Shown here: positions 1-64,000 of the stretch, piece after piece
Layout of the letters: the number at the start of each line of letters is the position of its first letter
Numbering within the stretch: the first letter of the stretch is position 1
NCBI RefSeq assembly: GCF_000949255.1
Contig: NZ_JXUW01000002.1
Location: 1-64,000 of the forward strand
Length of the DNA: 64,000 bases
DNA from: Ferrimicrobium acidiphilum DSM 19497
Lineage (GTDB): Bacteria; Actinomycetota; Acidimicrobiia; Acidimicrobiales; Acidimicrobiaceae
Direction of reading: 5' to 3'
The notes under the pieces: model-generated
The model's input: only the letters and a program-made list of their open reading frames with translations
What the model was told of the DNA's origin: nothing
The model's database searches: none
Translations under genes and position numbers: made by a program

Positions 1-90
1 CCCGTTCCCATTCCGAACACGATCAGTTAAGCCCACCCGCGCCGATGGTACTTGGGGGGAGGCCCCCTGGGAGAGTAGGGCACTGCCGCT
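1..90 (+). rRNA. rrf: 5S ribosomal RNA, 3' part
   Basis: The window opens inside a 5S rRNA. The stretch with CCCATTCCGAACACG, GCCGATGGTACTTGGGG and GGGAGAGTAGGGCACTGCC is the conserved loop B to helix I 3' half of bacterial 5S rRNA. About 25-30 bases of the 5' end lie outside the window. A strong hairpin follows directly, so this is the end of an rRNA operon transcribed rightward. Confidence 0.95.
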
Positions 91-95
91 CGTTT

Positions 96-126
96 AACAA
101 CCCCCCTCCTTGTGAGGGGGGTTGTT
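96..126 (+). terminator. Intrinsic terminator of the rRNA operon
   Basis: A perfect 12-bp stem (arms 96-107 and 115-126, AACAACCCCCCT paired with AGGGGGGTTGTT) with a 7-nt loop, followed by CTGTTTTG. It lies six bases after the 5S rRNA end, as expected for the terminator of an rRNA operon. Confidence 0.9.
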
Positions 127-349
127 CTGTTTTGGGGGTCTCTCCTGCTGTGGCACCGTCGGAAAAGTTTTGAATTTCTGCGGAATCAGTTGCGGTTCTT
201 GGTTAAAGGTAATAATATAGTTCCAATTCGGGGATACGGATAGGGAATGTATCGTCGTTTGTTGGTCGGATGATTGCACCAGACCTAGGGCGTTCGCTCA
301 CTGAGGTAATCGTCTGAGGGATGATACAACCGGGGAGGACTGTTGCGGT

Positions 350-2167
350 ATGGGAGGAAGTAGGGGTTGGTATAAGGTTGGTCTGTTAGCAGGTGCGATG
401 TCGCTGATAGCAGCAGCATGTGGCTCCGCTAGCTCAGGGGCGGCGGCGTCGGGATCTTCTACGGCTCAAGTACCTGCGAATTATGCAAGTTATGCGCTTC
501 ATACTGGAGATACTTATTCGTGGGTGCTTCCGATTCCGAATGAGGCTAATTATGAGCCTTGGGATCAGAATGCAGAATATGGTATGTATCGGCCACTGTA
601 TGTCGCAGGTAGTGGGGCCAGTCCGGTGGTCAACTATGCCAATAGTATTGCTCAGAAGCCGGTGTACTCCAACGGTAACAAGACGGTCACTGTGACCCTC
701 AATCCTTGGAAGTGGTCTGACGGCAGTGCTGTGACCGCCAGGGATGTCCAGTTCTTTTACAATCTTTATGTGGCAAATAAGTCGCAGATAGCCACCTATG
801 TACCTGGTAACTTTCCAGATAATGTCGCGAAGTTTACGGTAGATTCACCGACCCAGTTTACGCTCACGCTCAAGAGTGCGGTCAACCCGTTGTGGTTCAC
901 AGACAACGAGTTGACCGACGTGGTGCCGTTGCCGCAGCAGAGTTGGGATCGAACGTCGCTCTCTGGGAAGGTTGGCAACTATGACCTGACCACTTCTGGT
1001 GCTAAGGCTGTCTTTAAGTTCCTCTACGCTCAGTCTTCAAAGTTGGCGACCTACGCTACGAATCCTCTTTGGAAGGTTGTCGATGGGCCCTGGAAGTTGC
1101 AATCGTATGATCCAACCACAGCCCGGACCGTTTTCGCGCGAAACAAAGCTTTCACGGGTCCAGACAAGCCGAAGCTTTCTGGGTATGTGTTGGAGAGTTT
1201 TTCTTCGCAGACTGCGGAGGTCGACGCGTTGAGAAACGGCAGTCTTGACTATGGTTACCTCCCGCTCAGTGATGTTAAGCTTGCGTCGACCTTCAAGGCT
1301 GGCGGTTACACGATTGCACCGTGGGCAACGGACTATGTGCAGTGGGCGGAGTTGGGTTACACTAGCAAAACCTGGGGCCCGTTAGTCAAGCAGCTCTACA
1401 TCCGTCAGGCACTGCAACACTTGATCAATGAGCCGTTGTACTTGAGCGCTACCCTTCATGGTGATGGTCAGCTGACCTATGGACCTGTCCCGAATCTTCC
1501 CGGTTCACCTTATGTCTCGGCTCAAGAGAAGCGTGACCCATATCCGTACTCTGTCAGCAGCGCCAAGGCTTTGCTTGCGGCTCACGGGTGGAGCGCTGGT
1601 TCTGGTGGAGTGCTGATCTGTTCGAACCCGGGCACCGGGGCTTCACAGTGTGGGGCTGGCATTAGTAAAAATGAGCCATTGAGCCTGAAGTTCATGTATC
1701 AGACTGGTACACCTACGCTACAGGCACAGGTTGAGGCGTTTGCTACTGCGGCGAAGTCAGCTGGAGTTGATCTTGTTTTGGATCCACAGTCGCAGTCCAC
1801 CATGTTCTCTGTAGGTGGGGTTTGCCCATCCTCTGGACCCTGCAATTGGGGTATCATCTTGTATCGGACCTTTCTCTGGAACTATGGTCAAGGTGATGTG
1901 TTGCCTACGGGGGGACAGATGTTCGGTTCTGGTAACTACTGGGGTGGAGGTTATAGCTCGGCGAAGGCCCAGAGTTTAATCAACGCCACCCATACACAGG
2001 CTGGTCTACAGCCGCTGTTCAATTACGAGAACTATATCTCCTCCCACGTTGCTGCTCTCTGGTTCCCGACGTGGGACTGGCAGGTGTCGGTGGTCTCCAA
2101 TCATCTACATGGATGGAATCCGCAGCAGGTGTTTGGTAATCCGGTTCCATCACGGTGGTACTTTTAA
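350..2167 (+). CDS. Peptide/nickel-type ABC transporter substrate-binding lipoprotein
   Basis: A 605-residue extracytoplasmic solute-binding protein of the SBP_bac_5 (DppA/OppA) family. The N-terminus has a charged start, a hydrophobic stretch and a lipobox IAAAC with the lipidated Cys at residue 24, followed by a Ser/Ala/Gly linker. The body shows family landmarks such as NPWKWSDGSAVTARDVQFFYN and VDALRNGSLDYGYL. A GGGGAGG ribosome site lies nine bases before the ATG. It points toward the two permease genes, which are on the other strand, so it is probably transcribed alone and joins the permeases and the fused ATPase at 6859 as one importer. The ligand cannot be read from sequence; the adjacent FAD amine/amino-acid oxidase suggests peptides, amino acids or amines. 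Confidence 0.88.
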   Translation: MGGSRGWYKVGLLAGAMSLIAAACGSASSGAAASGSSTAQVPANYASYALHTGDTYSWVLPIPNEANYEPWDQNAEYGMYRPLYVAGSGASPVVNYANSIAQKPVYSNGNKTVTVTLNPWKWSDGSAVTARDVQFFYNLYVANKSQIATYVPGNFPDNVAKFTVDSPTQFTLTLKSAVNPLWFTDNELTDVVPLPQQSWDRTSLSGKVGNYDLTTSGAKAVFKFLYAQSSKLATYATNPLWKVVDGPWKLQSYDPTTARTVFARNKAFTGPDKPKLSGYVLESFSSQTAEVDALRNGSLDYGYLPLSDVKLASTFKAGGYTIAPWATDYVQWAELGYTSKTWGPLVKQLYIRQALQHLINEPLYLSATLHGDGQLTYGPVPNLPGSPYVSAQEKRDPYPYSVSSAKALLAAHGWSAGSGGVLICSNPGTGASQCGAGISKNEPLSLKFMYQTGTPTLQAQVEAFATAAKSAGVDLVLDPQSQSTMFSVGGVCPSSGPCNWGIILYRTFLWNYGQGDVLPTGGQMFGSGNYWGGGYSSAKAQSLINATHTQAGLQPLFNYENYISSHVAALWFPTWDWQVSVVSNHLHGWNPQQVFGNPVPSRWYF

Positions 2168-2611
2168 CGGTTGTTGTTCGAGTGGGATTGGGCTGAAGTT
2201 GTCATATATCCCACTCACGGTTCGTGGTTGATCAGACCAGACAGGAATGCAAATCCGGTCTGTAAGGGTGAGCTCAAGGACCGTCTGGAACTACCAGTTC
2301 TTGTGGGTCACCGCTCTGATATTCACTATCTATGAAAGCTAGCCCTCGAACGACCTAATTCATGGAGACGCGGACGATCACAAAAGATCAGCTACAACTA
2401 CTACCAAGCCTATGAACTAACCGAGGTTCACAAGTAGACCTAGCTGTCAGGGGCGGAAGGTTGCGGAGGTAGAACTTAGCTTTGCTTGGCCTACGCGCAG
2501 GCAAGCCAATATCGTGGTGCATCGCGGCCAGTTCAACTCCTCAGGCTCACCGGGGTGAAGCAATGGGCTCAGGTCTCACCGTGAACCTGGACGGCCCGGG
2601 CTGGGACGGCC
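2168..2611. other. Convergent intergenic region, no gene seen
   Basis: 444 bases between the 3' ends of the binding protein and the permease. No convincing coding frame. One imperfect hairpin (2484-2506, GCTTGGCCT / AGGCAAGC with a one-base bulge) and a weaker CAGACC/GGTCTG pair near 2235-2265 could slow or end transcription, but neither is followed by a T-tract. Confidence 0.4.
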
Positions 2612-3553
2612 TCATTGGACCCTGACCCGTGGGTCGATAACGCCATAGAGAATGTCAACTATTAGGTTTCCCAAGACGGTCATCACTGCGATTATAAGGA
2701 CTATACCAAGGAGGACCGGGAAGTCACGAGTTTGTGCGGAGTTCCAGAAGAGCAGACCCGCTCCCGGATAGTTGAAGAGCGCTTCTACTATAAGCGAACC
2801 GGAGACGGTATAAGGGAGTGAGAGTCCTAGGAGAGTGAGAGTTGAGTTAAGTGAGTTCCTCAGCACATGCCTTAACAGGACGGTGCGGTTGCGTGCTCCC
2901 TTCGATTTCGCTGTTCGAACGTAATCTTCTAACAGATTATCTATTACCGAGGATCGCATATATCGACTGAAGTAGCTCACGTTGGCGAGACTGAGGGTGA
3001 TGATCGGGAGGGCCAGGTCGGTGGCGTCGATCGAGAGGCTGCCACCGAAGTTGGAGGCGGTTGAAGGGAAGATCGGTAACCAGATGTTGAGGACGACGAT
3101 GAGCACTACCCCCAAGAGAAATGTCGGCATCGAGTACATGACCAGCATGGTGCCGCTTAGTGCATGATCGTCTAGATGATTACGACGATATCCCTGCCAG
3201 AGCCCCATTGGTATTGCGATGGCGACGGCGAAGAGTAGGGAGACGGCGACAAGCAGAAACGTGCGTGGCACGTACTCGCTGAGCAGGGTGGAGACATTCT
3301 CGCTGAGCTTATAGGAGTATCCTAAATTGCCTCGAAGCGCATTCCATGCCCAGGTCAGATACTGGACTGGTAGAGGTTTTAGCAGACCTTCTTGGACCTC
3401 TAGGGCATGCACTTGTATTGGACTTGCCTTCTGCCCAAGTTGAGCGCGAACGAGGCCACCAGGAAGGAGATGCAAGATGATGAAGACGATGATTGAAACC
3501 GCGATGATGGTGATGATGGCTTGCCCGCAGCGTCGAAGAATATAGCGAATCAT
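2612..3553 (-). CDS. ABC transporter permease, DppB/OppB type
   Basis: A 313-residue inner-membrane permease of the BPD_transp_1 family. It starts MIRYILRRCGQAIITI, the usual DppB opening, with an N-terminal membrane segment, a periplasmic loop containing LPVQYLTWAWNALRGNLGYSY and the EAA-type cytoplasmic loop near DYVRTAKSKGARNRTVLLRH that contacts the ATPase. The ATG at 3553 is chosen because AAAGGAG lies six bases upstream; a frame extending to 3601 has no ribosome site and adds non-family sequence. It lies 96 bases after the DppC-type gene on the same strand, so the pair is cotranscribed in the less common C-then-B order. Confidence 0.9.
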   Translation of the reverse strand: MIRYILRRCGQAIITIIAVSIIVFIILHLLPGGLVRAQLGQKASPIQVHALEVQEGLLKPLPVQYLTWAWNALRGNLGYSYKLSENVSTLLSEYVPRTFLLVAVSLLFAVAIAIPMGLWQGYRRNHLDDHALSGTMLVMYSMPTFLLGVVLIVVLNIWLPIFPSTASNFGGSLSIDATDLALPIITLSLANVSYFSRYMRSSVIDNLLEDYVRTAKSKGARNRTVLLRHVLRNSLNSTLTLLGLSLPYTVSGSLIVEALFNYPGAGLLFWNSAQTRDFPVLLGIVLIIAVMTVLGNLIVDILYGVIDPRVRVQ

Positions 3554-3649
3554 ACGAGCTCCTTTCGAACTGCAGCCCGGGTGCCGGTATGGGTATGCCA
3601 TAATGCATTGTCGCTATGGCGATGGTAGTGTCTTGACATCTCGAGTCCT

Positions 3650-4552
3650 CTATCGTTGGGCCAGCCGTGCTTCTACGACATCTCGCAGGGCATCACCTAG
3701 AACGTTTACCGCTAGTACCGTTAGGACTATGAATACTGCGGCTGGCCAGAGCTGCCACCAGTAGCCGTCGAATATGTTATTCACGCCGCCGGCGAGAATC
3801 TCTCCCCAGTTGGTAGCTGGTGGGGGGATGCTGAGCCCTAGATATCCGAGAGCTGCGAAGGTAAGAATGGCATCAGCCACCTTGAGGGTTCCGTTTACCA
3901 CGAGAACACCTAGCACGTTGGGCATGATGTGACGGGCAATGAGACGCCAGCGCGGTGCGCCGAATCCGGAGGCTGCTACGACGTAGTCGCGAGTTTTCAG
4001 ACTTAGAGTCTCACCACGCACGAGCCGAGCGGTCGAAAGCCAGCTGACGCCGGATATCACGAGGATGATCAGCCATAGTGTAGGTCGAACGATCGATGCG
4101 AGCAAGATGACGAAGAAAAGGAAGGGGATCGAGAGGAGCGCATCTACGATCCGCATCATAACCGAGTCAACCAAGCCGCCAACAAAGCCACTAATCGTTC
4201 CCCACACTAGCCCAAAAGCCGAGGCCAGGACTCCAACAGCCAAGCCGAGTTCAATGGTGCTTTGGCCGCCGAGCATTAGCCTTCCTAACTCGTCGCGCCC
4301 AGTGGGGCTAGTTCCAAGGATATGGGTGGAAGATGGTGCTTGATTCTCAAGCAGGAGTTGCGCTGATACTTGATTTGTATGGTACACCAACGGACCTATG
4401 AAGCAAAATAGGATGATTAGAATCAGGATGACGAGGCTGCCTACCGCTAGCTTGTTGGCAATGAACGTGCTGAGTGCGGCTCTCAGTGCCCCCATCCTTT
4501 GGTCGACAGCTGCAGCGTGAGTACTCGGCTGCTCAGTCTTCATAGCCGTCAT
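3650..4552 (-). CDS. ABC transporter permease, DppC/OppC type
   Basis: A 300-residue permease with the OppC N-terminal segment followed by the BPD_transp_1 domain. The HILGTSPTGRDELGRLMLGG motif (DppC HxxGTDxxGRD) precedes the transmembrane bundle, and TRDYVVAASGFGAPRWRLIARH forms the ATPase-contact loop. The ATG at 4552 is preceded by GAAGGAGG. First gene of a two-gene minus-strand unit. With the DppB-type partner it should form the translocation pore for the binding protein at 350 and the ATPase at 6859. Confidence 0.9.
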   Translation of the reverse strand: MTAMKTEQPSTHAAAVDQRMGALRAALSTFIANKLAVGSLVILILIILFCFIGPLVYHTNQVSAQLLLENQAPSSTHILGTSPTGRDELGRLMLGGQSTIELGLAVGVLASAFGLVWGTISGFVGGLVDSVMMRIVDALLSIPFLFFVILLASIVRPTLWLIILVISGVSWLSTARLVRGETLSLKTRDYVVAASGFGAPRWRLIARHIMPNVLGVLVVNGTLKVADAILTFAALGYLGLSIPPPATNWGEILAGGVNNIFDGYWWQLWPAAVFIVLTVLAVNVLGDALRDVVEARLAQR

Positions 4553-5403
4553 TGCCCCTCCTTCAACCGGCCATCCTCAACCGTCGCTTCGACGCGCTAA
4601 CTCGGCATGACCAAGTCGTCTCTGACGATGAGTTGCTAGTCATGATACAGCAATATGAGGAGACGGACAACATCGGATCCGAACTTCTTGGTCAGAACGG
4701 TAGCACTATGAGGCATCAAACCTGAAGGTTTCAGTCCCTCCGAGCGTTGGTGTACCTGGATCGAGGTAATGTCGATCTAGATTCGGATTCGGTTGCAAAG
4801 TTGTTCAAATGGTAATAATGTCTTCGTGGGAGTGATGTGATAGACGGGATTACGTAGTAGCACTTGTTGGTGATTGCCTTCGAGAAGGGGAGATCTGGCG
4901 GCCTGTATGAGGGGAGGGCATTGTCACTCATCGGCGATATACAGACGACGAGTATTCGTAAGCATAGGGTGGGATCGTTTGTTCGAGAGATCGTGTGGAT
5001 GCCAGCGATGTCTATTGGCTACAGTTCGTCTTCTGTGCGAGGCATGGCATAAGAATATCGACTCGCTGAGGGTGTGTTTGCTATTTGACTTCAGTGGACC
5101 CACTTTGTTGGGATGGAGAGGCAAATCCACGCCGCGGGGGTTGCTTTGGTATCTGCTAGACGGCCGCTCCACGATGTGGATATTGGGTTAGGAGGCAGGA
5201 TGCTCGTGATGAATGTATGGTACAACAGTGGGCAACCTATGGAGGTAAATCATCAAATGTCGCAAGTGAGGTCCTCGTCGGGAGGTTGTAGTTGTGGTTT
5301 TTGGAGGTAACGGTTGCCTTCAAGCCTGTCGGAATTACGAATGTGGCAGCGGCTGGGCTATCTTGTGCTTATGCGCTCAACGACTACCAGGTGGGAGGAC
5401 GCC
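4553..5403. other. Intergenic region of 850 bases, divergent promoters likely
   Basis: Lies between the divergent permease operon and the FAD oxidase operon, so promoters for both should sit here. Several short frames exist but none has family resemblance or convincing codon use. One short frame ends near 4822 with YLDRGNVDLDSDSVAKLF, which looks protein-like but cannot be assigned. No insertion-sequence end or tRNA recognised. Confidence 0.4.
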
Positions 5404-5451
5404 ATGATAGTTCGACCTGTACTCACGGAAGAGGTACAAATTGGATGTTGA
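5404..5451 (+). CDS. Possible 15-codon leader ORF overlapping the FAD enzyme start
   Basis: An ATG with an excellent Shine-Dalgarno (GGGAGG at 5393-5398, five-base spacer) opens a frame MIVRPVLTEEVQIGC ending with TGA at 5449-5451. The stop lies eight bases past the TTG at 5441 that opens the FAD oxidoreductase in another frame. The downstream TTG has only a weak GAAGAGG site, so translation may be coupled. The alternative is that this is the true N-terminus of the enzyme with a frameshift near 5441. Confidence 0.35.
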   Translation: MIVRPVLTEEVQIGC

Positions 5452-6850
5452 ACGCGAAGCAATTCGCTCCTTGGTTGCGGCTCGGGACGGGGTCTATTGG
5501 CTTGCCGAGGGTGTTGTACCCGTATTTGGTTCGCCGCTCAGTGATCATCAAGACGTTGATCTGGTGATTGTTGGGGCGGGTTTTCTTGGATTGTGGAGTG
5601 CCATCCTCATTAAAGAGCGCTTCCCTGAGTGGGAGATTGTGGTCGTAGACGGCGGCCGGGTTGGTTTTGGAGCAAGTGGCCGGAATGGCGGTTTTGTAGA
5701 TGCGAGTTTGACGCATGGACTTGAGAATGGTCTCGGTCGTTGGCCCGAGGATATCGAGGAGCTTGAGCGTCTCGGCGGGGATAACCTTACCGCCCTTGCC
5801 GAGTTCATAGAACGTCATTCGATAGATTGTGATTTTGAACGCAGTGGATCGCTGGATATTGCCACGGAACGCTGGCAGCTCGATGGTTTAGAGAAGTACG
5901 CGGAGACCGCCAGACGTTATGGCCACGATGCTGGCGTGCTCGATCGCAACGGAGTCCAGGAGCTTGTGCGGTCGCCGCTGTATCAAGGAGGACTTTGGAC
6001 TACGAATCGCACGGCGCTGGTCAATCCAGCGCGTTTGGCATGGGGTCTGGCTCGTGTGGCGATCGAGCTGGGAGTGACGATCCATGAGGGAACTGTAGTG
6101 ACCAGTGTGCACGATGTGGGAGGCATGGTCGAGGTCGATACTGCTCAAAGTGGCTCATTGCGTGCTGCCAAGGTTATCCTTGCGACGAACGCGTTCCCTC
6201 CGCTGCTCTCAGGGGTAGCTAGTTTTATCGTCCCCGTCTACGACTACGTTCTAATGACGGAGCCCTTGTCGTCATCGCAACTTGAGGAGATTGGATGGCG
6301 CGGCCGCCAAGGACTTTCTGACCTTGGCAATCTATTTCACTACTACCGCCTCACCAGCGATAATCGCATCCTTTGGGGTGGGTATGATGCTATCTATCAT
6401 TATGGTTCTCGAGTCAGTACCGCCTACAGATTGCGCTCAAAAACTCATTTGATGCTTGCTCGTCACTTCTTTGAAACCTTCCCGATGTTGGAGGGTATTC
6501 GCTTTACCCATGCTTGGGGCGGTGCAATTGATACTTCCACGAGATTTTCGATGTTTTTTGGGTCACGCTATCAGGGCAAGGTCCATTACGCCCTTGGGTT
6601 TACCGGACTGGGTGTTGGGGCTACTCGGTTTGCAGCTCAGGTTCTATGTGCGCGTATGGAGCCAAAGATGTCACCATTCGATCATCTTGGACTGGTTCGA
6701 ACAAAGCCGATGCCGTTCCCGCCTGAGCCATTGCGTTCACTTGCGGTCGCAGCTACAAGGCGTTCTTTGATGCGAGCCGATACCCATGGCGGACATCGAA
6801 ATCTTTGGTTACGGACACTCGACCGCTTAGGCGTCGGTTTCGATTCATAG
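5441..6850 (+). CDS. FAD-dependent amine/amino-acid oxidoreductase (DAO family)
   Basis: A 469-residue flavoenzyme of the D-amino-acid/glycine oxidase (DAO) superfamily. The dinucleotide-binding motif VIVGAGFLGLWSA lies near residues 42-54, followed by FGASGRNGGF, a signature shared with gamma-glutamylputrescine oxidase (PuuB) and related amine or N-methyl amino-acid oxidases. The C-terminal part holds the usual GLGVGATRFAAQVLC flavin-contact segment. Starts with TTG; the overlap with the strong 15-codon leader is noted separately. Eight bases before the fused importer ATPase, so uptake and oxidation of a substrate are probably coupled. The exact substrate is not readable. Confidence 0.8.
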   Translation: MDVEREAIRSLVAARDGVYWLAEGVVPVFGSPLSDHQDVDLVIVGAGFLGLWSAILIKERFPEWEIVVVDGGRVGFGASGRNGGFVDASLTHGLENGLGRWPEDIEELERLGGDNLTALAEFIERHSIDCDFERSGSLDIATERWQLDGLEKYAETARRYGHDAGVLDRNGVQELVRSPLYQGGLWTTNRTALVNPARLAWGLARVAIELGVTIHEGTVVTSVHDVGGMVEVDTAQSGSLRAAKVILATNAFPPLLSGVASFIVPVYDYVLMTEPLSSSQLEEIGWRGRQGLSDLGNLFHYYRLTSDNRILWGGYDAIYHYGSRVSTAYRLRSKTHLMLARHFFETFPMLEGIRFTHAWGGAIDTSTRFSMFFGSRYQGKVHYALGFTGLGVGATRFAAQVLCARMEPKMSPFDHLGLVRTKPMPFPPEPLRSLAVAATRRSLMRADTHGGHRNLWLRTLDRLGVGFDS

Positions 6851-6858
6851 GGGAGAAG

Positions 6859-8907
6859 ATGTCGAAGCTATTAGAGGTGAATGAGCTCTCAACAGAGATA
6901 CGTCAGCGTCGTGGGGTCGTGCGCGCCGTAGATGGCGTGAGTCTTTCCGTGGAGCGCGGCGAGACGCTTGGTGTGGTCGGGGAGTCTGGATGCGGCAAGA
7001 CGATGACGGCGCTATCGATCGTGCGGCTCTTGCCGGCCGGTGGTGTGATCGCGAGCGGAAGCATCAAGATCGATGGTGAAGAGCTGGTGGGTGCCTCCGA
7101 GGCCCGTATGCGTGCAGTGCGCGGCGACAGGATTGGGGTCGTATTTCAGGACCCGATGACTAGTCTTAACCCTTCGAAGACTATTGGTTGGCAGATCGCT
7201 GAGTCGCTTATGATTCACAAGGCTGCGAGTAAGTCAATGGCTCGTAAACGAGCGCTTGAGGTGCTCGAGCTGGTCAAGATCCCAGCTGCAGCGGAGCGAC
7301 TGAACGATTTCCCGCATCAACTCTCAGGTGGAATGCGACAACGAGTTATGATTGCAATTGCGCTGGCTAACTCCCCCGAGCTGCTGATCGCCGATGAGCC
7401 GACCACGGCGCTAGACGTTACCATTCAGGCGCAGATCCTGAGTCTTTTGGATGAGCTCAAGTCTACCTTGAATATGGGGCTCATCCTGGTTACTCATGAT
7501 CTCGGAGTTGTTGCTGGTCGTGCCGATCGGGTGATGGTGATGTATGCGGGTCGCGTTGTCGAGAGTGCCGAGACTGGCCGGTTGTTTGAAGCAATGCGTC
7601 ACCCTTACACGTTTTCCCTCTTTGCTTCGATCCCTCGCATCGGTGACGATCGCGAGCGGGTACTCACCAGCATTCCAGGACTGCCGCCCGATCTTGCCCA
7701 TCCTCCTAAAGGGTGCCGTTTCGCTGAGCGCTGTCGGTTTGCGCAAGATCGCTGCCATAGTGAGGATCCTGCACTCGTTGGCGAGGAGCATAGATATGCG
7801 TGTTGGTTTCCGGTGAACCATGAAATTCGTTCAGCGGTGGTTGCATCCAAAGATCGACATGCCGCACGTTCGATTGGCGACGTTCCGCTCCTCGAGTTGA
7901 AGGGATTGGTCAAGGAATACGACATATTCGCAGGTGCATTAAGACGAAAAGCGGGCAGCGTGCACGCGGTTTCCGGCATAGATCTTACCCTCTATGAGGG
8001 TGAGACCATTGGAATCGTTGGTGAGTCAGGTTGTGGAAAGTCGACGCTTGGTCGTATGATGGTCGGTTTGGAACGGCCAACTTCTGGTCAGATACTTTAT
8101 AAGGGTGTCGACATAGCGATGCGTTCTTCAGGAGAGATGCGGAAGCTTCGACGCAACTTTCAGCTCATGTTCCAAGATCCCTACGCGTCGCTAGATCCTC
8201 GTATGCGTATAGGGCCCGCACTGCTTGAGCCTGTACGGGTACAGCATGTTGGTGGTTCTCGCGACCAGGAGGCGCGCATGTATCAGCTGCTTGATGAGGT
8301 GGGGCTCAGACATTCTGCAGTGGAGCGCTATCCTCATGAGTTTTCAGGAGGGCAGCGACAGCGAGTAGGCTTTGCCCGGGCGCTGATGCTTGAGCCGGGT
8401 CTGGTGGTAGCAGACGAGCCCGTCTCTGCACTCGACGTATCGATTCGTAGTCAAGTCCTCAACATGATGCGACGACTTCAAGCACGCTATCGGCTCACCT
8501 ATGCACTCATCTCTCACGACCTTTCTGTCGTCAGCTACTTGGCTGACAGAATTGGCGTTATGTACCTTGGCGAGTTGGTTGAGTTGGCTACCGCGTCTGA
8601 CGTCTTTTCAACTCCTGCGCATCCATACACTCGTGGACTGTTGCGTTCGGTGCCAATTCCTGATCCTGCCATCGAACGTGAGAAGGCGAGGATCGGCCAA
8701 ATTGTTGGTGAACTTCCGTCACCGTTGTCGCCGCCCAGCGGTTGTCGCTTCCATCCGCGATGCCCCTATGCCTCCGATAGGTGTTCAGTAGATCACCCGG
8801 AGTTGCGCATTGTGGCTACTGGGCATAGCGTTGCCTGTCACAATGCAGAACAGGTGCTAGAGGATGCATGGGAACTTGAAGGACTCGCACGGATAATCGA
8901 CCATTGA
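6859..8907 (+). CDS. Fused DppD-DppF ATP-binding protein of a peptide-type importer
   Basis: A 682-residue protein with two complete ABC ATPase domains, as in GsiA. Domain 1 has Walker A GESGCGKT (about residue 41), signature LSGGMRQR (155) and [12 protein letters not shown]; domain 2 has GESGCGKST (388), FSGGQRQR (495) and [12 protein letters not shown]. Each domain is followed by an oligopeptide_HPY region with clustered cysteines ([30 protein letters not shown]), typical of DppD/DppF. The ATG at 6859 is preceded by GGGGAG; a longer frame from 6805 lies inside the upstream gene. It energises the permease pair at 2612-4552. Confidence 0.93.
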
Positions 8908-9197
8908 GGATGAGACGTTGCCTGGCTGAGTCACCTTTGTCGGTTGGTCGCCGGGCAATTAACTGGAGGAACGAGGTCACATTACAGGCGAGCTGAGACC
9001 AGGTTGTCATCACGCGGTACACGCAATGCGACTCCTGTGGCCGCGTCAGGTTTAAGAGAAAATGCTCATACAGCTTCCCTGGTGATCAGTGGTAGTGAGA
9101 TTTCGAATAGCGCCGGTTGGGCCGGGTCTCTCGGATTCAACTCTTACTGTCTCGCTCGGGCACGATCCAGCTATATCTTGGTCTGCGGCGTGTAACG
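8908..9197. other. Short convergent intergenic region, nothing assigned
   Basis: 290 bases between the fused ATPase and the FAD dehydrogenase of the other strand. One short frame around 9010-9070 reads TQCDSCGRVRFKRKC, which recalls a zinc-ribbon, but no flanking TnpB-like sequence follows, so no gene is called. Confidence 0.3.
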
Positions 9198-10625
9198 CTA
9201 CTGATCTACTAGCTTGGTTGGGTTGAGAATCCAGTTTGGATCGAAGGCCCTCTTGACCTCGGCTATCAGTTTGACCTGGTGATCGCCGAGTTCAATATCT
9301 TGGTATCTCTTTTTCAACAAACCAACGCCGTGTTCGCCGGAGATGGTGCCGCCCAGGGCAATAGCCCTTCCCACCATCTCTGAGAAGGCATGTTCTGCTG
9401 CCGCTTTACCCGCGTCATCTGTTGGCATCACGATGGTTGGGTGAAGGTTGCCGTCGCCACCGTGGCCGAAGGTGCCGATTGTTAGACTGTAACGTTCTGC
9501 AACCGCGGAGATCTCAGCCATCATCTCCGCAATGCGTGAGGTTGGCACGCAGACATCGTCTAGAAGTACCTTACCTAGTCGCTCCAGGGCTCTAAGTGCT
9601 AATCTCCTTGCCTGTAAAAGAGCGTCCGCTTCGTAGGTATCGGTGGCTAGATAGACCTCGGTTGCCTGTGATCGTTCGGCGATCGATTTAATCAGGTCGA
9701 GTTCTGCAACTCCGGCCTCACCATCTAGGTCCGATTGAGCTATCAGCATCGCTGCGATTGAGGAGTGTAGGCCCATTGGGGTCATCTTTTCCACCGCAGC
9801 GAGTGTTGTGTCGTCCATTACCTCCAGCAAAGAAGGCGTGCACGATTTGGAGATCTCAGTGATAGCTTCGCCAAGGGATGTGAGTGAGTTGAATACCGCT
9901 ACCAGAGTTCCAGCTGGCTTAGGAAGTTGTCGGACAAGTCGCAGAGTGGCCTTGGTGATGACCGCCAGGGTCCCCTCGGAACCGACGATCAACCCGGTCA
10001 GATCCAGGCCAGCGACCCCCTTTTTGGTGCGGCGCCCCAGGTTCATAACGGTTCCATCAGCCATGACTACCTCTAGGCCCAATACGTAGTCGCGAGTTAC
10101 CCCGTACTTTACGCAGCATAGCCCTCCGGCGTTGGTGGCGATATTGCCTCCAACTGTTGAGAATGAGAAGCTCGCTGGATCAGGCGGATAACTGAGGCCA
10201 AACCGCTCCGCTTCGGCCTTTAGATCCTTATTGATAACGCCTGGCTCGACGGTGGCAATGAAGTTGATGGGGTCGATCTCGAGAATCTTGGTCATGCGGG
10301 CCAGACTCATCACCAAAGATCCGTCTATGGCGTTGGCACCACCAGCCAGGCCGCTACCGGCACCACGTGGTACCACCGGGATGTTATACCTGTGGGCGAT
10401 AGCGAGCGACCTGGAGACGTCCTCTGTCGATTTTGGTAACAGCACTGCGAGGGGTTTGCCTACCGCCACGCCGGTTGCATGGTCCGATGAGTAAGAACTG
10501 GTGATGTCCGGGTCGGTAATTATCGAAGCGGGATCCAGGAGCTGTGCGAGTTCAGCCAAGACATCGGAATGGTTGGAGTGCGTCACCTCGTTGGTTGTCT
10601 GAGTCGAGGGGTCGTTGTTCACCAA
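9198..10625 (-). CDS. FAD-binding oxidase, GlcD / D-2-hydroxyacid dehydrogenase family
   Basis: A 475-residue VAO/PCMH-family flavoprotein. The FAD domain shows VPRGAGSGLAGGANA (about residues 85-99), YPPDPASFSFSTVGGNIATNAGG and LIVGSEGTLAVITKATLRL; the C-terminal FAD-oxidase C domain shows FGHGGDGNLHPTI and ISGEHGVGLLKKRY. These match glycolate oxidase GlcD and bacterial D-lactate dehydrogenases, which oxidise 2-hydroxy acids to 2-oxo acids. No GlcE/GlcF neighbours, so it is a stand-alone form. The start is TTG at 10625 or GTG at 10622; neither has a clear ribosome site. Confidence 0.88.
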   Translation of the reverse strand: MVNNDPSTQTTNEVTHSNHSDVLAELAQLLDPASIITDPDITSSYSSDHATGVAVGKPLAVLLPKSTEDVSRSLAIAHRYNIPVVPRGAGSGLAGGANAIDGSLVMSLARMTKILEIDPINFIATVEPGVINKDLKAEAERFGLSYPPDPASFSFSTVGGNIATNAGGLCCVKYGVTRDYVLGLEVVMADGTVMNLGRRTKKGVAGLDLTGLIVGSEGTLAVITKATLRLVRQLPKPAGTLVAVFNSLTSLGEAITEISKSCTPSLLEVMDDTTLAAVEKMTPMGLHSSIAAMLIAQSDLDGEAGVAELDLIKSIAERSQATEVYLATDTYEADALLQARRLALRALERLGKVLLDDVCVPTSRIAEMMAEISAVAERYSLTIGTFGHGGDGNLHPTIVMPTDDAGKAAAEHAFSEMVGRAIALGGTISGEHGVGLLKKRYQDIELGDHQVKLIAEVKRAFDPNWILNPTKLVDQ

Positions 10626-10990
10626 ACATTACAATAGTTGACCGCCATCCTCTGCGCAAACTGCCGGATGTCTGCACTACTCCAGGGCTCATGGCTGTCG
10701 ACACTAAGGATCACCTAGCTCCTATCCGTTGGGTGTGTGCAGTAGGTGTTGCTTGTTCGTGAGGTCATCATTGCAAGAGTTGTTCGACCGGCAAAGAGGA
10801 TTTCAGATGGATTGAGCGAGGTGTTATATCTTCAGAACAGCCTGTGATCAACGTTGTTGAAGCTGCATCTCGGCCGTAGTGACTAGTTCGCGAAGGAACT
10901 GCGCTAGTGCTCGTCTGTTGTCGTAGTCTTCAATTTTGAGCCAAGTATTCAAGAGACCATTCTAAGTTTCGCATATTCGACTTAGTTGTC
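10626..10990. other. Non-coding flank of an insertion-sequence graveyard
   Basis: 365 bases with short unsupported frames only. It leads into the TnpB fragment starting near 10991 and may contain further decayed transposon sequence that I cannot recognise. Confidence 0.35.
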
Positions 10991-11146
10991 GACATAGCGA
11001 TCAATGCTGTAGAGCGCACGCTGCAACCCGGTGGGAGTAGTTTCAGGTTCGCGGTCACGATGTGTACAGCTACATCGCACGCTACGTCCACCAAGACGCA
11101 ACATAGCGACCCAGTGACGCGCACCACCACGCCTAAAGCTGCGTGA
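10991..11146 (+). pseudogene. 3' fragment of an IS200/IS605-type tnpB
   Basis: Plus-strand reading ends in FAVTMCTATSHATSTKTQ, then HSDPVTRTTTPKAA and a TGA at 11144-11146. This matches residue for residue the C-terminal tail of the TnpB relic at 24280 (LAVTMRKATSHARSNKTQ, then QPDPMKRATTPKAA). Upstream, DIAINAV resembles the DxNAA motif that carries the last RuvC aspartate of TnpB. Nothing longer is recoverable, so only the last 50 or so codons survive. Known TnpB is an RNA-guided nuclease encoded by IS200/IS605 elements; this fragment cannot be active. Confidence 0.7.
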
Positions 11147-11195
11147 GGAGCTTGGGAAGCCCCGTGCGTAAGAGCGGGGAGGATGTCACGTTAGA
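11147..11195 (+). mobile_element. IS200/IS605-like right end (omega-RNA 3' region)
   Basis: Directly after the TnpB stop the sequence runs through GGAGCTTGGGAAGCCCC and GAGCGGGGAGGATGTCACG. A CCCCG/CGGGG stem with a ten-base loop followed by GGAGGATGTCA is the typical right-end hairpin of IS605-group elements and also the 3' scaffold of TnpB guide RNA. It aligns with the right end beside the second relic at 24236-24279. The boundary is approximate. Confidence 0.65.
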
Positions 11196-11419
11196 TAATC
11201 GGGTCATCGGAAGAAAACGGGTATACCGGTACCAAGATCGACCATAAATCAGTAAGCCGTCAAGCGTTCTGATGTGCTTGGCCGAATTGAAGCCGTCATT
11301 CCGAGAGTTCTAAGCTGCACCACCCGTTAACAGACGGTATGGAATTGCTCACCAAATGGGACGCTGGACCTCGCTTACCCATGCAGCTTGTAGCGTAGCG
11401 GTTTGTTCTAACGCAAATC

Positions 11420-11640
11420 GACGATAAATAGTCAATGCTCGAATGTCTACGCTTCCGGTTGTACCACTGGATCCAATCAAAGATTGCGGTTCTTGCCTCC
11501 TCTGGCGTACTTAAGTCGGTTCGGTATACGAGCTCCTTTCAAGGTGGAAGCAGCCAACTCAAGCAACTCACATCGGCCATGCCCATGGATGCGATGATGG
11601 TGAACGACACGCTGACGACGCAGCGAACAAAAGCGCAACT
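11420..11640 (-). pseudogene. Fragment of an IS3-family transposase (orfB)
   Basis: On the minus strand one frame reads KELVYRTDLSTPEEARTAIF followed by DWIQWYNRKRRHSSIDYLS, the C-terminal end of IS3-group integrases (pattern KELVYR...EARxAIFxxIxxxYNxxRxHSxxxYLSP). Just upstream, in shifted frames, IIASMGMAD and ELAASTLK correspond to the SMG...GD...AESFFxTLK region that holds the catalytic Glu in intact enzymes. At least one frameshift (a base missing in the lysine run near 11540) and missing N-terminal sequence show it is dead. Limits approximate; no inverted repeats found. Confidence 0.65.
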
Positions 11641-11764
11641 AACCTGTGCAAAACTGGCACAAGCTTGGGTGGCCATCCATTGCCTCCTCGGTATGAGCCT
11701 AAAATTGCGTTAGATATCGGTAGCCGGGTGCGTGCCAGGCGACGATCGTCTCCAACTTCCGATG

Positions 11765-12133
11765 TTACGTAAGCTTGAGATATGCCTTTCCATCGCGTTG
11801 TGCCCTGATGAGCTCACCGATAGCACTTGGCACGATCGTCACATAAGAAAAGAGCGCATCCTGGGCGATGGCGCGCTTGCGAAGCGAGTTGTTACAAGCC
11901 ACAAACGAGACGCCTCGGTTTGCAAGTTTGTTGAGTTCGACGGACAGATGCGTGGTATCGCGTCGGACGAGGTCGATGCCTCTACCCGAACATACCACCT
12001 CGATCGAGGCAGATTCGTCCTCGAGTAATAAGTTTTCGATCTGCTGGAGAACTTGGCTCCACGCCTCTTGGTCTGGAGTATCGAGCTGGATTACCGCTTC
12101 GAGTTTGGAGTCGTTTGGTGAGTCGGAATTCAT
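11765..12133 (-). CDS. DsrE-family small protein
   Basis: A 122-residue protein resembling the DsrE/DsrF-like (YchN-type) fold: an alternating strand/helix pattern with VIQLDTPDQEAWSQVLQQIE, IEVVCSGRGIDLV, LNKLANRGVSFVACNNSLR and a C-terminal VPSAIGELIRAQRDGKAYLK. The cysteine in FVACNNSL sits where sulfur-carrying members place a Cys. Members act in sulfur relay or are uncharacterised; the role here is unknown. It follows the ABC-F gene on the same strand by 64 bases and lies next to the insertion-sequence graveyard. Confidence 0.75.
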   Translation of the reverse strand: MNSDSPNDSKLEAVIQLDTPDQEAWSQVLQQIENLLLEDESASIEVVCSGRGIDLVRRDTTHLSVELNKLANRGVSFVACNNSLRKRAIAQDALFSYVTIVPSAIGELIRAQRDGKAYLKLT

Positions 12134-12197
12134 GTGATCGAGGCTAACCGGGGAAAGCTTGGAAGAACTTAAGAAGATGGCAGACTGGAATGCGTAA

Positions 12198-13802
12198 TCA
12201 GGCGAGGGTTACCAGCTCGAGAAGTTCCTCGTTCCAATAGTCTTCAACCCCATCTGGTAGCATCAATACCCGTTCTGGTTTAAGGGCCTCGACCGCACCA
12301 GGATCGTGGGTAACCAGAATGATAGCGCCGGTATAGCTGCGTAATGCTGCGAGTACTCGGTCGCGGCTAGCAGGGTCAAGGTTGTTAGTGGGTTCATCTA
12401 GGAGGAGCAGGTTGGCGCGCTGTGAGACAAGGGTAGCCAGCGCCAGCCGCGTTTTTTCGCCACCCGAGAGAGTGCCACTCGGCTGATTAAACATCTCCGA
12501 AGTGAACATGAACGAACCAAGAATTTGACGGAGGTCGGTATCAGTTACATCAGCTGGTGCGCCATTTCTCAGGTTCTCTAGTGGAGTAAGGTCTGGATTC
12601 AACATCTCATGCTCTTGGGCATAGTAGCCCACAACAAGGCCTTTGCCGGGATGAATCTCTCCCGCATCGGGAGCTTCCACATTGGCCAACAGGCGCAGTA
12701 GTGTTGTCTTCCCAGCGCCGTTGAGACCGAGGATTACCACGCGTGAGTGCCGATCTATTGCAAGGTCAATGCCGCTTAAGACCTCCAGCGAACCGTACGA
12801 TTTAGCGAGTCCGTTTGCCTGTATGGGAGTCTTGGTGCAAGGCAATGGCTGAGGGAAGCGAATATTCGCAACCTTCTCTGATTGGCGGACATCATCGACG
12901 TTGTCGAGGATCCGGGTCACACGGCGATCGAGCACCTTGGCTTTTCGCGCACGCTTTGCGGTCGAGCCACGCATCTTGTCGGCCTGCCGCTTCAACTGGG
13001 TCGCCTTGCTGGTTTCGACCTCGTACTGGTGTCGACGTCGTGCCTCATCTTCGGCTCGAGCCACCAGGTAGGCTCGATAATGAAGGGTGTACAGATCGAG
13101 AGTAGATCGCTGCGGATCCAGAAAGGCGACGCGATTAACGACCGATTCCAGGAGCCTTGCATCATGTGAGATAACTATCAGCCCACCGTGGAAGTTTTTC
13201 AGGAAGTCGATGAGCCAGTTAATCGAGTCGGCGTCGAGGTGGTTGGTAGGCTCGTCGAGTAGGAGTAGGTCTGCCTCCGAGAAAAGTATTCGTGCAAGCT
13301 CAATCCGCCGCCGCTGTCCACCACTTAGCACACCGATTGGTTGTGTGAGAACGTGAGCTTCGATGCCGAGGGAGTTAGCCAACACTGTGGCATCGGATTC
13401 GGCACGGTAACCGTCGCGGTTGGCAAAGAGCGTCTCTATATGGCCGTACTCCTTCGTAGCCTGCTCCTGTGCCGGTCCATGTGCTTCAGTCATGAGATGT
13501 TGAAGCTCGGTCAGCTTTGCAAAAAGATCATCGAGTTGACGTCCGGAGAGAATGCGTGAGAGTGCGGTTAGCTTAGGGTCTGCGGCGAGAGGGTCCTGTG
13601 GCAAGTAGCCAACTGAACCAGCCCGCTCAAGAATTCCCTTGGCCTCAAGTTCTCCAGCAAGGACCTTCATTAGGGTAGTCTTACCTGCGCCGTTGCGACC
13701 GACTAGTCCAACGCGATCCCCTTTGTCGACGAGCAGGTTGAGGTCATCAAATAGGAGTCTGGCGCCATATTCAAATTGCAACGACTTTGCGTGGACAAGC
13801 AT
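12198..13802 (-). CDS. ABC-F family ATPase (ribosome-associated type)
   Basis: A 534-residue protein with two ABC ATPase domains and no membrane segments, hence ABC-F. Domain 1: Walker A GRNGAGKTT (near residue 35), signature LSGGQRRR, LLLLDEPTNHLD. A basic, arginine/lysine-rich linker (RRRHQYEVETSKATQLKRQ and on) is followed by domain 2: Walker A GLNGAGKTT, LSGGEKTR, LLLLDEPTNNLD. Characterised members bind the ribosomal E site as translation factors or antibiotic-protection proteins. The ATG at 13802 (MLVHAKSLQFEYG) is preferred over a TTG at 13811. The subtype cannot be decided from sequence. Confidence 0.9.
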   Translation of the reverse strand: MLVHAKSLQFEYGARLLFDDLNLLVDKGDRVGLVGRNGAGKTTLMKVLAGELEAKGILERAGSVGYLPQDPLAADPKLTALSRILSGRQLDDLFAKLTELQHLMTEAHGPAQEQATKEYGHIETLFANRDGYRAESDATVLANSLGIEAHVLTQPIGVLSGGQRRRIELARILFSEADLLLLDEPTNHLDADSINWLIDFLKNFHGGLIVISHDARLLESVVNRVAFLDPQRSTLDLYTLHYRAYLVARAEDEARRRHQYEVETSKATQLKRQADKMRGSTAKRARKAKVLDRRVTRILDNVDDVRQSEKVANIRFPQPLPCTKTPIQANGLAKSYGSLEVLSGIDLAIDRHSRVVILGLNGAGKTTLLRLLANVEAPDAGEIHPGKGLVVGYYAQEHEMLNPDLTPLENLRNGAPADVTDTDLRQILGSFMFTSEMFNQPSGTLSGGEKTRLALATLVSQRANLLLLDEPTNNLDPASRDRVLAALRSYTGAIILVTHDPGAVEALKPERVLMLPDGVEDYWNEELLELVTLA

Positions 13803-13949
13803 GATTCTCAATTCCGAGAGTGGAGAGGTGTTAGTTTTGCTCGTTACAGTCTAACTGGATCTGGCCTGGGTCTATTGCCGTCATTTGATCTCTGTGCCAC
13901 CCGAGCTTCGTGAGCGTAGATTAAGCCGTGGGTGTTGAGTTCCGGCCCG

Positions 13950-14060
13950 ATGCCCGAAATAGGTAATGCGTTACCGGTGATTGGCAACGGCGTTGAGTGG
14001 CCCATCGGCATCATGGTTGAGAACCGGTTAGGATGGTTTGGCACAAAAGTTTACCTGTAA
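13950..14060 (+). CDS. Possible 36-residue small protein upstream of the TPR gene
   Basis: In the divergent gap between the ABC-F and TPR genes, an ATG frame reads MPEIGNALPVIGNGVEWPIG, then IMVENRLGWFGTKVYL and TAA. Composition looks protein-like, but there is no clear Shine-Dalgarno and I do not recognise a family. It ends 29 bases before the TPR ATG and could be a leader or chance. Confidence 0.25.
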   Translation: MPEIGNALPVIGNGVEWPIGIMVENRLGWFGTKVYL

Positions 14061-14089
14061 CCTTCCCTTCACCATCGGAGTATCACAAC

Positions 14090-15112
14090 ATGTCAGCTAG
14101 ATCAGACGGCCCTGAACAATTCGGCGACTCGGGTTCGTCAGATCGACCCCGTCGACCAGAGGGTGACCGTCCAAGCTATGGTCGCCCAAGAGATTCAGAT
14201 CGCGATCGTGGTGGCTACCGTTCTGGTCCTCGCCCAGATCGAGACCGATCCGATCGTCCAGATCGACCCCGTCGACCAGAGGGTGACCGTCCAAGCTATG
14301 GTCGCCCAAGAGATTCAGAACAGGGCATCGATAGTCTGATAGACGCTGTCAATTCTGATCCCCTCGGGACCACCGAGGCCGAACCGGAGACAAGGGACCT
14401 GCCCTCGTTGCGGTTCCAGGCATCGCGGTGGTTGCAGCGGGAGTCGGTCGATGCTCCGTCGCGCGTTCGAATCCGTGAGGATCACGTGGGCGACTCCAAG
14501 GTTCGACCTCAGCGACCATCAATGCGTGGCAAAAGTCGATCAGCGATGCGTCAGTTGCTCGCTCGGGCAGCTGAGGCCTATGAGCGCGATCGTTTCGAGG
14601 AGACGTTACGTATAACTAGACGCATCGATGCGATGGATCCTGATGAACCCGAGGTCCTAGAGTTAATGGGTCTTAGTCTGTATCGTCTAGCACGTTATGA
14701 TGCGGCCCTAAGAGTCCTCCGCAAGATGCACAAGGCGACTGAGAGCTTCGATCAAGTGCCAGTACTAATGGATTGTGCGAGGGCGCTTGGCCGCATCAAC
14801 GAGTTAGATCGGTGGTGGCTGCGTCTTCGCGAAGCTTCGCCAGCGAAGGAGGTCATCGTGGAGGGTCGGATCGTATACGCCGGTGCTCTGGCTGACCAGG
14901 GGAAGCTCGCTGAGGCTATAACTTTGATGGAGCAGGGTCTAGGGAAAGAACGTCGTGGAACTGCGCTAACTAGCATCCGTCAACGGTATCTGCTGGCACA
15001 ACTCTTTGAACGTGCAGGGGACGCCTCGGGGGCTCGTGAGATCTATCTGCAACTGTTCAAGGAAGACAAGAGTCTGTACGACGTTGCGGAGCGTCTTGCT
15101 GCGCTGAGCTGA
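14090..15112 (+). CDS. TPR-like protein with disordered Arg/Asp/Pro-rich N-terminus
   Basis: A 340-residue protein. Residues 1-80 are low-complexity (RPRRPEGDRPSYGRPRDSD twice), encoded by an exact 61-bp DNA duplication. Residues about 145-340 are helical with tetratricopeptide-like spacing, for example LLARAAEAYERDRFEETLRI, VLELMGLSLYRLARYDAALR and YLLAQLFERAGDASGAREIY. The ATG at 14090 has CGGAG upstream. A TPR gene next to an HAD-IIA phosphatase recalls Rv1691-Rv1692 of M. tuberculosis, although here a minus-strand gene intervenes. Likely a scaffold; partner unknown. Confidence 0.7.
   Translation: MSARSDGPEQFGDSGSSDRPRRPEGDRPSYGRPRDSDRDRGGYRSGPRPDRDRSDRPDRPRRPEGDRPSYGRPRDSEQGIDSLIDAVNSDPLGTTEAEPETRDLPSLRFQASRWLQRESVDAPSRVRIREDHVGDSKVRPQRPSMRGKSRSAMRQLLARAAEAYERDRFEETLRITRRIDAMDPDEPEVLELMGLSLYRLARYDAALRVLRKMHKATESFDQVPVLMDCARALGRINELDRWWLRLREASPAKEVIVEGRIVYAGALADQGKLAEAITLMEQGLGKERRGTALTSIRQRYLLAQLFERAGDASGAREIYLQLFKEDKSLYDVAERLAALS
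14139..14199 (+). repeat. 61-bp direct repeat, copy 1 (copy 2 at 14259-14319)
   Basis: Positions 14139-14199 and 14259-14319 are identical, starting CAGATCGACCCCGTCGACC and ending AGAGATTCAGA. The offset is exactly 120 bases, so each copy adds 40 in-frame residues including the spacer. A recent in-frame duplication inside the TPR gene's disordered region. Confidence 0.9.
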
Positions 15113-15265
15113 TGAACTTGCGAAGAAGTCCGAGCTGAGTCTTAGTATTTCTGACTGTGTGCTACCAAGGCACCGATTCCTGGCGAGCGGATGTCGGTGC
15201 TGCTAATAGTCGGGTTGTACTCCGCCAATGGGTGAGCCGTTGAAGAGTCCAGCTGGAGGTTTGAC

Positions 15266-16150
15266 CTACGGCGTGAGGTCATGATGGTCCGCAACTCCGT
15301 TAAGAACTGAAGTGGCTGGGTGTAGTGCGAGGGTTGCAGGAATGTGTAACGTAGGGTCGTTGGTCTCAGCTATTTGGCGCAGTAGTGGCAGATGTGGATT
15401 CCAAGTTATGCTCGTCGGTTGCTCCTGAGGCGATGGAGATCGGCGTTGGTCACCGCGGATGACTGTTGTGCTTTGCGTTTGTGCAGCAATTTCCTCGTTC
15501 CCGAGGGTGTAGCTGACGGATGAGTCGTCGAGGACATTTGAGCTATCCGCGATCGCGGTGAGCCATTGCCAAGCTCTGGCGGTGTCTTCATGGTTTGCCA
15601 GGTTGGTGGCCCCCGCTCGAATGCAGGTTAAGGCAGCTTCGAACGATGTGATGAAGACGGGAACGATGACAGGAGTAGTTTGAGCATTCCTCTCCATAAT
15701 TGTGACTGCAGGTTGATTTGTGAGCATATCTGACACCACTGCCTCCAAGGCTGGTCCCTCATATCGTTCAAGGCGATGAACGACGCCGCTGGAGTCAGCT
15801 AGGTTGCCAAGATAACCCCCCTGGCTAGTTAACATGGCATCGAGATCTGGTGTGTCGACAGCGATCCAAAGTGGCGCACGTAACTCAGAGCATAAAAGTC
15901 CAACAACTAAACCCACCAGGCGCAGCCGTTCAACTGAACGCGCTGCCGCTAGCGTATAGCGATAATAAGCTGGTGACTCTTCGGTGATCATGGCCCCTGA
16001 CTGAAATGACATGGTGGTGTCATCGAAGCCTTCCGTCCCAGACGCTTCAGGGTTGACGTGTATGAGGCTGGTTGGTTGAACAGTTGGTATTCTCGTTGGC
16101 GTCAACAGGGTAGCCGGGTAGCCTGGGTCATGGGAGTTTGGGTTTTGCAT
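15266..16150 (-). CDS. Hypothetical protein, unrecognised
   Basis: A 294-residue frame opening MQNPNSHDPGYPATLL, divergent from the HAD-IIA gene with only 36 bases between start codons. The first 50 residues are low-complexity; the rest looks globular, with helices such as YTLAAARSVERLRLVGLVVG, strands LWIAVDTPDLDAML and AVTIMERNAQTTPVIVPVFI, and a helical ARAWQWLTAIAD. No ribosome site is obvious and no known motif is visible. The frame continues upstream to 16294, but that part overlaps the HAD-IIA gene and is not protein-like. I regard it as a probable real gene of unknown role. Confidence 0.5.
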   Translation of the reverse strand: MQNPNSHDPGYPATLLTPTRIPTVQPTSLIHVNPEASGTEGFDDTTMSFQSGAMITEESPAYYRYTLAAARSVERLRLVGLVVGLLCSELRAPLWIAVDTPDLDAMLTSQGGYLGNLADSSGVVHRLERYEGPALEAVVSDMLTNQPAVTIMERNAQTTPVIVPVFITSFEAALTCIRAGATNLANHEDTARAWQWLTAIADSSNVLDDSSVSYTLGNEEIAAQTQSTTVIRGDQRRSPSPQEQPTSITWNPHLPLLRQIAETNDPTLHIPATLALHPATSVLNGVADHHDLTP

Positions 16151-16186
16151 CTGAGACTTTAGGTTATGCGTAGGACGGAGTGAAGT

Positions 16187-16945
16187 ATGCAGTGGCTGAT
16201 CGATCTTGACGGAGTGGTGTGGAAAATGGACACCCCAATAGAAGGTTCCGTCGATGCTATTGCGCGACTGCGTAGCCTCGGACACGAGCTTCACTTTGTC
16301 ACGAATAACTCATCGTTGTCGCGTGATCAGTACCTCGAGAAGTTGGCGCGTCTCGGAATCAAGGCGATACGTGAAGAGATCATCACCTCGGCGATGGCGG
16401 CGGCCACGCTCGTTCGGAGTGGGGATAGGGTGCTTGCCATAGGGGAGCGCGGTTTGTTAGAGGAGCTAGAAGCGGTAGGGGCAGAGCTGGTTGTGCCGAA
16501 TTCTCTTGAGGATGCTGAAGGGGTTGACTGTGTTGTGCTTGGTTGGTACCGTCAGTTCAGCTACTCGGACATGTCAAATGCATGTGTAGCCATACGTTCA
16601 GGGGCCCGGTTTATCGCTACCAATGCAGACCCCACGTATCCTCTTGAACGCCTGGTAGTTCCCGGCACTGGGGCATTGGTCGCGTCTGTGGCGACCGCGA
16701 CGGGTGCACAGCCGATCGTAGCCGGGAAACCAGAGGATCCTATGGTCAAGCTGTTGAAGCCTCTACTGACTGCAGACACCATAATGGTGGGAGATCGATT
16801 GAGCACAGACGGACGATTTGCTGCTCGTCTTGGAGTGGACTTTGGGCTGGTAAGTTCCGGCATTCGCGAGGAACATGATCCCGGAATCCCGGTTAGTTTG
16901 CACGCTGCCAGCTTGGCGGCGGTAGTTGAGATGAGGATAGGCTAG
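16187..16945 (+). CDS. HAD-IIA family sugar/glycerol phosphatase
   Basis: A 252-residue haloacid-dehalogenase hydrolase of the IIA (NagD/PGPase) group. Motif I is LIDLDGVVWK (nucleophile Asp near residue 7), motif II is FVTNNSSLS, the C2 cap carries VVLGWYRQFSYSDMS, and motif IV is IMVGDRLSTDGRFAARLG. The group dephosphorylates small phosphates such as glycerol-3-phosphate, 4-nitrophenyl phosphate or nucleotides. ATG preceded by ACGGAG. Two bases before the MDR oxidoreductase, so cotranscribed. The neighbouring TPR gene recalls the mycobacterial Rv1691-Rv1692 pair, where the HAD protein is a glycerol-3-phosphate phosphatase. Confidence 0.88.
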   Translation: MQWLIDLDGVVWKMDTPIEGSVDAIARLRSLGHELHFVTNNSSLSRDQYLEKLARLGIKAIREEIITSAMAAATLVRSGDRVLAIGERGLLEELEAVGAELVVPNSLEDAEGVDCVVLGWYRQFSYSDMSNACVAIRSGARFIATNADPTYPLERLVVPGTGALVASVATATGAQPIVAGKPEDPMVKLLKPLLTADTIMVGDRLSTDGRFAARLGVDFGLVSSGIREEHDPGIPVSLHAASLAAVVEMRIG

Positions 16946-16947
16946 AG

Positions 16948-17958
16948 ATGTCACAGGTTTTCGTGTTGGCCAAACGACCGGTCGGAGTGCCAGAACTCGA
17001 GGATTTCGATCTCGTTAGCCTGCAAGAGGATTCGCTGGGCGATGGCGAGCTCCGCATTGAGCCCGTGACTTTCTCCGTCGACCCCTATCTACGCGGTCGT
17101 ATGTCGGATGCTCGTTCCTACGTCGCCCCTTTCGAGGTTGGGGCTCCGATCGCCTCGGCTGGTATTGGAAAAATTATGGAATCTAGGGCTGAGGGTTTTG
17201 CAGTGGGAGACTTTGTCCGTGGAGAGTTTCCATGGGCCAGCTCTTTTGTGTTGGGTACCGCTGGTTTGTGGAAGCTCCCGACTGATCTTGAGGTGGATCC
17301 TTCGGCCTATCTCGGTGTCCTTGGGATGACCGGATTGACCGCCTATGTCGGGCTTGTCGTACTTGGTAAGGTGACCGCTGAGGACGAGGTGCTTGTGACC
17401 GGGGCTGCAGGGGCGGTTGGTTCAGTAGTTGGGCAGCTTGCTAGGATTTTTGGCGCTCGTGTTGTCGGTTCCGCAGGTGGATCAGCCAAGGTCGAACAGC
17501 TCGCCAAACTCGGTTTCACTGCAGGTATCGATTATCGGTCAAGCGATTTTGCCCAAGCCCTAGATGTCAGCTTCCCGGATGGTATTAGCTTGTTTTTTGA
17601 CAATGTTGGTGGCAAGCAATTTGAGGCTGGACTGCACCGCATGAAGGACTTCGGGCGCATTCTCTCCTGCGGAGCTATCTCTCAATACAACGATACCGAA
17701 CTTCCGCCTGGTCCTCGAGGGTTGGAAGGACTGGTTGTACGTCGACGTCTACGCATACAGGGATTCATAGTTTCTGACCACCAGTCACACTACCGTGAAT
17801 ACCTCTCCAAGGCGACTCAATGGATTCGCGATGGTCAACTTCAGTCTCTGGAGACAATCGCTGACGGGTTCACCGAACTTCCCACCGCTTTCGTCTCGTT
17901 ATTTAGTGGCGGAAATATTGGCAAGATGCTCGTTAACGCAACTAGCAGTGCGCCGTAG
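16948..17958 (+). CDS. NADP-dependent MDR oxidoreductase (CurA / leukotriene B4 dehydrogenase-like)
   Basis: A 336-residue zinc-free medium-chain dehydrogenase/reductase. The N-terminal GroES-like part has VDPYLRGRMSD, characteristic of the PTGR/CurA group; the Rossmann part has VLVTGAAGAVGSVVGQLAR (AAGAVGS motif) near residues 150-170, then GGKQFEAGLHRMKDFGRIL. These enzymes reduce activated double bonds of 2-alkenals and enones with NADPH. The start codon follows the HAD stop by two bases with GAGGATAGG as ribosome site. Substrate unknown. Confidence 0.88.
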   Translation: MSQVFVLAKRPVGVPELEDFDLVSLQEDSLGDGELRIEPVTFSVDPYLRGRMSDARSYVAPFEVGAPIASAGIGKIMESRAEGFAVGDFVRGEFPWASSFVLGTAGLWKLPTDLEVDPSAYLGVLGMTGLTAYVGLVVLGKVTAEDEVLVTGAAGAVGSVVGQLARIFGARVVGSAGGSAKVEQLAKLGFTAGIDYRSSDFAQALDVSFPDGISLFFDNVGGKQFEAGLHRMKDFGRILSCGAISQYNDTELPPGPRGLEGLVVRRRLRIQGFIVSDHQSHYREYLSKATQWIRDGQLQSLETIADGFTELPTAFVSLFSGGNIGKMLVNATSSAP

Positions 17959-18064
17959 GTGGCTTCGCGCGGATTTGGTCGCTGCACCTGGAAGCACAAC
18001 AACTATCCCCTAGGTCTCAGTATCGGTGTGTGCGCAGTAACAAACCCAAGGAGTGTGGGTAGGC

Positions 18065-18506
18065 TGCGATCGCGAAGAGCTTCTCTCCGCCGCGATGCTC
18101 AAAGTGCATGACCACTTCATTGATCTTCTTCCATTCTCGGTAGCGAGCACAGAACCGTGAATAGCTGAGCCCATTTGGATTGCGCTCCTTGTACTTAGAA
18201 CCAGAGCAGTTGTAGGGTCAGGTGATTATGAGCCTGTATCTCGGTGGCCACCTCCTGCCAGTTGGGAATAACGGGCGTACTCTTTGGTGTCTCAACCGCG
18301 GCGAACAACAACTGCTCCAGGGCTTGTACGTCCATTCCCGCTGGAAGTGGCCAGCCAATCTCGTGCTCTGCTGCCTTCTCAAGATATCTCGTCACGGTCG
18401 TCCTAGACATCCCCGTCTCCCAGCTGATTACCCTGACACTCTTGCCCTGCGCACTGAGACGCAGTACCTCTTCGATCTTTCTCATTGGTATCCTCCTATT
18501 GGGCAT
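18065..18506 (-). pseudogene. istA: Truncated, frameshifted IS21-family transposase istA
   Basis: Minus-strand reading opens MPNRRIPMRKIEEVLRLSAQ and continues with a helix-turn-helix (GKSVRVISWETGMSRTTVTR) as in IstA; AGGAGG lies six bases before the internal ATG at 18485. After LTLQLLWF the frame stops, but a one-base shift restores KYKERNPNGLSYSRFCARYR then EWKKINEVVMHFEHRGGEKL, the next IstA segment. Homology ends near 18065, before the DDE catalytic region, and no istB follows. So this is a 5' relic with a frameshift near 18190. Confidence 0.85.
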
Positions 18507-18599
18507 GTGGCACCTTTGGGTGGTTGGTTTTCAGTCACCACATAAGGATGCCACAGCCTCTTTGCATCCATTGTTCCTGAGTCCTTCTCGCACCCTCTA

Positions 18600-18655
18600 G
18601 GGGGTGGCACATTTCAGCGAGAACGGGTGGCAGATTTTGGTGAGAATCCCCACAC
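18600..18655 (-). mobile_element. IS21-type terminal region with two subterminal direct repeats
   Basis: Upstream of the istA relic lie two imperfect 21-bp direct repeats, GGTGGCACATTTCAGCGAGA (18603) and GGTGGCAGATTTTGGTGAGA (18626), the arrangement of transposase-binding repeats seen at IS21 ends. The outer tip is probably at 18650-18655. The other end is missing. Confidence 0.65.
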
Positions 18656-19088
18656 CCGAAAGCAAAAGCTATAATCCAGTCACACGAAATCTATGGGTAC
18701 GCTTAGTGGCCGCCGCGATGGAGGAGCGGTCCAAGACGTCTTGGCGGGTGCTTAGCACAACTCCTAAACCGGTTATCAGAAGTAGGGAAGCCTTCTACTT
18801 CTGATCCTGGCACTTATCAGAAGATGACAAGTCACACTCTTCCATCAAAATGTTTGGTAGACACGATAGTTCGCAAACGTGTCAAAATGCCAACACTTGT
18901 CAATGGCCATCTCAACCTGCACAGGGGTGGACACCTAAGTTGCACGGGGATTATGGGACTTCCACATAGGTTCGGTCATTCACATGAATGTCAATGGAGC
19001 CTTAGAACTGAAGTCTTGGTTTATACCGACTCCGTGGTTACTTCGCAGCACATGCATGACATTCTGGTGAGGTTTCTCTAGGCTAAGA
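18656..19088. other. Gene-free region with one strong inverted repeat
   Basis: About 430 bases with no convincing coding frame. It contains the 11-bp inverted repeat at 18775-18805. It may be further insertion-sequence debris. Confidence 0.35.
18775..18805. repeat. 11-bp perfect inverted repeat
   Basis: ATCAGAAGTAG (18775-18785) and CTACTTCTGAT (18795-18805) around a nine-base centre. A further TATCAGAAG follows at about 18816. No T-tract. Could be a hairpin or a protein-binding palindrome. Confidence 0.6.
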
Positions 19089-20714
19089 CTATGGGAGAGT
19101 TGGTAAGTTAGCTGGATTGTTTACAGCTACCGAACTCAACACGTTCCAGGAACTCGCCACCGGAGTGAGGAAGTAGGGTGGGGAGAGGTAGGCCAGTCGG
19201 GGATCGTAAGTGTAGTTTGTTGCATAGCCATTGGTGATCGAGGTCCCCTGAAAAGTCCCTTCGATATCGGCGTAGTTCCCAGCGAGAGCTCCATAGAGAT
19301 AAATCGTTCCCTCGAAGGGTAGTTTCCAGAAGTTTTGGACCGCAAATGAGTGTTGGAGAGTCAGGATTGCCCCCATAATCACTGGATCGTTCGAGGGATG
19401 TGAGAAGCAGGTGTCAGGGGTGGTGTTGGTGCTCGAGAACTTGCTACTTACCTGGACGAAGTTGTTGGCGATTAACCCCAGGAGGTCGGAGGTTCCGTTC
19501 GCGCCACAACCGGTGTACTCTAGATTGCCGGTGATGGTAATGTTGTTCTCCGAGGCGGCGGTGAGCTGGCCACTCAACGTCCCTTGAATGTCGAGATTCC
19601 CCTCTTGACAGGGTGAGGCTTGCTGATCGATATTGAGTGTTCCTGAGGCACACGTATTACTGTTGGCCTGGGCCAGACTGGCGACATACATAACCCCATT
19701 CGCCGGGAGCGGAAGGTCAGATCCAACACAGGTGGTGTTCTTGGTCTGTGGGGATATGACTGTCATCGTCGTGCCATGAAGAGTAACTTGCGTTGGTCCA
19801 TAGTAGAGACAGCCGCCAGCGGACGCCATTTGTTCGAGATGTTGGTCTGATTGAGGCAGAGACAACGGAGTGTGATACTGCACATTGCCGCCTACTTTAA
19901 AGACTGGATTATCGACGTTGGATCCATTAAGATATGCGTTAGTGGGATCGATCCAATAGGGGTGAGCGGCGATGCCGCTTTTCAGGGTGGAGGCGGAATA
20001 GACCGGGCCGTTAAAAACCGGACTACCAGCGAGATAGTACATGTCGTTCGAGAACACCGGGCCATTGAACGTTTGGCCAGTGACGTAGTAGTTAAGTAGC
20101 GACTTACATGTGGGAAGGATCGGCCCATTTGGTGGTTGACCACTAGTACCATTCGATTGCGAGAACAGGTAGTTGCAATCGGCCTCAGCCTTGTTGTTGG
20201 GAAGTTGAGCGGCATGGACGGCAAAGACTGGATCAACGACCATCTTATTATCAAATATCAGGTAGTTGAGGAAGCTTTGAGAGCGAAAAGATGCTTTCAA
20301 GGTGACGTATTGAGTGTTCGCACCACTCGTTGCGACACCAGTAACAAGTAGGCTCACCACCCCGCTGTAGGCAGTTTGGGCGTTGTTGACTGAGTAATGG
20401 AAGTATTCGGTTGTCGATCCAGAGACTGACTCCCAGCTGGTGAGTGCGGCGTTGGCCACTGGTGGCAGATTATTGGCGTCGTACTGCCAGTAGTTGCCGA
20501 GTTGATTTATTGAGTACTGATCTAAGAGGTTCTCGTAGTTGGCCACTCCGGCCTCTGCGGCTGCGAGTGCTGTCTGGTTCTCCTGGCGCTGCTTGGTCTG
20601 AGGTAGCTGACCAACCGAGGCAGCGACCAGTCCAGCTGGGATTATCGTGATTAACATTACAGCGATGATGACAAGAACCAATGCATCTCCGCGTTCACCT
20701 TTCGTTCTCTTCAT
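19089..20714 (-). CDS. PilX-like pilus/surface protein with N-terminal membrane helix
   Basis: A 541-residue protein opening MKRTKGERGDALVLVIIAVM with one hydrophobic helix (about residues 11-32) and then SVGQLPQTKQRQENQTALAA plus AEAGVANYENLL. A short basic leader, RG/RGD before the helix and an AAEAG helix resemble PilX/PilZ-type accessory pilins in type IV pilus systems. The large extracytoplasmic part is Asn/Ser/Thr-rich with NGPVFSNDMYYLAGSPVFNG-like repeats and several Cys. Third and last of three minus-strand pilin-like genes, 13 bases after the second. Probably assembled or displayed with them. Confidence 0.65.
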   Translation of the reverse strand: MKRTKGERGDALVLVIIAVMLITIIPAGLVAASVGQLPQTKQRQENQTALAAAEAGVANYENLLDQYSINQLGNYWQYDANNLPPVANAALTSWESVSGSTTEYFHYSVNNAQTAYSGVVSLLVTGVATSGANTQYVTLKASFRSQSFLNYLIFDNKMVVDPVFAVHAAQLPNNKAEADCNYLFSQSNGTSGQPPNGPILPTCKSLLNYYVTGQTFNGPVFSNDMYYLAGSPVFNGPVYSASTLKSGIAAHPYWIDPTNAYLNGSNVDNPVFKVGGNVQYHTPLSLPQSDQHLEQMASAGGCLYYGPTQVTLHGTTMTVISPQTKNTTCVGSDLPLPANGVMYVASLAQANSNTCASGTLNIDQQASPCQEGNLDIQGTLSGQLTAASENNITITGNLEYTGCGANGTSDLLGLIANNFVQVSSKFSSTNTTPDTCFSHPSNDPVIMGAILTLQHSFAVQNFWKLPFEGTIYLYGALAGNYADIEGTFQGTSITNGYATNYTYDPRLAYLSPPYFLTPVASSWNVLSSVAVNNPANLPTLP

Positions 20715-20727
20715 TAAAGTGTTCCTC

Positions 20728-21351
20728 CTACGTGGTTGGTGCTGGCTGAGTTGATCCCGGGAGAGCTACAAGTGACTGGGTGGTAGTCATGCCTTGATCA
20801 ATCACATTCTCGGTGATGTCCACACCGACGAGTTCGATCTCTGCCAATGTGGTTGGGTCGGTGGTACCAGCGGTAGGTACCGCTACGGCTGCTTGGGAGA
20901 GCTGGCTTGGGTTGGACGGGGTTTGATAGTACGAAAATAGATGTGGCGATGCAGTAGTTAGACCTAGGTCTGTTATTGGCGCCGTCTTGCCGTTGATTAG
21001 GAATTCCTCGTCGATGTGACATGGACATGTGGTGGTGGTCAACCAGATCTTCTCGATGCCGAGTTGTCCGGCACTGTCTATCGCATTGAAACTGACCGAG
21101 GATGGTGAGGCTGTCAACAGCGCCCCTCGTCCTGTAGTGACCGCCTCACTGAGGTATCTTGTCAACTCAGTGGATCCGAGATCGGCAGACGCGGTGGCCG
21201 CTTGTGAGCTGAGCGTTACCTGCTGGACAATTTCGAAAGAGGTGATGACTTTATAGGTGATTAGGCTCAAGAGCCCAGTCAGTGCCATGGCAATGACGAG
21301 CTCAACGATGCTGAAGCCATCCTCTGCTCTAAGGGAGTGCGATCGGGACAT
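20728..21351 (-). CDS. Prepilin-type protein (PilW/PulJ-like)
   Basis: A 207-residue protein with a type IV prepilin signal: MSRSHSLRAEDG followed by FSIVELVIAMALTGLLSLI, giving the prepilin peptidase site G-F with Glu at +5. The GGAGGAGG ribosome site upstream of ATG 21351 fixes the start. The rest resembles minor pilins: QVTLSSQAATASADLGSTEL, then beta-rich sequence. The gene overlaps the upstream PilV-like gene by 23 bases, indicating translational coupling. Confidence 0.8.
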   Translation of the reverse strand: MSRSHSLRAEDGFSIVELVIAMALTGLLSLITYKVITSFEIVQQVTLSSQAATASADLGSTELTRYLSEAVTTGRGALLTASPSSVSFNAIDSAGQLGIEKIWLTTTTCPCHIDEEFLINGKTAPITDLGLTTASPHLFSYYQTPSNPSQLSQAAVAVPTAGTTDPTTLAEIELVGVDITENVIDQGMTTTQSLVALPGSTQPAPTT

Positions 21352-22633
21352 CGATCGATCCTCCTCCAGGTGTCGAGAGGGCTCCGGTCGAGGGGTACAC
21401 AAGACTGCTTGAACCGGATGTAACTGACATGGTGATTGCTCCGATGGGCGCCAAGAATGTCGCCTGTCCGGTGCTGTCGGTGGTTGCTACTTGCGTAAGA
21501 GAGTTGGAACAGCCGGCAAGAGGTGCCCCAGAGGTGGATGTTTGGATGATGCTGATTGCGGCGTTCGCGACTGCTTTCCCGGACTTGGTCACGGTTACGG
21601 TGATCGGCTGCCCCAGTAGATCGAGGGAGGTGTCTCCACCGGGAAGGGCGACGATAGCTGAGTCCAGACTGGTCCCAGGAAACGAGGTGTATAGGTAGCA
21701 TTGCCCAAGCCAGGCTTGATAGCCCGATGAGGCCGGGAATATGTTGGTAATAGGGTTTGTGCCCCCAGGCGCATAGACGGTTTCTCCGCTGGGCAGCGAT
21801 GTGGATCCTAGCGAGACTCCAAACTGCCAGGGTATTGAGATACTTGGAGTAACTAAGGTGATGGTAGCTGCCTGGGCATAGGTAAAATCGGCTTGCGTAT
21901 TAGCGGATGCGTTGATAGTGATGGTCTGTGATGGAGAGGGATCTCCGAACGGACTGGTCCAGTCCTGCCCACTTGGTGCTCCAAGGGTCACGGTGTAGGT
22001 GCCCGGTGTTAGGAACGGAAAGTAGGCACAACCCTGGGAGTCGGTCTGTATCGTCGTGGCCGTGTCGCTGGCCGCGTTCTGGGCTGTCAGGCTCACGGAA
22101 AGGCCGCTGTCTGCTCCTGCTGCTTGGTTTTGTGCCACCACGAGCAACGATCCTGTTGTCGTTGAACTATAACCAGCTGGAGCGTGGTAGCCAGTCGTGC
22201 TTCGCACTGGGGGGAATGGCGCCATGTTGCTCCAGGTGACGGTTACTGATGCCGAGAGAATGGGCTCCAATATCTGACTACTGCTCATGTTGGCATTACA
22301 GCCATCAGGATTGGAGGTTCCTTGTGTCCAGTACAAATTGTCGGTGATGGTGTAGGTGACTGCTGCGATCACATCGGTGTGGCTGGAGGTGCCGAGCATG
22401 TTGGTTAGGTTGCTAAACGATTGAGCGGCTTCTGTGTTTAGGATCTGTATCTCCGACTGAGCTAGGTTGGAGGCGGTGACTTGTTGACGTGAGGCAACCG
22501 ACAGCTGGGTGGATCGTTCGATGAGATACGTAGACGGGCCAACGACTGCAGCCAAAATAGTGAACGCGACGACCACACTAATGATTGAGAGCCCTTGCTG
22601 GTCTCGATGGAACAATGCGACACGGTCGAACAC
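21329..22633 (-). CDS. PilV-like minor pilin with carboxypeptidase-regulatory-like domains
   Basis: A 434-residue protein with leader MFDRVALFHRDQQG and a hydrophobic helix LSIISVVVAFTILAAVVGPS, matching a prepilin layout, though the usual Glu at +5 is replaced by Ser. The extracellular part contains repeated beta-sandwich-like segments with GSLLVVAQNQAAGADSGLSV, GCAYFPFLTPGTYTVTLGAP and a second ITVTVTKSGKAVANAAISII ... STGQATFLAPIG unit, as in carboxypeptidase-regulatory-like domains. GTG start with weak ribosome site. First of the three-gene pilin unit. Confidence 0.7.
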   Translation of the reverse strand: MFDRVALFHRDQQGLSIISVVVAFTILAAVVGPSTYLIERSTQLSVASRQQVTASNLAQSEIQILNTEAAQSFSNLTNMLGTSSHTDVIAAVTYTITDNLYWTQGTSNPDGCNANMSSSQILEPILSASVTVTWSNMAPFPPVRSTTGYHAPAGYSSTTTGSLLVVAQNQAAGADSGLSVSLTAQNAASDTATTIQTDSQGCAYFPFLTPGTYTVTLGAPSGQDWTSPFGDPSPSQTITINASANTQADFTYAQAATITLVTPSISIPWQFGVSLGSTSLPSGETVYAPGGTNPITNIFPASSGYQAWLGQCYLYTSFPGTSLDSAIVALPGGDTSLDLLGQPITVTVTKSGKAVANAAISIIQTSTSGAPLAGCSNSLTQVATTDSTGQATFLAPIGAITMSVTSGSSSLVYPSTGALSTPGGGSIDVPIALP

Positions 22634-22712
22634 ATCAGCAGTATCGGCAGATCAGGCGGTAAAACTGAACGCCTAGAGTGGTATTAAATCGTATTCGGCA
22701 CTTTGGGTAACG

Positions 22713-23783
22713 CTAATCTGCACCGGCCTGGATCGTGTCGTTGACTTGTGCTTTGCGCAGGCCGTCAATCCCTTCGGCGATTGCGTCATCCTCGGCCTCG
22801 ATGGCATCGAGGTCGGTATCTGCAAAGCCCATGACTCCCATCGATGCAAAGGTGTCGCGCATCTTGGGGCTCCACAAGCCAATATCGCGGATGGTTGGGA
22901 CAATACGCTGAAAAAGCAGGCCACGGAAGAGTTGTTGGCTTTCTGAGTTGTTAAGGTGCTCAGTACAGGCTTGGACATCAAAACCGAAACGCTCCCACAC
23001 GTCTTGAGCTAGGAAGCGGTCGCGCATAACCAAGCACGCCTCTGCACAGAACTCTTCTCGTTCGGCCCGCTCGTGCTCGGTCAGCTGTGGGTAGTAGTCG
23101 CGCAGGGCAACTCTCCCAAAGGCGACGTGACGAGCTTCGTCTTGCATTACATAGGCGGTGAGGTTACGGACTAGCTCGATCGAGGTGTTGTTTCGGACTA
23201 AGCCGAAGGCTGCCAGGGCAAGTCCCTCGATGAGGACTTGCATGCCAAGAAAGGTGATATCCCAGCGAGTATCTGAGAGAACGTCATTAAGCAGACTCTT
23301 CAGACTGGCGTTGATTGGGTAGGCGATGGCGAGTGTGTCTAGATAGGTTGAATAAACTTCCACGTGTCGCGCCTCATCCATCACCTGGGTTGCGGCATAA
23401 AACTTTGCATCGATCTCGGGCACTGTCTGGACAATTTTGCTGGCGCATATCAAGGCGCCTTGTTCACCGTGTAGAAACTGAGAAAACTGCCAGGCCAAAA
23501 GATGAAGCCGAACCTGTTCACGCTCATCTTCAGACAGTTTTGACCACAGCTGACTTCCAGCGAGTCCGATAGCACTGTCAACTTCAGGCGAAGAGGCGTA
23601 GGCGGGCAGCGACCAATCAATGCGTATCTGTGCATCCCACTGGCGGCGCTTACCTTGAGAGTAAAGACGCAAAAGACGTTCGCGTTCGGTGTCGTAGCTC
23701 CAGGTGAACACGGCTGAACCGCTCTTGTCGGCTGTGTCCCACTGCGTTTTGTCGATTGGCAAGGCGTAGTGTTCTTCAAACAT
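22713..23783 (-). CDS. Ferritin-like di-iron protein
   Basis: A 356-residue helical protein with two pairs of metal-ligand motifs: FLHGEQGALICA and VMDEARHVEVY, then LIEGLALAAFG and MQDEARHVAFG. The E...ExxH / E...ExxH pattern is that of ferritin-like/R2-like di-iron carboxylate proteins, including AurF-type N-oxygenases. Substrate and redox partner are unknown. ATG 23783 has AAGGTAGGTGA upstream. It lies downstream of nothing obvious and 79 bases before the pilin unit in the same direction, so cotranscription is possible but a functional link is not evident. Confidence 0.75.
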   Translation of the reverse strand: MFEEHYALPIDKTQWDTADKSGSAVFTWSYDTERERLLRLYSQGKRRQWDAQIRIDWSLPAYASSPEVDSAIGLAGSQLWSKLSEDEREQVRLHLLAWQFSQFLHGEQGALICASKIVQTVPEIDAKFYAATQVMDEARHVEVYSTYLDTLAIAYPINASLKSLLNDVLSDTRWDITFLGMQVLIEGLALAAFGLVRNNTSIELVRNLTAYVMQDEARHVAFGRVALRDYYPQLTEHERAEREEFCAEACLVMRDRFLAQDVWERFGFDVQACTEHLNNSESQQLFRGLLFQRIVPTIRDIGLWSPKMRDTFASMGVMGFADTDLDAIEAEDDAIAEGIDGLRKAQVNDTIQAGAD

Positions 23784-24235
23784 TGGGTCACCTACCTTGG
23801 GTTGCTCTTCCCCACGCTATCACCTCTCGAGAAGGTTCATCGCTCAGCCGGTGGTGGAACTTAGTTGGTTAACTGCGTTTTACGTGGGATAAGTCTAGAG
23901 AATCGATCGCATTCCGCAGAAGAAAATAGCGCAGAAGAAAACACGGGGAAGTCTGGTTGGAGGGGCTTGCCCTCCTGTGCTTGGTTCAGTACCAGGCTTG
24001 TGTTGGCAGTCGGCGAGCGTGCTGGCTTTGGTGTCAGGTATGTCGGGCAACGTTCTGTTGATGCCGGTTGGTGGTAGCGAGGGTTTGGCGAAGCTTGGCC
24101 ACCCCGTGCAATCCTAGTTCGCGACGATATTCAGATGATATTGAATGCTGCTGCTGTTCAAAGAGTTCTAGTTGCGTCTTTGTCATATTTACAGTGTGAG
24201 ACGAGGCTCTGACACTGTAACAATCGATCCGTCGT
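23784..24235. other. Intergenic region with an inverted repeat, no gene seen
   Basis: About 450 bases between the di-iron gene start and the TnpB relic. It should hold the promoter of the di-iron gene. Short direct repeat CGCAGAAGAAAA twice near 23916-23942. The inverted repeat at 24189-24220 is listed separately. Confidence 0.4.
24189..24220. promoter_or_regulatory. 9-bp inverted repeat, possible operator
   Basis: TTACAGTGT (24189-24197) and ACACTGTAA (24212-24220), perfect over nine bases with a 14-base centre that extends the pairing imperfectly (GAG/CTC). It is just outside the right end of the TnpB relic. It could bind a regulator or mark a transposon flank; no regulator gene is adjacent. 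Confidence 0.3.
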
Positions 24236-24279
24236 ATTTCGGTGGCATCCTCCCTCGCAGCCGGGACTTCCTAAGCTGC
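24236..24279 (-). mobile_element. IS200/IS605-like right end beside TnpB relic
   Basis: Minus-strand sequence directly after the TnpB stop: GCAGCTTAGGAAGTCCC, then GCGAGGGAGGATGCCACC. It parallels the copy at 11147 (GGAGCTTGGGAAGCCCC ... GGGGAGGATGTCACG). The stem is weaker here (TCCC/GGGA). This is the region that supplies the 3' scaffold of TnpB guide RNA in active elements. Confidence 0.65.
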
Positions 24280-24960
24280 TCATGCAGCTTTAGGCGTGGT
24301 GGCGCGCTTCATTGGGTCGGGCTGCTGTGTCTTGTTAGACCTAGCGTGCGATGTCGCTTTGCGCATCGTGACCGCAAGTCCTGCGGCAACGATGTTGTTG
24401 GCCGCATTCACGTCTGCGTTATCCGTATAGACAGAAGAAGAGAGCTTGATTCTCAGCGGCCGTCCACAACCACACACACTACAACGTAGGTTTGTGTATG
24501 CGGGATTGATAGTGATGACTTCTACTGCTGTTGTAGCGCTGGTGGCCGTGTCGGTGAGCCGTTGACTGAATATGCCCTAGCCCTGTTCTAGAACCGACCT
24601 GTTGAGTCCAGACTTTGCTTGAACGTTCTTGCCAGGCTTGTTCTTGGTCCTTTGACAGATTTGGTCAGGTTCTTGATCTTGAGAGCCTCTAGTGCAATTA
24701 GGTCGTAACCACGCACCAGATTGATTGTCATCTTTTCGATTCAGTCCTTACGTCGGTCTGACTGATTGTGACATTGTACCGGTTGGAGCCTTTGACTTGT
24801 CTGGCGAGTTTGCATTGAAGTCGCCTTTGGTTGCCGCTCTCCTTTGGTGACGAACTCCAACGGCGTGCCTATCTGCATCTATGGCTGTTTCAACCGCAAG
24901 TTGGCTACGCTTTGCTCCCTGAAGTCTATGAATTCAGTTGATGATTGATGCTGCGAATGC
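24280..24960 (-). pseudogene. Decayed tnpB of an IS200/IS605-type element
   Basis: Minus-strand frames give successive TnpB blocks: KLARQVKGSNRYNVT; RRKD-stop-IEKMTINLV; RGYDLIALEALKIKNLTKSV; NRSVLEQG-stop-GIFSQRL; INPAYTNLRCSVCGCGRP; NADVNAANNIVAAGLAVTM; and a final TTPKAA stop. LIALEALKIKNL is the block carrying the RuvC Glu, CSVCG is part of the zinc finger and DVNAAN carries the last RuvC Asp. Two tryptophan positions are stops (TGA near 24740, TAG near 24578) and at least two frameshifts occur, so it is inactive. The first Asp region is not clear and the start is lost. Confidence 0.85.
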
Positions 24961-25016
24961 CGCCTGCAATACGAGTTCATCTTCATCCAGCAATCGCTGG
25001 AGCTCCCCCCTGGATC

Positions 25017-25724
25017 TCACACCCCAACCGGGACTGCCTCAACGATGACGTTATCGGCATAGGAGCCTCCCACTCCCGGGATCTCCTTGAAGGGACCACC
25101 ACAGGTGACGAGTGCGAGGCGTGGGGGACCTTGGTTGCTAAAGAGTGACGTGTGCACCTCGGTGTTTGGAGAGAGTACCGGTTTGGTGCTGATCTGCCAG
25201 CTAGTGATCTTTCCCTTCCAGTCCAGGTTTACTCTGTCGCCGGGGACCAGTTGACCAATGGCGCCAAGAGCTCCCTCCCCTTGTCCTACCCAGTTGACGT
25301 GACCTGCTAGCAGGGTGACCCCTGGGAGCCCAGGAGTTGGAGTCTGGCTATCCCAGCCGACGTTATGGACATCGGGTGGGATGGTGAGTGCTCCATTGGC
25401 CGGCCACTCGGCCAGGATAACTGCAGAGACACCCAGCGCCGGAATCGAGATCGTTGCTACTTCGTTGGGCAGCGTTGGTCTCCAGGTTGCGTGGGTAGTA
25501 GTAGCAGCGGTAGCTGGGGTCGTATGGTTGGCGAGATGAAGGGCGCGTTTGTGATCTTGCCGGGTGAGACGTGCAATCCTGGCAGCTGGGGAGTTGTGAA
25601 CTCCCATGTAGCTCAAGACTCCGCCAGTGATGATCGCAAGGCCAGCAACAAGAGCGAGGAGGCCACGCCCACTAAGGGCGCTGCCTCCTCTACGCTCGTA
25701 GTGGCGGTGCTTAAGCAACCTCAT
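25017..25724 (-). CDS. Sortase, class F-like
   Basis: A 235-residue membrane-anchored protein: basic N-terminus, membrane helix LLALVAGLAIITGGVLSYMG, a linker, then a sortase domain with VATISIPALGVSAVI, NVGWDSQTPTPGLPGVTLLA, catalytic His in LLAGHVNW and catalytic Cys in LALVTCGG (about residue 208). Sortases join surface proteins to the envelope by transpeptidation. After the Cys the sequence runs SYADNVIV, where I would expect the third catalytic residue, an Arg, at the Ala. Its ATG overlaps the end of the DUF3494 gene by 14 bases, so the two are coupled and the DUF3494 protein is the obvious candidate substrate. Confidence 0.85.
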   Translation of the reverse strand: MRLLKHRHYERRGGSALSGRGLLALVAGLAIITGGVLSYMGVHNSPAARIARLTRQDHKRALHLANHTTPATAATTTHATWRPTLPNEVATISIPALGVSAVILAEWPANGALTIPPDVHNVGWDSQTPTPGLPGVTLLAGHVNWVGQGEGALGAIGQLVPGDRVNLDWKGKITSWQISTKPVLSPNTEVHTSLFSNQGPPRLALVTCGGPFKEIPGVGGSYADNVIVEAVPVGV

Positions 25725-26769
25725 TGGAGCTTGCCGCTTGTCGCCTCTTGCGCTCTACGAATAGATAACCAAGACCTGCGAGACCAACTCCGCCTATTGC
25801 CAAACCAATAGGTAGCGCATCGGTGTGAGAAGCCGGAGGCGAGAGAGGACCGGTTGAGATGGTAATCGGGCTTGGTGGCGTGGTAGTGGTCGTCGGTGGC
25901 GTTGTAGTGGTCGTCGGTGGCGTTGTAGTGGTCGTCGGTGGCGTTGTAGTGGTCTTCGGCGGCGTTGTAGTGGTCTTCGGCGGCGTAGTAGTGGTCGTTG
26001 CTGGTGGCGTTGTCGTCGTCGATGTAGTACATACCGGATTTGTAATCGTGTTCGAGTCGAGTGTCACGGCTCCATTGCGAGCTAACAGTCGGCCGTCAAT
26101 TGTAGCGCTTGTGTTGGCAGCAATTGATGTCAGCGCCAGAATAGTTCCCTGAAAAACTGAGGAGGTTCCGAGTGTTGCAGAGCTGGTAACCTGCCAGAAA
26201 ATATTGCAAGGGTTCGCAGAATTCGTTAGGACTATCTTGCTGGAACTACTAGTGATCAAGGTAGAAGGCAGTTGAAATACAAAAATTGCATTTGGGTTTC
26301 CTTGACCATTCAGAGTGAGAGTTCCGGTGAGGTTGGAGGTCGCGGCGGGAACGGCATAGATCCCTGGTGAGAGTGTTAATCCAGCAAGGTCCGCCACCTC
26401 TGTGGTGGCTGGTGTCATGCCGGCAGCTACGAGATAGGCGTTGGTCGTGGCCGTCTCAGCGGTCACGGCTGCTGAGTTGTTGATATTCGTAGTACCAGCG
26501 ACAGTGCCAGGAGGAAACCCAGTTACTGAGGTGCCAGGTGAGAGGCCGAGATCACCAGCCAGCGTCGTGGCACCGGTGTTGGTGACCGTAGTGGCTGCGA
26601 GGACGGAGTACGCACCAGCGGTCCCTAACTGCACTCCGCTAGTTGAACTGGCGAGTTCGAACTGTGGCGGAGATCGCAAGGAACTCCCCAACACCACAAG
26701 GGTTACACCCAGCGGGATGAGTGGCCAAAGATTTCGTTTTCTAGCTGACGGAACATATTTTGTCTTCAT
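25711..26769 (-). CDS. DUF3494 (ice-binding-like) surface protein with Thr/Pro stalk
   Basis: A 352-residue exported protein. After an N-terminal signal/anchor (NLWPLIPLGVTLVVLGSS), residues about 45-235 form a DUF3494 beta-helix: LGTAGAYSVLAATTVTNTGA, TLAGDLGLSPGTSVTGFPPG, TLTLNGQGNPNAIFVFQL and SVFQGTILALTSIAANTSAT are family hallmarks. Then a stalk of about ten TTTTTPP repeats, then a membrane helix GLAIGGVGLAGLGYLFV and basic tail ERKRRQ. Some members bind ice; many in non-cold organisms probably act as adhesins. No canonical LPxTG is present before the helix. The gene is coupled to the sortase downstream. Confidence 0.88.
   Translation of the reverse strand: MKTKYVPSARKRNLWPLIPLGVTLVVLGSSLRSPPQFELASSTSGVQLGTAGAYSVLAATTVTNTGATTLAGDLGLSPGTSVTGFPPGTVAGTTNINNSAAVTAETATTNAYLVAAGMTPATTEVADLAGLTLSPGIYAVPAATSNLTGTLTLNGQGNPNAIFVFQLPSTLITSSSSKIVLTNSANPCNIFWQVTSSATLGTSSVFQGTILALTSIAANTSATIDGRLLARNGAVTLDSNTITNPVCTTSTTTTPPATTTTTPPKTTTTPPKTTTTPPTTTTTPPTTTTTPPTTTTTPPSPITISTGPLSPPASHTDALPIGLAIGGVGLAGLGYLFVERKRRQAASSNEVA
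25875..26012 (-). repeat. Tandem repeats encoding the Thr/Pro stalk
   Basis: Repeats of about 21 bases (plus-strand unit GGCGTTGTAGTGGTCGTCGGT, with variants TCGG/TTCGG) encode TTTTTPP or TTTTPPK units in the DUF3494 protein. Such an array can change length by slippage without breaking the frame. Confidence 0.85.
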
Positions 26770-27054
26770 AGTAGGAACTGTAGCCTTATTCCATCAACCT
26801 ACAGCGGTATTTCTCGATTGACCCTGTTCTAAAACCAAGTTTCTGTAGCTGCTGTATTCATGATTGGGCCTCATAGCTCATGTTTAGGAGGGTTGCATGT
26901 TTTTGTGGGTGATGCCAAGCAGTTGGGATAGGGATGCTTGTAGCCGTCATAGACACACCTGCGCCGGGTGAGGTTGTAGCTTTTGGGTGTGAAGGTTATC
27001 TCGGAATTTCGATCGCCGATGAATCTTTGACAAACTTTCGCTTCAGGATTGCTC
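26770..27054. other. Intergenic region, nothing assigned
   Basis: 285 bases. A minus-strand frame (26871-27077) includes SEITFTPKSYNLTRRR, which looks protein-like and overlaps the end of the LOG gene, but I cannot assign it. It could be transposon debris. Confidence 0.3.
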
Positions 27055-28068
27055 TTAAATCTCGTTGAGCCTATCAATCATGGATCGTAGCCGTCCGAGG
27101 GAGTGTTGGTCGAAGTCCAAAGACAGTCGCTTCAGGTTCAAGTGATCCTGTTCCCGCACCTCCCACGCCGTTGGTGGAATGACCGAGATGGCTCCGGATC
27201 GCAAGATGTCAGCGAAATCTCGATTTAGGGCGTCAAGCAGTGTCGGACTTGGAAGCCGCTGGAGCCTCAGGATCAGTTGTTTTCCGACAATACGTGCCGA
27301 GTCGTAATTGCGATAGAAGTCGGTGACTTCTCTGACTGCCTCTTCGACACTTGAGCACCGACGGTAGAGGTTTAGGTCGGCGGCTGTGACTAGACCTTGT
27401 GGCAGTAGGACGTCTGTCATGAATTTGAGCAGCAGCTCGAAGTAGTCATCACCTTTGGGTTCGAGTAGAACAAGTGGAGCCAGTTGTGCCTTCCCGGTTT
27501 GCAAAAGTGTTAGCAGCTCGAAGGTCTCATCAAGGGTGCCAAGACCACCAGGCATGGAGACAAATGCTGATGACTCCTTGATCATGAGCACCTTGCGGGT
27601 GAAGAAGTACTTCATCTCGATCAGATGGCCGGATTCATCGAGTCCATGGGCTGCGGCCTGCTCGTGTGGGAGTCGAATGTTGACGCCAAAGGCATGCAGT
27701 GGCCCAGCGCCAGAGGTGGCGGCATCCATGAGGCCAGGTCCTCCTCCGGTTATCACTAGCCAATTTTGCTCCGCAAAGGCGGCACCTAAGTGGTGGGCGA
27801 GAAGGTAACGAGGGTCGTCTGCCTGGATTCTTGCGGACCCAAAAATAGTCACTTTGCGCTGACTGCGGTAGGGGGCGAACGTAGTGAAGGCCTCGCGAAG
27901 CTCTCTGATTGCTGAGGTGATCATCTTCAGGTCGAGTCGGTCCATGTCGGCGGACAGGGTCGCCTCAAGCTCATTCACCAACACGAGTTTGAGGTCACGA
28001 TTGGGATTCTTAAGTCCAACCGATCGTTGTTGGGGATTGTCGAGATCGTTGGCTGAGGGTTCGGTCAC
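27055..28068 (-). CDS. LOG family protein (nucleotide-5'-monophosphate phosphoribohydrolase-like)
   Basis: A 337-residue protein with a LOG domain: VTIFGSARIQ, VITGGGPGLMDAATSGA, MKYFFTRKVLMIKESSAFVS and the signature PGGLGTLDETFELLTLLQTG. PGGxGTxxE is the catalytic/phosphate motif of enzymes that release bases from nucleoside 5'-monophosphates, including cytokinin activators. At 337 residues it is longer than typical LOGs (180-250) because of extra N- and C-terminal helical parts. GTG start overlaps the FO synthase stop by four bases (GTGA), so the pair is translationally coupled. Confidence 0.88.
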   Translation of the reverse strand: MTEPSANDLDNPQQRSVGLKNPNRDLKLVLVNELEATLSADMDRLDLKMITSAIRELREAFTTFAPYRSQRKVTIFGSARIQADDPRYLLAHHLGAAFAEQNWLVITGGGPGLMDAATSGAGPLHAFGVNIRLPHEQAAAHGLDESGHLIEMKYFFTRKVLMIKESSAFVSMPGGLGTLDETFELLTLLQTGKAQLAPLVLLEPKGDDYFELLLKFMTDVLLPQGLVTAADLNLYRRCSSVEEAVREVTDFYRNYDSARIVGKQLILRLQRLPSPTLLDALNRDFADILRSGAISVIPPTAWEVREQDHLNLKRLSLDFDQHSLGRLRSMIDRLNEI

Positions 28069-30371
28069 TGGGCAACCCGCTGGACATGCCGAGTATCTGG
28101 ATACTGATACTCGTCGGTGACCACGGGTTCATAGAAGGTGGTGCGCTGCTGCAGAGTTCGACCAGCCTTGCCTGCAACTTCTCCAAACTGTTCCGGTGTG
28201 AGGAAGGTGCCATGGGTCGCTCCGGCGGCATGAGAGATACTCTCCTCCATCAAAGTTCCACCAAGATCGTTCGCGCCGCATCCGAGTAGGAATGCTGCAC
28301 CCTCCACGCCGAGCTTCACCCAGCTGACTTGGATATTGTCAATTACGCCGTGGTAGGCGATGCGTCCGAGTGCATGCACTAGCACGGCCTCACGGAGTGT
28401 TGGTCCACGCCGTGCCTTGCCCAAGCGAAAGACTGGCGTTGCCATGTGGACAAACGGAAGTGGGACGAACTCGGTGAAGCCGTGTGTCTGACGTCCAAGC
28501 TTGCGAGTCACGTCAAGGTGTTCTATCACGTCTCCGATATCTTCAACACTCCCGAACATGATGGTGACGTTGGAGCGTAATCCGACTTCGTGTGCGGTTG
28601 CGTGCACCTCTAGCCACTCGGCCGTCGATAGCTTGTCCGGACAAAGTATTGCACGAACCGGATCAGAGAGAATCTCGGCAGCTGTTCCCGGTAGGCTTTT
28701 GAGGCCTGCATCGCTTAACTCTCGTAGGTAATCCTTCAGCTCCAGGTTGAGGCGTCTAGCGCCAGTCAGCACCTCCAAGGCTGAAAATCCGTGAAGATGG
28801 ATGGCAGGGAAGTGGGTGTGGATCGCCTTGGCAACGTTTAGATAGTACTCACCGTCGAATGTTGGGTGGATGCCTCCTTGGAGGCATACCTCTGTTGCTC
28901 CACGCTCCTGAGCGTCACCGACCTTAGCCAGTATCTCATCCATACTTAGGAGGTATGGGGTTCCGCGTAGGTTCAGTGAGAGCGGGCCCTTGGAAAAGGC
29001 GCAGAATCGACACTTGAAGGTGCAAATATTGGTGTAGTTGATGTTACGGTTTGCTACGTAAGTGACAACTTCGCCAACCGTCTTTTTCCGCAACTCATCT
29101 GCTAATTCGATCACTCCCATTATGTCGAATCCTTTAGCGGAGCCGGCCATGGTCAAGAGTTCAACAGGTGCTTCGCGGCCAGCATCCAGTTCATCCTGGA
29201 GCTCATGCAACCAGCCGGGCGTGTCAGTCGCATGGCTTGCTGTAGGAAAGACGGGTGTCGGAAGGATAGAGGGTTCGCCTGAGAACCACAGATGCTCTCG
29301 GGCAAACCCTAGCTGATCGCGGTGGTAGTTTATGGCTGGAACCAGCGCTGGGTCTACCCATCGATCAGATTCATGGATGTAGTTGGGGTAGATCGGGAGT
29401 CTAGGCACAAGTGCAAAACCATGATCTTGGATTGTCTTGCTGAGTTGTTCGATGTTTGGCCATGGTTTCTCTGGGTTGACATGGTCTGGCGTGACTCGCG
29501 ATATGCCTCCAAGATCATTGATTCCAGCGGCCAAGAGCTCGGTCGGAGCCTCTGAGAGGTTAGGTGGCGCCTGCAGACTCACCGACTCTGGTAGAACAAG
29601 GCGAGCCATTGCGATAGCTCGTAGGAACTCCTCTCGCGATGGTGGCGGAACATTAGCCATCTGTGTCGTTGGCTTTGGGGTAAAATTCTGTATAATCACC
29701 TCCTGGATGTTGCCGTAGTCTTCAGCTATCTCGCGGATTGCGTGCAACCCGAGCAATCGATCTTCCTCGGTGTCGCCGATCCCAATGAGTAGCCCAGTCG
29801 TCATCGCTATACCTAACTCTCCAGCGTCGCGGAGAGTCTGTATTCGTAGCTGAGGCTTCTTATCAGGTGCGAGACGATGGCAGGGGAGGGCATCGTTGAT
29901 AGATTCCAGCATGATCCCCATGGAGACTGCAACTGAACGTAGTTTCGCTAGATCTTCAGTCGATAGCGTTCCTGCATTGATGTGCGGAAGCATGTGTTCT
30001 TGAAGCGCCAACTTGGCCGCCGTATGGAGATAGTCGACCGTTGAGGCAAAACCTAGCTCGTCGAGCTCCGCCCTTGCTCGGGTGTAGCGATCCTCCGGTC
30101 GTTCTCCGAGAGTGAATAGAGCTTCGATTGCCCCCTGATCGTGGGCTGAACGCGCCAGATCGATAACCTCCGCTGCGGTCATATACGCCCGCTGGAGGCG
30201 TGCCGGAGCTTTTGCAAAGGTACAGTAGCCGCAGCTATCACGACACAACATAGTGAATGGGAAGAATGCCTTTGGTGAATAGGTCACCAAGGTGCCGAAG
30301 GTGGCGTCCCGGAGTTTGCTTGACTCGCTCAATAGTTTTTGCGTTGACCAACGTGTCAGGTTTATCTGCAT
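28065..30371 (-). CDS. fbiC: FO synthase (CofG-CofH fusion, FbiC-like)
   Basis: A 768-residue bifunctional radical SAM enzyme that makes 7,8-didemethyl-8-hydroxy-5-deazariboflavin (FO), the chromophore of coenzyme F420, from tyrosine and a flavin precursor. The CofG half has CRDSCGYCTF (CxxxCxxC), the CofH half CTFKCRFCAF. Both halves show family blocks: ALFTLGERPEDRY, LLIGIGDTEEDRL, VIIQNFTPKP; TEVCLQGGIHPTFDGEYYLN, TAAEILSDPVR and WVKLGVEGAAFLLGCGANDL. ATG 30371 with AAGG upstream. An F420:NADP reductase gene at 55720 supports F420 use by this organism. Confidence 0.95.
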   Translation of the reverse strand: MQINLTRWSTQKLLSESSKLRDATFGTLVTYSPKAFFPFTMLCRDSCGYCTFAKAPARLQRAYMTAAEVIDLARSAHDQGAIEALFTLGERPEDRYTRARAELDELGFASTVDYLHTAAKLALQEHMLPHINAGTLSTEDLAKLRSVAVSMGIMLESINDALPCHRLAPDKKPQLRIQTLRDAGELGIAMTTGLLIGIGDTEEDRLLGLHAIREIAEDYGNIQEVIIQNFTPKPTTQMANVPPPSREEFLRAIAMARLVLPESVSLQAPPNLSEAPTELLAAGINDLGGISRVTPDHVNPEKPWPNIEQLSKTIQDHGFALVPRLPIYPNYIHESDRWVDPALVPAINYHRDQLGFAREHLWFSGEPSILPTPVFPTASHATDTPGWLHELQDELDAGREAPVELLTMAGSAKGFDIMGVIELADELRKKTVGEVVTYVANRNINYTNICTFKCRFCAFSKGPLSLNLRGTPYLLSMDEILAKVGDAQERGATEVCLQGGIHPTFDGEYYLNVAKAIHTHFPAIHLHGFSALEVLTGARRLNLELKDYLRELSDAGLKSLPGTAAEILSDPVRAILCPDKLSTAEWLEVHATAHEVGLRSNVTIMFGSVEDIGDVIEHLDVTRKLGRQTHGFTEFVPLPFVHMATPVFRLGKARRGPTLREAVLVHALGRIAYHGVIDNIQVSWVKLGVEGAAFLLGCGANDLGGTLMEESISHAAGATHGTFLTPEQFGEVAGKAGRTLQQRTTFYEPVVTDEYQYPDTRHVQRVAQ

Positions 30372-30551
30372 GACAATACCTTAGTTCTTACTGAACCGAG
30401 GGGTAGATGGCGGTCAGTCCTATGTGTCTATCAGGTACTCAGCGCTTGAGTTGCGTTGTCACCCACTGGCGTTCGTGGCCCGATCATCTTTTCACGCTTA
30501 GCCAATCCGCAGACCTGGTGATTCCGTCTCCACTGCCAGCTCGCAGCGGTA

Positions 30552-31286
30552 TTAGCTGGTGAGCCCCTGTGCGGCGTCTCTGTCAACAAGGAAAAGCGTG
30601 TTCGTTGGATCGAGCGAGTGAATAGGCAATCCGTCGCCATGGATAGCGCGCTCAACAACCGCCGCCTTGTCTGGTCCGGTCGCAACGACAATTCTGAACT
30701 GGAAGCGGTTAAGTGCAGGAAACGTCAGAGTGATGCGTTCGAGTGGGTTGGCATTGGAGGGATCTCTGTTGTAGGTCACCAATGAGCTACGATTGGAGAG
30801 GGCTAAGGAGTCAGGGAAGAGCGAAGCGGTGTGTCCATCTGTTCCCAGGCCCAGATGCACTACTGACCAGGGTTGATACTCTGCCAACAAGAACTCATAG
30901 CGTTTCGCATAGCCGTTAGCCAAAGCTGTTCGAGCCTCTAGTACTCCAGAGTCGGGTGTCTCGCAATCGGCGAGTAGTTGTTTTTCGGTAGGAGTGTGGC
31001 AGGTGATCATCGGAAGCTGCAGATAGTCGAGCGCATCAAGCCCAGTAGATATATGCATCCAGTTGGAACGGTCGTCGTCGGAGGGAACTAGACGTTCATC
31101 TACCTGTCCAATTGCGAACGGTTGCCCGGAATACTCAGCGAGTGAGCTTCGTAACGGTGCGAGAAGTTCGAGTATGGTATGACCCCCAGAGAGAAGGAGG
31201 AGTCCTCCATCTGAAAGGTGTTCTATGACGTGCGTTCCGAATCGATCAGGGACGTCGTCGGCTATTTCATACTGAAACTGTGCCAC
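30552..31286 (-). CDS. pgl: 6-phosphogluconolactonase
   Basis: A 244-residue protein of the glucosamine/galactosamine-6-phosphate isomerase-like superfamily, DevB type: LLLLSGGHTILELLAPLR, FAIGQVDERLVPSDDDRSN and VVHLGLGTDGHTASLFPDS are the lactonase hallmarks. It hydrolyses 6-phosphogluconolactone in the oxidative pentose phosphate pathway. The GTG at 31286 (VAQFQYEIAD) is chosen because AAAGGAG lies six bases upstream; a frame from 31367 has no site and odd N-terminal sequence. No zwf or gnd nearby. Confidence 0.88.
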   Translation of the reverse strand: MAQFQYEIADDVPDRFGTHVIEHLSDGGLLLLSGGHTILELLAPLRSSLAEYSGQPFAIGQVDERLVPSDDDRSNWMHISTGLDALDYLQLPMITCHTPTEKQLLADCETPDSGVLEARTALANGYAKRYEFLLAEYQPWSVVHLGLGTDGHTASLFPDSLALSNRSSLVTYNRDPSNANPLERITLTFPALNRFQFRIVVATGPDKAAVVERAIHGDGLPIHSLDPTNTLFLVDRDAAQGLTS

Positions 31287-31430
31287 ATCACTCCTTTCTA
31301 CCCACCAACTGGAGGCTAGCCTTCCTGTCCTAGGACCTGTACGGGGAGCGCGAATGAAGTTAGCCACTGGCTACGCTGCTATCCTAATTTAGGCTAGTGC
31401 GGTTTGATCTTCGATGGGGAGGCTTTTGAC

Positions 31431-31727
31431 GTGAGTCAACGGGATGGTGTGAAGTCTGCAGTCTCAACGTCGTTGCAATATGTGAAGCAAGAGACGATCG
31501 ATCCGGCCAAGCGGCTTGGTGGCCTGCTTGCATGGGGTTTGATCGCCTCCATCCTCACCGCTTTTGGATTCGTACTTGTTGCGCTGGGGTTACTTCGATT
31601 GTTGCAAGATGAGACTGGTTCGGCCTTTCAAGGGCATCTTAACTGGCTCCCATACCTGATTACCCTGGTGGTCGTGGTGGTGGTACTTGCAGTCACGCTT
31701 AAGCGAATTGGAAAGCGAGGAAGGTGA
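31431..31727 (+). CDS. Small membrane protein, holin-like (phage holin superfamily III-like)
   Basis: A 98-residue protein with two membrane helices (GLLAWGLIASILTAFGFVLV and YLITLVVVVVVLAVTL) around a short loop, an N-terminal amphipathic part and basic tail KRIGKRGR. This layout matches the actinobacterial putative holin-X / phage-holin-family proteins found in housekeeping loci, not real phage genes. GTG at 31431 with GGGGAGG eight bases upstream. First of four tightly packed plus-strand genes ending with trmI. Confidence 0.65.
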   Translation: MSQRDGVKSAVSTSLQYVKQETIDPAKRLGGLLAWGLIASILTAFGFVLVALGLLRLLQDETGSAFQGHLNWLPYLITLVVVVVVLAVTLKRIGKRGR

Positions 31728-31729
31728 AG

Positions 31730-31933
31730 ATGGCGGACAAGATCAGCCTCAGTGACGTAGAGGACTCCATCCGTGGCATCCAGAGGTCGGCTAATGGGTC
31801 ACTCAACGCTTTGCGACCAGCTTTTCCAGGTTTCGTTGGCGTAGCAGCTGGCTTATTGGTTTTTATTGCATTCGTTGCTGGATATCGCAGGGGCCGCAAC
31901 AAAACTTCGGTTATCGAGATCACGCGGCTGTAA
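31730..31933 (+). CDS. Small membrane protein, unknown
   Basis: A 67-residue protein with a soluble N-terminal helix (KISLSDVEDSIRGIQRSANG) and one membrane helix (FVGVAAGLLVFIAFVAGYRR) with a basic cytoplasmic flank. ATG 31730 lies two bases after the preceding stop, with GAGGAAGG upstream; a GTG at 31724 is possible. Its N-terminal helix resembles the helical tails often encoded beside holin-like proteins. Function unknown. Confidence 0.6.
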   Translation: MADKISLSDVEDSIRGIQRSANGSLNALRPAFPGFVGVAAGLLVFIAFVAGYRRGRNKTSVIEITRL

Positions 31934-31943
31934 GGAGAGGAAT

Positions 31944-32192
31944 GTGGTGAGACGAAGAGTTGTCCTTTCGTCGCTCCGACCGTCTGCGTTGGTGGCTCGA
32001 TTTCTTCGTAAGGTTTTTGCTGACTCCAACAATCGGTGGGTATTGGCTGCTGCCTTCGCTGCCTATGTCTTTTTGAGCCTTACTAAAGGAAGACTGAGTC
32101 GACGCTTTCTCTCACCTCATGGGAAGACCAAGGTGAACCTCAGTGATGGAGCTAGCTACATGATCTCTTTGAAGTCTCGTTCGAAGGCGTGA
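31944..32192 (+). CDS. Small membrane-associated protein, unknown
   Basis: An 82-residue basic protein with one moderately hydrophobic helix (WVLAAAFAAYVFLSLT) and many Arg/Lys. GTG at 31944 (or 31947) is preceded by AAGGAGAGG. Its stop overlaps the trmI start (GTGA), so it belongs to the same operon. No family recognised. Confidence 0.55.
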   Translation: MVRRRVVLSSLRPSALVARFLRKVFADSNNRWVLAAAFAAYVFLSLTKGRLSRRFLSPHGKTKVNLSDGASYMISLKSRSKA

Positions 32193-32998
32193 CGACTGTA
32201 GAGCGAGTTTTTCGCGAGGGTACGTTTGCACTAGTCGTCGATCCACGCGGTCGTCGATCTCTTCTTCTGCTCGAGGCTGGTGCGAGCGTTAGTACTCATC
32301 GGGGTCTGCTCGAGCACGACAGCATTATTGGCGTACCTCCAGGTTCGACAGTGCCGACACGATCCGGATCCGAATTCGTCGTGTATGCGCCGTCATTTTC
32401 GGACATCATCCTGGAGATGCCACGAGGTGCGCAGATCATCTATCCTAAGGACATTGCGGCTATGCTTGGGGAGCTCTCGTTGGAGCCAGGGATGCGCGTT
32501 CTTGAGGCTGGCTTTGGGTCAGGTGCGCTTACCATGGGGATGTTGCGCTGTGGGGTCGTGGTGGTGACAGTGGAGAAGCGAGAGGATTTTGCGAATCGCG
32601 GACGCAAAAATGTAGAGAGCTATCTTCCAGCCAGTCTCAGCGAAAATCTAACCGTGGTGAACGGCGACGTTACCGAGGTTGAACTCGAAGGAAGCTTTGA
32701 CAGAATCGTACTCGATCTGTTGGATCCCTGGCTCGTTGTCGGGCTCGTGCGCCACTTGCTGGTAGCCGACGGCAGGGTGGTGGTCTATGTTACAAATATA
32801 AATCAGGTACAAGAGACGGTACGTGCCATGCGGAGCAACTCGCTCATCATCGACTCGGTCAAGGAGATTCTTGAGCGATGCTGGGTCGTCAACGGTGATG
32901 TCGTTAGACCCGAACAGAAGATGATCGGCCACACCGGCTTTATCATCAGTGCAAGGACGACGCAACCAACACTCTCCAGGGGGCATTCATCTGACTGA
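32189..32998 (+). CDS. trmI: tRNA (adenine-58-N1)-methyltransferase TrmI
   Basis: A 269-residue SAM-dependent methyltransferase that makes m1A58 in the tRNA T-loop. The N-terminal beta domain (TFALVVDPRGRRSLLLLEAG, STHRGLLEHDSIIG) and the YPKDIAAMLGELSLEPGMRV, LEAGFGSGALTMGM SAM-binding block are typical of TrmI. GTG start overlaps the previous stop by four bases. In Mycobacterium the homologue (Rv2118c) also flanks the proteasomal ATPase gene, and the same neighbourhood is seen here. Confidence 0.92.
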   Translation: MTTVERVFREGTFALVVDPRGRRSLLLLEAGASVSTHRGLLEHDSIIGVPPGSTVPTRSGSEFVVYAPSFSDIILEMPRGAQIIYPKDIAAMLGELSLEPGMRVLEAGFGSGALTMGMLRCGVVVVTVEKREDFANRGRKNVESYLPASLSENLTVVNGDVTEVELEGSFDRIVLDLLDPWLVVGLVRHLLVADGRVVVYVTNINQVQETVRAMRSNSLIIDSVKEILERCWVVNGDVVRPEQKMIGHTGFIISARTTQPTLSRGHSSD

Positions 32999-33324
32999 GA
33001 GTAGTGGGTTGCAAGAGCTGGTTCAAGGTCTCGATGACATCTCCGAGGCATTCGGTTCTGCATGTATCCATACTGGCCTCAGGTGTTATCTTGCCAGGAG
33101 GCACCTCTCCTGAAGCACTCAGCTCTAGGTAGGCGCCCTCTCAACAGGCCTGCTGCAGGCAGCGCCGTTGAAATCAGCCTAACTAGGGCGGCTCATCGGA
33201 GGAGACCTAGCGCAAAACCCGGGTCTCGTGATAGCCGCCCGAGGAGAGGAGATCTCACTGAGCTGGTCACGCTCATACTGTCAAGTGGGCGAGCTTAAGC
33301 GCTGAACCGTAGAGGAAGCTGCGG
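32999..33324. other. Convergent intergenic region with two nested hairpins
   Basis: 326 bases between trmI and the ferredoxin gene, without a convincing ORF. Hairpin 1: GGCGC (33132) pairs with GCGCC (33162), enclosing GCCTG-CTG-CAGGC. Hairpin 2: GGGCGGCT (33186-33193) pairs with AGCCGCCC (33233-33240), enclosing GAGACC/GGTCTC (33202/33222). Could be a bidirectional terminator zone or a structured RNA. Confidence 0.45.
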
Positions 33325-33561
33325 CTAGTCGTTCTCCACGAAAATGCACTCTCCTGGGCACTCTTCGCTTGCCTCAGTGACTGCGTCCTCTAGATCTTCA
33401 GGTACCGGCGCCATTTGAGTAGCTCCACCAGGGTTATTGAAAACCTCTTGGCCTTCTTTCACATAGGCCAACCCGTCATCGAGCAGGGTGAAGACCGGCG
33501 GACAGATCTCTTCGCATAAGCCATCGCCGGTGCAAAGATCCTGGTCAATCCAGACTTTCAT
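33325..33561 (-). CDS. Ferredoxin (single cluster)
   Basis: A 78-residue acidic ferredoxin. Cys positions: CTGDGLCEEICPPVF near the N-terminus and ECPGECIFVE at the C-terminus, the single [4Fe-4S] or [3Fe-4S] arrangement of short actinobacterial ferredoxins. Probably an electron carrier for a cytochrome P450 or another oxidoreductase not encoded nearby. ATG 33561 with GGAAAGG upstream. Divergent from the proteasomal ATPase gene. Confidence 0.88.
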   Translation of the reverse strand: MKVWIDQDLCTGDGLCEEICPPVFTLLDDGLAYVKEGQEVFNNPGGATQMAPVPEDLEDAVTEASEECPGECIFVEND

Positions 33562-33717
33562 CGAGGTCCTTTCCATTTAGGTTACTGTTTCGGAGCAAGC
33601 TGCGCCGCGCTATGTTCTGTAATATTTTGCTATGAAGAACAGCATCAAGTGTAGTCGCCTGAGAGTGGTTCTAATTTCGCCACCACTCGGGTAGCGTGAA
33701 GAAAGGAAGGAGGCGTG

Positions 33718-35466
33718 ATGGTCGATCGCAGAGATCCTAACGAGGAACAGTTGACAGCGCAAGAGCGACAGACGGTAGATGCGCTTCAACTTGAGATTCA
33801 AGAACTTAGGCGTCGGATGAGTGACGCGCCTTCGCGCGAGCGCGCATTGGAGGAGAAGCTCCTAGAGGTATCAGGTGCGCTCTCGCAGCTTCAGGCAAAG
33901 AACGAGAAGTTGACGTTCACGCTGCAGCAGGCTAGAGAGCACATTGCAAACCTACGCGAGGAGGTCGAGAAATTAACACAACCTCCGGCGGCCTATGGAG
34001 TCTTTATCGGCACTAATGACGATGGGACGGTAGATATTTTCTCGTCTGGGCGCAAGATGAAGGTGGCGGTTCACCCCGACATCTCTCCTGTAGATCTTCG
34101 GCATGGGCAAGAGGTTACGCTCAATGAGTCCTTCGCGGTCATTGGGGTGCGCGAACATGACCGAAGCGGCGAAGTAGCGATGGTCAAGGACGTTTTGGAC
34201 GACGGGGAACGTGTGATAGTCGTCGGACGTGGAGACGACGAACGCGTTGCTCTCTTGAGCGGGGTATTGCGAGAGAGCCGGATTCGTGTGGGTGACAGCG
34301 TTATGGTTGATCCACGCTCGTCGATGGTGCTTGAGCTGCTCCCTAAGCCAGAAGTCGAGGAGCTCGCCCTTGAAGAGGTCCCAGACATCAGTTACTCTGA
34401 TATCGGTGGACTTGACCGTCAGATCGAGGAGATCCAAGACGCAGTAGAGTTGCCATTTTTATATCGGGATTTATTTTCTAACTATCGCTTGCCGGCTCCA
34501 AAGGGTATCTTGCTTTACGGCCCTCCGGGTTGTGGTAAGACCTTGATTGCAAAGGCGGTGGCGAACTCGTTAGCAAAGAAGATCGAACAGACCTCCGGTC
34601 GAAGTGTGAAAAGTTACTTCCTGAATGTCAAGGGCCCTGAGCTCCTCAACAAGTATGTCGGTGAGACCGAGCGCCAAATCAGGTTGATTTTCCAACGTGC
34701 GAGAGAGAAGGCGGAGGAGGGGATGCCGGTTATCGTCTTCTTTGATGAGATGGACTCTCTTTTCCGGACGCGAGGGAGCGGTATTAGTTCGGATATGGAG
34801 TCAACGGTCGTGCCTCAGTTGCTTGCGGAGATCGATGGGGTGGAGACGCTTCGCAACGTTATCGTTATTGGTGCGTCTAACCGCGAGGATTTGATCGACC
34901 CCGCTATTCTCAGGCCAGGCAGGTTGGATGTGAAAATCAAGATCCAGCGTCCAGACATGAAGGCGGCGAGTCAGATCTTCTCGCGTTACCTTACCCATGA
35001 CCTGCCGATAGACAAGAACGAGGTTGACCGTCTCGGAAACGGTGACGCTGAGTTAGCTGTCAAGCGGATGATCGAGACGACTGTCGAGACCATGTATGCA
35101 GCAGTAGATGCGAATCGCTTCCTTGAGGTCACCTATCAGAATGGAGAGAAGGAGATACTCTACTTCAAGGATTTCTCATCTGGGGCGATGATCGAGAATA
35201 TCGTGCGACGCGCCAAGAAGCTGGCTATCAAGCGGGAGATCGCAGGGGACCCCCCTGGTATCAACCAAGAGGACCTATTGGTGTCTATCGCCAAAGAGTT
35301 CAAAGAACATGAGGATCTGCCGAACACGACCAACCCGGATGATTGGGCAAAGATCTCTGGCAAGAAGGGGGAACGAATTGTGTTTATGCGAATCCTCTTG
35401 TCGCAAGAGGAGGGTTCAGAAGGAGGGCGCGCGATTGAGCGAGTAGCCACCGGACAGTACCTGTAG
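33718..35466 (+). CDS. arc: Proteasome-activating AAA+ ATPase ARC/Mpa
   Basis: A 582-residue hexameric unfoldase that recruits pupylated proteins and threads them into the 20S proteasome. N-terminal coiled coil (about residues 15-85, [20 protein letters not shown]) binds Pup; two OB domains follow; the AAA+ domain has Walker A GPPGCGKT (about residue 270), Walker [13 protein letters not shown] and the arginine-finger region [12 protein letters not shown]. The C-terminus is GQYL, the Mpa motif that docks into the alpha-ring. ATG 33718 follows AGGAGG; a GTG at 33715 is too close to it. Heads the pupylation operon. Confidence 0.97.
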
Positions 35467-35516
35467 AGCTTTGGTTCTGTAACCGTCGGATATAGGGTCG
35501 AGTCGAAGGAGGAGCG

Positions 35517-37010
35517 ATGCCAATACCAAAAGTGCTCGGCATAGAGACTGAATACGGAATTGTTGTCGCCGGGGCGCCGGAGGCCAACCCGATCACGACT
35601 TCATCTACGTTGATCAATGCCTACGTCTCGTCGCTGGCTGATCGCGTCGAGTGGGACTTTGTCGACGAGTCGCCAGGGGTAGATGCCCGTGGTTTTGCTC
35701 TTGAAGGAGGTTCAGGCATCGAGCTTGACACTCATTTGGTGAATGCGGTGTTGACCAATGGAGCTCGACTCTATGTTGATCATGCTCACCCGGAGTATTC
35801 GTCACCGGAGTGCATCTCGCCATCGCAAGCCCTCCTCTATGACAAAGCGGGTGAGGAGGTGGTTATCCGCGCTATGGCGAATGCTAAGCGAATGCTCCCA
35901 TCTGGTCAGGAGATCGTGGCCTACAAGAACAACTCCGACCGCAAGGGTAACTCCTATGGCTGCCATGAGAATTATCTTGTTGACAGGGACGTTCCCTTCC
36001 AGAAGATCGTAAGTGAGCTCGTACCTTTTTTTGTTACCAGGCAGATCATCATAGGAGCTGGAAAGGTTGGCTCCGAGTTTCCAGGTAAAGCGGGTTCGAA
36101 GGTAGCGTTCCAGCTTTCACAACGCGCGGACTTTTTCGAGGAGGAGGTTGGCCTCGAGACGACGTTGAAGCGTCCTATCATCAACACCCGTGACGAGCCC
36201 CACTCCGATGGGCAGCGCTTTCGTCGTCTACACGTTATCTTGGGAGACGCGAACCTGTCGGAGACCTCGACATGGCTAAAGCTCGGCTTAACCGCGATTG
36301 TGTTAGCCATGATTGAAGATGGATTCCTTCAGGATTTGAAGATCGAGTTGGCCGATTCGGTTACATCTTTGCGTGAGATCTCTTGGGATCCAACGCTTAC
36401 AGGGACGGTTCTACTTCGGGATGGTCGCCGTTTGCGAGCCCTTGAGATTCAGCAGGCCTACCTCGAGCACGCTCTCGAACACGCTGAACACTATGGTATG
36501 GAGTACCTAGGCAATAGTACGGATGGTCCAGCTCTTCTTCGAGAGTGGGAGCGGGTTCTGGCTGCCCTTGAGCATGATCCTATGACGCTGGCGGATAGCT
36601 TAGATTGGGTGGCCAAGTGGCAGGTGGTACAGGGGTACCAGCAACGTCATGGTGCAGACAAACAAGACCCTAGACTAGCGGCGATCGACCTCCAGTATCA
36701 CGATATGAGGCCGGAGAAGTCATTATTTCGACGGTTGCCAATGCGACGGATACTCGATGATACGGATGTGAAGGCTGCGGTAACCAATCCCCCTCCAGAT
36801 ACACGTGCTTATTTTCGCGGCACCTGCTTAGCAAGATTTCCTGGGTCAATTGCGGCGGCGAACTGGGACTCAATTATTTTTGACCTTGGGACCGACCCAT
36901 TGCGACGAGTTCCGATGATGGACCCGTTGCGGGGCACAGAGGGTCATGTTGGCGAACTTCTGCGTCGCGTGAAGAGTGCAGCAGAGTTAGTCGAGGCATT
37001 AGGTTCGTAA
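35517..37010 (+). CDS. dop: Pup deamidase/depupylase Dop
   Basis: A 497-residue member of the glutamine-synthetase-like Pup ligase/deamidase family. N-terminus VLGIETEYGIVVAG, then ARGFALEGGSGIELDTHLVN (Dop-type loop), YVDHAHPEYSSPE and [19 protein letters not shown]. Dop converts the C-terminal Gln of Pup to Glu and removes Pup from substrates. Here Pup ends in Gln, so the deamidase activity is needed. Lies 50 bases after arc and 31 before pup. Confidence 0.96.
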   Translation: MPIPKVLGIETEYGIVVAGAPEANPITTSSTLINAYVSSLADRVEWDFVDESPGVDARGFALEGGSGIELDTHLVNAVLTNGARLYVDHAHPEYSSPECISPSQALLYDKAGEEVVIRAMANAKRMLPSGQEIVAYKNNSDRKGNSYGCHENYLVDRDVPFQKIVSELVPFFVTRQIIIGAGKVGSEFPGKAGSKVAFQLSQRADFFEEEVGLETTLKRPIINTRDEPHSDGQRFRRLHVILGDANLSETSTWLKLGLTAIVLAMIEDGFLQDLKIELADSVTSLREISWDPTLTGTVLLRDGRRLRALEIQQAYLEHALEHAEHYGMEYLGNSTDGPALLREWERVLAALEHDPMTLADSLDWVAKWQVVQGYQQRHGADKQDPRLAAIDLQYHDMRPEKSLFRRLPMRRILDDTDVKAAVTNPPPDTRAYFRGTCLARFPGSIAAANWDSIIFDLGTDPLRRVPMMDPLRGTEGHVGELLRRVKSAAELVEALGS

Positions 37011-37041
37011 CTAGGATAAAGTGCAAAGATGAGGTGGATGT

Positions 37042-37236
37042 ATGGCTGAACGTGAACAAGTGCGAAAATCGTCACCGAGCCGTGAAGAGGTCACGGAAGA
37101 GGAGGTTGCGCCCTCGGCCGAGCGCTCTGATCAGCTGAAGGCTGAACTTGACGACATTCTTGACGAGATTGATGAGGTTCTTGAGGATAACGCTGAGGAG
37201 TTTGTTCGTAACTACGTACAAAAGGGTGGACAGTAG
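37042..37236 (+). CDS. pup: Prokaryotic ubiquitin-like protein Pup
   Basis: A 64-residue, mostly acidic, disordered modifier ending in GGQ. The C-terminal half (SDQLKAELDDILDEIDEVLE) is the region that becomes helical on ARC binding, followed by DNAEEFVRNYVQKGGQ. After deamidation of the Gln by Dop, PafA links it to lysines of target proteins. GATGAGGTGG precedes the ATG. Confidence 0.97.
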   Translation: MAEREQVRKSSPSREEVTEEEVAPSAERSDQLKAELDDILDEIDEVLEDNAEEFVRNYVQKGGQ

Positions 37237-37265
37237 ACGCTTGAGGCGCGAGATTAGAGAGGCGG

Positions 37266-38081
37266 TTGGCGTTGGCCTTGCCATTGTTTGATGTAGTGAG
37301 GGATCCAGGTCCCGATTTTGTCGGGCTGCTGGGGCTCCTCGATGAGCGTGGTGCTCGAGATGGACAGGGCCAGGGCGCTGCCAGCCCCGTGGGCGGTGTT
37401 CCGCATGGGACCACCATCGCCGCTGCACGCTTTCGCGACGGTGTGGTCATAGCTGGCGATCGCCGGGCAACAGAGGGAAATATCATCGCAAACCGTACGA
37501 TAGAGAAGGTCTTTCCTGCCGATCGCTTCTCGGCTGTTGCTATTGCGGGAGCGGCAGGACCTGCGATTGAGATGGTCCGCCTGTTCCAGGTGCAACTTGA
37601 GCACTATGAGAAGGTCGAGGGTTCGGTGCTTTCGCTCGAAGGAAAGGCGAACCAGCTCGCACAGATGATTCGTGGAAATCTCGGGATGGCGATGCAAGGA
37701 CTTGCCGTGGTCCCACTCTTTGCAGGATGGGATCTTCATCGTAGCCAAGGGCGGATCTTCACTTATGATATCGCGGGTGGTAAGTACGAAGAGGAGGCGT
37801 TTGCTGCGACCGGCTCGGGAGGGCGCGACGCTCGAGCGACTCTTCGCCTGGGATTTCGTCCGGGGATGAGCCGTGACGACATCGTGCGTCTGGTGACCAA
37901 GGCACTTTTTGAAGCAGCTCAAGAGGACTCGGCCACTGGTGGCCCCGATCTCCTGCGTGGAATTTTTCCAGTGATTGGTGTGATCGACGAATCAGGTTAT
38001 CAGCGAGTGGCTGACGAGGAGCTTATAGCGCTCGCTCGAGAGCTAGAGACGGAGCTTACGACGAGGAGGCACCCAGAATGA
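37266..38081 (+). CDS. prcB: 20S proteasome beta subunit
   Basis: A 271-residue N-terminal nucleophile hydrolase. A propeptide of about 48 residues ends HG before [20 protein letters not shown]; Thr49 is the predicted catalytic N-terminus after autoprocessing. Asp and Lys of the active site lie in AGDRRATEG and NRTIEKVFP. The start is TTG at 37266 or a nearby TTG (37272), with GAGAGG upstream; the exact choice is uncertain. The stop overlaps the prcA start by four bases. Confidence 0.95.
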
Positions 38082-38764
38082 GCATGCCGTTCTACGTTGC
38101 TCCAGAGCAGATGATGAAGGATCGTGCTGATTACGCACGCAAGGGGATTGCCCGAGGACGCGCGCTGATTGGTGCAGTCTATGAGACTGGGATTTTGTTG
38201 TGTGCTGAGAATCCATCACGGTCGCTCCACAAGGTATCTGAGATCTATGACCGGATTGCCTTTGCCGGGGTTGGTAAATACAATGAGTTTGACCAGCTGC
38301 GGGTTGCTGGCATACGTCATGCCGACACCAAGGGTTTCGCCTATGCTCGCGATGATGTTGATGCACGGAGTCTTGCTAACCTCTATGCGCAGTATCTCGG
38401 CCAGGTTTTTACACACGAGGTAAAACCACTCGAGGTTGAGATCCTGGTCGCCGAGCTGGGTGCCGCCGGCAAGGAGGCACAGTTGTTTCACATCCTCTAC
38501 GACGGTACTGTCGTCGATGAACAGAAGTTTGCTGTGATTGGTGGTGATTCTGATACGATCTCAGAACGTTTCGAGGGCAGCTACCGTGAGGTTAGAGGTC
38601 TACAGGAGACACTTCAAGCTTGCGTCGCCGCCCTTGGGGAGGAGGAGCGCCCTCTTGTCTACCAAGATCTAGAGGTTGCAGTACTTGAGGATCGCGGGGA
38701 GCGCCGGACCTTTCGAAGGATCGCTGGTAGTGAGTTGCAAAACCTGTTGGGTGACGTTGATTGA
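38078..38764 (+). CDS. prcA: 20S proteasome alpha subunit
   Basis: A 228-residue alpha-ring subunit. N-terminus [20 protein letters not shown], then [20 protein letters not shown], the alpha-type N-terminal helix and gate; further on [20 protein letters not shown]. Alpha rings cap the beta rings and receive the C-terminal QYL of ARC. ATG overlaps the prcB stop (ATGA), and its own stop overlaps the pafA start (TTGA), so the three genes are translationally coupled. Confidence 0.95.
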
Positions 38765-40134
38765 GTAGGGTAGGCGAGCTGGATCGTAGAATCTTCGGAA
38801 TTGAGAATGAGTACGGAGTTACCTGTACTCTGCGAGGTCAGCGTCGTCTTAGTCCTGATGAAGTGGCACGTTACCTTTTCCGTCGGGTGGTGAGCTGGGG
38901 ACGATCCTCCAATGTCTTTCTCGAGAACGGTGCGCGATTGTACCTCGATGTAGGCAGTCATCCCGAGTATGCCACCCCAGAGTGCGATTCTCTTGAGGAC
39001 CTCATAAGTCACGACAAGGCAGGTGAACTGATCCTTGAGTCGTTGGCCTACTCAGCCGAGGTGCGCATGCGTGAGGAGGGTATTCGGGGTTCGGTGTATC
39101 TCTTGAAGAACAACACGGACTCGGCCGGTAACTCCTACGGATGCCACGAGAATTTCCTGACGTTGCGTGTCGATGACCTCTCCCGTCTAGTTGAGGTTCT
39201 TATACCCTTCCTTGTCACCCGGCAAATTTATGCTGGTGCTGGCAAAGTCCTGCTGACCTCTCGAGGGCCGGTCTACACGCTTTCACAGCGAGCCGAGCAT
39301 ATTTGGGAGGGGGTATCTTCGGCCACAACCCGCTCGCGTCCTATCATCAACACTCGTGATGAGCCTCACGCCGATGCGGAACGCTTCCGACGTCTGCACG
39401 TTATTGTCGGTGATTCCAACATGTCACAATGGGCCACCTTTCTAAAAGTGGGTGCGATGTCGCTAGTCTTGCGTCTGCTCGAGCATGACGTCGTTCTACG
39501 CGATCTCTCCATGGAGAATCCGATCCGAGCTATCAGGGAGATCTCGCATGATCAGTCGCTGACCAAGAGAGTGCGATTGATCAATGGTAGAGAGATGACG
39601 GCGTTGGAGATTCAAGAGAGCTATTACGAGCGAGTCCAACGCTTTTGCGCCAAGCACTCAGTCCCACCTGATGAGGAGCGTGCTCTCTCGATGTGGGGAG
39701 AGGCATTGGAGCTCCTACGCAACGATCCTCTCAAGCTTGACGGCCGTGTCGACTGGGTGACGAAGTATCGGTTGATTGAGGAGTATCGGACCCGTCATGA
39801 GTTGCCGCTTTCACATCCACAGGTGTCGTTGCTAGACCTGCAGTACCATGATATTAGCCGTCGCCGAAGTGTCTATTACAAGCTTGTTGAGCATGGTAGG
39901 ACGGTTGAGCTGGTCGACGAAGAGCGTATCAAGCGGTCGGTGGATGTTCCTCCGCAGACGACACGCGCACGATTACGAGGAGAGTTCATCGCAGCCGCCA
40001 AGGCGCATCATCGCGATTACACCGTGGATTGGGTGCACTTGAAGTTGAACGATCAGGCACAACGAACTGTGATGTTGAAAGACCCGTTTGCGTCCTATGA
40101 CGATCGTGTGGAGAGGTTGATCGCGGGACTATGA
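38761..40134 (+). CDS. pafA: Pup-protein ligase PafA
   Basis: A 457-residue ATP-dependent ligase, paralogue of Dop. [40 protein letters not shown] and [20 protein letters not shown] are PafA landmarks, with Asp in YLDVGSH as the catalytic base. It activates Pup-Glu with ATP and joins it to substrate lysines. TTG start overlaps prcA; stop overlaps the lepB ATG. pafB and pafC, which follow pafA in mycobacteria, are not present here. Confidence 0.96.
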
Positions 40135-40718
40135 GCGAACAAGCCGTTGACGGAGCGCCCTCAGAGCCTAAATCCGCGCGGAAGCGCCACGGTTTACGTA
40201 ATTGGCTGATTGTCGTCGTTGTCGCGTTGATGGCGGCGATCATCGTGCGTGCTTACGTCTTTGAGTCGTTTTTCGTCCCGTCGGGCTCGATGATACCCAC
40301 CATCGAGATCGGCGATCATATGATCGTTGACAAGCTCAGCTATCACCTGCATCGCGTTGGCTTTGGCAACATCATCGTATTTCATAAGCCAGCCAACGAC
40401 CCCACTACCGCCAATATCCACTATCTGGTAAAGCGCGTGATTGGGCTACCGGGTCAGACTATCTGGAGCCACAATGGCAAGGTGTACATCAATGGCAAGC
40501 CGATTGCAGAGCCGTTCCTGCCAAAGGGAGTGCAGACACATGGCATTCACACGGCCACTGGGGCACCAATCCATATCCCAAAGAATGAGTACTATGTATT
40601 GGGCGATAATCGGGGGAACTCGGCTGACTCGCGCGTATTTGGGGCTATACCTGGTTCGCTTATCGTTGGGAGAGTAATTCTGATCTACTGGCCTCTGTCA
40701 CACTGGCACTACTTCTGA
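40131..40718 (+). CDS. lepB: Signal peptidase I
   Basis: A 195-residue membrane protease with one N-terminal helix ([19 protein letters not shown]). Box [16 protein letters not shown] carries the catalytic Ser, box [12 protein letters not shown] the catalytic Lys, and box [17 protein letters not shown] is present. It cleaves Sec and Tat signal peptides. ATG overlaps the pafA stop by four bases, so this protease is translationally coupled to the pupylation operon. Confidence 0.95.
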
Positions 40719-40738
40719 ACTAGAGCGACTCTCGTGGT

Positions 40739-41236
40739 GTGATCCAACACCGGAGGTTCGCCCTCAGTTCTGCTTGGCTGTCAAGATTGCCTGAAGCGCA
40801 GCTACTTATGCACAAACTCGCGGAGGAGGTAGGCGATTCTCATCTTGGCGCGAGTGGAGCTGCTAATTGGATCGCTAGTCATTCGAGGCGGGCATGGTGG
40901 CCGGCGGAGTCAGCCATACTCAGGCTCCTTCCGTCGATCACCGACAGGCAGCTCGCGCTAGAAGGTGGCTCTAGCAAAGGTAGATGCTGGTTGACCTGCA
41001 ACCGTCGCATGGAGCTTCCCACTAGCTCGGCCCATAGACAGTGGGCGAGTTGGATTGGGGAGCCGTATCTTCATCGACCAATGGACATCATCGAACCTTG
41101 GCGAGGTATGACAGTACATTCGGCGGCCCTGGCGCCCCTCATCGGTCAAGTATTTCGGTCAAGCTACGGGCGGTTTGGCATGCTAGAAGAGGAGGATTTA
41201 CCCTGCTCATTACGGCTCCGGAAGGCAAAAGTTTGA
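40739..41236 (+). pseudogene. Possible decayed ribonuclease HII gene
   Basis: The gap after lepB holds a 165-codon frame without clear family match over its length. Its middle reads SRRAWWPAESAILRLLPSIT then DRQLALE, which recalls the RNase HII N-terminal block (GVDEVGRGAWAGP...AAxxL...ITDSKxL) after decay: the first Asp-Glu pair is missing. lepB-rnhB adjacency is common in actinobacteria. I see no intact catalytic Asp/Glu set. It may instead be a chance frame or a lineage-specific gene. Confidence 0.25.
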
Positions 41237-41322
41237 AATTATTCAGATTCGGCTCAGTGTTGTGGCCGAACGTACCGATACCTTGGGCATTGGATGAATT
41301 CGAAGCTGCGAAGGGAGTCGCA

Positions 41323-41664
41323 ATGCCTATCATAAGAGCTTCCTGCCCGACGTGCGGGGACGTCGACATAGCGCCTGACGCCATGACGGTGATGCTCTGT
41401 TCATCCAACGGTGAGGCCAGCTATGTGTTTCGATGCCCGAACTGTGCAATGGTGGTCTCCAAGGCGGTGGACAAGAGGATTGTAGAGATCCTGGTGTCAT
41501 CTGGAGTGCGGATCCATTTTTGGCGCCTCCCGGATGAATCTGAGGAGGAGATGACCGGTCCACCGGTTGATTTTGACGACCTCATTGAGTTCCACAATCA
41601 GCTCTCCGACCCGACTTGGCTAGAGCGTCTTATCCGTTACAGCCAGGGAAAATATGAACAGTAG
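41323..41664 (+). CDS. Zinc-ribbon-like conserved small protein
   Basis: A 113-residue protein with two CxxC pairs (CPTCGDVDIAPDAMTVML and FRCPNCAMVV) forming a likely zinc ribbon, followed by a helical C-terminus (VDFDDLIEFHNQLSDPTWLE). ATG 41323 is preceded by AAGGGAG; the open frame extends further upstream to 41041, but without similar composition. It resembles a short conserved actinobacterial protein of unknown role; nucleic-acid or protein binding is possible. Confidence 0.7.
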   Translation: MPIIRASCPTCGDVDIAPDAMTVMLCSSNGEASYVFRCPNCAMVVSKAVDKRIVEILVSSGVRIHFWRLPDESEEEMTGPPVDFDDLIEFHNQLSDPTWLERLIRYSQGKYEQ

Positions 41665-42058
41665 TTGCCGCTCGTCGGTCCGCCAGCTCGAGATCTGGAC
41701 GAGCGTGCAGAGGTCGCTTTGCTGTCTGTGTGAGTAAAACAGGACTTTACTACACTGTAAGCGCAATACCCATGCAGTACTCGATACTTGCCCGTAGCAT
41801 TTTCGTAGCCATGGCGCTAGTCTGATTAGGTGGCATACCTATGCTCTCACGAGTCGGCTGAGGAGAGATGTTCTTTGGGTCCGCGGTCCGAGACTATGGT
41901 GCCATCATCTTTAAGGTGCACAGCGATAATTGGTCAAACAGGCGAGTGAAGTTGTGGGTTTAGGTTCATAGTTTCGGCTAGCTGGATTTAGGCTGTCGTG
42001 GACGGGGACGGAGTGGGTGATCGTAGAGTTTGGTTGCTCAGGAATGGAGTAGACGCTG
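41665..42058. other. Intergenic region upstream of trpS with hairpin
   Basis: 394 bases. An inverted repeat CGCTCGTC (41669-41676) / GACGAGCG (41698-41705) just after the zinc-ribbon gene may terminate or stabilise its mRNA, but no T-tract follows. AGTAAA/TTTACT near 41732-41750 is a second small repeat. No T-box or other riboswitch signature recognised before trpS; its promoter should be here. Confidence 0.45.
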
Positions 42059-43078
42059 GTGACGGCGAAGCTTGAACGAGTACTCTCGGGCGTGCAGCCT
42101 ACTGGTCAGCCGACACTCGGCAATTATCTTGGTGCATTCAGGCAGTGGCGAACCCAACAGCAACAGTACGAGAGTGTGTTCTTGATCGTCGATCAGCATG
42201 CTTTGACGGTTGAACACCAACCTGCTAGCCTCCGTGAAGGCACACTCCAGATGGCTGCGCTTCTGTTTGCAGTTGGGATCGATCCGCAACGGTCCACCGT
42301 GGTAATCCAAAGTCACGTACCTGGACATTCGCAGTTGGCCTGGCTGATGGAGTGCACGGCGACCTATGGTGAGCTGTCGAGGATGATCCAGTTTAAGGAT
42401 AAGTCGAAGGGTTCAGCGATGGTACGCGCTGGCCTATTCACATATCCGGCACTGATGGCCGCTGATATACTGCTGTACCAGACCGATCTGGTTCCTGTCG
42501 GCGAAGATCAGATCCAACATATCGAACTTGCTCGCACGGTCGCCACCCGATTCAATCATGCCTATGGTGAGGTGTTTACACTCCCTCGGTCGCTGATACC
42601 AGCTGTTGCCGCGAGAGTCATGGATCTTGGCCACCCGGAGATGAAAATGAGCAAGTCCTCCGCTGATGGCCAGGGCAACATCTATCTTCTGGATTCAGAT
42701 GATCAGATTCGTCGAAAGATTGCGAAAGCCAAAACCGACCTCTTCAACGAAGTACAGTATGTGGAAGATAATCCTGAGCGTGCAGGTGTGCGCAACCTAC
42801 TAGAGATCCTGGCGGCGTTGACCGATCGTGAGCCAAAGGAGGTGGCGGCGGATTTCCACCGCTACGGTGATCTCAAAGAGGCAACCGCCACAGCTGTGAT
42901 CGAGCAGCTCTCTCCGATTCGAGAGCGCTATCAGTACTATCTAGCTGATCAAGCACAACTTGAGAGCTGGCTTGCAGTTGGTCGAGAGCGAGCTACCCGG
43001 TTGGCAGCCTCGACGTTGGAGCGGGCTTATGATGCCGTTGGCTTTCTTCCAATCAAGGAGGTGACCCTTGCAGATTGA
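42059..43078 (+). CDS. trpS: Tryptophanyl-tRNA synthetase
   Basis: A 339-residue class I synthetase charging tRNA-Trp. The HIGH-like motif lies in GVQPTGQPTLGNYLGAFRQW, the KMSKS motif in MKMSKSSADGQGNIYL, and GEDQIQHIELAR is the tryptophan-enzyme contact block. GTG start with GGAG upstream. Its end overlaps the tatA/B-like gene by 11 bases. Confidence 0.96.
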   Translation: MTAKLERVLSGVQPTGQPTLGNYLGAFRQWRTQQQQYESVFLIVDQHALTVEHQPASLREGTLQMAALLFAVGIDPQRSTVVIQSHVPGHSQLAWLMECTATYGELSRMIQFKDKSKGSAMVRAGLFTYPALMAADILLYQTDLVPVGEDQIQHIELARTVATRFNHAYGEVFTLPRSLIPAVAARVMDLGHPEMKMSKSSADGQGNIYLLDSDDQIRRKIAKAKTDLFNEVQYVEDNPERAGVRNLLEILAALTDREPKEVAADFHRYGDLKEATATAVIEQLSPIRERYQYYLADQAQLESWLAVGRERATRLAASTLERAYDAVGFLPIKEVTLAD

Positions 43079-43499
43079 TCCTATAAAACTTGCCTTTGTG
43101 GCGATCGCCGCACTTGTGCTCCTCGGTCCAGAGCGACTCCCTCAGGTGGCAAAGAAGGCGGGAGAGCTGTTGAATACGCTCCGGAGCCACCGCGATTCGT
43201 TGACCAGTCAGATCAACTCCGTCACCAACCTGCCGAGCTCGGCGATGGGTGGTTTTCTCGGAGAGACATTGAAGACCGCCGGGACGGTCACCTCTATGTT
43301 TCAGCCCGCAGGAGTCGTGGGTTCAGTCCTCCAACCAGCGCGCATGGTGAACTCGGTACTCCAGCCGAGGAGCAAGGCAACCCAGCCGTTCTCGGTTACC
43401 CCCAGAACGCTACAGGACCCGTCATCTGCTGAGTCCGAGACGAAGCAGGCGTCGACGCTCAATCCGGGTTACACCCTCGGATCACCGGACCTTAACTAG
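43068..43499 (+). CDS. Twin-arginine translocase TatA/TatB-like subunit
   Basis: A 143-residue protein with a short N-terminal membrane helix (KLAFVAIAALVLLGPERLPQ) followed by the hinge and an amphipathic helix (VAKKAGELLNTLRSHRDSL), the TatA/B fold. The GPERLP hinge favours TatB over TatA. The long tail is Ser/Thr/Pro-rich and has three repeats like VGSVLQPARMVNSVLQP. TTG start has a near-perfect AAGGAGGTGA site. Followed two bases later by tatC. Confidence 0.85.
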   Translation: MQIDPIKLAFVAIAALVLLGPERLPQVAKKAGELLNTLRSHRDSLTSQINSVTNLPSSAMGGFLGETLKTAGTVTSMFQPAGVVGSVLQPARMVNSVLQPRSKATQPFSVTPRTLQDPSSAESETKQASTLNPGYTLGSPDLN

Positions 43500-43501
43500 T
43501 C

Positions 43502-44278
43502 ATGGGTTTGAGCATCCATCGTCGTCAGTCGACGCCACCCAACGAGATGTCGATGATCGAGCACCTCCGCGAACTGCGCAAGCGGTTGATCATCTCGATT
43601 ATTGCCGTCTCTCTAGGTGCTGTGGTGGGCTACATCGTGTATCCGTCGGTCCTCACTTTTCTGATGCATCCACTCTGTATCACCAATGGTGCAAATAACT
43701 GCGGTCTCTATGTCACCGGCCCCTTCGATGGCTTCTCGGTTCGGTTGAAGGTGGCCGTCATCTCCGGTCTCTTCTTTGCGTCGCCGGTTGTCCTCTGGCA
43801 GCTGTGGAAGTTTATAGCTCCCGGGCTGCATTCTAAAGAGCGACGTTACGGCTTGGCCTTTGTGCTTAGCTCATTGCTGCTCTTCGGTATTGGAGCGATG
43901 GTAGCCTATCTCGTCTTCCCTCATGCGCTGCATTTTTTTGAATCTGCTGCTGGTGCTCATGTGCACGCCATCTACACACCTCAGAATTACCTCAATTTTC
44001 TTATGCTGTTGATGGTTGCCTTTGGGGTTTCGTTCTTGTTCCCACTGGTGCTCATAGTTTTGGAGCTACTTGGTGTTGTGTCTACGACTGCCTTGCGCAA
44101 ACGGCGACGTTACGCCTGGTTGGGTATCATCGTGGTGGTGGCTATTTTCATTCCAAGCAACGACCCCTATTCACTTACTGCCATGGCGGTGCCGTTGTTG
44201 CTCTTCTACGAGCTTGCGATTCTGGTTGGAAGAGTCCTTCTCCGTCCGGGTGCGAAGGCATCGCGTCAGGAGAGCTAG
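43502..44278 (+). CDS. tatC: Twin-arginine translocase subunit TatC
   Basis: A 258-residue polytopic membrane protein with six predicted helices. N-terminal MSMIEHLRELRKRLIISI includes the conserved HLxELRxR that recognises the twin-arginine signal; later SGLFFASPVVLWQLWKFIAP and FPLVLIVLELLGVVST are typical. Works with the TatA/B-like protein encoded immediately upstream. The next gene is helY, as in mycobacteria. Confidence 0.95.
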   Translation: MGLSIHRRQSTPPNEMSMIEHLRELRKRLIISIIAVSLGAVVGYIVYPSVLTFLMHPLCITNGANNCGLYVTGPFDGFSVRLKVAVISGLFFASPVVLWQLWKFIAPGLHSKERRYGLAFVLSSLLLFGIGAMVAYLVFPHALHFFESAAGAHVHAIYTPQNYLNFLMLLMVAFGVSFLFPLVLIVLELLGVVSTTALRKRRRYAWLGIIVVVAIFIPSNDPYSLTAMAVPLLLFYELAILVGRVLLRPGAKASRQES

Positions 44279-44367
44279 GAGCCCTCGGGTAGGATCATAG
44301 ATAAAGATACGTGTCGTTGAAGCTGACAACCGTCACTTCAGGTCTACGGTGTCGAATGGGGAGATAC

Positions 44368-46887
44368 GTGACTTATGTCTCTCACTTTGAGGGTCGGGTC
44401 GATATCGAACTCGACCCGTTTCAAGAGGAGGCCATCGCGGCCATCCTTCGGGATGAGTCGGTATTGGTTGCGGCGCCCACCGGATCAGGCAAAACACTCG
44501 TGGGAGTGTTTGGGGCATGCCGCGCTTTAGATCTTGGGCTTCGGACGTTCTACACTACACCGTTGAAGGCGCTCTCGAATCAGAAGTACGCCGAGTTCGT
44601 GCGTGCTTTTGGCGCTGAGAACGTAGGTCTTCTCACTGGGGATAACTCGATCAATCCTAGTGCTCGGGTGGTCGTTATGACCACCGAAGTCTTGCGCAAC
44701 ATGATCTATGCCAGCATGGAGGCGCTGGATGATCTAGGACTCGTCGTGCTCGATGAGGTCCATTACCTCCAGAATCCATATCGTGGTGCGGTATGGGAGG
44801 AGGTAATCATACATCTTCCTCGGAACGTGAGGCTCGTCTGCCTCTCTGCCACCGTCTCCAATGTGCATGATTTCGCTGCCTGGATGCGTGAGGTGCGTGG
44901 ACAGATGACAGTAGTCGAGGCAAGAGGGCGCCCTGTACCACTTGAGCACCGTTACCTGTATGCGGATCGACGATCCCGCCAGGTTTTGGCAATCCCGGTT
45001 CTCCAGGGAGGTCGGCCTAATCCTAAGGGTTCTGAGCTCGATCCTCCGTGGCTATCTAGCTCTCGTCGTTCCTTCGGCCCCAAGGCTCGAGGTGTCGCTC
45101 GGCCGGAGATGATTGAGTTCTTGGCTGCCAATCGGGAACTTCCTGCGATCGTCTTCATTTTCTCACGGGCTGGCTGTCAGGCGGCAGCCGATGAGACCTT
45201 AGCGAGTGGGCTCCGACTGACGGCACAGTTAGAGCGCGAAATGATCCGCGAGGTGGTTGATCGGAGGTTGGCAAAGCTCGACCCAAGAGACCTGAAGGTG
45301 CTTGGGTACGCTCAGTTCTTGGCGGGCCTAGAGGCCGGTTTTGCGCCGCATCATGCAGGCTTGATCCCACCCTTTCGCGAGATTGTTGAGGAGTGCTTCG
45401 AGCGTCTGCTGGTAAAGGTTGTCTTTGCAACCGAGACACTTTCGCTCGGCATTAATATGCCGGCACGTTCGGTTGTGATCGAGAAGATGGTCAAGTTCAA
45501 CGGCGAGACTCACAAAATTTTGTCTCCGGGCGAGTACACCCAGTTTTCTGGGCGAGCTGGGCGTCGCGGGATCGATCATCGAGGAAGCAGCTACGTCGCC
45601 TGGGGCGGCGGGGTAGCCTTCGCTGATGTGGCTCGAGTGGTCGAAGGTGAGTTCTATCCAATTACGAGTTCGTTTCGCCCGACATATAATATGGCCGCCA
45701 ATCTCGTCAAACGTTACACTCCAGAGGCTGCTCGGGAACTGTTGAACCTTTCGTTTGCCCAGTTCTCCCAGGATGCCGAGGTGGTAAGGCTAGAGGCTGA
45801 GCTCCGAGGTTTGCGACGTCGACGTTCGTCGTCTCGGCCGCTCGGAGAGGTTGATGAGATCCGAGTGGTGCCTGGATCGGTTATCTCGGTCCCTGCAGCT
45901 GAGGGTGCACGTCATCGCGCTTCGCTGCTGGTGCTATCGGTGTCTACCCGGCATCATGGTCGTATGAAGATCCAGACCGTGTCCCCATCAGGTCGAGGGT
46001 ATACGTTGGAGGCGACCCACTTGCGTGAGGCGCGGCTACAAAAGCGAATCACGTTACCCCCGGTGGATCGCGGACGCAAAGAGCTGATGCGACGTGAGGC
46101 GGCCAAGGAGCTGAAGCGTAGTCTGAAGGCGAGACATCATCAGGAGCCGTCTAAGGAGTTTCTCGAGACCGGAGTCGCCCGAGAGAGCGAGCTGCGCGAG
46201 GAGGGCAGGGTTGCAAGAATAGAGGAGCGTATCAGCCAACGGCGTGCCGCCCTTTCAGGATATTTTGACCGAGTGTTGTCGGTGATGGAGGCGTTTGGCT
46301 TCTCGAGAGGCTGGTCACTTACCGCAACCGGTTCGATTCTCGCAAATCTCTATTCAGAGTCAGATATCTTGTTGGCACTGGCGCTCGACACCTTAGAGTT
46401 GGAGGCGCTTAACGCGCCGGGATTCGCCTCAGTGCTCTCGTGGATGACATTCGAACCTCGACCGAGCTTTACCGGAACCGGTCTTCGCTCTACCCATCCT
46501 GAACTCATCGATCGTTTTCGCGAGGTCCGGCGCATGTCAGGCGAGCTGCAACGGCTAGAAGGGGTACGAGAATTGCCGCTTACCCGTGTACCCGATGTTG
46601 GTTTTAGCGAACTCGTCTACGACTGGGCAGATCAAAAGCCATTGGAGCGCATTCTGCGTGTAGCGCCTATTCCTCCAGGAGACTTTGTACGCAATACCAA
46701 GCAGATCGCCGACCTTGCTCGACAGGTAGCCGCGGTCTACCAGGATCATCCTCTTGGAAAGCTTGCTCGCCGCACTGAGGCATCGATTGTCCGAGGGATC
46801 GTGGCGATCTCATCGGAGGTGGAGGTGTTGACCAACGAGGATGTTCAGTTCGTCGAGGACGGTGGATTTGATGTCGTCGGTCTCTGA
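44368..46887 (+). CDS. helY: DEAD/DEAH helicase of the Ski2/HelY family
   Basis: An 839-residue superfamily 2 RNA-helicase-like protein. Motif I VLVAAPTGSGKTLVG, Ia FYTTPLKALSNQKYAEF, II VVLDEVHYL, III LSATVSN, and QFSGRAGRRGIDHRG for motif VI; C-terminal DSHCT domain. It resembles mycobacterial HelY and eukaryotic Ski2/Mtr4, which unwind RNA for decay. GTG at 44368 has GGGGAG four bases upstream and gives a length like HelY; a frame from 44311 is also open. Gene order tatA-tatC-helY matches Mycobacterium. Confidence 0.92.
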   Translation: MTYVSHFEGRVDIELDPFQEEAIAAILRDESVLVAAPTGSGKTLVGVFGACRALDLGLRTFYTTPLKALSNQKYAEFVRAFGAENVGLLTGDNSINPSARVVVMTTEVLRNMIYASMEALDDLGLVVLDEVHYLQNPYRGAVWEEVIIHLPRNVRLVCLSATVSNVHDFAAWMREVRGQMTVVEARGRPVPLEHRYLYADRRSRQVLAIPVLQGGRPNPKGSELDPPWLSSSRRSFGPKARGVARPEMIEFLAANRELPAIVFIFSRAGCQAAADETLASGLRLTAQLEREMIREVVDRRLAKLDPRDLKVLGYAQFLAGLEAGFAPHHAGLIPPFREIVEECFERLLVKVVFATETLSLGINMPARSVVIEKMVKFNGETHKILSPGEYTQFSGRAGRRGIDHRGSSYVAWGGGVAFADVARVVEGEFYPITSSFRPTYNMAANLVKRYTPEAARELLNLSFAQFSQDAEVVRLEAELRGLRRRRSSSRPLGEVDEIRVVPGSVISVPAAEGARHRASLLVLSVSTRHHGRMKIQTVSPSGRGYTLEATHLREARLQKRITLPPVDRGRKELMRREAAKELKRSLKARHHQEPSKEFLETGVARESELREEGRVARIEERISQRRAALSGYFDRVLSVMEAFGFSRGWSLTATGSILANLYSESDILLALALDTLELEALNAPGFASVLSWMTFEPRPSFTGTGLRSTHPELIDRFREVRRMSGELQRLEGVRELPLTRVPDVGFSELVYDWADQKPLERILRVAPIPPGDFVRNTKQIADLARQVAAVYQDHPLGKLARRTEASIVRGIVAISSEVEVLTNEDVQFVEDGGFDVVGL

Positions 46888-46959
46888 GCTTGCGGTGGCT
46901 AGCCAGACGTCGTCGTGAGAGCTGCGTCGTTGGAGCTACGCTGTCGGTAGGCTAGCGGC

Positions 46960-48555
46960 GTGGAAAACTACCTACCCGAAGTCTTTTCTGGCGCCGAGCT
47001 TGAGGCGCTAACCCCGTACTTCACCAATACTGATGGACCCGTCTTCTGTCTCCAGAACATTCCTCAGGAGTTGGCGGCGGCGCTGTTTGCTCGGTATTCG
47101 AGGTCGAACAAGTCGTTACGACGTATCTTCCTTGATGAGTTTATCGAAGACGTGGAGTCAATTAACGTACAGGCTGGCCTCGGTGAGGGATCACGCACAA
47201 GGCAGTTGATGAAGAGGGTGATCGGAGAGTATGGCGATGACTCTGTGGCTCAGCTTGCCGTCGCACATGTGGCGGTTGAACAGGTGTCTACCGTGCTTAC
47301 CAGATCGCTTGAGCGTCATCGTCTACTCTCCTTTCTCGAGCAATCGACGCGCTATGTTAATTTAAGTTCTCTACGCGCTGACGGAAGTTTGCGTGCGGTT
47401 ATCCCTCAGGAGTTCGCGAGTGAGGTTCGCCGTCGCTATCATCTCATTGTCGCCCAGGAGTTCGACCTCTACTCCACTGTCTTTGGGACTATGGAGGCGC
47501 GCTTTAGCAAGGGGCTAGACGAAGATGATGTGGCTAGGCGTCGAGCAGGAAGAGCAGCCGCGCTCGATGTCGCACGCTCTTGTCTTCCCATGTCCACCAT
47601 GACCAATGTCGGTATTGTCGGAAGTGCGCAAGCCTTGGAGTATCTGGTGATCCGGTTGCGTTCGGTCGGCTCGTCTGAGAGCCTGTTCGTTGCTGACGCA
47701 ATCGCACAGGAGGTGTCAAAGGTTCTTGGCTTGCTGGTGTCTAGGATGGATCGTCCTGATCGTGGGCACCGATGGACCAAGTACCTTGTGGATAGGCGGG
47801 ATAACGTAGAGTTTCTGCTTGGGCAGCTGGGGGCACATGAGCCTTCTGTGTCGCCGACCCCGTATGCCGAGCCAACGGTTCGCTTGTTGAACGTAGAGCC
47901 GCGCAACGATGATGATCTAATCCCGTGGATGTTATATGAGCTAAGTGGTGCGTCGTTTACAGAGTGCGAGCGCTATTCGATAGCTTTAACCGAAGCCGAA
48001 CGGGTTGCTGTATTCCGGGCTTATGTTGGGGATAGGGAGAATCGCCGACATAAGCCCTCTCGTGCGTGGGAGATGAGCTCGTATACGTTTGAGATCGAAA
48101 CCGACTACGGATCGTATCGTGATCTGGCTCGTCATCGACTTTTGACCTTACTCGAGCAGGATCCTGTTACTCTCTCCGGCTACCAGGTAGACCCTCAGCT
48201 GGCCGAGGAGGGGCTACTCGAGTCAATTGACCCGGTCTTTGAGGCAGCGTTCCGTTTTGCGCACGATCTCCATAACGAGGTATCGGCTCCGACCGCTCGC
48301 ATGGTACTTCCGTTGGCGACACGAGTGCGTTTCGTCGTTAGGCTCAATGCTCGCGAGCTTTTGCACCTAGTGGAGCTGCGATCTCAACCTCAGGGCCATC
48401 CAGTCTACCGGCATATAGCCCAAGAGATGTATCGGTTGTTGGAACGTGTTGGCCACCGACGTATAGCCCAAGCTATGCGTTTTGTTGACTTAGACACTTA
48501 CTCGCTGGGTCGGACCTCCGAAGAGGAGCACCTAATCGAGAAACTTGAAAATTAG
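46960..48555 (+). CDS. Tandem-domain ThyX-like (FAD-dependent thymidylate synthase) protein
   Basis: A 531-residue protein about twice the length of ordinary ThyX. The first half has ERHRLLSFLEQSTRYVNLSS, fitting the ThyX motif RHRx7S with R119-H120-R121. The second half has ARHRLLTLLEQDPVTLSGYQ near residue 391, the same motif with the Ser replaced by Asp. So the second domain looks degenerate. ThyX methylates dUMP with methylenetetrahydrofolate and NADPH; a fused copy could form pseudo-dimers. Whether it makes dTMP is not certain from sequence. GTG start with weak ribosome site. Confidence 0.8.
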   Translation: MENYLPEVFSGAELEALTPYFTNTDGPVFCLQNIPQELAAALFARYSRSNKSLRRIFLDEFIEDVESINVQAGLGEGSRTRQLMKRVIGEYGDDSVAQLAVAHVAVEQVSTVLTRSLERHRLLSFLEQSTRYVNLSSLRADGSLRAVIPQEFASEVRRRYHLIVAQEFDLYSTVFGTMEARFSKGLDEDDVARRRAGRAAALDVARSCLPMSTMTNVGIVGSAQALEYLVIRLRSVGSSESLFVADAIAQEVSKVLGLLVSRMDRPDRGHRWTKYLVDRRDNVEFLLGQLGAHEPSVSPTPYAEPTVRLLNVEPRNDDDLIPWMLYELSGASFTECERYSIALTEAERVAVFRAYVGDRENRRHKPSRAWEMSSYTFEIETDYGSYRDLARHRLLTLLEQDPVTLSGYQVDPQLAEEGLLESIDPVFEAAFRFAHDLHNEVSAPTARMVLPLATRVRFVVRLNARELLHLVELRSQPQGHPVYRHIAQEMYRLLERVGHRRIAQAMRFVDLDTYSLGRTSEEEHLIEKLEN

Positions 48556-48639
48556 ACCCGATTTGTGGAACTAAAAAGGGTTCAAAGTGGTTAGCATTGC
48601 CGAATTGAAACACGTGATGATAGAGCGAAAGAGGTAATG

Positions 48640-49164
48640 ATGGCAGGTCGTAAGAAGAAGGTTGCAGAGGAGTCGATGGCGGCACCCACAGACGAGGAAC
48701 TCGATCTGGATGAAGACATCGACGAGGAGCTCGATCTAGATGATGACCTTGAGGTTGACGACGAGATCGACGAGGAGCTCGATCTAGATGACGACCTTGA
48801 CGCTGATGAGCAGACGGACGACGAGATCGTTCTCGATGGAATCGACGGCGTTGAGATTGATGAGTTGCCGTTAGAGGAGGACGACGAAGATGTTGAGGAC
48901 GTTGAGGAGGTTGACGACGCCGATGATGAGGAGGTTGACGACGCCGATGACGATGAGGTGGAGTCAGCGCTAGATGACATCCTGCGTGAGCGTTTTGTGG
49001 TCACTGAGGTTGACGACGAGGAGGAGGTCGATGAGTCTGGTGATACCGTTATCCGGGTCAAGCCACGACAACCTGATGAGTTTGTCTGTCAGTCATGCTT
49101 CCTGGTTAAGAGTATGATACAGCTGGCGGACACTGACAAGATGTTCTGCCGTGACTGTGTCTAG
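48640..49164 (+). CDS. Very acidic DUF4193-like protein with C-terminal zinc finger
   Basis: A 174-residue protein. Residues about 14-110 are dominated by Asp/Glu with repeats DEELDLDDDLEVDDEIDEEL. The C-terminus PDEFVCQSCFLVKSMIQLAD and MFCRDCV is the DUF4193 CxxC-CxxC ribbon found in actinobacteria. ATG at 48640 (an ATG also at 48637) follows AAAGAGGTA. Function unknown; in known DUF4193 proteins the acidic part is shorter. Confidence 0.8.
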   Translation: MAGRKKKVAEESMAAPTDEELDLDEDIDEELDLDDDLEVDDEIDEELDLDDDLDADEQTDDEIVLDGIDGVEIDELPLEEDDEDVEDVEEVDDADDEEVDDADDDEVESALDDILRERFVVTEVDDEEEVDESGDTVIRVKPRQPDEFVCQSCFLVKSMIQLADTDKMFCRDCV

Positions 49165-49212
49165 TAGGATGTAGTTGGCGAGCTGATCTCGGCTCGGTTA
49201 GAAAGGAGTGAC

Positions 49213-49779
49213 ATGGCTACGCAAGAGACTCCATCGTTCGATTTCGATGATCTTAAACAGGAGGTGGTTAATCGGTTGATCTTTCAACCGATTGGGCTCC
49301 TGGCGGCGGTTGTCAGGACACTTCCAAACGCAGCCGAAGAGGGTCGTAGGGTAGTTGAAGGTCCGCTTCAGACCGCAAAATTTGTGGGAGACATGGCGGC
49401 CGGCGTGATGAAGGCTAAGTACGGCGCTCAGATCAGCGACCTGGAGGGGAAGGTCTCAGACGTGAGGCGCACCGTGGAGGGTGCTGCAGATCTTGTCATC
49501 AAGACTGCTCAATCTAGGGTCGGTGGTTTCGGTGCTGAATCTCAGCCACGTACCACAGACGATGGCGGTGCCGGTGAGGCTACCGTTCACGAGGCCGAGG
49601 GCAGCGAGACTGTTGGCGGTATTGTCGGTTATGAATCGATGACTGCTGCCGAGGTAATTAGCCACCTCGATGGCTTGACGCTTTCGGAGCTCGGCGAGGT
49701 AGAGGCTTTTGAGCTCGAGCATCGGCGTCGCCGGACTGTGCTTGGACGGGTGTCAAAATTGCGTGAGGATCACCACTAG
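49213..49779 (+). CDS. Conserved helical protein of unknown role
   Basis: A 188-residue protein: an N-terminal amphipathic region (LIFQPIGLLAAVVRTLPNAA), a central Ser/Gly/Glu-rich linker and a C-terminal YESMTAAEVISHLDGLTLSE then LGEVEAFELEHRRRRTVLGR, a short helical module seen at the end of many actinobacterial lipid-droplet-like proteins. AAAGGAG precedes the ATG. It follows the DUF4193 gene by 48 bases, probably cotranscribed. Confidence 0.6.
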   Translation: MATQETPSFDFDDLKQEVVNRLIFQPIGLLAAVVRTLPNAAEEGRRVVEGPLQTAKFVGDMAAGVMKAKYGAQISDLEGKVSDVRRTVEGAADLVIKTAQSRVGGFGAESQPRTTDDGGAGEATVHEAEGSETVGGIVGYESMTAAEVISHLDGLTLSELGEVEAFELEHRRRRTVLGRVSKLREDHH

Positions 49780-49784
49780 CAGGC

Positions 49785-49800
49785 GTGGCGGTACCGCCAC
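49785..49800. repeat. 16-bp perfect palindrome between convergent genes
   Basis: GTGGCGGTACCGCCAC is self-complementary with no loop, five bases after the stop of the gene at 49213 and 30 bases before the Nudix stop. It could act as a terminator hairpin in either strand or as a protein-binding site; no T-tract follows. Confidence 0.6.
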
Positions 49801-49830
49801 CGCCATAAGGTGAGTCGATTTCACGGCTAG

Positions 49831-50223
49831 TTAAGTGTTGTGGGTTGACTTGCGTCCGTCGGAGATCGCCATGAGCGTGGTGGTCACTCCTGGGGCAAGC
49901 GGCATGGCCATCGCCTCATTTAGCTGGAACCAACGGGCGTCTAGTGCGTCGGAGTGTGCTGAGATCGCGTCTGGATCAATGGGTGGCTCGCAGAGGAAGC
50001 TAAAGAGGACGTAGGAGCGGCTCGGGGCGTAGAGTTCGATCTCGGCTATCAGCCGTAGTGGACGCAGGGAGATCCCTATCTCTTCGTAGGTCTCTCTCAT
50101 CAGAGCCTTTAGCAGACCTTCGTGCGGTTCTACTTTGCCGCCAGGTGGGGCCCAGAGCTCCGGTATAGGCGGAGACCTCCTGATGAGCAGGACGCGGCCA
50201 TGGTCGATGCTAACGGCGGACAC
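49831..50223 (-). CDS. Nudix hydrolase
   Basis: A 130-residue protein with a complete Nudix box GGKVEPHEGLLKALMRETYE then EIGI (Gx5Ex7REUxEExGU). N-terminus VSIDHGRVLLIRRSPPIPEL, WAPPGGK leads the box. Hydrolyses a nucleoside diphosphate linked to another moiety; the target is not readable. GTG start at 50223 with AGGA upstream; the open frame extends upstream into the GNAT gene end without another usable start codon. Confidence 0.88.
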   Translation of the reverse strand: MSAVSIDHGRVLLIRRSPPIPELWAPPGGKVEPHEGLLKALMRETYEEIGISLRPLRLIAEIELYAPSRSYVLFSFLCEPPIDPDAISAHSDALDARWFQLNEAMAMPLAPGVTTTLMAISDGRKSTHNT

Positions 50224-50261
50224 TGCAGTCCTAACGCTGGTTCTGATGTCAGCTTGGCTAG

Positions 50262-50621
50262 CTATAGTTCGATGTCCCTTCGCACTCGGATCTTATCCGA
50301 ACGGAAGCCCTGGGCTTCGTAGGTGAGCTTTGCCACCCGGTCGCCAGGTGAAACCCACCCGTAAAAGGCGCTGCATCTCGCCCTCTTGGCGACCGCGATG
50401 GCCTCCTCAAGGAGCTGCTCACCGATACCTAGATCTCGGAGTTCTGGCTGCACGAAGTGGAAGGTCACCTCCGCCTCCGGTGCACGCGCTGTGAATCGAA
50501 TCAATCCTGCTGGTATGTCGTTGTAGTAGGCGACCACGAGTCGTTCCTCAGGGCTGATCTCTGGGATCCAATCGTGGAAATCAGGCGGAGTTCTGTCGAC
50601 CGCATATGTGCGGATCGTCAT
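50262..50621 (-). CDS. GNAT family N-acetyltransferase
   Basis: A 119-residue protein with the GNAT core: VAYYNDIPAGLIRFTARAPE, FHFVQPELRDLGIGEQLLEE (acetyl-CoA-binding R/Q-x-x-G-x-G/A variant DLGIGEQ) and YEAQGFRSDKIRVRRDI. It lies three bases after the RG-rich protein and 38 bases before the Nudix gene on the same strand. Substrate unknown. Confidence 0.8.
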   Translation of the reverse strand: MTIRTYAVDRTPPDFHDWIPEISPEERLVVAYYNDIPAGLIRFTARAPEAEVTFHFVQPELRDLGIGEQLLEEAIAVAKRARCSAFYGWVSPGDRVAKLTYEAQGFRSDKIRVRRDIEL

Positions 50622-50624
50622 GGT

Positions 50625-51944
50625 TCAATCTTCGTTGACTTGAGTCTCTTCGGTAGCAGCTGGTTTCTTTGGTCGTGAAGTCTTCGGCACCATCGCTAGT
50701 ATCTCAGGCCGGGGTGGAGGAGGAACCGAGACTCCTGTCAGTTGGGCTAATGCTGGGATACGTCCTGCATTCTCCTTGGCAAACTCCATGAGTTCGGGCG
50801 TTGCGTCGCTCGGGAGGCTCGTAGGTTGTACATGACGCCGGATCGGGCTCTGGGCTACTGCATCTATGAGAACCATCCATCGTTCTGAAGGAGTATCGGC
50901 GCTCATCTCTTCGTTGCAGAGTGTCACCAAGCGCTGGGCAAGTTCCGCAGGTAACTTGGCTGTTGGATCAGGAAGTTTTGCGCTAAGCCGTAGTGCACGC
51001 ACTAAGCGGTTCTCGTCGACCGCCCCCGCGACTTCCTTCTGCCACTTCTCAGTTTCGGTGCTGGCGCGAGCATTTAGCACCTCGGTGAGTGCGTTGGCTA
51101 GTTCTGTGACTTGCTGATTCTTCGCCGATCTATCGGCGGCGGCAAGTATGGAACGTAGATCCTTTAGCGAGATCTCTTGGGCTATCTCATTGGCCGCCTC
51201 GGCTCTGTCGAGCCATGTAGCTACACGAATCTTTGGTAGGATGCCTTCGGCAATTTTGAGGGTTGCATCGACAGGTGTCTCGGGCTCTCCAGCCGCAGCG
51301 GCTCGTGCATTTTGTTCTGATATGGCGGCGCGAACTGCAGGCAGCCCTCCCTTCATGAGAGCCTCGCCGATCGGACGATGCTCGGGCAGTAGCGATTCGA
51401 GCACCTCCCTGCGATGGGTCTCCTTTGGGTGCAGGCGCTTAGCCTCAGACCTACCCGATCGACGTCGATCATTTGAAGTAGGTCGACCCCGAGCACCCCT
51501 ATCCTGGGATGCCGGTCGGTCTCGATCGTTCGTGCGTTGGGGGCGTTCGCCATCTGCTTGACGATTGCGCGGCCCCTGACCCTGTCGACCTCTGTCCGTG
51601 CCTTGACGTGGGCGTTCGCCGCCTTCACGAGAGCCGCGACCAGGACGGTCGGGACGACCCTTTTTGCGAACCGATATCGTCACTAACGGATCATCTGAAG
51701 ACGATCCAATGATCTCGATTCTGTTATCGGCTGACTTCTTCGGTGCCGGAGCTGTGACGGCAAGGACTTCGATGCCATCGAGCCCCATGGACACCTCCGC
51801 GCGAGCTACGTCGCCGATTTTCGCCCCGTCGTAGAGGAGCTCAGCAGCGACAGTTCCCTTGGGACTGCGAGCGCCTGCCGCTCGCCAAGTCCAGCTGTCA
51901 TTGTTGAGCTGACTCGTCAGCTCAATCTCTAGTTTGGTTGCCAT
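50625..51944 (-). CDS. Arg/Gly-rich protein with helical C-terminal domain, unknown
   Basis: A 439-residue protein. Residues 1-95 look beta-rich (MATKLEIELTSQLNNDSWTW, GDVARAEVSMGLDGIEVLAV). About 95-180 is a basic disordered stretch rich in RG/RQ/RP (RPGRGSREGGERPRQGTDRG), as in RNA-binding proteins. The rest is alpha-helical with SLKDLRSILAAADRSAKNQQ. ATG 51944 has GGTGGAGG upstream; an extension to 51998 is unlikely. Head of the minus-strand operon with GNAT and Nudix. Probably RNA- or nucleoid-associated, inferred from composition only. Confidence 0.6.
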   Translation of the reverse strand: MATKLEIELTSQLNNDSWTWRAAGARSPKGTVAAELLYDGAKIGDVARAEVSMGLDGIEVLAVTAPAPKKSADNRIEIIGSSSDDPLVTISVRKKGRPDRPGRGSREGGERPRQGTDRGRQGQGPRNRQADGERPQRTNDRDRPASQDRGARGRPTSNDRRRSGRSEAKRLHPKETHRREVLESLLPEHRPIGEALMKGGLPAVRAAISEQNARAAAAGEPETPVDATLKIAEGILPKIRVATWLDRAEAANEIAQEISLKDLRSILAAADRSAKNQQVTELANALTEVLNARASTETEKWQKEVAGAVDENRLVRALRLSAKLPDPTAKLPAELAQRLVTLCNEEMSADTPSERWMVLIDAVAQSPIRRHVQPTSLPSDATPELMEFAKENAGRIPALAQLTGVSVPPPPRPEILAMVPKTSRPKKPAATEETQVNED

Positions 51945-52050
51945 GAGCCTCCACCTGCCACCTGTATCGATTTGTGGCGATCGTCGGTTGATCGCCACCG
52001 GGCAATACTAGTCGGACGGTCGATCGGGGTCAGCAGCTAGCCTTGCCGGA

Positions 52051-52893
52051 ATGAGAGTTGGTGCCCATGTCTCCGCTGCAGGTGGGGTTGATGGATTGAT
52101 ACAGCGTGCGAACTCTCTCGGTGTTGAGGCGGCGCAGTTCTTTCTCTCCTCTCCTCGTACCTGGAAGTTTCGTCCGATTGCTCCATCGGTAGCCGGTAAG
52201 ACTAAGGCTGTGGCACTTGCACAAGGGGTGCAGCGCTTGGTTGTGCATGCGTCGTACCTGATCAACTTGGGCTCCGATGATCCAGTGCTCGCAGGCAAAT
52301 CGAGCGAATTGCTCGCCGCCGTGATGAGGGCTGCCTCTGCTGATCAGCTCTCAGCTGTTGTCCTCCATCCAGGGTCGCATAAGGGCCATGGTTTCGACGC
52401 CAGCCTCGACAGATGGTTCAACGGTGTCGAGCCAGGCCTCGGTTTTGCCTCGGCGGACACAAGACTGCTTCTTGAAAACACCGCTGGCGGGGGTGCCTCC
52501 ATGGGGCGATCTGTACAGGAGCTTCGTGCACTGCTAGATCTCTGTGCTCGACCGGATGCGGTAGGTATCTGCATCGATACCCAGCATCTGTTCGCAGCTG
52601 GATATGATCTGCGGGATCGTGGGGTGGCTTCGGAGCTCGCAGCGCAATTGTTGTCCGAGTTTGGAGACATCCCAGTTGTGCACCTAAACGATTCAGCGAC
52701 CGAGCTTGGCTCGGCTCACGACAGGCACGCCAACCTAGGCGAGGGCGCGATTGGCCTTGAGGCTTTAATCGATTTCATCGGCCATGAGGTATTCCGTTTC
52801 GCGGACATCATCCTTGAGGTCCCTGGTTCGGGTGATGGGCCACGTGTAGAGGACGTGTCACTGCTTCGGGAAGCGCTCAAGCAGCGCGAATAG
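52051..52893 (+). CDS. nfo: Endonuclease IV (AP endonuclease)
   Basis: A 280-residue TIM-barrel metalloenzyme that cuts DNA at abasic sites. Motifs in order: MRVGAHVSAAGGVDGLIQRA, LVVHASYLINLGSDD, VVLHPGSHKGHG, LLLENTAGGG, GICIDTQHLFAAGYDLRDR, HLNDSATELGSAHDRHANLG and EGAIG; the metal-binding His, Glu and Asp residues are all present. Little ribosome site before the ATG. A small hairpin (AGACAA/TTGTCT) overlaps the stop codon. Confidence 0.94.
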   Translation: MRVGAHVSAAGGVDGLIQRANSLGVEAAQFFLSSPRTWKFRPIAPSVAGKTKAVALAQGVQRLVVHASYLINLGSDDPVLAGKSSELLAAVMRAASADQLSAVVLHPGSHKGHGFDASLDRWFNGVEPGLGFASADTRLLLENTAGGGASMGRSVQELRALLDLCARPDAVGICIDTQHLFAAGYDLRDRGVASELAAQLLSEFGDIPVVHLNDSATELGSAHDRHANLGEGAIGLEALIDFIGHEVFRFADIILEVPGSGDGPRVEDVSLLREALKQRE

Positions 52894-52972
52894 ACAAGAG
52901 TTTGTCTGGGCCCTGTCTAGCACGTGTGCTTTGATATAGATGATAGCTGGGCAAGATTGGATGAGCCGATGT

Positions 52973-53647
52973 TTACCACCGTGGGCGATCGTCTTCATCG
53001 ACATCACCTTGGTTGATCGACAGGCCGTTCTCCAACAAAAATGTTCGAAGATCGAGATTATCGAGGAATTGATGGGTACGATAGCCAGCCTTGCTAGCCG
53101 CGTAGACATTATCGAGGCGGTCATCTATAAATAGCGTGCGAGCTGGGGTCAATGAGAAGGTGGTAGTCAGCGTCTGATAGAACGCAGGCGAGGGTTTGGT
53201 GACACCGATCAGGCCAGATACAAGGGCGCCGTCAAACGATCGGAGGAATGGGAAGGTGTCAAGAGCTAGTTTCCAGTACTCACCCGGCCAGTTCGTGGCT
53301 GCGTAGGTGGGAACGCCTGATAGCTGGATCTCTGCCAGCATCTGGACCAGTGCGGAGCTGGGCGCCCCCCACATCTCGTCGAAACGGTCGTTGTAGGCTT
53401 GAATTAGCGAACGCAGCGGTCGATGTTTGGCCATCAATGGTTCGGCCGCTGTTGTGAACGACACTCCGGCATCGAGTTGGAGGTGCCATGTTGGCGTGCA
53501 GATGGTCTCGAGGAAATGCTCCATCACAGCCTCACTAGGGATGAGCTTACGATATAAGTTTCTCGGATTCCATTCGATAAAGACGCCGCCAAGATCGAAT
53601 ACGATCGCCTCTGTGCTCGCGGCGGGCGTTGTGGAGTCGGCTCTCAC
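52973..53647 (-). CDS. HAD superfamily hydrolase (HAD-IA)
   Basis: A 224-residue phosphatase-like protein: motif I EAIVFDLGGVFIEWNPRNLY, motif II YAATNWPG, motif III GLIGVTKPSPAFY and motif IV TLFIDDRLDNVYAASKAG. The DLGGVxxxWxPRxLY start is typical of the YihX-type subgroup. GTG start with no clear ribosome site, so it may be leaderless. Substrate unknown. Confidence 0.85.
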   Translation of the reverse strand: MRADSTTPAASTEAIVFDLGGVFIEWNPRNLYRKLIPSEAVMEHFLETICTPTWHLQLDAGVSFTTAAEPLMAKHRPLRSLIQAYNDRFDEMWGAPSSALVQMLAEIQLSGVPTYAATNWPGEYWKLALDTFPFLRSFDGALVSGLIGVTKPSPAFYQTLTTTFSLTPARTLFIDDRLDNVYAASKAGYRTHQFLDNLDLRTFLLENGLSINQGDVDEDDRPRW

Positions 53648-53825
53648 TCGAGAGAGTATAGTTCGATGCGTTGCTCTCCAAAAAGATGGCGACTCCTGTG
53701 GCCTATGGCATATCGATGCGGCAGTTTACCATAACAGTGGTGCAATCTGCGTCTGTAAGCGCGAGCGGATTGCACGAGTTACCTACTGTTGGGTACCAGG
53801 GTTGAGGTGATAGTCAAGAGTATGG

Positions 53826-54650
53826 TTAGAGAACGTTGTGTAGTAATGTCGTGAGCGCTATAACCGGGTACTGGATCAAATTGCTTGATACCGTCAACGT
53901 TGGTAAGGTTCCAGAGAGTCCTCCAACGGAGTAGTAACCCGACCAGTGTTCGCTTAGCCCGGCGTCCACGAGGCCAGCGCGAGTTGGTCGACACCATGTC
54001 ACGCGATTGCTTCCGGGCGGAGGAGTACCTTTGGGTGAGTTGGAGCTGAACTGCCACGAGCTCCATGACCAGGCGCGGATTGTGAGCGGTCCATCGTTGG
54101 TGGAGACTGTTGTCGTGACTCCAGTGGTGGTTGAGGTAATCAGCTCCATGGGTACGTTGATGACGCCAAGCTGCGGGTGCGCGCTGATCTTGGGTGTGGG
54201 TAGACGGTCGTTGACCACCTGCTCCCAGATAACCTCTATGTTCAGAGTGCCCACCGGATTTGCATCGCACCTTGGGTAGACGCTCAAGCGAGCCCACATC
54301 GCCTGAGCCCACGACAGCTCAGCTTGGTACAGAGTCTTCGATGAAGGTTCCACGGTCCGATAGCTGACGCAACTCATAGCCAGCGAGGCTCCGGTGTGGG
54401 TGATGAGTGACGGGATGAAGACCGGGCCGATCTGTCCTCCGGTTGTGCCATCTGTACCATGTGATCCACGAAGTACTATGTGATAGGTCGAGCCTGAACC
54501 ACCGCCATTGACGATCACACTGGTGAGTTGGTCTGGCCAGCGAACATTGACGGATATCACCATGGCAAGTATCGCTGCACCGAACAGTATCGCTGCACCG
54601 AACAGTATCGCTGCACCGAACAATGGCGGTTGACGGAAGCTTTGACGCAT
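53826..54650 (-). CDS. Exported protein with repeated hydrophobic N-terminus, unknown
   Basis: A 274-residue protein whose N-terminus reads MRQSFRQPPLFGAAILFGAA then ILFGAAILAMVISVNVRWPD: one hydrophobic helix built from three copies of LFGAAI. The rest is Thr/Ser-rich and beta-like, with SYRTVEPSSKTLYQAELSWA and WSWSSWQFSSNSPKGTPPPG. Probably an anchored extracytoplasmic protein. No family recognised. The tandem DNA repeat is listed separately. Confidence 0.6.
   Translation of the reverse strand: MRQSFRQPPLFGAAILFGAAILFGAAILAMVISVNVRWPDQLTSVIVNGGGSGSTYHIVLRGSHGTDGTTGGQIGPVFIPSLITHTGASLAMSCVSYRTVEPSSKTLYQAELSWAQAMWARLSVYPRCDANPVGTLNIEVIWEQVVNDRLPTPKISAHPQLGVINVPMELITSTTTGVTTTVSTNDGPLTIRAWSWSSWQFSSNSPKGTPPPGSNRVTWCRPTRAGLVDAGLSEHWSGYYSVGGLSGTLPTLTVSSNLIQYPVIALTTLLHNVL
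54568..54621 (-). repeat. Three perfect 18-bp tandem repeats in a membrane segment
   Basis: AGTATCGCTGCACCGAAC occurs three times without a mismatch at 54568-54585, 54586-54603 and 54604-54621. Each copy encodes six hydrophobic residues of the N-terminal helix, so gain or loss of copies would change the helix length by six residues while keeping the frame. Confidence 0.95.
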
Positions 54651-54853
54651 TGGCCCTCCTTGGCTGTATGCACGACCTGAAGAGTCACGCCATTAGCAAA
54701 TGATGCCAATGACAGGCAATTCGGTCGTTATATCTCTGCACTCGCTTTTTGCGAACTAGGTGGCTCATCCATGAACCACAACCGAGGGTATCGCAATTAA
54801 GTCAGCTGATCAAGCCACCAAGAATCAAGCTGACACCAGGGCTAGTGGGCCTG

Positions 54854-55627
54854 TTAGGCACCAAAGGCGTGGTAGCCGCCATCTACGTGTATTAACTCGC
54901 CGGTAGTCATCGGGAAAAAGTCTGAGAGTAGCGCGACGACACTGCGCGCAACTGGCACCGCGTCTTCGGGATCCCAACCCAGTGGAGAGCGATCTCCCCA
55001 GTTGTCTTGGAACATCTTGAAGGCCTCAATCGACTTGGCGGCGATTGTTCTGATGGGTCCCGCTGAAACTAGATTAACTCTGATCTGGGAGTCACCAAGT
55101 TCGCGAGCAAGATATCGGCTCAGTGACTCGAGACCGGCTTTGGCCACTCCCATCCAGTTGTAGCCTGGCCATGCCACGGTTGCGTCAAAGTCAAGACCGA
55201 CCACGGATGCGCCTTGTGCGGCTGCAAGAAGGGGGCGAAAAGCTCTGGCGAGTTCGGCTAATGAGTAGGCAGAGACCTGAATAGCGGTGGCGACGTCCTC
55301 CCAGGGTGCCTCCAGCATGGGCTTGTCGAGACAGCTGGGCGGGGCATAACCGATCGCATGGACGATACCATCTAGATGGTCCCAGGTGGTCTGGACCTCT
55401 GATGCCGCTTGGTCAACCGATGCTGGGTCGGCAGCGTCTAGCTCTATCACCCTAACGTCTGAACCCAACTTGGTAGCGACTCGGCGTGTAATTGATAACC
55501 CTCGCCCGAAACCGGTGAGTATGGTATCGGCGCCTTCATCACGCGCGACGCGCGCTATGTGATAGGCGATCGATGAGGTGTTGAGAACACCGGTGATCAG
55601 AAGCTGCTTGTCGTCTAGGATGCCCAT
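54854..55627 (-). CDS. fabI: Enoyl-[acyl-carrier-protein] reductase, InhA/FabI type
   Basis: A 257-residue SDR enzyme of fatty-acid elongation. N-terminus MGILDDKQLLITGVLNTSSI matches InhA; the catalytic region YNWMGVAKAGLESLSRYLAR has Tyr and Lys at Y-x6-K. VHAIGYAPPSCL and GPIRTIAAKSIEAFKMFQDN complete the NADH and substrate loops. It reduces the trans-2-enoyl bond with NAD(P)H. GGGAGAGGG lies upstream of the ATG. Monocistronic, divergent from npdG. Confidence 0.92.
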   Translation of the reverse strand: MGILDDKQLLITGVLNTSSIAYHIARVARDEGADTILTGFGRGLSITRRVATKLGSDVRVIELDAADPASVDQAASEVQTTWDHLDGIVHAIGYAPPSCLDKPMLEAPWEDVATAIQVSAYSLAELARAFRPLLAAAQGASVVGLDFDATVAWPGYNWMGVAKAGLESLSRYLARELGDSQIRVNLVSAGPIRTIAAKSIEAFKMFQDNWGDRSPLGWDPEDAVPVARSVVALLSDFFPMTTGELIHVDGGYHAFGA

Positions 55628-55719
55628 TCCCTCTCCCTGGCCTTAAACTCTACCTCAGAGTAATAGCAACGTTGGTTGAAAAGAGCACATGTCTAAAGAG
55701 CGTGAGTGAGGAGCTGGGT

Positions 55720-56379
55720 TTGCAGATTGGAATATTGGGAGGCACTGGTCCCTTGGGGAGTGCCTTGGCGGCGCGCCTCGCTGCGAGCCGTCTCTCGGTC
55801 GGTTTAGGGTCGAGAGATGCTAAAAGGGCGATTGGGGTTGTACAAGACTTGATCCAACGCTGGCCAGAGGTGGATGGATACCTCGTTGGTGCCAGTAACG
55901 ATGAGGTAGCTAGGGCGCAAATGGTCTTCGTCGCCGTTCCGTGGGAGGCGACTGCTCGCCTGGTTGAACCGTTGGAACATATCCTGGAAGGCAAGATCGT
56001 TGTATCGATGGCTAATGCTCTAGTCAAGGTTGGGGATGAGTTCGCAGCACTTACGCTGCCGCGAGGATCTGCCGCCCAGCTTCTACAGGCGCGACTACCA
56101 GCGGCTATGGTAGTGGCCGCGCTCCATCACGTGCCGGCGCGTTCACTGGCAAATCTCTCTCGTCCTGTGGAGGTCGATGCGTTGGTGTGTGCGGACTCTT
56201 CTGGGGCAAGAAGTCAAGTGGCTGGTATCCTGTCGAGAATTCCTGGTCTTAGAGTGCTAGAGGCTGGATCGCTAGCTCAGGCACCGGCTATCGAGGCGAT
56301 GACAGCGGTCTTGCTGAATATCAACCTGCGATATAAGGCGACTGCGTCGATTCGATTAACTGGAGTGGAGGTTGCTTAG
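55720..56379 (+). CDS. npdG: NADPH-dependent F420 reductase
   Basis: A 219-residue Rossmann protein. QIGILGGTGPLGSALAARLA opens the NADP site; SVGLGSRDAKRA follows, then VFVAVPWEATARLVEPLEH and VVAALHHVPARSLANL, matching F420H2:NADP+ oxidoreductase (Fno/NpdG). TTG at 55720, just before the IGILGGTG motif, with GGAG seven bases upstream, is preferred; a longer frame begins at 55672. Together with FO synthase it shows that coenzyme F420 is used. Next gene mshC starts directly after its stop. Confidence 0.88.
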   Translation: MQIGILGGTGPLGSALAARLAASRLSVGLGSRDAKRAIGVVQDLIQRWPEVDGYLVGASNDEVARAQMVFVAVPWEATARLVEPLEHILEGKIVVSMANALVKVGDEFAALTLPRGSAAQLLQARLPAAMVVAALHHVPARSLANLSRPVEVDALVCADSSGARSQVAGILSRIPGLRVLEAGSLAQAPAIEAMTAVLLNINLRYKATASIRLTGVEVA

Positions 56380-57501
56380 GTGAAGATCTTTGACACCGCG
56401 CGTGAAGCTATAGTTGAACTTGATGTTGAACAGGTGGCCCGGATCTACACCTGTGGGATCACACCCTACGATGCGGCGCATATGGGCCATGCCGCGGTGT
56501 ATGTGACCTTCGACTTGCTCCAACGCCAGCTTGCACGGCAGAACATCGTCTCAACTTGTGTACGAAACGTCACTGACGTCGACGATGACATCCTTCGCAA
56601 GGCGCGCGAGATCGGAGCGAATTACCTCGACTTAGCGGCGCGTGAAATAGCTAAGTTTGATCGCGACATGGCCGGCCTTGGGCTTGCTCGTCCTCACTCC
56701 GAGCCGAGAGCAACATCAGCAATTCCCGAGATACTGACCATGGTTGGTGATCTTATGGACGCTGGTTTTGCCTATCAGGTTGATGGCTGGGTCTACTTTG
56801 AGGTAGCCAAGGCCCCAAACTTTGGCAAGGTTTCGCACCTGTCACGTGAGATGATGCTCGAATTGGCTGCTGAGCGTGGTGGCAACCCGGATGATCCTCG
56901 TAAACGAGATTCACTTGACTTCGTGCTCTGGCAACCGTCACTTTCTGATGAACCTTTCTGGGAGTCTCGTTTCGGACCCGGCCGTCCTGGTTGGCATATC
57001 GAGTGCTCAGCGCTCGCAATGCGTGAGTTGGGTCCGGTAGTTGACATCCATGGCGGTGGTTCGGATTTGATCTTCCCTCACCACGAGTGCGAGGCGGCTC
57101 AGACTGAGGCGATAACCGGTGGCGAGTTTGTGAAACATTGGATGCATGTCGGCATGGTTTGCCTCGATGGCGTCAAGATGTCTAAGTCGCTTGGCAACCT
57201 CGTCTTTGTCGGCGATCTTTTAAAACATGCCACTGGCGAAGAGATTCGGCTTGCAATACTTAGCCATCACTATCGATCGACATGGGATTGGTCCGATGCT
57301 GTTTTGGCGTTGGCCAAGGAACGCATCGCAAGGTGGAGGGCGAGTGGACCAGGTGTTGGTGGCTATGAAGAGGTTGTTGCCGCGCTCGACTACGATCTCG
57401 ATACCCCTACCGCCATCGCTGCTATTGAACGAAGCGTCGCCGAAGGCAAGGGTGTTTGGGAGACAGCTCGGCTGTTAGGACTCGATTTGGAGGTCTCATG
57501 A
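56380..57501 (+). CDS. mshC: Mycothiol synthesis ligase MshC
   Basis: A 373-residue relative of cysteinyl-tRNA synthetase lacking the anticodon domain. YTCGITPYDAAHMGHAAVYV holds the zinc Cys and HIGH-like motif, GRPGWHIECSALAMRELG the second zinc site, and VKMSKSLGNLVFV the KMSKS motif (K266-S270). These fit MshC, which joins cysteine to glucosaminyl-inositol in mycothiol synthesis. GTG start with GGAGTGGAGG upstream. Length is slightly under the roughly 410 residues of mycobacterial MshC. Its stop overlaps the thrS ATG. Confidence 0.92.
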   Translation: MKIFDTAREAIVELDVEQVARIYTCGITPYDAAHMGHAAVYVTFDLLQRQLARQNIVSTCVRNVTDVDDDILRKAREIGANYLDLAAREIAKFDRDMAGLGLARPHSEPRATSAIPEILTMVGDLMDAGFAYQVDGWVYFEVAKAPNFGKVSHLSREMMLELAAERGGNPDDPRKRDSLDFVLWQPSLSDEPFWESRFGPGRPGWHIECSALAMRELGPVVDIHGGGSDLIFPHHECEAAQTEAITGGEFVKHWMHVGMVCLDGVKMSKSLGNLVFVGDLLKHATGEEIRLAILSHHYRSTWDWSDAVLALAKERIARWRASGPGVGGYEEVVAALDYDLDTPTAIAAIERSVAEGKGVWETARLLGLDLEVS

Positions 57502-59429
57502 ACCTAGACGGTAAGTCATTCGACTCCAGTGCAGCCAAGGGAACTGAGTTGCTCGCTCAGTTGCCAAGAGGCAGCGTCAAAGATGTGGTAGCACTTCGAG
57601 TCAACGGGGAGTTGGTGGACATCAGTCACACTCTTGACTCACAAGATGACGTTGCACTCGTACGAATCGACACCCCAGATGGTCTTGACATCCTCCGTCA
57701 TTCTTGTGCACACGTGCTAGCTCAGGCTGTGGTGAGGCTATTTCCAGGTGCGCACTACGCCATCGGCCCGACAACCCAGGACGGTTTCTTCTACGACTTT
57801 GCACTGCCGGATGACCGGCGCTTTGAGGTCTCTGATCTCAGTGAGATCGAAGCTGAGATGCGACGAATTGTGGCCGAAGACCAACCGTTCGTGCGCAGTG
57901 AGCTTGGGATAGACGAGGCCGAGCAATTGTTTCAGGCTCAGCCATTCAAGAGGGAGATTCTGTCGGGGATTCGCGAGATTGATGCCTCCCAACCTGTGTC
58001 GATCTATCGAAACAGTGAGAGTTTCGTCGATTTGTGCAGAGGCCCTCATGTCCCCTCAACAAGATATCTGAAGAGTTTTCGATTGCGAAGGGTATCCGGT
58101 GCCTACTGGCGTGGCGACGAGGGGCGTCCTCAACTCCAGCGTATCTATGGATTTGCATTTGCAACTGCGAAGGATACTGATGCGTATTTGAGCTTTCTTG
58201 AGGAGTCTGAGAAGCGAGATCACCGTCGAATTGGCCAGGAGATGGACTGGTTCCATTTTCCGTCTGAGATTGGTCCTGGACTTGCTGTATTTCACCCCAA
58301 AGGCGCCTACATCCGATACCGGATGGAGGAGTTTTCCCGAGCTAGGCATCTCGACGCCGGCTACGAGTTGGCATGGACTCCGCACCTCGCAAAGTCGACG
58401 CTGTATGAGACCTCTGGACACTTGGAGTGGTATAGCGATGGGATGTATCCTCCGATGGAGCTTGATGAAGGGGATCTCTACTATCCAAAGCCAATGAACT
58501 GCCCGGGCCACATACTGGTCTATTCAGCGCAACCACGCTCTTACCGAGATCTCCCGTTGCGTCTGTTTGAGTTTGGTACCGTCTATCGTTATGAGCGATC
58601 CGGCACCCTCCATGGCCTCCTCCGGGTTCGAGGGCTTACCCAGGATGATTCGCATATCTTTTGCACCCCTGATCAGCTCGAGGACGAGCTCTCACGGCTG
58701 TTAAAATTCGTTATCGACATGTTGCGGGCCTTTGGCCTCGAGGATTTTGATGCCGAACTTTCGACGCGTCCTGAGAAGTCGGTCGGGGATGATGCGGAGT
58801 GGGATTTCGCCACCAATGCAGCACGATCAGCGCTCGATGCCTCCGATATCGAGTACTCGGTAGCCGAGGGAGAGGGAGCCTTCTATGCGCCGAAGATCGA
58901 TATTCATCTCACCGATGCGATTGGACGACGCTGGCAGCTTTCTACCCTTCAGATTGACCTGCAGGAGCCTCAGCGCTTTGGCTTGGAGTTCCAGGACTCT
59001 ACCAATCAGAAGCTCCGTCCGTACATGATCCACCGGGCGCTGTTTGGGTCGGTAGAGAGGTTTTTTGCAATCCTCACTGAACACTATGCTGGCGCTCTGC
59101 CAGGCTGGTTACTTCGTGAACAGATTCGTGTTCTTCCGGTAGCCCAAGAGGCAGAGGAGTGGGCAAATATTGTCGCTAAGCGCTGCCAAGACAGCAATCT
59201 GCGAGTTTCGGTAGGGGCCGCGGGTGAACCTCTTGGTGGTCGGATTCGTAAGGCGAAGATGGACAAGCTTCCGTATGTGCTAGTGGTGGGGAGTAGTGAT
59301 GTCGCCGCCGGTACCGTGGGCGTGAATCGTAGAGGTGCAGCCAAGGAGGAACGTGACATTCAGCTCGATGCATTTATTGCTGAGGCTTGTCTAACCCTCG
59401 CTGAGCCTGTGTTAGAGGTGCGACGCTGA
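57498..59429 (+). CDS. thrS: Threonyl-tRNA synthetase
   Basis: A 643-residue class II synthetase. N-terminal TGS-like domain, editing domain with HSCAHVLAQAVVRLFP and DLCRGPHVPSTRYL, catalytic core YPKPMNCPGHILVYSAQPRS and HRALFGSVERFFAILTEHYA, and C-terminal anticodon domain PLGGRIRKAKMDKLPYVLVV. ATG 57498 overlaps the mshC stop (ATGA) and has GGAGG four bases upstream. One base overlap with the HIT gene. Confidence 0.96.
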   Translation: MNLDGKSFDSSAAKGTELLAQLPRGSVKDVVALRVNGELVDISHTLDSQDDVALVRIDTPDGLDILRHSCAHVLAQAVVRLFPGAHYAIGPTTQDGFFYDFALPDDRRFEVSDLSEIEAEMRRIVAEDQPFVRSELGIDEAEQLFQAQPFKREILSGIREIDASQPVSIYRNSESFVDLCRGPHVPSTRYLKSFRLRRVSGAYWRGDEGRPQLQRIYGFAFATAKDTDAYLSFLEESEKRDHRRIGQEMDWFHFPSEIGPGLAVFHPKGAYIRYRMEEFSRARHLDAGYELAWTPHLAKSTLYETSGHLEWYSDGMYPPMELDEGDLYYPKPMNCPGHILVYSAQPRSYRDLPLRLFEFGTVYRYERSGTLHGLLRVRGLTQDDSHIFCTPDQLEDELSRLLKFVIDMLRAFGLEDFDAELSTRPEKSVGDDAEWDFATNAARSALDASDIEYSVAEGEGAFYAPKIDIHLTDAIGRRWQLSTLQIDLQEPQRFGLEFQDSTNQKLRPYMIHRALFGSVERFFAILTEHYAGALPGWLLREQIRVLPVAQEAEEWANIVAKRCQDSNLRVSVGAAGEPLGGRIRKAKMDKLPYVLVVGSSDVAAGTVGVNRRGAAKEERDIQLDAFIAEACLTLAEPVLEVRR

Positions 59430-59917
59430 TGGAGCATCTCTTCGCGGGATGGCGGGCGCAGTTTGTAGCGGGTGGAGAGAGGCCGGCTGGATGTGTGTTC
59501 TGCACTATCGGTGCCGAGTCGGAGAATGACGATTCTAACTATGTGATTGCACGTGGCAAGCTCTCCTTTGTCGTTATGAATCTGTACCCCTACACCTCTG
59601 GTCATCTCATGGTTGTGCCGAGTTCACATGTAGGAGACCTTGCCGGGCTGGATGGGGAACTCACCAACGAGATGCTTGGACTTGTTCGTCGTTCACATGA
59701 CGCGCTGGTGGCGGCGTATCATCCTGAGGGAATTAACGTTGGCATGAATTTGGGTCGTGCGGCCGGTGCCGGCATAGCGGACCATGTCCATGTTCATCTG
59801 GTTCCTCGGTGGTCAGGTGACGCTAACTTCATGTCGACGGTTGCAGAGACGCGTGTGTTACCGGAAACATTGTCGGATTCACTAGCAAAGTTGCGCGCGC
59901 ACTGGCCAGCTAACTGA
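59429..59917 (+). CDS. HIT-domain nucleotide hydrolase/phosphorylase
   Basis: A 162-residue HIT protein: CVFCTIGAESE near the N-terminus, MNLYPYTSGHLMVVPSSHVG, NVGMNLGRAAGAGIADHVHV and the triad HVHVHLVPRW. It resembles mycobacterial Rv2613c, an AP4A phosphorylase, and keeps its position after thrS and before pgsA. In this window an EF-G-like gene on the other strand separates it from pgsA. ATG overlaps the thrS stop by one base. Confidence 0.9.
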   Translation: MEHLFAGWRAQFVAGGERPAGCVFCTIGAESENDDSNYVIARGKLSFVVMNLYPYTSGHLMVVPSSHVGDLAGLDGELTNEMLGLVRRSHDALVAAYHPEGINVGMNLGRAAGAGIADHVHVHLVPRWSGDANFMSTVAETRVLPETLSDSLAKLRAHWPAN

Positions 59918-59923
59918 GCTTGG

Positions 59924-61924
59924 CTATGGATTGGTGGTCTTGAGCTTCTCGGCGATATGGTCAGGAACGGTATCGTAGTGATGGTGTCGACTGACGAATG
60001 AACCAAGACCGTTGGTCATCGCTCGTAGATCGGGGGCGAAGGAGGTGAGTTCGGCAGCAGGGACGTCTACTTCAATTTGAACCCAGGTAGCGTCTGTGGA
60101 CGTAGTGTTGAGGATTTTCCCGCGTTTGGAGCTTAGGTAACCGAGTACATCTCCCTGTTGCGCGGCTGTCACCGTGACTGTGAGACGAAGGATGGGTTCG
60201 AGAAGTTGGGAACCTGCCTGTTCAAGAGCCTCTCTCAGTGCGATCGACCCAGCCATCTTGAAGCTCATCTCTGATGAGTCGACACTATGGTACTTTCCAT
60301 CTGTGAGTCGTACTCGAATGTCGGTAAGTGGATATCCAAAGAGGCCCCCAGCTGTCATCGCCTCATGGATTCCCTTCTCGACGGCTGGAATGAAGTTTCG
60401 CGGGATTGCCCCACCAACGATCTCGTCGATAAATTCGAAGCCGGCATCTCGCTCCAGGGGCTCCACGACTATCGTGGCCACCCCGAATTGTCCATGCCCG
60501 CCGGTTTGCTTCTTATAGCGCCCTTCGGCATGAGCGCTTCTGCGGAAGGTCTCGCGATACTGGGTTATTGGTTCGTGACTCTGTAGCGTGATTTGGCTGC
60601 GTCGTTGGATTCGTTCCATGGTGATTCCCAGATGATTGGTTCCAAGTCCCTTGAGTAGAAGTCGATGGGTGCCAGCTTCACGTTCTACCTCAAGCCCAGG
60701 GTCATCGGAGACCAGCTTAAAAAGGTTTGCCGCAAGGCGCTCCTCGTCCTGGGGATTCTCGGTGCTTAGGGAGATGGCGAAGCCTGGGGTGACCGTTCGA
60801 TGGAGCTTGATGTTGTTGGAGTTTCCTCCCTTGGTTAAGAAGGTACCGACGGCTGCGTGCAACTTGGCGACGATGAAGATATCTCCGTGGTCGACCAAGT
60901 TTACAGGGGTCAGTTCAGTTGGAGTTTGGATCAAGAGCTGGTGTAGCCGTTCTTCGTTGGTGTTGGCGGTGCCAAGGAGCGCATCTGGTCGAAGCGGTGA
61001 ACCCAGGTTTTTTAAGACAGCAAGGCGCCCAAGGTACTGGTCATGCGTGGCCGACACGACGAGTGCAATTGGGTCAGGACCCGGGGTCTCATCTGGCGGC
61101 GGGATCAGCGCTACCATCGCGTCGAGGAGGTGGTGAAGACCTACATCGGAGGTAGCAGACCCACATAGGAGAGGGGTGAGATGAGTTGCTTTTACGCCCA
61201 GTGCAAGTGCGCACGAGAGTTCTTCTGGGGTTAAGTCTTCCCCTGAAAGATAGCGCTCCATAATGGCGTCATCTTCCTGGACAATTTCGTCAAGCAAGAC
61301 GTCGCGTGCCGATCGCTCATCGACGGCGAGATCCTCGGGGATCCCAACCTCAGACTCGGTGGCTCCGTTATCGAGGAACCCTCGATTGGCTAGGAGGTCG
61401 ATCACCCCACTGAGCCCATTAGCGTCGGGCAGAGGGAGTTCGAGTGGGTCGATATGTTCGCTGAGCGTCTCGTGCAAGCGATCTACTGTCTTGGAAAAGC
61501 TCTGTGGATCTCGTTCGCATTTATTGACAAAGATCATTCGGGGCAATTCGTAATCGTTTATTAGGTTCCAAAGCAGGAGCAGTTCAGGATTCATGACGCT
61601 CTGTGAATCAATGACGATCAGGGCCCCATCCGCAGCCTCCATGGCCAAGGCGGTGGAGGCCAGAAACTCTGAGCTTCCAGGGGTATCGATTAAGTTGAGC
61701 TTCACGTCCTGGTGAACGATGCTGGTGGTGGTGGGGTCAATCGAGTATCCGTGGCGAATCTCCTCAGGGGTGCGGTCAGATACTGTATTCCCATCCTCCA
61801 CCCTCCCTTTCGTGGATATTGCTCCGCTGCTGTAGCACAACGCCTCCAACAGGCTTGTCTTGCCGGCTCCTGGAGGGCCAACCAACACGATCGTGCGTAA
61901 CTTGTCTGTCGAATACTCGTTCAC
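59924..61924 (-). CDS. Elongation factor G-like GTPase (EF-G2 type)
   Basis: A 666-residue translational GTPase. G1 GPPGAGKTS (residues 16-24), G3 LIDTPGSSEFL, G4 FVNKCERD (NKxE in place of NKxD); then EF-G domains II-V with YKKQTGGHGQFGVATIVVEP and FIDEIVGGAIPRNFIPAVEK. This is the actinobacterial EF-G-like family distinct from canonical fusA; role unclear. GTG at 61924 with GGAGGAG upstream is preferred; a frame to 62014 is longer. It breaks the usual HIT-pgsA adjacency. Confidence 0.88.
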   Translation of the reverse strand: MNEYSTDKLRTIVLVGPPGAGKTSLLEALCYSSGAISTKGRVEDGNTVSDRTPEEIRHGYSIDPTTTSIVHQDVKLNLIDTPGSSEFLASTALAMEAADGALIVIDSQSVMNPELLLLWNLINDYELPRMIFVNKCERDPQSFSKTVDRLHETLSEHIDPLELPLPDANGLSGVIDLLANRGFLDNGATESEVGIPEDLAVDERSARDVLLDEIVQEDDAIMERYLSGEDLTPEELSCALALGVKATHLTPLLCGSATSDVGLHHLLDAMVALIPPPDETPGPDPIALVVSATHDQYLGRLAVLKNLGSPLRPDALLGTANTNEERLHQLLIQTPTELTPVNLVDHGDIFIVAKLHAAVGTFLTKGGNSNNIKLHRTVTPGFAISLSTENPQDEERLAANLFKLVSDDPGLEVEREAGTHRLLLKGLGTNHLGITMERIQRRSQITLQSHEPITQYRETFRRSAHAEGRYKKQTGGHGQFGVATIVVEPLERDAGFEFIDEIVGGAIPRNFIPAVEKGIHEAMTAGGLFGYPLTDIRVRLTDGKYHSVDSSEMSFKMAGSIALREALEQAGSQLLEPILRLTVTVTAAQQGDVLGYLSSKRGKILNTTSTDATWVQIEVDVPAAELTSFAPDLRAMTNGLGSFVSRHHHYDTVPDHIAEKLKTTNP

Positions 61925-62052
61925 TCCAGCTCCTCCTCTAAGTAAGAACGGCGCGAGCGTCGTTCTTTTAACAGTAGCAGAGCAGATAGCGACGTGTGCG
62001 AAGTGCAAAAACATGGTGCTATCCGTCTTCTGGATCCCTTTGAGCAGCTAGA

Positions 62053-62835
62053 ATGAGTGCAAGCTCACTGGGCGCGGCCCACGGAGGTGTAGCTCGAGTG
62101 TTTGATGGTAATTTTAGGGCATCGGTAGACCGCCGAACAGCTCCCGTTGGCCGGGCGCTCTCCCGGGCTGGCATTAGTCCTGATCTTCTCACCGTGATAG
62201 GGATTGTTTTCTCTGTTGGCGCTGGGGTAGCGGTCGGGTATGGAGCCCTCTATCTGGGTTTTGGATTGTTATTGCTGGGAGCTGTTCCAGATCTTCTAGA
62301 TGGGCCGGTGGCAAAGGCCTCACAAATCTCCTCGAGTCGTGGTGCCTTTTTTGACTCCTTCGCCGATCGGGTGAGCGATCTTGCCATACTCGGTGGTCTC
62401 GCCATCTATTTCCTCAGCATTCATGATGAACTCTTCGCCGTTCTCTCCTTTTTTGCCTATGGCTTTGCCTCGTTAATCTCCTACCAGCGCGCGAAGGCGG
62501 AGTCGCTCGGACTGAGCGGCAAAGGTGGGGTAATGGAGCGTGCGGAGCGAGTTCTTCTCCTCTTGGTGGGGTTGTTGGTACATCCTCTATTGCGACTAGT
62601 CCTGTTGCTGTTGCTGCTCGGGTCGATGGTTACAGTGATACAACGGTTCGTGAGCATCTGGCGTCAGGCCTCTCGCCGCCCAGATCGAGTGGCCGCCCTC
62701 GCACGCATCACTAACCTTCGGAGAGTGAATCGTCGACGGCGCGTTAGGTCTCGTGCTAGCTTGCAGCGTTTTCTACCAGGCACAGGTCGCCCAACGTTCG
62801 CACGGCGTAACTCCTCGGGTCGCAAGCGAGCTTGA
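62053..62835 (+). CDS. pgsA: CDP-alcohol phosphatidyltransferase (PgsA / phosphatidylinositol synthase-like)
   Basis: A 260-residue membrane enzyme with the CDP-OH motif PDLLDGPVAKASQISSSRGA then FFDSFADRVSD (DxxDGxxAx9GxxxDxxxD; Lys replaces the common Arg after DGxxA). N-terminal RTAPVGRALSRAGISPDLLT is typical. In actinobacteria the gene at this position makes phosphatidylinositol (phosphate) for PI-mannosides. The basic C-terminal tail is unusually long. The stop overlaps the acyltransferase start. Confidence 0.88.
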   Translation: MSASSLGAAHGGVARVFDGNFRASVDRRTAPVGRALSRAGISPDLLTVIGIVFSVGAGVAVGYGALYLGFGLLLLGAVPDLLDGPVAKASQISSSRGAFFDSFADRVSDLAILGGLAIYFLSIHDELFAVLSFFAYGFASLISYQRAKAESLGLSGKGGVMERAERVLLLLVGLLVHPLLRLVLLLLLLGSMVTVIQRFVSIWRQASRRPDRVAALARITNLRRVNRRRRVRSRASLQRFLPGTGRPTFARRNSSGRKRA

Positions 62836-63731
62836 TTTCGCGCGCTCGTCTTATTCGAATGGCAGGGGCCATGCTTGGCCGACTACCTCGTGTTGTGGAT
62901 CCAGTGTTGTGGAGCATCGCTGGAGTAGTGAGTTATCTCGGTAACGAGAGACGACGCAACACTGTGCGTAGGAATCAACGGCTGGCATTGCTATCTCGCT
63001 CCGGTGTAGGAGGGCTCAAAAAGTGGCAACTTGAGCTCTCGGCATATCGTGCATTCTACTTTTACGCTCGATACTGGGTAGAGGTATTGCGGATTCAGAG
63101 CCTCTCGCCGGAGGAGGTTGTGCTCGCGGTTGATCTGGTGAACGCAGACGAGTTTGTCGCACGACGGATGGCTAAGGAGCCGACTATTGCGATCCTTGCC
63201 CATGTAGGTAATTGGGAGTGGGGGGGAGCCTGGGTCTCGCTTGCGTGCAATGGAGTTATGGCGGTAGCTGAGGCTCTCGAGGATGAGGGGATGACGGAGT
63301 GGTTTCTGACGGCGCGCCAACGGCTTGGGATGGAGATCGTCCTAACCGGAGGCGATGTCGTACGTTCGTTGTTGAAGGGGTTGCGCCACGGAAAGCTGGT
63401 TGCGCTAGTAGTGGATCGAGACGTGAGCGGTACTGGCGAGATGGTTGACTTTCTTGGCACGCGAGTCCCACTTTCTGGCGGTCCCGGTGTAATCAGTGTG
63501 ATGAGTGGTGTTCCGATCTATCCAGTTGGCACCTTTCAGCGACGCTCAGGTCGGCAGGAGGTCAGGTTCTATCCACCTATCTATCCACCTACTGATGGTA
63601 CGAGAGCTGACCGAGTCGCCGAGGTGATGAAGCAGGTTGCTGTCGCCATCGAGAAGATCGTAAAGGAGGAGCCAGGCCAGTGGCATAACTTCCAGGACTA
63701 CGACGCCGTTACCGAACGAGGGATGGCGTGA
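62832..63731 (+). CDS. Lysophospholipid acyltransferase, PatA-like
   Basis: A 299-residue LpxL/HtrB-superfamily acyltransferase. AILAHVGNWEWGGAWVSLAC carries the HxxxxE/D catalytic motif, and VVDRDVSGTGEMVDFLGTRV a second block. In mycobacteria the gene in this place (patA) acylates PI-mannoside. TTG start overlaps pgsA (TTGA) and the stop overlaps the pimA start (GTGA). Confidence 0.88.
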   Translation: MISRARLIRMAGAMLGRLPRVVDPVLWSIAGVVSYLGNERRRNTVRRNQRLALLSRSGVGGLKKWQLELSAYRAFYFYARYWVEVLRIQSLSPEEVVLAVDLVNADEFVARRMAKEPTIAILAHVGNWEWGGAWVSLACNGVMAVAEALEDEGMTEWFLTARQRLGMEIVLTGGDVVRSLLKGLRHGKLVALVVDRDVSGTGEMVDFLGTRVPLSGGPGVISVMSGVPIYPVGTFQRRSGRQEVRFYPPIYPPTDGTRADRVAEVMKQVAVAIEKIVKEEPGQWHNFQDYDAVTERGMA

Positions 63732-64000
63732 AGGTTGTTGAAGTATCACCTTATGACTTAGGTGTGGCCGGTGGCGTGCAGGCTCAAGTGTTAGGGATCG
63801 CCAATAGCCTGCGTTCCCTGGGTTGTGAAGTCAAGGTACTGGCGGCAGGTAGTGGGAATGGTGCTGATTATTCGCTCGGGCGAACCTCGAGCTGGCGCGC
63901 TAATGGATCGATCGCGCCGGTTGTTCTCCTACCCCGTACGCGCCGGCTCACACCAGTTTTGCAGTGGGCTGACGTCATCCACGTACACGAACCTCTCACG
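63728..64000 (+). CDS. pimA: PimA-like GT4 mannosyltransferase, 5' part
   Basis: The first 91 codons of a glycosyltransferase that runs off the window. VKVVEVSPYDLGVAGGVQAQ then VLGIANSLRSLGCEVKVLAA is the GDP-mannose-dependent PI mannosyltransferase N-terminus (GGVQxHV), and VIHVHEPLT the following loop. GTG start overlaps the acyltransferase stop. In the pgsA-patA-pimA series it adds the first mannose to phosphatidylinositol. Confidence 0.88.
   Translation, partial: MKVVEVSPYDLGVAGGVQAQVLGIANSLRSLGCEVKVLAAGSGNGADYSLGRTSSWRANGSIAPVVLLPRTRRLTPVLQWADVIHVHEPLT

Follow-up and report, generated by a model that had tools for sequence, protein, structure and literature searches.

A tandem repeat and the length of the N-terminal helix in a probably exported protein of Ferrimicrobium acidiphilum

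Results

The window, a 64,000-nucleotide stretch of the genome of Ferrimicrobium acidiphilum, an iron-oxidising, acid-loving bacterium, carries on its minus strand a gene (53826-54650) that starts with ATG and encodes a protein of 274 amino acids that, from its sequence, is probably exported or anchored. The Shine-Dalgarno-like sequence AAGGAGGG lies directly upstream of the start codon (54654-54661, minus strand), and the upstream strings of all seven genus orthologues (L002-L008) have it at this position. A search of 53600-55000 for promoter and terminator consensus sequences found none. Further upstream on the same strand, across a gap of 203 bp, is a fabI-like enoyl-ACP reductase gene (54854-55627; Pfam PF13561, E 2.5e-69, and tblastn), and fabI is also the same-strand upstream neighbour at 12 of the 19 other homologous loci (L003-L021). 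It is convergent at two loci, those of the distant homologues L018 and L019, unlike the same-strand order elsewhere, and was unseen at five: L007, L013 and L015 start where their contigs do, and in L016 and L021 the short upstream stretch contains none. A HAD-like hydrolase gene lies downstream, again on the minus strand (52973-53647), and is present at four of the six genus-mate loci. In the sister species, which is the closest relative, the HAD-like gene is interrupted (L022:2052-2956) by 133 extra bases that include an in-frame stop between two matching blocks. In the window gene the matches of the two blocks share 9 bases, a trace that might be left by insertion of a small element with target duplication.

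By sequence comparison the 274-residue coding sequence is conserved. Orthologues are present in seven of seven genus genomes, and the gene was tallied in 28 of 60 genomes of wider relatives, a count that includes the window's own copy and weak matches. Between the window species and its sister, dN/dS was 0.13 after codon 30 and 0.57 (12 differences) within the first 30 codons. Cys94 and Cys128 are invariant across 14 aligned homologues, which would fit a putative extracytoplasmic disulphide. The protein had no match in Pfam, and none of the 14 homologues had one in Pfam or NCBIfam. A solved relative was sought, and the one profile match, to an scFv, was not significant (E 0.17); an AlphaFold2 model built from two sequences had a mean pLDDT of 32.8 and was set aside.

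Within this gene (minus strand), a tandem array at 54568-54622 repeats an 18-bp unit exactly, in 3.06 copies, and encodes (LFGAAI)x3, residues 10-27 of the protein. The initial annotation had described three exact 18-bp copies encoding LFGAAI units within the N-terminal helix of an exported protein, and had proposed that each copy gained or lost would change the helix by six residues. TRF confirmed the copies (period 18, 3.1 copies, 100% matches, score 110, 55 bp in total) to within one base of where they had been placed, the minus-strand reading frame yielded the predicted units, and the evidence likewise supported that the copies are in frame, contribute six residues each and lie in the N-terminal helix of what is probably an exported protein. 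The array is identical to itself at lag 18 over 37 bases; in 100 dinucleotide-preserving shuffles of the window the longest such run was 9-14 bases at any lag from 6 to 60, and the array is therefore far beyond chance. The unit is a multiple of three, the gene is conserved and translated, and the copy number differs among lineages, as is characteristic of an in-frame coding minisatellite.

Exact arrays were surveyed in 863,493 sampled bases of the same genome, in which a simple caller identified 859 ORFs of at least 80 amino acids. This survey returned 28 arrays, 21 of them within called ORFs, and the LFGAAI array was the only one of the 21 situated in an N-terminal hydrophobic segment. The mean hydropathy was negative in 16 of the remaining 20, and two (L068 and L081) are short hydrophobic repeats located well inside their proteins. 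The window holds a stronger array at 25874-26021 (lag run of 51 at 25883; 21-bp unit, about seven copies), which encodes Thr/Pro-rich repeats in a 352-residue minus-strand ORF, and overlapping acidic (Asp/Glu) coding repeats with periods of 9-48 bp at 48691-48959, in a 175-residue ORF.

Two possible sources of the array were considered. A mobile or dispersed repeat was ruled out, as all three matches to the 18-bp unit in its own genome (at most two mismatches) are the array itself; single near-matches occur elsewhere in the relative genomes G003 and G005. A DNA hairpin as the cause of duplication was unsupported on any of the four strands folded, with z-scores of +0.84 and -1.85 for the window and -0.46 and -0.96 for the sister; the value of -1.85, for the minus strand, is borderline, with 10 of 200 shuffles folding equally well.

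The history of the helix was reconstructed by comparison with the other members of the genus. Counted by eye on the sequences, the window protein has 41 residues ahead of a conserved LT block and the sister has 34; the other five genus members (L004-L008) have 29, 29, 29, 28 and 27. The sister protein (L003 and L022, which are the same contig) is 88% identical to the window protein and is without the LFGAAI array. It has an array of its own, 2.1 copies of the 15-bp unit CATGGTTGCATCTGT (100% match), which encodes MVASV x2 in the same helix, eight residues further on, beginning at residue 18. When each array was collapsed to one copy, both genes were 789 nt long and aligned without gaps at 90.0% identity, and both proteins had 29 residues ahead of LT. 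Tandem repeats within the first 150 nt were found in two of the 16 homologues examined, namely the window gene and its sister. There are three LFGAAI copies in the window protein and one homologous unit in the sister, and the lengths of the other five species fit one. Because the collapsed genes are equal in length and align without gaps, and because only these two of the 16 carry such repeats, the sequence comparison shows that the single copy was ancestral and that the helix was lengthened twice, independently, in two lineages, with the second duplication being one observation from a draft genome described as a MAG. The copy number varies between species, and not demonstrably inside one species.

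The background rate of such changes was estimated from 86 ortholog pairs between the window species and its sister (28,966 amino acids; pairs below 75% identity or 60% coverage were dropped), an analysis that supersedes an earlier run of 43 pairs with a stricter hydrophobic cut-off and no subject-coverage filter. Only eight internal gaps were found over the 86 pairs, one of which is the sister's interrupted HAD gene. Among the 23 pairs with hydrophobic N-termini, a gap within the first 43 residues occurred once, in the 274-residue gene, which scores as a single net gap of seven residues despite its two arrays; free end gaps in these alignments may hide start-site differences. The indel comparison hints at something special about the helix of this protein, read with the facts that the gene was chosen for having an array and that zero of 22 is a small sample, one that still permits about 0.14 events per signal helix (3/22). 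A further repeat-length difference, an extra (SSKN)x3 in the sister (L063:738-1415 against L030:10098-10739), lies at residue 44, after a hydrophobic N-terminus. The sister also has a 27-bp array of 2.7 copies (L022:4363-4436) in a polar stretch rich in Arg, Thr, Asn and Asp; by eye, this stretch is the counterpart of the window ORF at 50625-51998.

The N-terminus of the window protein begins with a charged segment, MRQSFRQPP, and this positive n-region (R2 and R6) is followed by a hydrophobic core, an order shared with Sec signal peptides and N-terminal signal anchors as they are outlined in the available part of PMC8584900. The core is an uninterrupted hydrophobic run of 25 residues (10-34), LFGAAILFGAAILFGAAILAMVISV, encoded at 54549-54623 (minus strand). 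With one, two or three LFGAAI copies the run would be 13, 19 or 25 residues long, and the best 19-residue Kyte-Doolittle mean would be 1.37, 2.54 or 2.69. The helix was measured in 16 of 20 homologues (L013, L018, L019 and L021, in which the start is unclear, were excluded, and the sister was taken as L022) with generic hydrophobicity measures, the run being a generous measure that also counts G, S, T, W and Y. The window protein was the highest of the 16 by both; the others had runs of 11-22 residues and means of 1.33-2.36. The collapsed forms of the window (1.37) and sister (1.05) proteins fall below all five genus mates (1.65-2.36), and the collapsed window value lies within the range of the wider family (1.33-2.03).

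The cores of Sec signal peptides usually comprise 7-15 residues and do not exceed 18-20, and longer cores are excluded from cleavage, according to the portion of PMC8584900 that is available, in which this limit is one of the eukaryotic signal peptidase. The core of the window protein, at 25 residues, is longer than that of a cleaved Sec signal peptide (it would be 13 if collapsed to one copy), and with a mean of 2.69 the helix is long enough to span the membrane as an N-terminal signal anchor. The run is 15-20 residues in the single-copy genus mates and reaches 22 in the wider homologue L012, which makes the crossing of the 18-20 limit less sharp than the series 13, 19 and 25 suggests. The protein has no lipobox, its first Cys being residue 94. 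The helix is rich in Gly and Ala, and was weighed beside the signal-anchor-release domains described in the accessible text of PMC8385771.

Cleavage sites of the AxA type (A or V at -3, A at -1) were sought by scanning cuts after residues 15-47, and the window protein has none. All five genus mates have such a site at residues 15-24, at or close to the helix end. The sister has one well past the helix, AVA↓K at residue 40, and three of nine wider homologues (L009, L014 and L016) are without any; the missing site is thus weak evidence. Cutting could still occur at VIS↓V in the window protein and at VAS↓V in the sister, and VIS↓V fits the relaxed -3/-1 rule for small residues.

Discussion

The reading that we favour, by a modest degree, is that in-frame tandem duplication lengthened a Sec-type hydrophobic core, and that the three-copy protein is likely to be anchored by its N-terminus. 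We infer anchoring because the hydrophobic core is long and is without an AxA-type site, which five genus mates possess. The ancestral gene had one copy and a core of 13 residues, as is usual for signal peptides that can be cleaved. Two further copies of the 18-bp unit gave the F. acidiphilum lineage its core of 25 residues, and a single duplication of a neighbouring 15-bp unit gave the sister lineage 18. Both species lack the helix-end Ala-x-Ala type site found in the five genus mates. On entering the Sec translocon, the helix would be too long for efficient cutting by signal peptidase I, and would remain as an N-terminal membrane anchor with the Cys-containing domain held outside. Export of the protein is, on this sequence evidence, probable, and loss of cleavage is likely; longer helices may have been favoured rather than merely tolerated. 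The lengthening may have compensated for the weakness of the core and the loss of the cleavage site, or may have come after them.

A serious rival to this anchor reading is that the lengthening was simply tolerated, and we regard this as a substantial possibility, albeit one short of even. Under this explanation duplications arise at random, signal cores are among the few coding places that can bear six or 12 extra hydrophobic residues, either the helix continues to be cleaved or helix length is irrelevant, and nothing is tuned. The elevated dN/dS of the first 30 codons relative to the remainder of the gene is fitted by relaxed constraint, and the lengthening may therefore be neutral. The hydrophobic run already varies among the single-copy genus mates, and no strong DNA hairpin marks the site as special. 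Against neutrality, none of the 22 other hydrophobic N-termini has a gap in its first 43 residues, whereas this one gene shows two events.

It is improbable, in our estimation, that the helix is being rapidly remade, such that the sister species lengthened their helices independently after the helix-end cleavage site was lost, and copy number still varies within populations and determines, with no frameshift, how much of the protein is released and how much is anchored. We consider slightly less probable still the proposal in the initial annotation of a contingency locus, in which changes of copy number within a population would decide, with no frameshift, whether the protein is secreted, anchored or exported poorly. 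Such a locus would draw on the three perfect copies, each adding six residues in the 13, 19 and 25 series, and on human precedents in CNDP1 (PMC13116943) and APOB (PMC5737435), as far as the available parts of these papers describe them. Evolutionary lengthening is nevertheless better supported than a contingency switch. Three 18-bp units are usually far stabler than the extended arrays of short units that phase-variable genes carry. Since 18 is divisible by three and no part of the array falls outside the reading frame, the array is not a switch of the frameshift or promoter-spacing kind. The strain YE2023 is described as F. acidiphilum, but its G+C content of 58.16% (PMC11636282) differs from the 55.3% of T23 (PMC4417700), and so it may be another species.

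An assembly artefact, by which the true copy number would differ, is very improbable, since although the genome is a draft assembled from 454 and Illumina reads, the 55-bp array is shorter than ordinary reads, the reported coverage is 145-fold for Illumina and 12.2-fold for 454 (PMC4417700), and the assembled product keeps its reading frame.

The closest parallels lie in human genes. In CNDP1, an in-frame tandem repeat likewise lies in the hydrophobic part of a signal peptide and its number affects the efficiency of carnosinase secretion, as stated in the available text of PMC13116943. That repeat is a (CTG)n leucine repeat with a 3-bp unit that is polymorphic, functionally tested and involved in eukaryotic ER targeting, whereas the unit here is 18 bp and is known from the sequence of one genome alone. 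APOB has a comparable in-frame length change in the hydrophobic part of its signal peptide, which the accessible portion of PMC5737435 gives as 27 or 24 residues (Leu-Ala-Leu); this is a known polymorphism, unlike the 12 additional residues in a single genome here. The opa (P.II) genes of Neisseria provide a bacterial example of tandem repeats in the signal-peptide code of a surface protein (PMC3899988, from the part available), but their 5-bp CTCTT units switch correct translation on and off, and 18-bp units cannot shift the frame. The open-access titles and beginnings of abstracts surveyed yielded no bacterial in-frame repeat in a signal helix, which is no proof of absence. The window array adds to the coding minisatellites known from signal sequences, and is unusual in that a second, convergent event accompanies it.

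If the helix neither anchors the protein nor varies in copy number, the array would be a commonplace coding minisatellite at a site that tolerates it. If the helix is being remade, it would parallel, in a bacterium, the signal-peptide repeat of CNDP1, and if copy number varies among isolates, it would represent an in-frame, graded tuning of protein location in a bacterium. If the three-copy protein is anchored, these species would offer a natural experiment in the conversion of a signal peptide into a membrane anchor, in which the ancestral length can be inferred, tandem duplication has occurred twice independently and relatives with a single copy are available.
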